Origin: a virus
IMG/VR virus record: IMGVR_UViG_3300008450_000405
Location: 1 to 25,367 of that record
Length of the DNA: 25,367 nucleotides
Reading direction: 5' to 3' (one strand)
Shown: positions 1-25,367 of the stretch, piece after piece
Numbering within the stretch: position 1 is the stretch's first letter
Layout of the letters: each line of letters starts with the position of its first letter
Program-made: the position numbers and the translations under genes
Notes under the pieces: generated by a model
The model's database searches: none
Seen by the model: only the letters and a program-made list of their open reading frames with translations
Told to the model about the DNA's origin: nothing

Positions 1-2
1 AA

Positions 3-203
3 TCAGGCTCAAATGCACGAGCCGGTACAATCATGGCTATCCAAGCAGGAACTACCGTTAATTTCACAGAAACTACCACAACGGATATTGGAAATACAAG
101 TGCAGTTTCGTTTATAGTAGTAGTTACAGGATCGAATTTTGCGTTAACAGGATCTTCAAGTACAGGATTATGGACAACAAAATGTATAATTAGAGGTATA
201 TAA
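3..203 (+). CDS. C-terminal end of a virion/tail-fibre-type protein (5' partial)
   Basis: An open frame enters from the left edge and stops with TAA, giving 66 residues. The peptide is rich in Thr, Ser, Val and Gly and contains AGTIMAIQAGTTVNFTETTT and a terminal SSTGLWTTKCIIRGI. Alternating polar and hydrophobic residues suggest a beta-rich carboxy-terminal domain of the kind found on phage fibre or structural proteins. It ends three bases before the next start codon, so it belongs to the same transcription unit. The family call rests on composition and context only. No enzymatic motif is visible. Confidence 0.6.
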   Translation, partial: SGSNARAGTIMAIQAGTTVNFTETTTTDIGNTSAVSFIVVVTGSNFALTGSSSTGLWTTKCIIRGI

Positions 204-206
204 CCC

Positions 207-1040
207 ATGGGGATACAAATTCGTGGAAAAACAATAATAGGTCCATCATATGATATAGATGCTCGAAACTTTTTAAATGTCACGAGTATTACTGATCCTA
301 CTATTACTTATGCTATAAATTATTTAGTAGTTAATGCTAAACGCATAGGTGTATGGTCTCTATTTCGTGCATTATACCCATTTGTTGGTGGCACTGCCAC
401 AACACATAAATGGAACCTAAAAGACCCACGCGATTCAAACTCAGCATATCGACTAGAATTCTTTGGAGGCTTAACACACTCAGCTACTGGCGTATTGCCT
501 AATGGTACTAACGGATATGCTAAAACATTTCTATCAACAGGAATATCTGTCTTCCCGCGCAGCACGGGAATATCAATGGGATATTATTCTAGAACTACCG
601 GTAGTCATGCAACTGGAGGAAATGTCATGGGGTCATTCAATGCTTCTGCCGCTTCATCTCGAATGTTAATACGATATATCGGCGCACCAAACACCAGTGT
701 TTTCGGACATAATTACAATGACGGAGTAAACCCAAACGCCCGTTATGCCTCAGATACAAATGGCTCGGGATTTTATATAGGAAATCGAAAAGCTTCCGAT
801 TCTGAATTATATATTAATGGTACACTTGTTGCCTCCAATACAGATGGAAACACAACATTGAATCCACCCACCGAACCAGCATATTTATTTGCGTATAACG
901 ATAAAGATGTTCAAGCACTTAATTTCACAAATAAAGAATGTGCATTAGCTCACATATCCGATGCATTAACTACAACGTTACCCGCAGAATGGACTACGAT
1001 TGTGCAAAATTTTCAAACTATATTAGGTAGACAAGTATGA
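207..1040 (+). CDS. lectin-like (concanavalin/LamG-type) phage structural protein
   Basis: This 277-residue protein probably sits on the virion surface and may contact host glycans. It has an amino-terminal helical part (about 1-65, including ITDPTITYAINYLVVNAKR), then a beta-rich body. The landmarks ALYPFVGGTATTHKWNLKDP (about 55-75), a conserved NGYAKTFL segment (about 102-109) and the closing IVQNFQTILGRQV recur in many phage structural proteins of jelly-roll, concanavalin-like type. ELYINGTLVASN (about 200-211) resembles a LamG beta-hairpin. The start is an ATG three bases after the previous stop, and no strong Shine-Dalgarno is seen, so translation is probably coupled. The stop overlaps the next gene (ATGA). 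The fold call is recognition of a familiar pattern. A binding target cannot be read from the sequence. Confidence 0.6.
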   Translation: MGIQIRGKTIIGPSYDIDARNFLNVTSITDPTITYAINYLVVNAKRIGVWSLFRALYPFVGGTATTHKWNLKDPRDSNSAYRLEFFGGLTHSATGVLPNGTNGYAKTFLSTGISVFPRSTGISMGYYSRTTGSHATGGNVMGSFNASAASSRMLIRYIGAPNTSVFGHNYNDGVNPNARYASDTNGSGFYIGNRKASDSELYINGTLVASNTDGNTTLNPPTEPAYLFAYNDKDVQALNFTNKECALAHISDALTTTLPAEWTTIVQNFQTILGRQV

Positions 1041-1249
1041 TGGTCATTTTATTAACCCTGGAACAAAAAGAAGAAATAACAGGTCACCAATATGCACCTG
1101 ATAGTTATTTTAATCCTATACAAGACATCAATGATAATTGGATAATCTCACAGGAAGAAGCCGATCAATGTTATGAAGAATACGGTTGGCTGAAGACACT
1201 TCCTTTAATTGAATATCAACCAAAACCATCTGATGATCCAATGATTTGA
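1037..1249 (+). CDS. small acidic phage protein, fibre-gene companion
   Basis: This 70-residue protein overlaps the preceding gene by four bases (ATGA), and a second in-frame ATG follows directly. It is acidic and aromatic, with TGHQYAPDSYFNPIQDINDN, then NWIISQEEADQCYEE and LPLIEYQPKP. Small proteins with the pattern YAPxSYFNPxQDxxxNWIIS commonly follow lectin-like virion proteins in phage genomes. A chaperone or small structural role is possible but not shown. There is no signal peptide or membrane segment. The gene ends just before a candidate promoter, so it probably closes its transcription unit. Confidence 0.55.
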   Translation: MMVILLTLEQKEEITGHQYAPDSYFNPIQDINDNWIISQEEADQCYEEYGWLKTLPLIEYQPKPSDDPMI

Positions 1250-1258
1250 TTTTATACC

Positions 1259-1267
1259 ATATTTATA
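1259..1267 (+). promoter_or_regulatory. candidate phage (late) promoter element ATATTTATA
   Basis: This is one of six exact copies of ATATTTATA in the window, each upstream of a gene start. It lies in the 49-base gap after position 1249, with 31 bases between the motif and the ATG at 1299, and probably drives the fibre genes beginning there. The core TATTTATA is the reverse complement of the T4 late promoter box TATAAATA. Its function is inferred from position and recurrence. Confidence 0.5.
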
Positions 1268-1298
1268 ACATATAACCAATCTCGGATAGTGAACAGAT

Positions 1299-2027
1299 AT
1301 GGCAAATGAATTCAAAATTAAAAATGGATTCCTCTCTACGGGGAATTCTGAAGTAACTGGATCTTTAACCGTAACCGCAGGTATAACCGGTAGTCTACAA
1401 GGCACATCCTCATTTGCTATATCATCTTCTAATGCAGCAACTGCATCATTTACCACTTCAGCTTCTTTCGCAACTACATCCACTTCGGCTTCGTATGCTT
1501 TAACAGCATCATTTGCTCTTAATGGTGGAGGCGGAGGCACAACCAACACAGGATCTCTGCTAGTTACTGCATCAATTGCCGGTAGCACCATAACATTTAC
1601 AAAAGGAGATGGATCTACTTTCCCAATTGTAGTTCCTGCAGGTTCCGGTAGTGGTACTGTTTCTGGTGGAGCATTATCCGGATCATTTGGTATAACAATA
1701 GATGGAGCAGGTTCAGTAATTACCCTCGGAAATAAAGGATATGCAACCATACCATATTCTGGCACAATAACCGGATGGACCATGATTGCAAATCAAACCG
1801 GAAATTGTGTGATTGATGTTTGGAAAGCAGCAGGAACTATTCCAACAGGAGCAGACACTATAACAGGCACAGAAAAACCAACATTATCTTCACAACAAAT
1901 TGCATCGGATTTATCTTTATCTTCATGGACAACTTCGGTAACGGCCGGAGATGTGTTTGCATTTTATGTGGATTCAGCCTCAACCATAACCAGAGTAAAC
2001 CTAAGCATTTACATAACAAAGCAGTAA
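1299..2027 (+). CDS. tail-fibre-like protein with Ala-Ser-Phe repeats
   Basis: The protein has 242 residues. Residues about 20-75 are a low-complexity run of short repeats of the form A-S-F/Y-A-x-x, for example TSASFATTSTSASYALTASF, followed by a Gly-rich hinge (NGGGGG). A beta-rich tail ends with VNLSIYITKQ. The carboxy-terminal domain (about 148-242, from GYATIPYSGTITGWTM to the end) matches a pattern often seen at the end of phage fibre or structural proteins. The repeats suggest a trimeric shaft, with the last domain as a knob. The gene follows a candidate promoter by 31 bases and ends two bases before the next ATG. The exact place in the virion is unknown. Confidence 0.6.
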   Translation: MANEFKIKNGFLSTGNSEVTGSLTVTAGITGSLQGTSSFAISSSNAATASFTTSASFATTSTSASYALTASFALNGGGGGTTNTGSLLVTASIAGSTITFTKGDGSTFPIVVPAGSGSGTVSGGALSGSFGITIDGAGSVITLGNKGYATIPYSGTITGWTMIANQTGNCVIDVWKAAGTIPTGADTITGTEKPTLSSQQIASDLSLSSWTTSVTAGDVFAFYVDSASTITRVNLSIYITKQ

Positions 2028-2028
2028 T

Positions 2029-5000
2029 ATGGCAAAAAACATAATAGAATTCTCAGCATATTCAGCCAACACCGCATCATATGCAAACTATACTTCTTCT
2101 AAAACTGTGTTAGGTCCTGACATACGACAATTTACCGGATCCGTAGCTAGTGAATATTGGATAGGACCAAACTCAACTCGTTTTCAAGATATCACACAAG
2201 ATACTGGATTGAATAACTGGGGAGATTTAGATGCTATAACATATAGCGGAAGCAAACAATGGGTATTTGTATTACGCGGCGGGGCTACTGGGTTAGCAAA
2301 TGCTGAGATTGCGGCTTATGAATTTGATAAAAACACATATGAATACACTTACAAAGGCCGAACCTCATTTACCCCAGCAAATAATTCTGCAGTTGTAAAC
2401 CAAGGAATCAAAGCTAATGTAGAATATTACTCATCTGGGTCTGTTACTGTTAATGGAACAGTGGTTACCGGTACCGGCACAGATTGGATAGCAAACCGTA
2501 TACCCGTAGGAGCGCGCATTGGATTTGGCTCTACAAGCTCAGCAGACATCACAACATGGTATCGCATAGCAAGTTATCCTAGCATGTCCAATAAAACAGG
2601 ATTTACTGGTGCTCCTCAAGCAATTGCTGTTGATTCTTCTGGTAGTTTATATGTAGGAGGCCCATTTACAGCATATTCTGGTTCTTCTCCAACACGTATT
2701 GTAAAACTTACCCCATCTGGCTCAATTGATACTTCTTTTAATTCTGGAGCTGGATTTAATGCAGCAGTTAACGTGATCCGATTTGATAGTTCTGGTAGTT
2801 TATGGGTAGGAGGAGATTTTACCTCATATTCTGGCTCAACCGTTAACCGTATCATCAAATTAAACCCTAACGGAACGCGTGATGCTTCTTTTGACACCGG
2901 ATCAGGTTTCGGTGGTGGTTCTGTAATTGATATTCAATTTGATTCCTCCGGAAGTTTATGGGTAGGTGGAGGATTCACAACGTATAAAGGAGTCTCTACT
3001 CCATATATAGCCAAAATATTACCTGATGGTACTCGAGACACAACATTTGTAACTTCATCAGCAAACGCACCAAACACTTCAGTATATACAGTTGCAGTAG
3101 ATAATGCAGATAACGTGTATATCGGGGGTAACTTTACTCAAGTAGGAACAGTAGCCAATAACTCACGTTATATTGCTAAACTACTTAAAACTGGTCCTAT
3201 AGATTCTACATTCGTGGTTGGTCCCGCTGGTTCTAGTAATGCATTTAACGGGCCCGTTTATGCTTTACATTATAAATCTGTATCAAACAGCATAGTTGTA
3301 GGAGGGGCCTTCGGTCAATGGAAAGGAGTAAATAACGTATCATTAACCGAATTATCTGCCGTAGGTGATGTAATAATTACTGGACCAACCGCAACACCTA
3401 GTGTTCAAACATTCACCCCAGATTCATCAGGGAGTTTATATGTAAACTTTGGAATTAATGTACAAAAAGTTAGTTTAAGTACCTTACGAGCAACTAATTC
3501 AACCACCCAGCCTACTTTTAATCCCAACATAACATACGGTAACCTCAACTCTTTTGTATACCGCCCAGCATTAAGTCCTTCACAAAATAGATTATATATA
3601 GGAAGCCCTAATACCACCATCGATGCCGGCCTAGTATCAGTAGACACAACATATGGTGATCATGATCTTAATTTTCATACCACCCCAGATTATGCTTCAC
3701 AAGTTATAACTTTGAATACCTCTGCTGGAACTTTATCTCCAGGCACACCATATGTTATTGAAAATTTACAAATAACACTTAATAAAGCGAGTCAGCAAAC
3801 TAGTTTGATTCAAGGTATAGCATGGGATGATTTTACTGTAGCTGGTACCTCGATAGCATTACCCACAGCTGATTATGCTGCATTGAACAAAGGAATTTAC
3901 CAAATCTTAGATTACGGATATTTAGGCACTACCGAAAATGACAGCTATTTTAACACAGCAGTAACCTTAGGAACCACAGCTAACGATACTCGAATTATTC
4001 CCAAACAATCCGATGATACACAATACGTGTATGTTCGAAATACTACAAACCGTATAACAAGATACAACATAAAAAATTCTAAACTTAGAATTCATGGCCA
4101 TGCAGCCACAGCTGGTTTAATCACCTTTTCCACAGCAGATCAAGTCTTAATTACTGGAAATACTGGTGTTTCCGGATTCGGTACAGGTAAAGCTACTATA
4201 GCTACAATGCAGAGTGGAGATGCCTCCGGTAGTTTATCATATTATGGTGATTATAGTACTGGAGTTATTCAAATTGATTTAGATTCTATTCAAAATCAAA
4301 TTGTTCCTACCTACACACAAATGGCAGAAGTACCTCCAGGGTCTACTAACACTATTCCTTCTGCAGGTAACACAGGACGTGTATTTTATATGTCTACAAT
4401 TGATAAATTGATCATTTTAAATTCATCGGCCACTGCAAAAAGTTTTATTACAGATTACCGTGTAGATCTACAACAACCAACCTTATCAGGTACAGTGTAT
4501 GGTAGAGATACATTCAATCAATTATCCATTGATAATTCATATAATTTAGCATTCTTAGGAAACTTTGGACAATTGCAAGGCAACACAGCAAATATAAATG
4601 CTCCACGTTATCCTGATACACAAGGTACTGGGTTTTATGGAACTGTTGAAAACGGTGTTTTCCATTTATGTAGACCCTTAGCAACAGCACAAAACAACAT
4701 ATATGCTGTACCTTTAGGATGCGAAGCAGAATTTGTAGATTTCTCTAAAAATGCATTATATTCACCTAAATATACCCTAACAAACGTAGTTGCTATAAGC
4801 GGTCTATATGCAAATACTTTAAAACAATACGGTGCAGACCCATTTATTTTACCTCCAGAACCTATCTTTATATACTACCGAACAACAGGTATAGATGATG
4901 ATTCAGGTGAATGGAAAAAATACACCACAGTTGATGATTTAAATGCAGATATAGTATGTGAGGGAGTTTTAGAAAACCTAGAAATACAATTCCGCATTTC

Positions 5001-5385
5001 ATATCAAGTAGCAGGTAATACGTGCTTACCAAACCGAGTATATGGATTTACTTTGGTGTATGAGGATGATAGAACAGATTCACATTATGTCCCTTCTGTT
5101 GCAAAATCTGATTTAACAAATCGCATATTTGCATGGCAACAAACGGAATCATGGTATGGAAACATACCTGAATTAAAAATACGTTTATATAACGCAGCAA
5201 ACAACAAGATCATATACTATGATACAACTGCAACAAATGCATCTGGTACATGGCAATACTCAACAGATGGTACTACTTGGTTGACGTGGAATGCAACGGC
5301 TGATGCAGTTGGAAATTACATTAGATATGTTGCTGATTTTATTCCTTCTGGAATCAAACTTCGTGTTGGATTAAACAAGATATAA
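2029..5385 (+). CDS. large fibre/structural protein with seven delta-60 (beta-propeller) repeats
   Basis: This 1118-residue protein has an amino-terminal part (1-136), then a module starting about 137 (GSVTVNGTVVTGTGTDW) and including IGFGSTSSADIT (about 164-175). Seven units of about 52 residues follow (about 199-559), of the form FDSSGSLWVGGxFTxYxG, a spacer, IxKLxPxGTRDxSF. That pattern is the delta-60 repeat family, expected to fold as beta-propeller blades. The amino-terminal region, the IGFGSTSSADIT module and the carboxy-terminal 200 residues (from about 940, FIYYRTTGIDDDSGEW) are shared with the next gene, so the two are paralogues and this one carries an extra propeller. A receptor-binding or fibre role is inferred from the neighbourhood. 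The gene starts two bases after the preceding stop. Confidence 0.7.
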   Translation: MAKNIIEFSAYSANTASYANYTSSKTVLGPDIRQFTGSVASEYWIGPNSTRFQDITQDTGLNNWGDLDAITYSGSKQWVFVLRGGATGLANAEIAAYEFDKNTYEYTYKGRTSFTPANNSAVVNQGIKANVEYYSSGSVTVNGTVVTGTGTDWIANRIPVGARIGFGSTSSADITTWYRIASYPSMSNKTGFTGAPQAIAVDSSGSLYVGGPFTAYSGSSPTRIVKLTPSGSIDTSFNSGAGFNAAVNVIRFDSSGSLWVGGDFTSYSGSTVNRIIKLNPNGTRDASFDTGSGFGGGSVIDIQFDSSGSLWVGGGFTTYKGVSTPYIAKILPDGTRDTTFVTSSANAPNTSVYTVAVDNADNVYIGGNFTQVGTVANNSRYIAKLLKTGPIDSTFVVGPAGSSNAFNGPVYALHYKSVSNSIVVGGAFGQWKGVNNVSLTELSAVGDVIITGPTATPSVQTFTPDSSGSLYVNFGINVQKVSLSTLRATNSTTQPTFNPNITYGNLNSFVYRPALSPSQNRLYIGSPNTTIDAGLVSVDTTYGDHDLNFHTTPDYASQVITLNTSAGTLSPGTPYVIENLQITLNKASQQTSLIQGIAWDDFTVAGTSIALPTADYAALNKGIYQILDYGYLGTTENDSYFNTAVTLGTTANDTRIIPKQSDDTQYVYVRNTTNRITRYNIKNSKLRIHGHAATAGLITFSTADQVLITGNTGVSGFGTGKATIATMQSGDASGSLSYYGDYSTGVIQIDLDSIQNQIVPTYTQMAEVPPGSTNTIPSAGNTGRVFYMSTIDKLIILNSSATAKSFITDYRVDLQQPTLSGTVYGRDTFNQLSIDNSYNLAFLGNFGQLQGNTANINAPRYPDTQGTGFYGTVENGVFHLCRPLATAQNNIYAVPLGCEAEFVDFSKNALYSPKYTLTNVVAISGLYANTLKQYGADPFILPPEPIFIYYRTTGIDDDSGEWKKYTTVDDLNADIVCEGVLENLEIQFRISYQVAGNTCLPNRVYGFTLVYEDDRTDSHYVPSVAKSDLTNRIFAWQQTESWYGNIPELKIRLYNAANNKIIYYDTTATNASGTWQYSTDGTTWLTWNATADAVGNYIRYVADFIPSGIKLRVGLNKI
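2623..3706 (+). repeat. seven delta-60-type repeats within a coding region
   Basis: Units begin near 2623, 2779, 2932, 3091, 3265, 3409 and 3565, at about 144-174 base spacing. The first three are closest to each other (VDSSGSLYVGG, FDSSGSLWVGG, FDSSGSLWVGG) and the last three are the most diverged. Seven units fit a closed seven-bladed propeller. Boundaries were read by eye from the translation. Confidence 0.7.
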
Positions 5386-5387
5386 TT

Positions 5388-7544
5388 ATGGCCCTGAACC
5401 ACATAACATATGAATTCAACACAGATGCAGTAACGTACCCTACTACATATGATTCAACCAAGTTAAACTTAGGTTGGTTGATGACAAGTTCGGTAGATAC
5501 TGAAGGTAAACAGTATGTCTCACCATTTGAACCTAGCTTTATGCGTGGGTATGAAGTAACAGCAGTTGCCCCATTTAATTACTCATTGTATTTCACTTCA
5601 ATGGGGTTTTTAAAATATGATGATGATACCATTTGGGGATTTGCTGCTTATGGGGTAGACTCGTCAGCAGTAAAACGAATATTTTTCTTTATTTATAAAA
5701 AATCCACAAACCAAATTGTTAATGTATATAATAGCATTAATACTTCCCCCAACCCAACAACATCCCATCAAATTTATGGTATACAGCCTACAATGGATCT
5801 TCACACCACAGGATCGGTAACGGTAACGGGTACTCAAGTAACAGGTTCTGGAACAACATGGTTAACGGATGGAGCATGCGTAGGAAATCGAATTGGATTT
5901 GGCTCCACAAGCTCAGCTGATATTACATCCTGGTATGAAATATCCTCCATTATTAGCAATACCTCCCTTGTTATCAAACGAGGAGTTGGAACAGATGGTC
6001 CTCCTCAAAATCTAAATTTAACTGGGTCTGTCCCATATGTAATTGAGGATTTTAGAATATCATATGTTAATTATGCTGGGACAGCTACAGCTGCTCGTGG
6101 GATAATCCTTGTTAAAGGCCTACGCCCTGAAATATTCACACTTTCCCCTCCAACCATACCCGCAGCAACAACAGTGGATAATTTGAGAGCATGTTATAGG
6201 TTAGTAGATAACGCTACAGCCAATGCTACTTTCATCCCAGTTACATCAGTTTTAGAACCTAAAGTATCTTTAACTGAACAATATCTCTATACTTTATCTA
6301 GACCCGCTGCTGCTACCATAAGTTTACAAAAATTCAATATACGAGCCACTTTAAGCAGCAGTTTAACAGCAGGCCGAGCAAGTGGATCTTTTGTATTTTC
6401 TACAGGCGCACAAGCTCATGGAGGTACAAATATGAATGCTTCAGATGTAATGGCTAAAGATAATTCGGGAAATTACTATGCATCACATTACACTCGAATA
6501 TCCAGAATTCCAACAGGTAGTATAGTATCGGGTTCCACAACATTTATTGCAAATCATATGGTAGAAAACCCTACGGGCGGTACTGGTTCGTTTGCTTTAA
6601 GTTCCCAATTAGCTGATATATGTTATATGCCTCAGATTGATAGACTGTATATTTCACATTTACAAGGTACTATTAGAAATTACATTAGCAGATTTATATC
6701 TGGGAGTCAATTTGAAACACAAGTACATGCAAATGATCAAATTCAACAATCTACATATCTGGTAAATGAATTTGAAACCTTAACACCACATTTTGATGAT
6801 GCTCAGCTTGTTCCATACTATTGTGATGGTGTAACATTTTTAGTAAGAAATGCAGCAAGTAGTAACAACAACATAATATATGCTTTACCATTAGAGGCAG
6901 ATGCACAATTCGAGTCCACATCTAGTGCATGCATAATCACCCCAGAATTATTTACTACGTCCGCGTCTGCGTATACGGGAATATATGTTGATTCAACAGA
7001 TTATTTTAACACCAATCGATTTGCTCTTCCTAGACAACCCTATTACTTGTATTACCGAACTTCCGGAATCACAGACAACAGCGGATCGTGGACATATCTA
7101 ACACCTAGCAGTTCCATGCCTGCTGCTTCTGGTAGCATACAATTCAAGTTAACATTTTCAACTTTAGGTTATTATAGTATGCCGGCTCGTGTGCATGGTA
7201 TAACTATAACATATAGTAGCTCACTTCCACAACAAGCAGTAGCTAATTATGATATGATCCCACAAGAAACAAATATAGCAAGCCAGATATTTGCGTGGAG
7301 ACAATCATCAGTATTTAACACAACACCATCGAACTTAAATCTAAACATATACAGTGGATCCGCAGTTATTTTAACAGATACTGTAACTGGCTCACTTTCA
7401 GGTTCATGGGAATATTCAACAAATGCTGGAAACACTTGGTCATCTTTAACAACTCCTATAAATTCGGTAGGTAGTTATATTCGATATACTGCTACTCCTA
7501 CACTACCTTCTGGATCTATACTTAAAACGGTATTATACCTATGA
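5388..7544 (+). CDS. large fibre/structural protein, paralogue without propeller
   Basis: The protein has 718 residues. GSVTVTGTQVTGSGTTWLTD (about 142-161) and IGFGSTSSADITSWYEI (from residue 169) match the upstream 1118-residue protein closely. Here the module runs on to SVPYVIEDFRISYV without a propeller insertion. The carboxy-terminal region (from about 545, YYLYYRTSGITDNSGSW, through IFAWRQSS to the end) also matches the carboxy-terminus of its neighbour, including SGSWEYSTNAGNTWSSL against SGTWQYSTDGTTWLTW. Tandem duplication followed by domain gain or loss is the simplest explanation. A virion-surface role is inferred. The stop overlaps the next start (ATGA). Confidence 0.65.
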   Translation: MALNHITYEFNTDAVTYPTTYDSTKLNLGWLMTSSVDTEGKQYVSPFEPSFMRGYEVTAVAPFNYSLYFTSMGFLKYDDDTIWGFAAYGVDSSAVKRIFFFIYKKSTNQIVNVYNSINTSPNPTTSHQIYGIQPTMDLHTTGSVTVTGTQVTGSGTTWLTDGACVGNRIGFGSTSSADITSWYEISSIISNTSLVIKRGVGTDGPPQNLNLTGSVPYVIEDFRISYVNYAGTATAARGIILVKGLRPEIFTLSPPTIPAATTVDNLRACYRLVDNATANATFIPVTSVLEPKVSLTEQYLYTLSRPAAATISLQKFNIRATLSSSLTAGRASGSFVFSTGAQAHGGTNMNASDVMAKDNSGNYYASHYTRISRIPTGSIVSGSTTFIANHMVENPTGGTGSFALSSQLADICYMPQIDRLYISHLQGTIRNYISRFISGSQFETQVHANDQIQQSTYLVNEFETLTPHFDDAQLVPYYCDGVTFLVRNAASSNNNIIYALPLEADAQFESTSSACIITPELFTTSASAYTGIYVDSTDYFNTNRFALPRQPYYLYYRTSGITDNSGSWTYLTPSSSMPAASGSIQFKLTFSTLGYYSMPARVHGITITYSSSLPQQAVANYDMIPQETNIASQIFAWRQSSVFNTTPSNLNLNIYSGSAVILTDTVTGSLSGSWEYSTNAGNTWSSLTTPINSVGSYIRYTATPTLPSGSILKTVLYL

Positions 7545-7708
7545 TACAAGATATAACATATCAAAGCCCATTTTTATATTTTGAGGCACCGCAATCAGGT
7601 TCTGCAGTAGCAGTATTAGCATATAGCTATGATGGAGTCAATTTTGATGCTACTACTACAAATGTTAGTGGAAGTGCTGGGGAAACGAGTGTAATTTTCA
7701 TACATTAA
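7541..7708 (+). CDS. small beta-rich phage protein (55 aa)
   Basis: ATG at 7541 overlaps the preceding TGA, and the frame runs 55 codons to TAA. The peptide starts MIQDITYQSPFLYFEAPQSG and contains LAYSYDGVNFD and GSAGETSVIFIH. The tight overlap and the resemblance to the YSYDGxNF/YSTDGxTW strands in the two large upstream proteins support a real gene, perhaps a detached carboxy-terminal fibre domain or a small accessory protein. No function is recognised. Confidence 0.5.
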   Translation: MIQDITYQSPFLYFEAPQSGSAVAVLAYSYDGVNFDATTTNVSGSAGETSVIFIH

Positions 7709-7720
7709 TGGATTAGTATT

Positions 7721-7924
7721 ATGGATTTAATTTATCTAGAAAAAGGAGAAACATTACATAACGAGACAAACAAAGTAGTTTGTGAAACCGGGGAATATGA
7801 ACCTAATCAGCTGGTTAATATTGGAGAATTAAATAACCCATTATATCCACCAGATTTTCCCTTATACATGTATCCAGCAGTTTACATAAAATATGGATCA
7901 TACGATGTTCCTGAAAATATTTAA
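7721..7924 (+). CDS. small hypothetical protein (67 aa)
   Basis: A 67-residue acidic peptide follows the 55-residue gene by 12 bases: MDLIYLEKGETLHNETNKVV, then CETGEYEPNQ and LYPPDFPLYMYPAVYIKYG. It is rich in Tyr and Pro, without signal peptide or transmembrane segment. No clear Shine-Dalgarno precedes it. It is kept because it fills the space between genes on the coding strand with a plausible composition. The function is unknown. Confidence 0.4.
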   Translation: MDLIYLEKGETLHNETNKVVCETGEYEPNQLVNIGELNNPLYPPDFPLYMYPAVYIKYGSYDVPENI

Positions 7925-7982
7925 ACTGATATTTGGTTTTGTTACATATTTTAGTTATTTTAATATTAAAGGAAAGTTACAT

Positions 7983-8252
7983 ATGACAAGAAAATTAGAC
8001 AAAGAACATGTAGATGCAATACGAGCTCTGCAGCAACGGTTTACACAAAATGCATCACAACTAGGAAACATCGTAATTGAACTAAAACTTCTAGAACAAC
8101 AACAAGCCACATTAACAGAAAATCAAAATGCATTGTTATCAGAATTTTCGGCATTGCGAGAAGATGAATTAAAACTTATCGAAACACTTAAAGCTCGTTA
8201 TGGTGATGGTGAAATAAATATCGAAGATGGAACATTTACTCCTGCCGGTTAG
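7983..8252 (+). CDS. small coiled-coil protein (89 aa)
   Basis: I chose ATG at 7983 because AAAGGAAAG (7968-7976) stands six bases before it. The longer frame from 7893 would add a hydrophobic stretch overlapping the previous gene and has no ribosome site. The 89 residues are almost entirely helical, with heptad-like Leu, Ile and Ala spacing and many Gln and Glu (IVIELKLLEQQQATLTENQN), which suggests a coiled coil. The end, GEINIEDGTFTPAG, is extended. The stop is TAG, one of only two in the window, with TAA in frame three codons later. The gene sits just before the sheath gene. A small virion or assembly role is possible, but nothing identifies it. Confidence 0.6.
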   Translation: MTRKLDKEHVDAIRALQQRFTQNASQLGNIVIELKLLEQQQATLTENQNALLSEFSALREDELKLIETLKARYGDGEINIEDGTFTPAG

Positions 8253-8300
8253 TCCCTAAACTAACATATATATTATTAAATAAATCATAGGAGTAATTTA

Positions 8301-10757
8301 ATGGCAGAAAGAATCGTATCGGCCGGTGTGTTTACGCAAGAAGTAGACCAGTCGTTTTTACCACAAGCAATCGGGCAGATTGGAGCTGCAATTGTAGGTC
8401 CAACCGTAAAAGGTCCTGCGCTTGTTCCAACCCGAATTTCATCATTTTCAGAATTTCAACAAATATTCGGATCATACAGCGATGATTCATATATCCCATT
8501 TGCAGCAGAAGAATATTTAAGAAACGGAAATGCATTAACAGTAACTCGTCTTTTATATGAAGATGGGTATTCTTTAACTAATGGTGTATTAGCTGTTATT
8601 GCTAGTTCAGGATCCGTTAAAGTCGTAACTCATGTGCTGCATCCAACGCAACCAGTATCTACCACCGGCGCCGGCAATGTTTTTCAGGAATCGGTATTAA
8701 CTGATTTAGGCTCTGGTAGTTTTGTAATAACTGTGTCTGGTTCATTTGCAACACAAACCGTACCAGGATATACTGCATATTTAGCAGGAAACGGAGTAGC
8801 AGTTTCAGCATCCATTCAAACCACACAAAACAACTATATCACAAAGATTTATGGAAACTCTCCAAAGTCTTTGGATTATCCGGTATATGTGCAGTATGAA
8901 AATAAAACAGCAACATCACTGTTCAACAATCTAGGCAACGTAACGGTAGAATTAGCAAAACTAAGCAACTTTGAAATTCTAACAGATTATTCTACCGCAG
9001 CAACACCATGGATTACATCACAGAAAATTGGTAGCACTGCAAAGAATCTGTTCAAGTTTCATACCATATCACATGGCACATCAGTTAACTATGAAGTTAA
9101 AGTAGGAATCAGAGATGTCCGTACGTCTACCGAAGTAGCAGATCCAAATGGTTATGGAACATTTACTGTGGAAGTTCGTCGAGTAAACACCAACAATATT
9201 CCAAATTCTCCATACTCTTCACAGGACACAGATCAGGCTCCGGACATTGTAGAAACATATTTAAATGTTAACTTGGATCCAGATTCTGCAAATTACATTG
9301 CACGTAGAATTGGAAATCGTTATCAGACAGTAACTGATGCTGGAAATGTTGTAGTTAATGGTGATTATCCAAACATTTCAAAATATATTCGTGTTGAGGT
9401 AACGGATGCAGTTGCAAACAAGACCAATGAAAGAACTTTGATACCATTTGGTTTCCGAGCATTAACATCACCAATTTCGATGGCTTCTGGTTCCATCAAT
9501 TTAGCAGCAGCATCATACAAAACCACACAAGTCCAAACCACATACAATTCCAATAATTATTTCGGATTTGATTTTACTGTGGTTAACAACTTGAACTATC
9601 TTGCACCAACTCCATCATCTGGATCAGTAACAGGCAGCAACGCAGATTTTTATTTAGGTAATGTATCACAGAATGCAGAAGCAGCATTCCCATCTATAAC
9701 ATCACCATATACCGGAAGTCTTGAAACGGCATTGGTGTCTGGATCTTCATATTTCACTGCAGCCGTAGCTAACGGTACCAGAAAATTCATTGTTCCAATG
9801 CAAGGAGGATTTGATGGAGCTCGTCCAAATCTACCTAAGTTTAGCGGTGCTAACATAACGGCAGCAAACTCATTTGGATTTGATTGCAGTGGCAACACAA
9901 CAACGGGTACTAAAGCATACAACAAAGCATTCACATTGTTATCAAACACTGATTACTATGATATAAACATGCTCATCACTCCAGGTATCATTGACAGTTT
10001 GCATAGTTCCGTAACTTCACAGGCACGAACCATGGTAACAAATCGTCAAGATGCATTTTATGTGATGGATTCAAATGCAATTGCCGACAGCATCCAAACC
10101 GTAGTTAATCAAGTAACAACTTTGGATAACAATTATACGGCGACATATTGGCCATGGGTGCGAATCGTTAACCCAGCAAAAAATGTGCCAATATGGGTTC
10201 CTGCATCAGTAGTTGTGCCCGGGGCATTAACATTCAATGATTCAGTTGCAGCTCCATGGTATGCCCCGGCTGGTTTGAATCGAGGTGGATTGACCACGGT
10301 GTCTGACACGTATCAAACACTTTCACAGGCAGACCGCAACACATTGTATGAAGCTCGTATAAACCCTATTGCCAACTTCCCTAACGATGGAGTAGTCATT
10401 TGGGGTCAAAAGACCTTACAGGCTCGACCAAGTGCATTAGATCGAGTAAATGTGCGTCGTTTATTAATCACAGTTAAGAAGTTTATTGCATCATCTACTC
10501 GTTATTTGGTGTTCGAGCAAAACACAATTCAGACTCGAGACAGATTCTTGGCAATAGTAAACCCATATTTGCAGCAAGTAAAAGCACAGCAAGGTTTATC
10601 TGCGTTCCGAGTAGTGATGGATGCAACTAACAATACTCCAGATTTAATTGATCAAAACATATTGTATGGTCAGATATTCCTTCAGCCAACTCGTACGGCA
10701 GAATTTATTATTCTAGATTTTAACATTCAGCCAACCGGCGCAGTGTTCCCTGAATAG
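8301..10757 (+). CDS. contractile tail sheath protein (T4 gp18-like)
   Basis: This 818-residue protein polymerises around the tail tube and drives contraction. The amino-terminus (VSAGVFTQEVDQSFLPQAIG, then AAIVGPTVKGPALVPTRISS, FSEFQQIFG) is the hallmark of the Phage_sheath_1 family. The carboxy-terminal region (VNVRRLLITVKKFIASSTRY, then FEQNTIQTRDRFL, and the last 60 residues) is the conserved sheath core. At 818 residues it is longer than T4 gp18 (659), and the extra length lies in the variable Ser/Thr-rich middle, probably surface domains. AGGAG (8289-8293) precedes the ATG by seven bases. The frame ends TAG-TAA (tandem stop), and a strong intrinsic terminator follows. Confidence 0.95.
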   Translation: MAERIVSAGVFTQEVDQSFLPQAIGQIGAAIVGPTVKGPALVPTRISSFSEFQQIFGSYSDDSYIPFAAEEYLRNGNALTVTRLLYEDGYSLTNGVLAVIASSGSVKVVTHVLHPTQPVSTTGAGNVFQESVLTDLGSGSFVITVSGSFATQTVPGYTAYLAGNGVAVSASIQTTQNNYITKIYGNSPKSLDYPVYVQYENKTATSLFNNLGNVTVELAKLSNFEILTDYSTAATPWITSQKIGSTAKNLFKFHTISHGTSVNYEVKVGIRDVRTSTEVADPNGYGTFTVEVRRVNTNNIPNSPYSSQDTDQAPDIVETYLNVNLDPDSANYIARRIGNRYQTVTDAGNVVVNGDYPNISKYIRVEVTDAVANKTNERTLIPFGFRALTSPISMASGSINLAAASYKTTQVQTTYNSNNYFGFDFTVVNNLNYLAPTPSSGSVTGSNADFYLGNVSQNAEAAFPSITSPYTGSLETALVSGSSYFTAAVANGTRKFIVPMQGGFDGARPNLPKFSGANITAANSFGFDCSGNTTTGTKAYNKAFTLLSNTDYYDINMLITPGIIDSLHSSVTSQARTMVTNRQDAFYVMDSNAIADSIQTVVNQVTTLDNNYTATYWPWVRIVNPAKNVPIWVPASVVVPGALTFNDSVAAPWYAPAGLNRGGLTTVSDTYQTLSQADRNTLYEARINPIANFPNDGVVIWGQKTLQARPSALDRVNVRRLLITVKKFIASSTRYLVFEQNTIQTRDRFLAIVNPYLQQVKAQQGLSAFRVVMDATNNTPDLIDQNILYGQIFLQPTRTAEFIILDFNIQPTGAVFPE

Positions 10758-10775
10758 TAAATTATTTTTTAGATC

Positions 10776-10804
10776 AAAGGCAGGACTTCGGTTCTGCCTT
10801 TTTT
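10776..10804 (+). terminator. intrinsic terminator with UUCG tetraloop after the sheath gene
   Basis: AAAGGCAGGAC pairs with GTTCTGCCTTT around a TTCG loop closed by C-G, the extra-stable tetraloop type, with one G-T wobble. Six T residues follow. It ends the sheath transcription unit and is followed ten bases later by an ATATTTATA element. Confidence 0.9.
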
Positions 10805-10813
10805 ACTTTGCTG

Positions 10814-10822
10814 ATATTTATA
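10814..10822 (+). promoter_or_regulatory. candidate late promoter element ATATTTATA
   Basis: This exact ATATTTATA copy lies between the sheath terminator and the tube gene, with 22 bases to the ATG at 10845. A promoter is expected here because the terminator separates the two genes and the tube is needed in high amounts. Confidence 0.6.
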
Positions 10823-10844
10823 AGAAAATAACAAGGATAACAAA

Positions 10845-11369
10845 ATGGCATTAGAAAATCAAGTGAATCCAAATCTGCAGGATTTTGGTATTGATGAAAA
10901 TTATTGGGACAACGCATATTCCTGGGAACCAAAAAAATCCCATCAGTTCATTATGGTTGTTAATGATATTCCTGCCTATCTAATCAAAGCATCTGCAAAA
11001 CCATCACTATCCAATGGAGAAGTAACATTGGATCACATTAATGTGCAGCGATATGTTAAAGGTAAAACCGTATGGAACACAATTTCCGTAACATTGTATG
11101 ATGCTATCGTGCCATCTGGGGCACAAGCAGTAATGGATTGGGTTCGTCTGCATCATGAATCAGCAACTGGTCGCGATGGATATTCTTCATATTATAAAAA
11201 AGAAGTTAAACTTCGTCAATTATCACCACTCGGTGAAATTATTGAAGAATGGATTCTGAATGGGGCATTCATCACTGAATCAAATTTCGGAACATTGGAT
11301 TGGTCAACTGAAGATGTTGTTACCATTGAAATGACACTTAGATATGATTGGGCATTACTAAATTATTAA
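10845..11369 (+). CDS. tail tube protein (T4 gp19-like)
   Basis: At 174 residues it is close to T4 gp19 (163). It builds the rigid inner tube through which DNA passes. Landmarks are the amino-terminal SHQFIMVVNDIPAYLIKASA, LDHINVQRYVKGKTVWNTIS with TVTLYD-like strands after it, MDWVRLHH, KLRQLSPLGEIIEEWILNGA and TIEMTLRYDWALLNY. This is the two-sheet tube fold of the T4 gp19/lambda gpV type. AAGGA (10833-10837) lies seven bases before the ATG. The gene is a monocistronic unit between two terminators with its own candidate promoter, which allows expression independent of the sheath. The identification is firm from sequence pattern and position next to the sheath. Confidence 0.93.
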   Translation: MALENQVNPNLQDFGIDENYWDNAYSWEPKKSHQFIMVVNDIPAYLIKASAKPSLSNGEVTLDHINVQRYVKGKTVWNTISVTLYDAIVPSGAQAVMDWVRLHHESATGRDGYSSYYKKEVKLRQLSPLGEIIEEWILNGAFITESNFGTLDWSTEDVVTIEMTLRYDWALLNY

Positions 11370-11389
11370 TTATCTGATTGAAACAAATT

Positions 11390-11413
11390 GGGGGTATTTT
11401 GCCCCCATTTTTT
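11390..11413 (+). terminator. intrinsic terminator after the tail tube gene
   Basis: TGGGGG (11390-11395) pairs with CCCCCA (11402-11407) around a six-base loop, followed by six T residues. It is GC-rich in an AT-rich genome, as expected for a terminator, and is followed 11 bases later by another ATATTTATA copy. Confidence 0.9.
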
Positions 11414-11423
11414 ATGTTCGCAC

Positions 11424-11432
11424 ATATTTATA
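11424..11432 (+). promoter_or_regulatory. candidate late promoter element ATATTTATA
   Basis: This copy has 22 bases to the ATG at 11455, the same spacing as the copy before the tube gene. The downstream TATTAAAG resembles the flank of the copy at 12438. It lies immediately after a terminator. Confidence 0.6.
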
Positions 11433-11454
11433 TTAAAGTTATACAAGGAATCAT

Positions 11455-12213
11455 ATGTCAAAAGTTACGGATCGCATCGACAATCAAAACATTATTAATT
11501 TAGCACGTCAACAATTTGAAACGCAGAAACGAAGCAAATTGCCTTCGGTTATTGTGCCGTTAGCAAGTGCCGGTAAGATTTATCCTATACATCATGCACT
11601 TAGATGCGGTACTGTAGAAATGCGATACATGACTGCATATGATGAAGATATTTTAACTAATTCCACCTACATAAAAAATGGCGTTGTGTTCGATCGTCTT
11701 TTAGAATCCATAATCATGTCAGATGTAGCTGTATCGGATATTGCTGAAGCAGATCGGTTTGGTTTAATCATTAATGCAAGAATATTAGCATATGGACCAG
11801 AATATGCAGTTACAGTATCAGATCCTAAAACTAAAAACATGTTGAATCGAGTAATTGATTTGCGTAAATTAACATTTCGACCATTCACCCTGCAGCCAGA
11901 TGATTCAGGTGAATTTGAATATGAAATCAATTCAGATACCACCATACGGTTCAAATATCCTAACAAAGACATTGAATCAGAAACAGTTTCTGAATATTTA
12001 AAAAACATAATAACACAGGTCAAAGATTCCAGAGACCTAGAAACCATCAATGAGTTTATACGTTATGAATTCTTTGCAGCTGATGCAAAACAATTCAGAA
12101 AATTTGTATCTGAAAATACACCAGGATTAAATTTAATAGTTGAATTCGAAGGTGAGGATGGGAGCACCTTCTCCGCCGGGTTTCCAATTGGACCAGAACT
12201 TTTTTGGTTTTAA
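11455..12213 (+). CDS. gp26-like baseplate/tail assembly chaperone
   Basis: The protein has 252 residues. SVIVPLASAGKIYPIHHALR, then CGTVEMRYMTAYDEDILTN and GVVFDRLLESIIMSDV follow the T4 gp26-type pattern (PLPSKGxxY...GxxEMRxMTAxEEDIL) shared with lambda gpG-like tail chaperones. Later segments ARILAYGPEYAVTV, RDLETINEFIRYEFFAADAK and PIGPELFWF close the family match. These proteins assist tape-measure folding and baseplate hub assembly and are usually absent from the mature virion. AAGGA (11445-11449) precedes ATG by five bases. The stop lies inside a second open frame that carries what looks like the natural continuation, so a longer frameshift product is likely. The tape measure gene follows, as expected for a gpG/gpT-type pair. 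Confidence 0.8.
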   Translation: MSKVTDRIDNQNIINLARQQFETQKRSKLPSVIVPLASAGKIYPIHHALRCGTVEMRYMTAYDEDILTNSTYIKNGVVFDRLLESIIMSDVAVSDIAEADRFGLIINARILAYGPEYAVTVSDPKTKNMLNRVIDLRKLTFRPFTLQPDDSGEFEYEINSDTTIRFKYPNKDIESETVSEYLKNIITQVKDSRDLETINEFIRYEFFAADAKQFRKFVSENTPGLNLIVEFEGEDGSTFSAGFPIGPELFWF

Positions 12214-12436
12214 ACCATCAGACCGAGCAATATTTCACGAAAACATATTCAACATGTTGTGGCACGGCGAAGGTCGATGGACTTGGGACGATGTGTATCA
12301 TTTACCAATTCCGATACGCCGGTTATGGACTAAACGTATCAATGCATTAGTACAGCCACCAGATCCTGCTGAAACGCCTGCAACTAAAAATAAAAATGTT
12401 CCGAGATCGCCTCGCGTGAAAAAATCTGGCAGATAA
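12140..12436 (+). CDS. frameshift extension of the tail chaperone (gp51/gpT-like), in +1 frame
   Basis: This frame overlaps the gp26-like gene by 74 bases and would need a TTG start at 12140 without a convincing ribosome site. Its first residues (NSKVRMGAPSPPGFQLDQNF) look like an out-of-frame reading of the upstream gene. From about 12212 it becomes family-like: FKPSDRAIFHENIFNMLWHG, WTWDDVYHLPIPIRRLWTKR. This resembles the second half of T4-like chaperones (helical, with W-x-E/D-V-Y-x-[ML]-P-I motif). A +1 slip at TTT-TAA would join the two into a 326-residue protein with the seam PELFWFKPSD. The Lys/Pro-rich tail ends KNKNVPRSPRVKKSGR. I read this frame as expressed by recoding rather than from its own start. 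The alternative is coupled initiation. Confidence 0.65.
   Translation: MNSKVRMGAPSPPGFQLDQNFFGFKPSDRAIFHENIFNMLWHGEGRWTWDDVYHLPIPIRRLWTKRINALVQPPDPAETPATKNKNVPRSPRVKKSGR
12199..12214 (+). other. candidate +1 programmed frameshift site
   Basis: The zero frame reads CTT TTT TGG TTT TAA A. At the stop, tRNA-Phe on TTT can slip one base forward onto TTT with TAA slow in the A site, after which AAA CCA TCA (K-P-S) is read in the new frame. CTT-TTT-T just upstream is a second possible slip point. Lambda-like and many other phages use a frameshift between the two tail chaperone forms. Here the shift needed is +1. Confidence 0.5.
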
Positions 12437-12437
12437 A

Positions 12438-12446
12438 ATATTTATA
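12438..12446 (+). promoter_or_regulatory. candidate late promoter element ATATTTATA
   Basis: This exact copy is followed by TTAAAAG, begins two bases after the chaperone extension stop and lies 16 bases before the ATG at 12463. No terminator is visible upstream, so it would add to read-through transcription. Confidence 0.5.
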
Positions 12447-12462
12447 TTAAAAGAGTCCAGCA

Positions 12463-14193
12463 ATGTCCGCACACAAACATTTCATACAACAACTCAAACA
12501 AAAACCTAGACATGGTGCTAGTCCTAATATGCCATCACTAAATGACTTGATTACTGCATTAGGTGAAGTTGGAAGTGAAGCTCTTGGGGCATTGACCGGA
12601 TTAGCAGATGCGTTACTTCGATTAAATGAAACAAATGCAAACACTGTACGGGGTCTAGAAAAACAAATAGCTGCAAATGATGTATTGATTCAACAATATA
12701 TGAATGTAGCAAATAAATCTTTGTATTTAGAGCGACGCAATAAAAATCTAAACACATCATTTGGAATCAACTCAAAATCCGCTGCTGCATTAGCTAGTAG
12801 TTTGCAACGTCAAGGAAACCAACTAGGTATAACTGGCGAACAAATGATGAAATATTCTACCAGTATACGTAAACTTATACCCGGTATAAATCAAGCAAAT
12901 TTAGAAACCAACAAACAATATAAAGGACTTGTACGAGTACAACAAGTTTTAACAACCAATTTAGGACTGACAGAACAACAAGCAGAAGATTATTCATATT
13001 TTGCTAGTCAACGTGGGAAGGATGCAGAATCACAATTAGCATCACAATATTCCTTATCTAAAGAAATTGAAAGAAGTACTGGCGAAATTGGTGTATTTAA
13101 AACGATATCTGAGGGTATTGCAGCAACAACTGCTGATTTACAGTTACAATACGGCCGTATACCAGGAAATTTAGAATTAGCAATACTAAAAGCTAATAAA
13201 CTAGGTTTTTCTATGCAAGATTTAGCTTTAGCTGCAAATAATTTATTAAACATTGAATCCAGCATCGGCGATGAATTAGAATACCAATTATTAAGTGGCC
13301 GCCGATTAGTCGGTAATGATCAAGCACGTGCCGATTTGCAAGGAAAAAGTTTAACTAATGCATATCGTGAAGCTGCATTGCAAGGAGATGCCAACAAACA
13401 AGCTGATGTATTAAACACCATTTTAGAACAAGAAGGCAAAACTTTAGAAAGCAACTTGTTTGCAAGACAGCAAATGAGTAAATTGTTGGGTATGGATGAA
13501 GCAGCATTAGCTCGAGCATTGCAGAAAAAATCCATATTGGAAAGCATCGTTGGTGACACATTGTTTGAAAAATCAGGTGATGCTTTATTGGATGCTGCAA
13601 AAGCAATGGGAGCATCTGAAGATGTTTTAAAAGAATTAACTGAAATAGAAGATACTCGTACAACTGATGATATTTTAAAACAAATATTAACGGTGTTACA
13701 GGAAGGCCGCGGGGGAGCTAAAGCAGTATTGGAAACCCAAACAGATGTAGTAGCCGGTGTTCAGAAAGTAGTACTAAAAGATACTAAAGATGCATTTGAA
13801 AAAATGTTGTTTGACATGGATAAAAGCAGACTGCCGATCGTAGGCGCTGGACTATTAGGTAAAGACGAAGTTGCTGCATTTGACGGTATTGTTGACAAAC
13901 TGGTAGCCGCTGAAACCAAAACAATAGAACCAGCACAGCAAGGTCAGGATTTAGTATCATTGCCTGGATCTAATGGTCGAGTACTCACCGGAGAATTTGG
14001 TGCATTTAGCTTAGACGATCGGGACTTAATTATGGCTGGCGATCCTAAAAAAATGCTGGGTGATGGAGGTAATAATTCCGCAGCTGGATTCATGGCCGCC
14101 GCTTCATTAATCGTTGCAGCAATTCAAGCACAAACTTCGCAACTTAAACAAGATTCTACATTTGGAAACGGATTAACGGGACGACGAATGTAA
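12463..14193 (+). CDS. tail tape measure protein (T4 gp29-like)
   Basis: The protein has 576 residues against 590 for T4 gp29. It sets tail length and is threaded through the tube. It is almost wholly helical with long Ala/Leu/Gln-rich stretches, such as LGALTGLADALLRLNETNAN. The carboxy-terminal part has a small hydrophobic segment (about 544-557, AAGFMAAASLIVAAIQA) preceded by GEFGAFSLDDRDLIMAGDPK, a motif typical of tape measure carboxy-termini. Position after the tail chaperones and before baseplate genes supports the call. Its similarity in length to gp29 predicts a T4-sized tail of about 100 nm. The ATG has a weak site, AAGAG, seven bases upstream. There is no peptidase or lysozyme domain. 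Confidence 0.8.
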   Translation: MSAHKHFIQQLKQKPRHGASPNMPSLNDLITALGEVGSEALGALTGLADALLRLNETNANTVRGLEKQIAANDVLIQQYMNVANKSLYLERRNKNLNTSFGINSKSAAALASSLQRQGNQLGITGEQMMKYSTSIRKLIPGINQANLETNKQYKGLVRVQQVLTTNLGLTEQQAEDYSYFASQRGKDAESQLASQYSLSKEIERSTGEIGVFKTISEGIAATTADLQLQYGRIPGNLELAILKANKLGFSMQDLALAANNLLNIESSIGDELEYQLLSGRRLVGNDQARADLQGKSLTNAYREAALQGDANKQADVLNTILEQEGKTLESNLFARQQMSKLLGMDEAALARALQKKSILESIVGDTLFEKSGDALLDAAKAMGASEDVLKELTEIEDTRTTDDILKQILTVLQEGRGGAKAVLETQTDVVAGVQKVVLKDTKDAFEKMLFDMDKSRLPIVGAGLLGKDEVAAFDGIVDKLVAAETKTIEPAQQGQDLVSLPGSNGRVLTGEFGAFSLDDRDLIMAGDPKKMLGDGGNNSAAGFMAAASLIVAAIQAQTSQLKQDSTFGNGLTGRRM

Positions 14194-14209
14194 TTAATAG
14201 GATGATAAT

Positions 14210-15784
14210 ATGCCAAACAATACTTTTACTAATCCAGTTATAATTCGTACCAATCCAACTATCGGTCGTAGATCTCAATTTACACCATATTTAGAGCAAT
14301 TAGAGCGACCACCCCGTGCTGCAGATTTTATTGTAACATCTCGGGAAAATCCAACCGTTGATGAAACAGCAAAATCTGATTCACAATTTACTGTGTATTC
14401 CGAAGATGCTGCAATTTGGAAAGCATCGGCAGCTAAAAGCACCAACATAAGCGCTACATCAGCAGCCAAAGCCGGTGTAGGAGTTGCCGTTAACATTGCT
14501 GGGGCTGTAACCGGAATTCCACAAGTAGTGCAAGTTGGAGATTCATTGTTAGGACAAAGCACACAAACATTATCTTCCACATACAGCACATTGGATTACA
14601 ATCAACTAAAACCAGTACCTGGTGTTAAGTATGCAGATTTTCGTTCCCGCAGAATTTTAACAAATTCACAGCAAAATTCTGGAGGACTCACAAAAATACG
14701 GTTGGATGGGGCATCAGCAGCACTTCGTGGAAGTGTAAAAGCCGGGATCTATGCTGCAGCAACAGCAAATCCACTTGGAGGGGCGTATGCAGTATTCAAT
14801 CTAGATGGAGTAGGTAATTCGGGATATGGATGGGGAGACCATGATAATCCATATGCTCTTCGTTTGGATTTTACGGCACGTAGTCATGTTGCAACTAAAT
14901 GGGATTATGACAGCGAACAATGGATTCCTACTAAAAATCCACTTGAATTCATAACACCGTTTCGCGGAGATCGAGTCAATGTGATTGATTTTGGAAAACG
15001 AAACTTATCTACTGCATATAAATGGAGACCAACTGCTAAAAAAGACAATGAAAAAAACAACAAGTTGCTGGATAAACTAGGACTAACACAAGATTTTATA
15101 AAATTCTTTTTTACTGGTCCAAAATTATTCAATGGAGCGGAAAATTTTCCGGATATCGAAGATGATGTTATGGTGTTCCGAGCAATAATTGGCTCATTGT
15201 CTGATTCATTTTCTCCGAATTGGACTTCAGTACCCATGATAGGACGAGCCGATCCAAATTATCACTATACCGGCGTAACCAGAGAATTGAGCTTAGATTT
15301 TACGGTTTATGCAACAGATCGTGATGAATTGAAACCCATATGGAGAAAACTAAATGCATTGGCTGGATACACCGCTCCGAAATATAGTGCCAATGATATT
15401 ACATTAGGAGCTCCATGGATGCGCATAACAATCGGAGATATTTATCGTCAACAGCCGGTAATATTAACATCTTTAAGTTATACTCTGGTAGATGCTGATA
15501 CAACCTGGGAAATTAACATAGAAGATGATCCAGAAATGATGCAGGTACCACACAAAGTATCAGTTTCATGTGGATTCAACATGATAAGTGATTTCTTGCC
15601 ACAACGAAACGGAAGATTCTTCTCATTAGCAAAACAATACACTGCAAATACCGGAAGTTCAGTAGCAGTTCCTATCACAGGCAATGATAACTGGTTGAGT
15701 GATTTTGAAGGAAATGAAGCTGGTCAAAAACGACCTAAAACATTCAGAGCTCGACAACAAGATGAACCACAAACGCAATCTTAA
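14210..15784 (+). CDS. baseplate/tail-tube-initiator-like protein
   Basis: This 524-residue protein is preceded by AGGA (14199-14202) seven bases before ATG. Residues about 85-125 form an Ala/Val/Gly-rich stretch that could be a helix. The second half is beta-rich and tube-like: FRAIIGSLSDSFSPNWTSVP, YHYTGVTRELSLDFTVYATD, WRKLNALAGYTAPKY and ILTSLSYTLVDADTTWEI. These features and the place between tape measure and LysM protein fit a protein that caps the hub and nucleates the tube, as gp48/gp54 do in T4. I see no decisive match to either, so the role is inferred from fold pattern and order. The final 30 residues are polar and probably disordered. Confidence 0.6.
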   Translation: MPNNTFTNPVIIRTNPTIGRRSQFTPYLEQLERPPRAADFIVTSRENPTVDETAKSDSQFTVYSEDAAIWKASAAKSTNISATSAAKAGVGVAVNIAGAVTGIPQVVQVGDSLLGQSTQTLSSTYSTLDYNQLKPVPGVKYADFRSRRILTNSQQNSGGLTKIRLDGASAALRGSVKAGIYAAATANPLGGAYAVFNLDGVGNSGYGWGDHDNPYALRLDFTARSHVATKWDYDSEQWIPTKNPLEFITPFRGDRVNVIDFGKRNLSTAYKWRPTAKKDNEKNNKLLDKLGLTQDFIKFFFTGPKLFNGAENFPDIEDDVMVFRAIIGSLSDSFSPNWTSVPMIGRADPNYHYTGVTRELSLDFTVYATDRDELKPIWRKLNALAGYTAPKYSANDITLGAPWMRITIGDIYRQQPVILTSLSYTLVDADTTWEINIEDDPEMMQVPHKVSVSCGFNMISDFLPQRNGRFFSLAKQYTANTGSSVAVPITGNDNWLSDFEGNEAGQKRPKTFRARQQDEPQTQS

Positions 15785-15814
15785 CAAATAAAAATAATAA
15801 CTTAAAGTTAACAT

Positions 15815-16114
15815 ATGAACAGATACATAACAACCCAAGTCATCCAACCGGAATCCGGAAAAAATAGATATGCATCTACTATTTTTTCACCATCGCCATT
15901 AACTACTGGCGATCGCATCATACGCATAACAAGTGCAGAACGATTGGATAAATTAGCACTAGATTTTTATGGTGATGCAACCATGTGGCCGGTTATAGCA
16001 TCTGCCAATCAAATTAAACGAGGTACGTTGGTTATACCGGCAAACTCTAGATTACGAATTCCATCTGTCGAATCAGCAGAACAATTTTTAAACAACATAA
16101 GCAGACCTAGATGA
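15815..16114 (+). CDS. LysM-domain baseplate protein (T4 gp53 / P2 gpX-like)
   Basis: The protein has 99 residues. Residues about 44-90 form a LysM-like unit: RITSAERLDKLALDFYGDAT, MWPVIASANQI and LVIPANSRLRIPS, matching the pattern in which a Leu-rich helix is followed by Y-G-D-x-x-x-W-x-x-I-x-x-A-N. P2 gpX and the T4 wedge protein gp53 use such a domain inside the baseplate. The gene order (tube-like protein, this protein, hub) agrees. The stop overlaps the hub start (ATGA), indicating translational coupling. Confidence 0.75.
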   Translation: MNRYITTQVIQPESGKNRYASTIFSPSPLTTGDRIIRITSAERLDKLALDFYGDATMWPVIASANQIKRGTLVIPANSRLRIPSVESAEQFLNNISRPR

Positions 16115-18465
16115 GTAACATTTTTTATTCACATGTAGATGACAATTTAAGAACCGAACTAGATCTCCGGGGTAAATCTGGATTCCGGCGCAACAATGAT
16201 GATTTAAACTTCATGCTCGGAAAAATTGCTAACGTTGAAATAACAGCATATGAAACAGGATCTTCGCGAGCTAATGTATCTGGTCGATTAGGTGGTACTA
16301 CAACACGAGAAGGAAGATTCTTACCAAATTCACCTGATGGATTTTTAAGAAATTCTACATATGTTACATCATCTGTAGTTTATCAATACAACGGAGACAT
16401 AGTTACGGGTGCTACTGTGGAAACATCCACCAAAATCACAGATACTACTAATCGAGTAGGCCCATTCATAACCAGCGTAGATGTGTCTATAGGTGATCAT
16501 TCAATGGGTTTACTGAACAAGGCTACCGTTAACTTCATTGTTCCAAATCCACAACGAGATTTAGATACTGTTGAAGAAGTTTGGTTTCGGCCTGGGCGAT
16601 TTGTTAAAATAGAAATGCACCATGGAAATGATGCTGTTATATCCAGGCAACAAACCGAAGGTAGACTTCTGCCAATATCACTACCAAACACAGCATCTTT
16701 AAAAGAACGATATCCGGAATGGAACATCGATGAACTGTTACAGCAAATTAATCGAATGAATGTGTTTGTGTTTGAAGGATTAATAACATCATTTGAATTT
16801 TCTTACACAGATTCTGGCCAGGTGGAAGCTTCTTTAAGTTTAACGGGTACAAGTAATTCATACACAGACATTTCAATGTATATGCCTCCGACACCAAAAG
16901 AAGCAGATCCTAAAGAATCAAAACCCAAGGTTAACCCGAAAACCCAAACATTGGATATACCACCAGCACAAGGGGCTAATCCGGAAGCAAAGTCAGAATT
17001 TTATGATACCCTAAACAGCATCATGGTGAATTTGGTAACAAAAAAAGATGCTACCCAAACACAAACATTGTTGCTAAATTTTGAAATTCCTGGATCTTCT
17101 ACCAGTCAATTCAAAGACCGATTTATTTTAGTAGGTGAGCCATATCCGCCTGCCGTGAATGATCTTGCTGCAAAAACGGAAGTAGTGAGAATACAAAATC
17201 AGATAGAGTCCGGCGCCGTTACAGGATCGATTACTGCATCGATGATTGAACGAGCACAATATATCGCCCAGGCTGCAGTAGATGAAGCTAATCCAGTAAC
17301 TCATTACAATCGATACATAACACTTGGTGGTTTAATTCATATGATTAATTATTACATCATTGAAAAGGGTATTTCTATTCCAAACCAACAGGCTTTTACG
17401 AAAATTTTATGTGATGATACTCAATGTTTTAGCAACTATTTACCATATTTAACATCATGCACACCTGATCAGGTGTTGTTGCTACCAGAAGTTTCCGGTT
17501 TAAATGGCATGAATTCATATGGTGATACCATATACTATGGGTTTGTTGCAACTGAATCCGCAGCTGCGGGATATTCCACGTGGCCAGGCGTATACAAAAA
17601 AACAACGGATTCGGATGGAGTAATATATCCTTCTAGGATTTTTATCAACATTGAAGAAATTAAAAAGATACTAACATCAATTTCTGCAGATAATACTAAA
17701 AAATACACAATAGATACATTTTTAACAGCAATATCCGGAAAAATTAATTATGCTACGGCTGGAGCAATTAACATGCATCTTGTTTCACATCCATCTAGTC
17801 CCAGCACACTGTTATTCACCGATGTTAAATACATTAAACCAGCACAATCTACTAATCCTGAAGTTAAGACGCCTGGTGTGATACCGGTAATTCCATACCG
17901 CGTACCGATGATGGCAAATCATCCGAATGGTACCATTGTGCGAAGCTTCAGATTTTCTGCTACGTTGCCGGAAAGTGTAAAAAACTTGTCATATGTATTG
18001 AATCAAGGTGATGAAATAACCGAACAAGAAATTGCACCATACATGAATTTTATGTATAGTACTAAAGATGCAAAACAAATAAATAATTTTATTAGCGGAT
18101 TCAAAGTTAAGCATGAAACGTATTTGAAAGAGCTACAAGAAACAAAAAACAGATTAGCACTTTCACCGACTGAGCCGGAATTAATTAAAAGTCTTTACAA
18201 ATCATTGAATAATTATATTAAGTATCCATCACCTGATTTGAAAAAATCACAGATAATGGTTGCACCAATATTTCCATTTACGGTGGAATTTGAAATTGAT
18301 GGTATTAATGGATTCAGATACGGTGATGTGTTAACGTTTGATATGTTGCCACTTAAATATAAAATAAATACCGTGTTCAGCATCATTGGTATTACACATA
18401 CTGTATCAACAGAAGGACAATGGACAACTAACATTCGATGCATAATGCGACCTAAAATAGACTGA
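16111..18465 (+). CDS. baseplate hub protein (gp27/gpD-like)
   Basis: The protein has 784 residues. An amino-terminal domain (about 120-260) reads PFITSVDVSIGDHSMGLLNK, ATVNFIVPNPQRDLDTVEEV, FVKIEMHHGND and NVFVFEGLITSFEFSYTDSG, the beta-barrel signature of gpD/gp27-type hubs that interface with the tube. The carboxy-terminal part (about 715-784) reads FPFTVEFEIDGINGFRYGDV, then FSIIGITHTVSTEGQWTTN and IRCIMRP, the closing hub domain. A long middle region (about 270-640) is phage-specific. I see no lysozyme catalytic motif, so cell-wall digestion would need another protein. It overlaps the preceding LysM gene by four bases and is two bases from the next. Confidence 0.75.
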   Translation: MSNIFYSHVDDNLRTELDLRGKSGFRRNNDDLNFMLGKIANVEITAYETGSSRANVSGRLGGTTTREGRFLPNSPDGFLRNSTYVTSSVVYQYNGDIVTGATVETSTKITDTTNRVGPFITSVDVSIGDHSMGLLNKATVNFIVPNPQRDLDTVEEVWFRPGRFVKIEMHHGNDAVISRQQTEGRLLPISLPNTASLKERYPEWNIDELLQQINRMNVFVFEGLITSFEFSYTDSGQVEASLSLTGTSNSYTDISMYMPPTPKEADPKESKPKVNPKTQTLDIPPAQGANPEAKSEFYDTLNSIMVNLVTKKDATQTQTLLLNFEIPGSSTSQFKDRFILVGEPYPPAVNDLAAKTEVVRIQNQIESGAVTGSITASMIERAQYIAQAAVDEANPVTHYNRYITLGGLIHMINYYIIEKGISIPNQQAFTKILCDDTQCFSNYLPYLTSCTPDQVLLLPEVSGLNGMNSYGDTIYYGFVATESAAAGYSTWPGVYKKTTDSDGVIYPSRIFINIEEIKKILTSISADNTKKYTIDTFLTAISGKINYATAGAINMHLVSHPSSPSTLLFTDVKYIKPAQSTNPEVKTPGVIPVIPYRVPMMANHPNGTIVRSFRFSATLPESVKNLSYVLNQGDEITEQEIAPYMNFMYSTKDAKQINNFISGFKVKHETYLKELQETKNRLALSPTEPELIKSLYKSLNNYIKYPSPDLKKSQIMVAPIFPFTVEFEIDGINGFRYGDVLTFDMLPLKYKINTVFSIIGITHTVSTEGQWTTNIRCIMRPKID

Positions 18466-18467
18466 TT

Positions 18468-19079
18468 ATGAGATTGCGTTCATATTATATGCCAGAGGAT
18501 ATTACCAACAATTTATACACATCGGGTGGTGAGTTTCAAACAGAAGATGGTGTAGAGTATCGCGGAGCATATCATCGATACACGACCAATGAAATATATA
18601 CTGGCGCAACATGGAATGCAACCACATCCAAAAAGTTGGTGTTGTTGGAACGTATGCAGAATCGGGATCTGGTGTATGCAAAATTAAAACGACAATTACA
18701 AACCAAGTTCATAACACCTCGTGCAGTAAAACCATCACCTACACAATCAGATTACAAATCCGGATATATTGATCGATACTTTCTGAAAAAATGCAATGAG
18801 CCGGTATTCATAGAAATTGATTCTGCACAACAACGATTATGGTCACGTGGTGTAATTGATCGGGCACTATACAAGTCAATCACCCTGAGATGGTTTATAT
18901 CCGGAAACATTGAAGATGTTAATACTGGCAACAGCCTCCAACGAGGAGTTATAACCAAGAACACCATAGCTGTACAGTTTGCTCAACAAGAATTACCGGG
19001 TATTGCTGACATATTAACGGATCCATTGCAGTATTATGCAGATTCTGAATTCACTGCACCAGCTGACATTAACAGTTAA
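18468..19079 (+). CDS. probable virion/baseplate protein, unrecognised
   Basis: This 203-residue protein follows the hub stop by two bases. It begins MRLRSYYMPEDITNNLYTSG and continues GEFQTEDGVEYRGAYHRY and TNEIYTGATW. The pattern YTxGGEFxxxxGxxYxGxYHxx..YTGA is one I associate with structural proteins of aquatic T4-like phages. The middle is basic (LKRQLQTKFITPRAVKPSP) and the end acidic. Position at the end of the baseplate operon suggests an adaptor or baseplate component. No enzymatic motif is seen. Confidence 0.5.
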   Translation: MRLRSYYMPEDITNNLYTSGGEFQTEDGVEYRGAYHRYTTNEIYTGATWNATTSKKLVLLERMQNRDLVYAKLKRQLQTKFITPRAVKPSPTQSDYKSGYIDRYFLKKCNEPVFIEIDSAQQRLWSRGVIDRALYKSITLRWFISGNIEDVNTGNSLQRGVITKNTIAVQFAQQELPGIADILTDPLQYYADSEFTAPADINS

Positions 19080-19090
19080 TCTGATTTGAT

Positions 19091-19111
19091 TTTTCATATT
19101 TTTTTCATATT
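19091..19111 (+). repeat. tandem TTTTCATATT repeat before the polymerase-like gene
   Basis: TTTTCATATT occurs at 19091-19100 and again at 19102-19111 in the 40-base gap between the virion block and the polymerase-like gene. The gap is T-rich, has no hairpin and has no Shine-Dalgarno before ATG 19120. It could be a regulator site or -10-like promoter sequence. This is only a pattern observation. Confidence 0.35.
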
Positions 19112-19119
19112 ATTGCAGT

Positions 19120-20442
19120 ATGATACTGGATCATGCAGATGATGTTGAAGCTACATTAAATTATATCAAGAATCGAAAAACTCTGATTGTTCCGATTCTG
19201 TGTAGTCCGACGTTGCCGGCAAAACATAATCCGGTATCGGTATTATATGTTTACACGGAAGATGGAATAGAGCGACTTGTGCCAATACGGCATACTGAAC
19301 AAATAATGGGTCATACCGAACATCTGCAACGATTTCTGGATCTCCCGAATGTCTTTGTGCATGACAAGAAGACCTGGCTTCAAATCGGAGGAAATGGGGA
19401 TGTATGGGATATCAAGACGTTGTGGTGGTATACTTACGGCGAAGCATATGATGAATCACATTATCCAACTGCAGCACATACATTTTATTGGCGCCGTCAT
19501 CCTGCAATGCCACACATCAACACCATTATTCCGATGCAACAGCATTTAGCAATGTGTCAGAAGATACGGCACTATGCTTGGCCAATGTGTATGAACGCAG
19601 AATTGACAGATTCATATCAGCATTTTGATTCGGTATATCCAGAAGTATTTGCAGCAATAGAATCTGCAGGCCTGCGAGTTACTGATGAATTTCGTATGCC
19701 AGAAATTGTAACAGATGGATTTGTGTATAGCAGTTATAACTATCATACCACCACCGGTCGACCCAGCAATGCAAACAGAGGATTTAACTTTGCGGCAATG
19801 AACAAGGAAGACGGTACTAGATCTGCATTTTGTAGCCGGTTCGCCGATGGGGCATTGGTGGAAATGGATTTTGATGCATATCATGTTAGACTGATTGCCC
19901 GATTAATTGGATATCCATTGCCAGATGGGTCCGTGCATGAATATTTCGGCCGATTTTATTTTGATACTGAAACATTAACACCCGAACAATACGATCAAAG
20001 CAAACAGATAACGTTTCGTTTGTTGTATGGCGGTATTGATGCTGAGTTTCTAACAATTCCATTTTTCCGGCAAGTAAATGACCTAGTATACACACTATGG
20101 CGGCAATGGAAAGCAAAAGGATATATCGAAACTCCAGTATTGAAACGTCCTATAACATCGGATTCGGTAAAAAACATGACAGCAAATAAATTGTTCAATT
20201 ATTTTTTACAAGCAACGGAAACTGAGGTATCAGTGCAAAAATTACGGCAGTGTCTTGCACTACTGCATGGTTATGAAACAAGAATGGTGTTATATACATA
20301 CGATTCCGTGATGTTTGATGTTCCGGTGTCAGAAGCAAAAGATATACTACCTAAAATTAAACACGTATTACAGCAAGGAAACTTTCCGGTGAAAGTATCT
20401 GTTGGTAATATTTATAACAAAATGAATACTATCACAATATGA
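19120..20442 (+). CDS. short, divergent family A DNA polymerase-like protein
   Basis: The protein has 440 residues; Klenow-size Pol A is about 600. TTGRPSNANRGFNFAAM (about 211-227) matches the TGRxSSxxPNxQN region. Motif A is MDFDAYHVRLIAR with Asp250 where Pol I has Asp705. Motif B is SKQITFRLLYGG with Lys295, Phe299 and Tyr303 matching Lys758, Phe762 and Tyr766. Motif C is TYDSVMFDV with Asp395 matching Asp882. Both catalytic Asp residues are present. The steric-gate Glu710 position is His, the motif-B Arg754 is lost, and the HDE triad is YDS. Residues about 20-110 look like a remnant 3'-5' exonuclease fold (hydrophobic strand pattern, VFVHDKKTW and VWDIKTLWW) but lack the acidic metal ligands. 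It lies between virion genes and unknown genes. The start is an ATG without clear ribosome site. It may be active without proofreading or have a specialised role. Confidence 0.75.
   Translation: MILDHADDVEATLNYIKNRKTLIVPILCSPTLPAKHNPVSVLYVYTEDGIERLVPIRHTEQIMGHTEHLQRFLDLPNVFVHDKKTWLQIGGNGDVWDIKTLWWYTYGEAYDESHYPTAAHTFYWRRHPAMPHINTIIPMQQHLAMCQKIRHYAWPMCMNAELTDSYQHFDSVYPEVFAAIESAGLRVTDEFRMPEIVTDGFVYSSYNYHTTTGRPSNANRGFNFAAMNKEDGTRSAFCSRFADGALVEMDFDAYHVRLIARLIGYPLPDGSVHEYFGRFYFDTETLTPEQYDQSKQITFRLLYGGIDAEFLTIPFFRQVNDLVYTLWRQWKAKGYIETPVLKRPITSDSVKNMTANKLFNYFLQATETEVSVQKLRQCLALLHGYETRMVLYTYDSVMFDVPVSEAKDILPKIKHVLQQGNFPVKVSVGNIYNKMNTITI
20408..20416 (+). promoter_or_regulatory. candidate late promoter element ATATTTATA inside the polymerase 3' end
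   Basis: This exact copy lies within the last codons of the polymerase-like gene, 22 bases before ATG 20439, the same spacing as the copies before the tube and chaperone genes. Because it lies in coding sequence (Asn-Ile-Tyr-Asn), the match could be chance, but the identical spacing argues for function. Confidence 0.45.
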
Positions 20443-21578
20443 ATATAAATATAGATTCTATTTTAACAGAATGGCGTTATCGTCTTCCTGCAGGTTATCC
20501 TAAAACCGCTGATGATTTTGGAATACTTCGAGATGTCATTTTAGAAATGACTGATGTAGATTTAACTGAAGCTGAACGTATTGTTCGTAGAGCCATGGGG
20601 TTAAATGAACAGCCCGAAGAAACACCTGCTGAAACACAATCTGGTTCTGGCATTTCAAATGCAGAAGAGTTTGAAACCTACATACGAGAACATTATTCAG
20701 TACCAGAACAGTCTATAGGCGGATTGCGTGTATTATATGAACAACTACGCGATGATGCCGAAGTTATGGAATTAATACAATCAAAAACACCTGAAGTATC
20801 AATACAGCCTGGACCTTTTAGGATACAAGGTAAGTTTGATCGTTTATATGATGCTATAGAAACAAATATTAAAATTAAAAACGGACATGCATCTGAACTA
20901 TGGTTTTCTATTGTATTTAAAGGTATAGTCAAAGGTGCTGTAAAAAATATACCATCAATGGGTATTGAAAATGATTTAAAATCTGATGTCGTAACAAGAG
21001 ATGGTACTAGATTTTCATTAAAAGCATATAATGATGTTACATTTGATTTTGGTATGTTACCTAAAAATGCAATCATGTATTTAAGAGCTTTTATGGCATT
21101 AGCAGAATTAATAACTGGAAAAAAGTTAGAGACATCTAGTCTCGGTATTACTGATATTAATAAAAATATTCTTCAACCATTAAATCAAGAAGCAATACAA
21201 GAAGAAATTAAAGAATTATTACAATTGGATTCTCCATTAATGGCAATTAAAAATTTACAAGATCAAATACGAAAGATAATGTATAATATGCATATTGATA
21301 CTATAGATTATCTAGAAAGTGTTACTCGAAGATTTTGTATTACTATAGATGAATATATTGAAAAACATGTGTCTGAAAATATTGATTATTGGGCACTTAT
21401 AGTTGTACCAAATAAAACATTAAATTTAATACCATCAACTACAATTGTAAATTCATTACAGCATACCGAAGAAAACGGCCATTATTATTTATCTACAAAC
21501 ATAGCTAATTTTCATCAAAATCATTTAAATATTAAAACAACGCAACTAGGCGTATCAGCGGCTCAATACAAGGATTAA
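20439..21578 (+). CDS. unrecognised phage protein with conserved-looking N-terminal motif and possible nuclease-like core
   Basis: This 379-residue protein overlaps the polymerase-like stop (ATGA). The amino-terminus SILTEWRYRLPAGYPKTADD plus a helical segment (RDVILEMTDVDLTEAERIVR) is followed by an acidic Pro/Glu linker (about 55-70). The core (about 125-230) has alternating strands, with Asp183 and a Ser-Leu-Lys at 193-195 (SDVVTRDGTRFSLKAY). That spacing is reminiscent of a PD-(D/E)XK nuclease core, but the canonical PD and Glu are not clear, so this is only a suggestion. The last third is helical. From about 20,820 the DNA becomes visibly more AT-rich than the flanking genes, which may reflect a different origin for the core. 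The function is unknown. Confidence 0.6.
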   Translation: MNINIDSILTEWRYRLPAGYPKTADDFGILRDVILEMTDVDLTEAERIVRRAMGLNEQPEETPAETQSGSGISNAEEFETYIREHYSVPEQSIGGLRVLYEQLRDDAEVMELIQSKTPEVSIQPGPFRIQGKFDRLYDAIETNIKIKNGHASELWFSIVFKGIVKGAVKNIPSMGIENDLKSDVVTRDGTRFSLKAYNDVTFDFGMLPKNAIMYLRAFMALAELITGKKLETSSLGITDINKNILQPLNQEAIQEEIKELLQLDSPLMAIKNLQDQIRKIMYNMHIDTIDYLESVTRRFCITIDEYIEKHVSENIDYWALIVVPNKTLNLIPSTTIVNSLQHTEENGHYYLSTNIANFHQNHLNIKTTQLGVSAAQYKD

Positions 21579-21582
21579 TGCA

Positions 21583-21969
21583 TTGAAAACACAATTACTT
21601 TGCACATTTGCACATCGCAGTGATTTAAATATCATAACCGAATACATACAAACAAGTTATGATGTCCCCGAACGCAGAATATTTGTGTTTTCCAATGCAG
21701 ATGTTCCGGACAATTTGTATTGCACATACAATGCATATGAAACCCAGCGTCGAGGACAGAATACTATAAGCATCCATCGCAAGAAAGAAACCAATACCTT
21801 GTATACGGTTAATGCATTGAATGAAGTTATACGACGAGTAAACAACGGTGTATTAGACAAAACATATCAACTAGATTGGCAGCGTTATCAGAATTCATTT
21901 ATATTAACGGATGATGCCGGATACCGTGTTATTAACTTGATATTCTTTAGGAAAATTGCTTGGGGATGA
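21583..21969 (+). CDS. hypothetical phage protein (128 aa, TTG start)
   Basis: The frame opens with TTG at 21583, four bases after the preceding stop. The nearby ATG at 21579 runs into a stop after one codon, so TTG is the best start. The protein begins MKTQLLCTFAHRSDLNIITE and includes YCTYNAYE, ISIHRKKETNTLYTVNALNE (about 64-83) and GVLDKTYQLDWQRYQNSFIL. The pattern RKxETNTLYTxNALNE is one I associate with conserved, uncharacterised proteins of marine T4-like phages. No catalytic motif or membrane segment is visible. It ends at a candidate promoter. Confidence 0.6.
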   Translation: MKTQLLCTFAHRSDLNIITEYIQTSYDVPERRIFVFSNADVPDNLYCTYNAYETQRRGQNTISIHRKKETNTLYTVNALNEVIRRVNNGVLDKTYQLDWQRYQNSFILTDDAGYRVINLIFFRKIAWG

Positions 21970-21977
21970 TATTTATA
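21969..21977 (+). promoter_or_regulatory. candidate late promoter element ATATTTATA
   Basis: This exact copy starts on the last base of the preceding stop codon. The gap to the ATG at 21988 is 10 bases, or 16 bases if the second ATG at 21994 is used. Confidence 0.45.
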
Positions 21978-21987
21978 TATAGAAAGA

Positions 21988-22386
21988 ATGAATATGAAAA
22001 AATTAGAAAACATACTAGCAGAAAATATGCGACGGTTTGGTACTAAAAACTTGAACGAAGACGAAGACCAAAACAACAATGGTTATCCAGATGATTCAGA
22101 AACATCTTACTATGGCGAAACTAGAGATGTGGAGAATGAATTTAAAATAAAAAACACCCCAGGCGTATATCTTGTTAAAGATTTATTCAATAAACATGAC
22201 TATGACCCAATGACAGACAAAACTGAATGGCTATCATACTCAGCCGGAGCTCCTAGACAGCTAGGAGTTGGTAGAATGAAACGTTATATGCAACAAAATC
22301 CATCAGATGGAAATTTTACATATTACATAGTTACGATCTATAAAAAATCTGGTGGGAATGAATATGGTACAACTAGGTATACTTGA
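21988..22386 (+). CDS. hypothetical acidic phage protein (132 aa)
   Basis: Two in-frame starts exist, at 21988 and 21994. AGAAAG (21981-21986) fits the second slightly better. The amino-terminus MKKLENILAENMRRFGTKNL resembles leader-like segments of several phage proteins, and it is followed by a very acidic stretch (NEDEDQNNNGYPDDSE). The rest is mixed: TPGVYLVKDLFNKHDYDPMT, then RMKRYMQQNPSDGNFTYYIV and TIYKKSGGNEYGTTRYT. There is no recognised domain or transmembrane segment. It is the last gene before a 136-base intergenic region that holds the gp32 promoter. Confidence 0.55.
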   Translation: MNMKKLENILAENMRRFGTKNLNEDEDQNNNGYPDDSETSYYGETRDVENEFKIKNTPGVYLVKDLFNKHDYDPMTDKTEWLSYSAGAPRQLGVGRMKRYMQQNPSDGNFTYYIVTIYKKSGGNEYGTTRYT

Positions 22387-22458
22387 TTTTTACGAGATAA
22401 ATAAGAACACAATAACAAGTTCTAAATATACATTAAATAAAAAGAATCAAAATTAAAT

Positions 22459-22487
22459 TTGGATTTAACCGGTAAATCAATTATAAT
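22459..22487 (+). promoter_or_regulatory. sigma70-like promoter candidate for the gp32-like gene
   Basis: TTGGAT (22459-22464) and a perfect TATAAT (22482-22487) are separated by 17 bases in the largest intergenic gap of the window. The -35 box matches the consensus only at TTG. Placement 35 bases before the gp32-like ATG fits a host-polymerase (early or middle) promoter for replication genes. Confidence 0.5.
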
Positions 22488-22522
22488 AATTATATTAATT
22501 AACAAAAAAAAAAAGGAAAATT
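22488..22522 (+). promoter_or_regulatory. A/T-only leader and ribosome site of the gp32-like gene (possible autogenous operator)
   Basis: Between the -10 box and ATG the sequence is nearly all A and T, with a run of eleven A residues, then GG of the Shine-Dalgarno (AAGGAAAA). T4 gp32 represses its own translation by binding an unstructured A/U-rich leader. The composition here would suit the same control, which is inferred and not shown. Confidence 0.4.
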
Positions 22523-23302
22523 ATGGCGTTAGATTTAACAGCAATTAAAAACAAGCTTAACCAATTAAACAAGCAAGATGACAAGAAGAACAACTTGTGG
22601 AAACCTGAAGCAGGTAAGACACGTATCCGAATTGTACCGTACGTACATCGCAAAGACAATCCGTTTCTGGAATTGTATTTCCATTACGACATCGGTAAAA
22701 AATCAATGCTATCACCTATTTCCTTCGGAAATGCTGATCCAATCGTAGAATTCGCAGATAAACTAAAAAAGACAGGTGATAAAGATGAATGGATCATGGG
22801 TCGTAAAATCGAACCTAAGATGCGTACTTATGTTCCTGTTATTATTCGTGGTAAAGAATCTGAAGGAGTAAAGTTCTGGGGCTTTGGAAAACAAATCTAC
22901 ACTGAGCTTCTTTCTATTATCTCCGATCCAGATTATGGTGATATTACGGATCTAATGAATGGTCGTGATATTGACGTAGAATTCACGCCGGCGGTATCTG
23001 CGGCAGAATTTCCTAAAACATCAATTCGTGTTAAACCAGCAACAACCCCGGCTACTGAAGATAAAGCAATTGCTGAAAAAATTATGAATCAGCCTGTAAT
23101 TACTGATATCTTCCCGGAACCAACTTATGAAGAACTAGAGCAAGCTTTGACAGAATGGATGAATCCAGAAAATGCAGACAGTGATGTAACATCAACTGAT
23201 GAAGATGATGCACCAGCTACACCTGCAAAGGCACCAAAAGCCGCTGCTGCACCTAAAGTAGATGACGTGGCTTCTGCATTCAATGATCTATTCAATTCCT
23301 AA
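22523..23302 (+). CDS. single-stranded DNA-binding protein (T4 gp32-like)
   Basis: The protein has 259 residues (T4 gp32 has 301). It coats single-stranded DNA during replication and recombination. The basic amino-terminus (AIKNKLNQLNKQDDKKNN) would give cooperative self-contact. The core has LWKPEAGKTRIRIVPYVHRK, LELYFHYDI and VKFWGFGKQIYTELLSI, the OB-fold pattern of phage gp32 proteins. The carboxy-terminal acidic and Ala/Pro-rich tail ends DDVASAFNDLFNS, as in proteins that recruit partners through this tail. It contains no Cys at all, so the gp32 zinc site (His-Cys3 in T4) is absent. AAGGA lies just upstream of ATG. The gene is followed 10 bases later by the UvsX-like gene, its functional partner. 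Confidence 0.88.
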   Translation: MALDLTAIKNKLNQLNKQDDKKNNLWKPEAGKTRIRIVPYVHRKDNPFLELYFHYDIGKKSMLSPISFGNADPIVEFADKLKKTGDKDEWIMGRKIEPKMRTYVPVIIRGKESEGVKFWGFGKQIYTELLSIISDPDYGDITDLMNGRDIDVEFTPAVSAAEFPKTSIRVKPATTPATEDKAIAEKIMNQPVITDIFPEPTYEELEQALTEWMNPENADSDVTSTDEDDAPATPAKAPKAAAAPKVDDVASAFNDLFNS

Positions 23303-23312
23303 GGAGTAACGC

Positions 23313-24476
23313 ATGGCAAAGAGTAAAAGCAAACTAGAACTGGAAGATGCATTAGCAAACACATTGGCTGATAGTATCAACAAACAATTTAAAGGACAAG
23401 CTCTGAAAGCAGCTTTCTTTTTAGATGGTGACGAAGATGCCCCTAGCAATGTTAAAGATTGGATTTCATCAGGTTGCGACTCTCTTGATCTTGCAATTTC
23501 GAATCGACCGAACGGAGGTTTCCCAGTAGGACGAATCACTGAAATTACCGGGTTAGAAGCTTCAGGTAAATCTTTGTTAGCATCACACGCATTAGCAGAA
23601 ACACAGAAGAAAGGCGGGTTAGCAGTATACATTGACACTGAGTCAGCAACCAGCACTGAATTTTTGCAGGCAATTGGTGTAGATTTAAAAACCATGTTGT
23701 ATGTTCCATTAGAAACAATTGAAGAGATATTCGAAACAATTGAAACTATAGTTGAACAGGTTCGCAAATCAAACAAAGATCGTTTAGTCACAATCGTAGT
23801 AGACTCCGTAATGGGAGCATCCACAAAAATTGAAATGGCTGCTGAATATGACAAAGATGGTTACGCAACAAGCAAATCTATCATTCTTTCCAAAGCAATG
23901 CGAAAAGTTACAAATTGGATTGCTCGTGAAAATATTTGTCTAATCTTTACCAATCAACTTAGGACAAAATTAGGAGTATCATTTGGTGATGCATGGACTA
24001 CCTCTGGTGGAAAAGCAATTCCATTTCATGCTTCGGTTAGATTGCGCCTAAAGAACACAGGTATGATTAAGGCAAAGATTAATGGAGTAGAACAAGTTGT
24101 TGGTAGCAAAACTGAAGTGCAGGTTGTGAAGAATCGAATGGGTCCTCCGCATCGCAAAGTGAATTATGATATCTACTATGATTCTGGAATTGATAATTAC
24201 GGAGGATGGTTGGAAATCATGAAGAAGTTTGATCTTGTTAAACAGTCTGGTGCTCATTACACATTGGAAGATGTAGATCATGAAACCGGTGAAGTGTTTG
24301 GAGAAGTTAAGTTTCAGTCAAAAAACTTTGTAGAAAAGGTTATTAATAACACACAAATAAAAGATCGATTATACAGAAGAATCTGTGATGCTTACATATT
24401 CAGATACCAGGCTGGTGTAGATGGCGGAATTGATGATGTAATAATTGATGAAACAGTTATAGACGAAGAAGGCTAA
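23313..24476 (+). CDS. uvsX: UvsX/RecA-like recombinase
   Basis: At 387 residues (T4 UvsX has 391), it forms filaments on single-stranded DNA and performs strand exchange, loaded in competition with gp32. Walker A is GLEASGKS (80-87). The catalytic Glu is in IDTESATS, Walker B is IVVDSVMG (Asp164), and the L2/allosteric stretch is FTNQLRTKLGVSFGDAWTTS with GGKAIPFHASVRLRL after it, closely following RecA (NQIRMKIGVMFG...TTTGGNALKFYASVRLDI). The carboxy-terminal part is phage-type. AAGGAG overlaps the gp32-like stop and lies five to seven bases before ATG. It sits in an operon with the gp32-like gene. The following HNH gene begins six bases after its stop. Confidence 0.92.
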   Translation: MAKSKSKLELEDALANTLADSINKQFKGQALKAAFFLDGDEDAPSNVKDWISSGCDSLDLAISNRPNGGFPVGRITEITGLEASGKSLLASHALAETQKKGGLAVYIDTESATSTEFLQAIGVDLKTMLYVPLETIEEIFETIETIVEQVRKSNKDRLVTIVVDSVMGASTKIEMAAEYDKDGYATSKSIILSKAMRKVTNWIARENICLIFTNQLRTKLGVSFGDAWTTSGGKAIPFHASVRLRLKNTGMIKAKINGVEQVVGSKTEVQVVKNRMGPPHRKVNYDIYYDSGIDNYGGWLEIMKKFDLVKQSGAHYTLEDVDHETGEVFGEVKFQSKNFVEKVINNTQIKDRLYRRICDAYIFRYQAGVDGGIDDVIIDETVIDEEG

Positions 24477-24482
24477 CAAGTT

Positions 24483-25082
24483 ATGAACTACCAAAGAATA
24501 CATGATGCCATAATTGATAGAGCACGCAATCGAAAATTGCAAGGCTATTATGAACGGCATCATGTTATTCCTAGGTGCTTAGGCGGTAATGATGATAAAT
24601 CTAATCTTGTTGAATTAACAGCTCGAGAACATTTTATCATACATAAGTTACTTTGTAAAATTTATCCAAATGAACATAAGTTAGTTTATGCATATTGGAT
24701 GATGTCTAGAAATGTTTCAAATTCTAAGTATAAACGAAACTATAAAGTATCTTCGCGTGATTATGAATATGCACGACAATTATTTTCAGAGGTTTCTAGT
24801 AAATATCAATTAGGTAAAACTTTAACAGAAGATCATAAAAAAGCATTGAGTATTGCTGCTAAAACTAGAAAAACTAGAACTCCAATTACACATTCTGAAG
24901 AAACGAAACAAAAATTAAGTTCTTTATGGAAAGGAACTAAACGATCATTAGAAGACCGTAAAAAGATTTCAGATGGTCAACGAGGTAAGAAACATAAAAT
25001 AATAAAATGTCCTCATTGTTTTAAAGAAGGTGGAAACCGTACAATGAAACGTTGGCATTTTGATAACTGCAGAAATAAATAA
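24483..25082 (+). CDS. HNH homing endonuclease with NUMOD3 motifs and C-terminal zinc knuckle (Seg/Mob-like)
   Basis: The protein has 199 residues. The nuclease core is YYERHHVIPRCLGGNDDKSN with LVELTAREHFIIH after it: His26/His27, Asn41 and His50 fit the H-N-H metal site. Three NUMOD3-like DNA-binding segments follow (GKTLTEDHKKALSIAAKTR, HSEETKQKLSSLWKG, SLEDRKKISDGQRGK), then a Cys176-X2-Cys179-X12-His192-X3-Cys196 zinc knuckle. This is the architecture of free-standing phage homing endonucleases that cut intron-less alleles and spread to them. It is wedged six bases after the UvsX-like stop and three bases before the exonuclease start, and is AT-rich relative to its neighbours, consistent with later insertion. 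Its likely target is an adjacent gene in endonuclease-free relatives. Confidence 0.9.
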   Translation: MNYQRIHDAIIDRARNRKLQGYYERHHVIPRCLGGNDDKSNLVELTAREHFIIHKLLCKIYPNEHKLVYAYWMMSRNVSNSKYKRNYKVSSRDYEYARQLFSEVSSKYQLGKTLTEDHKKALSIAAKTRKTRTPITHSEETKQKLSSLWKGTKRSLEDRKKISDGQRGKKHKIIKCPHCFKEGGNRTMKRWHFDNCRNK

Positions 25083-25085
25083 ACT

Positions 25086-25367
25086 ATGAATAAATATCAA
25101 GAATTATTTAACAAATTAAAAGAGGAACGTGCCGTCAACACCGATGTGAATGATCATATCATGGTGTTTGACGGCCTTTAGCTTAACACGTTTATCAGGG
25201 CGTTTGGTGCAACTCCATCGACAAATGAAGACGGAGATCACATAGGGGGGCTAACCGGCTTCTTGTTTTCCATCGGTAAAGCAGTTCGAGATTTCAAACC
25301 AAGCAGATGCATAATTGTGTTTGATGGTAGAGGAGGTTCCGCGCGCCGTAAAAAGATTCACGGAAAC
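25086..25367 (+). CDS. 5'-3' exonuclease (FEN / T4 RNase H-like), interrupted by an in-frame TAG, 3' partial
   Basis: ATG at 25086 opens MNKYQELFNKLKEERAVNTD, then DHIMVFDGL, then TAG (25179-25181), and the same frame continues LNTFIRAFGATPSTNEDGDH, GGLTGFLFSIGKAVRDFKPS and CIIVFDGRGGSARRKKIHGN to the window edge. VFDG...IRAF matches VDGSSYLYRA of the Pol I 5' nuclease with its metal-binding Asp. The later VFDGRGG...RRKK matches VFDAKGKTFRDELFEHYK. The family role is removal of RNA primers and flaps at the replication fork. If CTTTAG (six bases) is skipped, the product reads DGLNTFIRAF with exact family spacing. No start codon after TAG would keep the catalytic Asp. It could be expressed by bypass or by readthrough, or be inactive. 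No clear ribosome site is visible, so it is probably coupled to the upstream gene. Confidence 0.8.
25131..25184 (+). other. candidate ribosomal bypass (hop) site: hairpin plus CTT-TAG-CTT
   Basis: GCCGTCAACACC (25131-25142) pairs with GGTGTTTGACGGC (25163-25175) in 12 base pairs with one bulged T, extended by ATG/CAT inside, leaving a 13-base loop. The hairpin ends on the base before CTT (25176-25178), which is followed by TAG (25179-25181) and a second CTT (25182-25184). Matched codons flanking UAG next to a stem-loop are the ingredients of the T4 gene 60 bypass. Bypass activity here is inferred. Confidence 0.5.

Follow-up and report, generated by a model that had tools for sequence, protein, structure and literature searches.

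A divPolA1 family DNA polymerase homologue with an invariant histidine at the steric-gate position heads a replication/recombination block in an environmental phage

The window analysed here is the whole stretch of 25,367 nucleotides of the IMG/VR virus record IMGVR_UViG_3300008450_000405. It encodes a protein of 440 aa that is homologous to family A DNA polymerases, and upstream of this gene lie genes for a tail sheath (8301) and a tail tube (10845), followed by conserved genes that are assigned to the baseplate by their position. Positions 2029-5385, in the tail-fibre end, encode a 1118-aa protein with DUF5122 beta-propeller repeats. Downstream, the conserved gene order is polymerase, 379-aa protein, 128-aa protein, gp32 and UvsX (Table 1). 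The polymerase gene is the first gene of a replication/recombination block, and the tail module ends just 5' of it. An earlier note, made from the sequence of the window, had described the polymerase gene as lying next to baseplate genes and in or beside the virion operon. The adjacency stands insofar as the tail genes on the 5' side end there, but it marks a module boundary only, and the proposed link to the virion operon is not upheld, as the gene comes first in a conserved block whose downstream members include gp32 and UvsX.

Among the immediate neighbours, the 379-aa protein has no function recognized by Pfam, and comparison of its model with Foldseek gave weak matches to HinP1I, PvuII and NhoI, none of which is significant. 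Its pattern of Glu153, Asp183 and Lys195 is typical of PD-(D/E)XK nucleases, which is why we tentatively assign it to this group; its relatives range from about 355 to 455 aa and share a conserved N-terminal stretch of 55 residues. Translational coupling of this putative nuclease to the polymerase is possible. The 128-aa protein, for which PHROGs gave no function, is about 80% identical among relatives and is likely a core partner of the polymerase block. Right after UvsX there is an HNH homing endonuclease gene (PHROG 655; 24483-25082), homologues of which were seen at just 22 of the loci compared.

Table 1. Features of the polymerase gene and its downstream neighbours in the window.
Feature	Position	Strand	Basis
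Polymerase gene (divPolA1; family A homologue of 440 aa)	19120..20442	+	ORF; Pfam and PHROG; model and Foldseek; identity to immuto gp001
DnaQ-like exonuclease-type domain at the N-terminus (residues 1 to about 160), motif I acidic pair lost	19120..19599	+	Order of secondary structure in the model; Val24-Pro25-Ile26
TGRPSN motif, residues 212-217, equivalent to Klenow TGRLSS; Arg214 = Arg668	19753..19770	+	Alignments
Motif A, D250-F-D-A-Y-H255	19867..19884	+	Asp250 and His255 invariant (112/112); alignment to E. coli Pol I
O-helix (motif B), residues 291-304, containing Lys295, Phe299 and Tyr303	19990..20031	+	Alignment; family conservation
Motif C, Y394-D395-S396 instead of HDE	20299..20307	+	Alignment; family conservation
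ATGA overlap of polymerase stop and next gene start	20439..20442	+	Identical ATGA at 131/141 related loci having both genes
379-aa neighbour, tentative PD-(D/E)XK nuclease	20439..21578	+	Invariant Glu153, Asp183, Lys195; weak Foldseek matches
128-aa protein	21583..21969	+	Immuto, Mel-JY01 and LR756508 likewise have it next to the polymerase gene
gp32-like single-strand DNA-binding protein	22523..23302	+	Pfam gp32 (E 3.3e-12); PHROG 1192
UvsX-like recombinase	23313..24476	+	Pfam RecA (E 7.8e-55); PHROG 97 (E 9e-69)

The polymerase ORF starts with ATG and its product, judged by sequence, does belong to the family A polymerases, although the match is weak. The Pfam model DNA_pol_A matches it with an E-value of 3.2e-8 and 33.4 bits, slightly below the curated cut-off of 34.3, and the same model is matched by 55 of the 56 aligned family members (best E 1.7e-12). 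The protein also matches PHROG 17, 'DNA polymerase' (E 1.3e-12), and in a profile-profile comparison residues 192-437 align with ten longer PolAs with 99.2% probability (E 7e-20). The AlphaFold2 model, computed from 53 window and locus sequences with the immuto, Mel-JY01 and LR756508 rows left out, has a mean pLDDT of 89.3 and a pTM of 0.88, and its top PDB match in Foldseek is the Klenow structure 1kfd (E 1.4e-20, TM 0.79 by query length). Both the polymerase fold and the catalytic residues of family A (Pol I type) are present. The small family A polymerase-like protein proposed in the earlier note is thus borne out by Pfam, by PHROG and by the Klenow-like model. Between relatives, the dN/dS ratio of the polymerase gene is 0.06-0.21, demonstrating strong purifying selection on a gene that is not decaying.

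The window gene is a member of the already published divPolA1 family, a diverged group of family A polymerases found in far-T4-type phages beside their main polymerase, which was described in 14 phages of 155-190 kb as having an intact palm, a truncated thumb and a dead exonuclease, each phage additionally possessing a regular PolA, PolB or PolC (Yutin et al. 2024, Virol J 21:200, PMC11348598). We found the name divPolA1 only in that paper and its preprint within the literature searched. The named example is Flavobacterium phage immuto (PMC11348598), and its gp001 shows 31% identity to the window protein over 86% of the length (E 2e-53). In the tree, all test divPolA1 members, including immuto gp001, fall into one clade with support 100/100. 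The two proteins share the palm with its catalytic residues, the truncated thumb, a probably inactive exonuclease domain, the status of an extra polymerase and the presence of replication genes downstream, namely gp32 and UvsX in the window and a 5'-3' exonuclease and a DnaB-type helicase directly 3' of the immuto gene. They differ in that the overlapping 379-aa gene of the window is missing from immuto, as it is from Mel-JY01, and in the companion polymerase, which is a full PolA in immuto and mostly a family B polymerase in relatives of the window's phage. Immuto (L083 18607-37015) also carries an annotated 7-deazaguanine DNA modification set (QueC, QueD, QueE, FolE and DpdA).

Two scans of IMG/VR yielded 239 and at least 597 relatives, respectively; PF00476 fails to match the distant Mel-JY01 member. 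A cellular origin was set aside after a pattern-based scan of cellular genomes, which distant relatives could escape, returned none. Origin as a recent duplicate of the main polymerase is ruled out for immuto, whose full-length 777-aa PolA is placed outside the divPolA1 clade. A split polymerase of the kind found in Rhodothermus phage RM378 was likewise rejected, since the DNA_pol_A_exo1 model matches only the full PolA of immuto; the two RM378 'polymerase' ORFs aligned poorly with the family and were excluded from the tree. Descent from a Herelleviridae-type PolA-SSB-UvsX module, an order that is present in Enterococcus phage Revolver, is an attractive scenario on which the tree gives no resolution. 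The PolA of Bacillus phage fHSPT3 (L202 910-4245), annotated as a hypothetical protein, is interrupted immediately ahead of its TGR motif by some 400 additional aa that look intein-like by their ends (CVSGDT...VVNHNT). A second group of extra phage PolAs, divPolA2 (AUR84708 from a Vibrio phage), resembles divPolA1 in lacking a normal thumb and exonuclease and in accompanying a regular polymerase, whereas its N-terminal domain is unrelated (PMC11348598); no sequence similarity between divPolA1 and AUR84708 was detected by hhalign (probability 0.4%).

Residue conservation was counted over 113 distinct family sequences, 109-112 of which cover each of the seven active-site positions named next. 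Where covered, Asp250, His255, Lys295, Phe299, Tyr303, Tyr394 and Asp395 have no exceptions, and they pair with Asp705, Glu710, Lys758, Phe762, Tyr766, His881 and Asp882 of E. coli Pol I, respectively. The retention of both catalytic Asp residues and of the motif-B Lys, Phe and Tyr, noted earlier for the single protein, therefore extends to the whole family, and the two Asp positions are conserved in all homologues. With the polymerase fold present in the model as well, the finding passes both of the refutation checks that the earlier note had set. The replacement of HDE by YDS holds as well, with residue 396 being Ser in 106 family sequences and Ala in three. The position of Arg754 is occupied by Tyr in the window protein and by Tyr (58) or Arg (53) across the family.

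The most distinctive position is that of the steric gate. In the MAFFT and in the hhalign alignment, His255 falls opposite E. coli Pol I Glu710, as the earlier note had read it, and this residue is His in 112 of 112 divPolA1 sequences and Glu in all 12 other aligned PolAs (E. coli, T7, immuto gp199, HMO-2011, CRP-3, four Herelleviridae, T5-like, P23-45 and crAss-like). By inspection, divPolA2 also keeps the Glu in its motif A (DFKAFE). The family A (Pol I type) trait of a Glu at the gate is thus absent from the divPolA1 family. In E. coli Pol I, Glu710 acts as the steric gate that keeps ribonucleotides out (PMC13228545), and Bacillus Pol I with the equivalent Glu mutated (E658A) was crystallised with rCTP (PDB titles 4dqq/4dqr). 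The text of PMC11348598, figures aside, does not contain the word 'steric', so the invariant His may be a novel observation. With less certainty, its substitution for Glu might change nucleotide sugar selection, or might not, given the bulk of His and the presence of Phe299.

In the model, the strands and helices of the first 160 residues succeed one another as they do in a DnaQ-like exonuclease, and the polymerase thus resembles Klenow both in its palm and fingers and in having an exonuclease-type domain at the N-terminus. The motif I site was located via the strand order in the model, and Asp355 and Glu357 of Klenow (DxE) correspond there to Val-Pro-Ile at residues 24-26, with Pro25 found in 105 of 106 sequences, in agreement with the loss of acidic ligands suspected earlier. 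At residues 134-142, the expected site of motif III, Asp is absent. Asp82 and Asp97 are conserved, and by position either might be the Asp of motif II, whereas divPolA1 was described as having all three catalytic aspartates replaced (PMC11348598). The 3'-5' exonuclease is likely inactive whether or not this Asp remains. The Klenow fragment begins at residue 324. In the window protein 214 residues precede the TGR Arg, compared with about 344 in Klenow, and about 130 residues are therefore missing; judged by position, most of them belong to the thumb, which is accordingly truncated.

A full polymerase is co-encoded in 17 of the 21 records with a divPolA1 gene, the remaining four being partial contigs. 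It is a family B polymerase in 16 records and a full PolA with exonuclease in immuto, and a representative PolB contains both exonuclease and polymerase domains. This agrees with the earlier suggestion of a non-proofreading PolA additional to a family B polymerase. The window itself, a 25-kb fragment, contains no full polymerase, so the second polymerase of its own phage is presumed from kinship. In LR756508.1, a 484-kb uncultured phage, the matches to family B polymerase fall into two separate open frames with about 6 kb between them (260623-266900; L209, L210), representing a split or interrupted gene. A homologue of the immuto DnaG primase was found in 8 of 8 records searched, which rules out the idea that divPolA1 makes up for a missing primase; a search with the DNAG_N profile had zero matches, immuto included, and is uninformative.

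Taking anatomy and context together, we infer, with somewhat better than even confidence, that divPolA1 is an accessory polymerase, distributive and non-proofreading, that serves gap filling or bypass in connection with recombination. A weakly gripping enzyme without proofreading, encoded alongside gp32, UvsX and the putative nuclease, would be suited to bypass, to the extension of D-loops and to the filling of short gaps. Co-produced with these three proteins, it would polymerise DNA distributively, fill gaps or extend D-loops in recombination-dependent replication and repair, and possibly synthesise past lesions, the full polymerase copying the genome while divPolA1 handles the short gaps. 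A precedent for such a repair-type role may be seen in the cellular PolA2/APEX and PolB2, extra polymerases with dead proofreading that are implicated in mutagenic repair (PMC12926913). Compared by description, PolA2/APEX is likewise an extra family A polymerase with an inactivated 3'-5' exonuclease, although it is cellular, actinobacterial and provided with a clamp-binding motif. Alternatively, activity could be very weak, in view of the changed gate residue, the Tyr in place of Arg754 and the shortened thumb.

From the same gene-order evidence, Yutin et al. favour a replication role (PMC11348598). On their interpretation divPolA1 would be a routine co-replicase acting in every replication round, for example at initiation, on one strand or in the maturation of lagging-strand fragments, together with gp32 and the phage helicase. 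The conserved place in the replication block and the exonuclease and helicase genes that follow directly in immuto are consistent with this role, whereas a short-thumbed enzyme without exonuclease, in genomes that also encode a proofreading full polymerase, argues against it, and we regard it as possible but unlikely.

The invariant His raises a further alternative, a relaxed sugar choice. A natural His gate fixed throughout a family might permit ribonucleotide-tolerant synthesis inside the gp32/UvsX recombination module of a phage, a proposal that we consider doubtful. That ribonucleotides are actually used in vivo, by a primer-making, RNA or mixed-strand polymerase, would fit the gating function of the corresponding Glu in Pol I and the rCTP-bound Bacillus mutant, but is improbable given that His may itself act as a gate, that the 'assistant' Phe299 is retained and that a primase is already present in all records searched. 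Least probable, and in our judgement very unlikely, is a catalytically inactive structural or regulatory DNA-binding protein, as might be suggested by the deviating motifs A, B and C, the short thumb and the dead exonuclease domain, because a scaffold would not need the catalytic Asp pair, the motif-B Lys, Phe and Tyr, the TGR Arg and Gln364, all of which are kept down to 25% identity.

The main additions to the published description of the family are the invariant steric-gate His, the abundance of the family and the conserved gene order. With at least 597 IMG/VR contigs, as compared with 14 genomes in PMC11348598, divPolA1 is common in environmental viruses. If active, the accessory polymerase proposed here would, for a family A enzyme, be very small and work with a short thumb, and the invariant His in place of Glu provides a concrete and cheap handle on the choice between deoxy- and ribonucleotides in divPolA1 enzymes.
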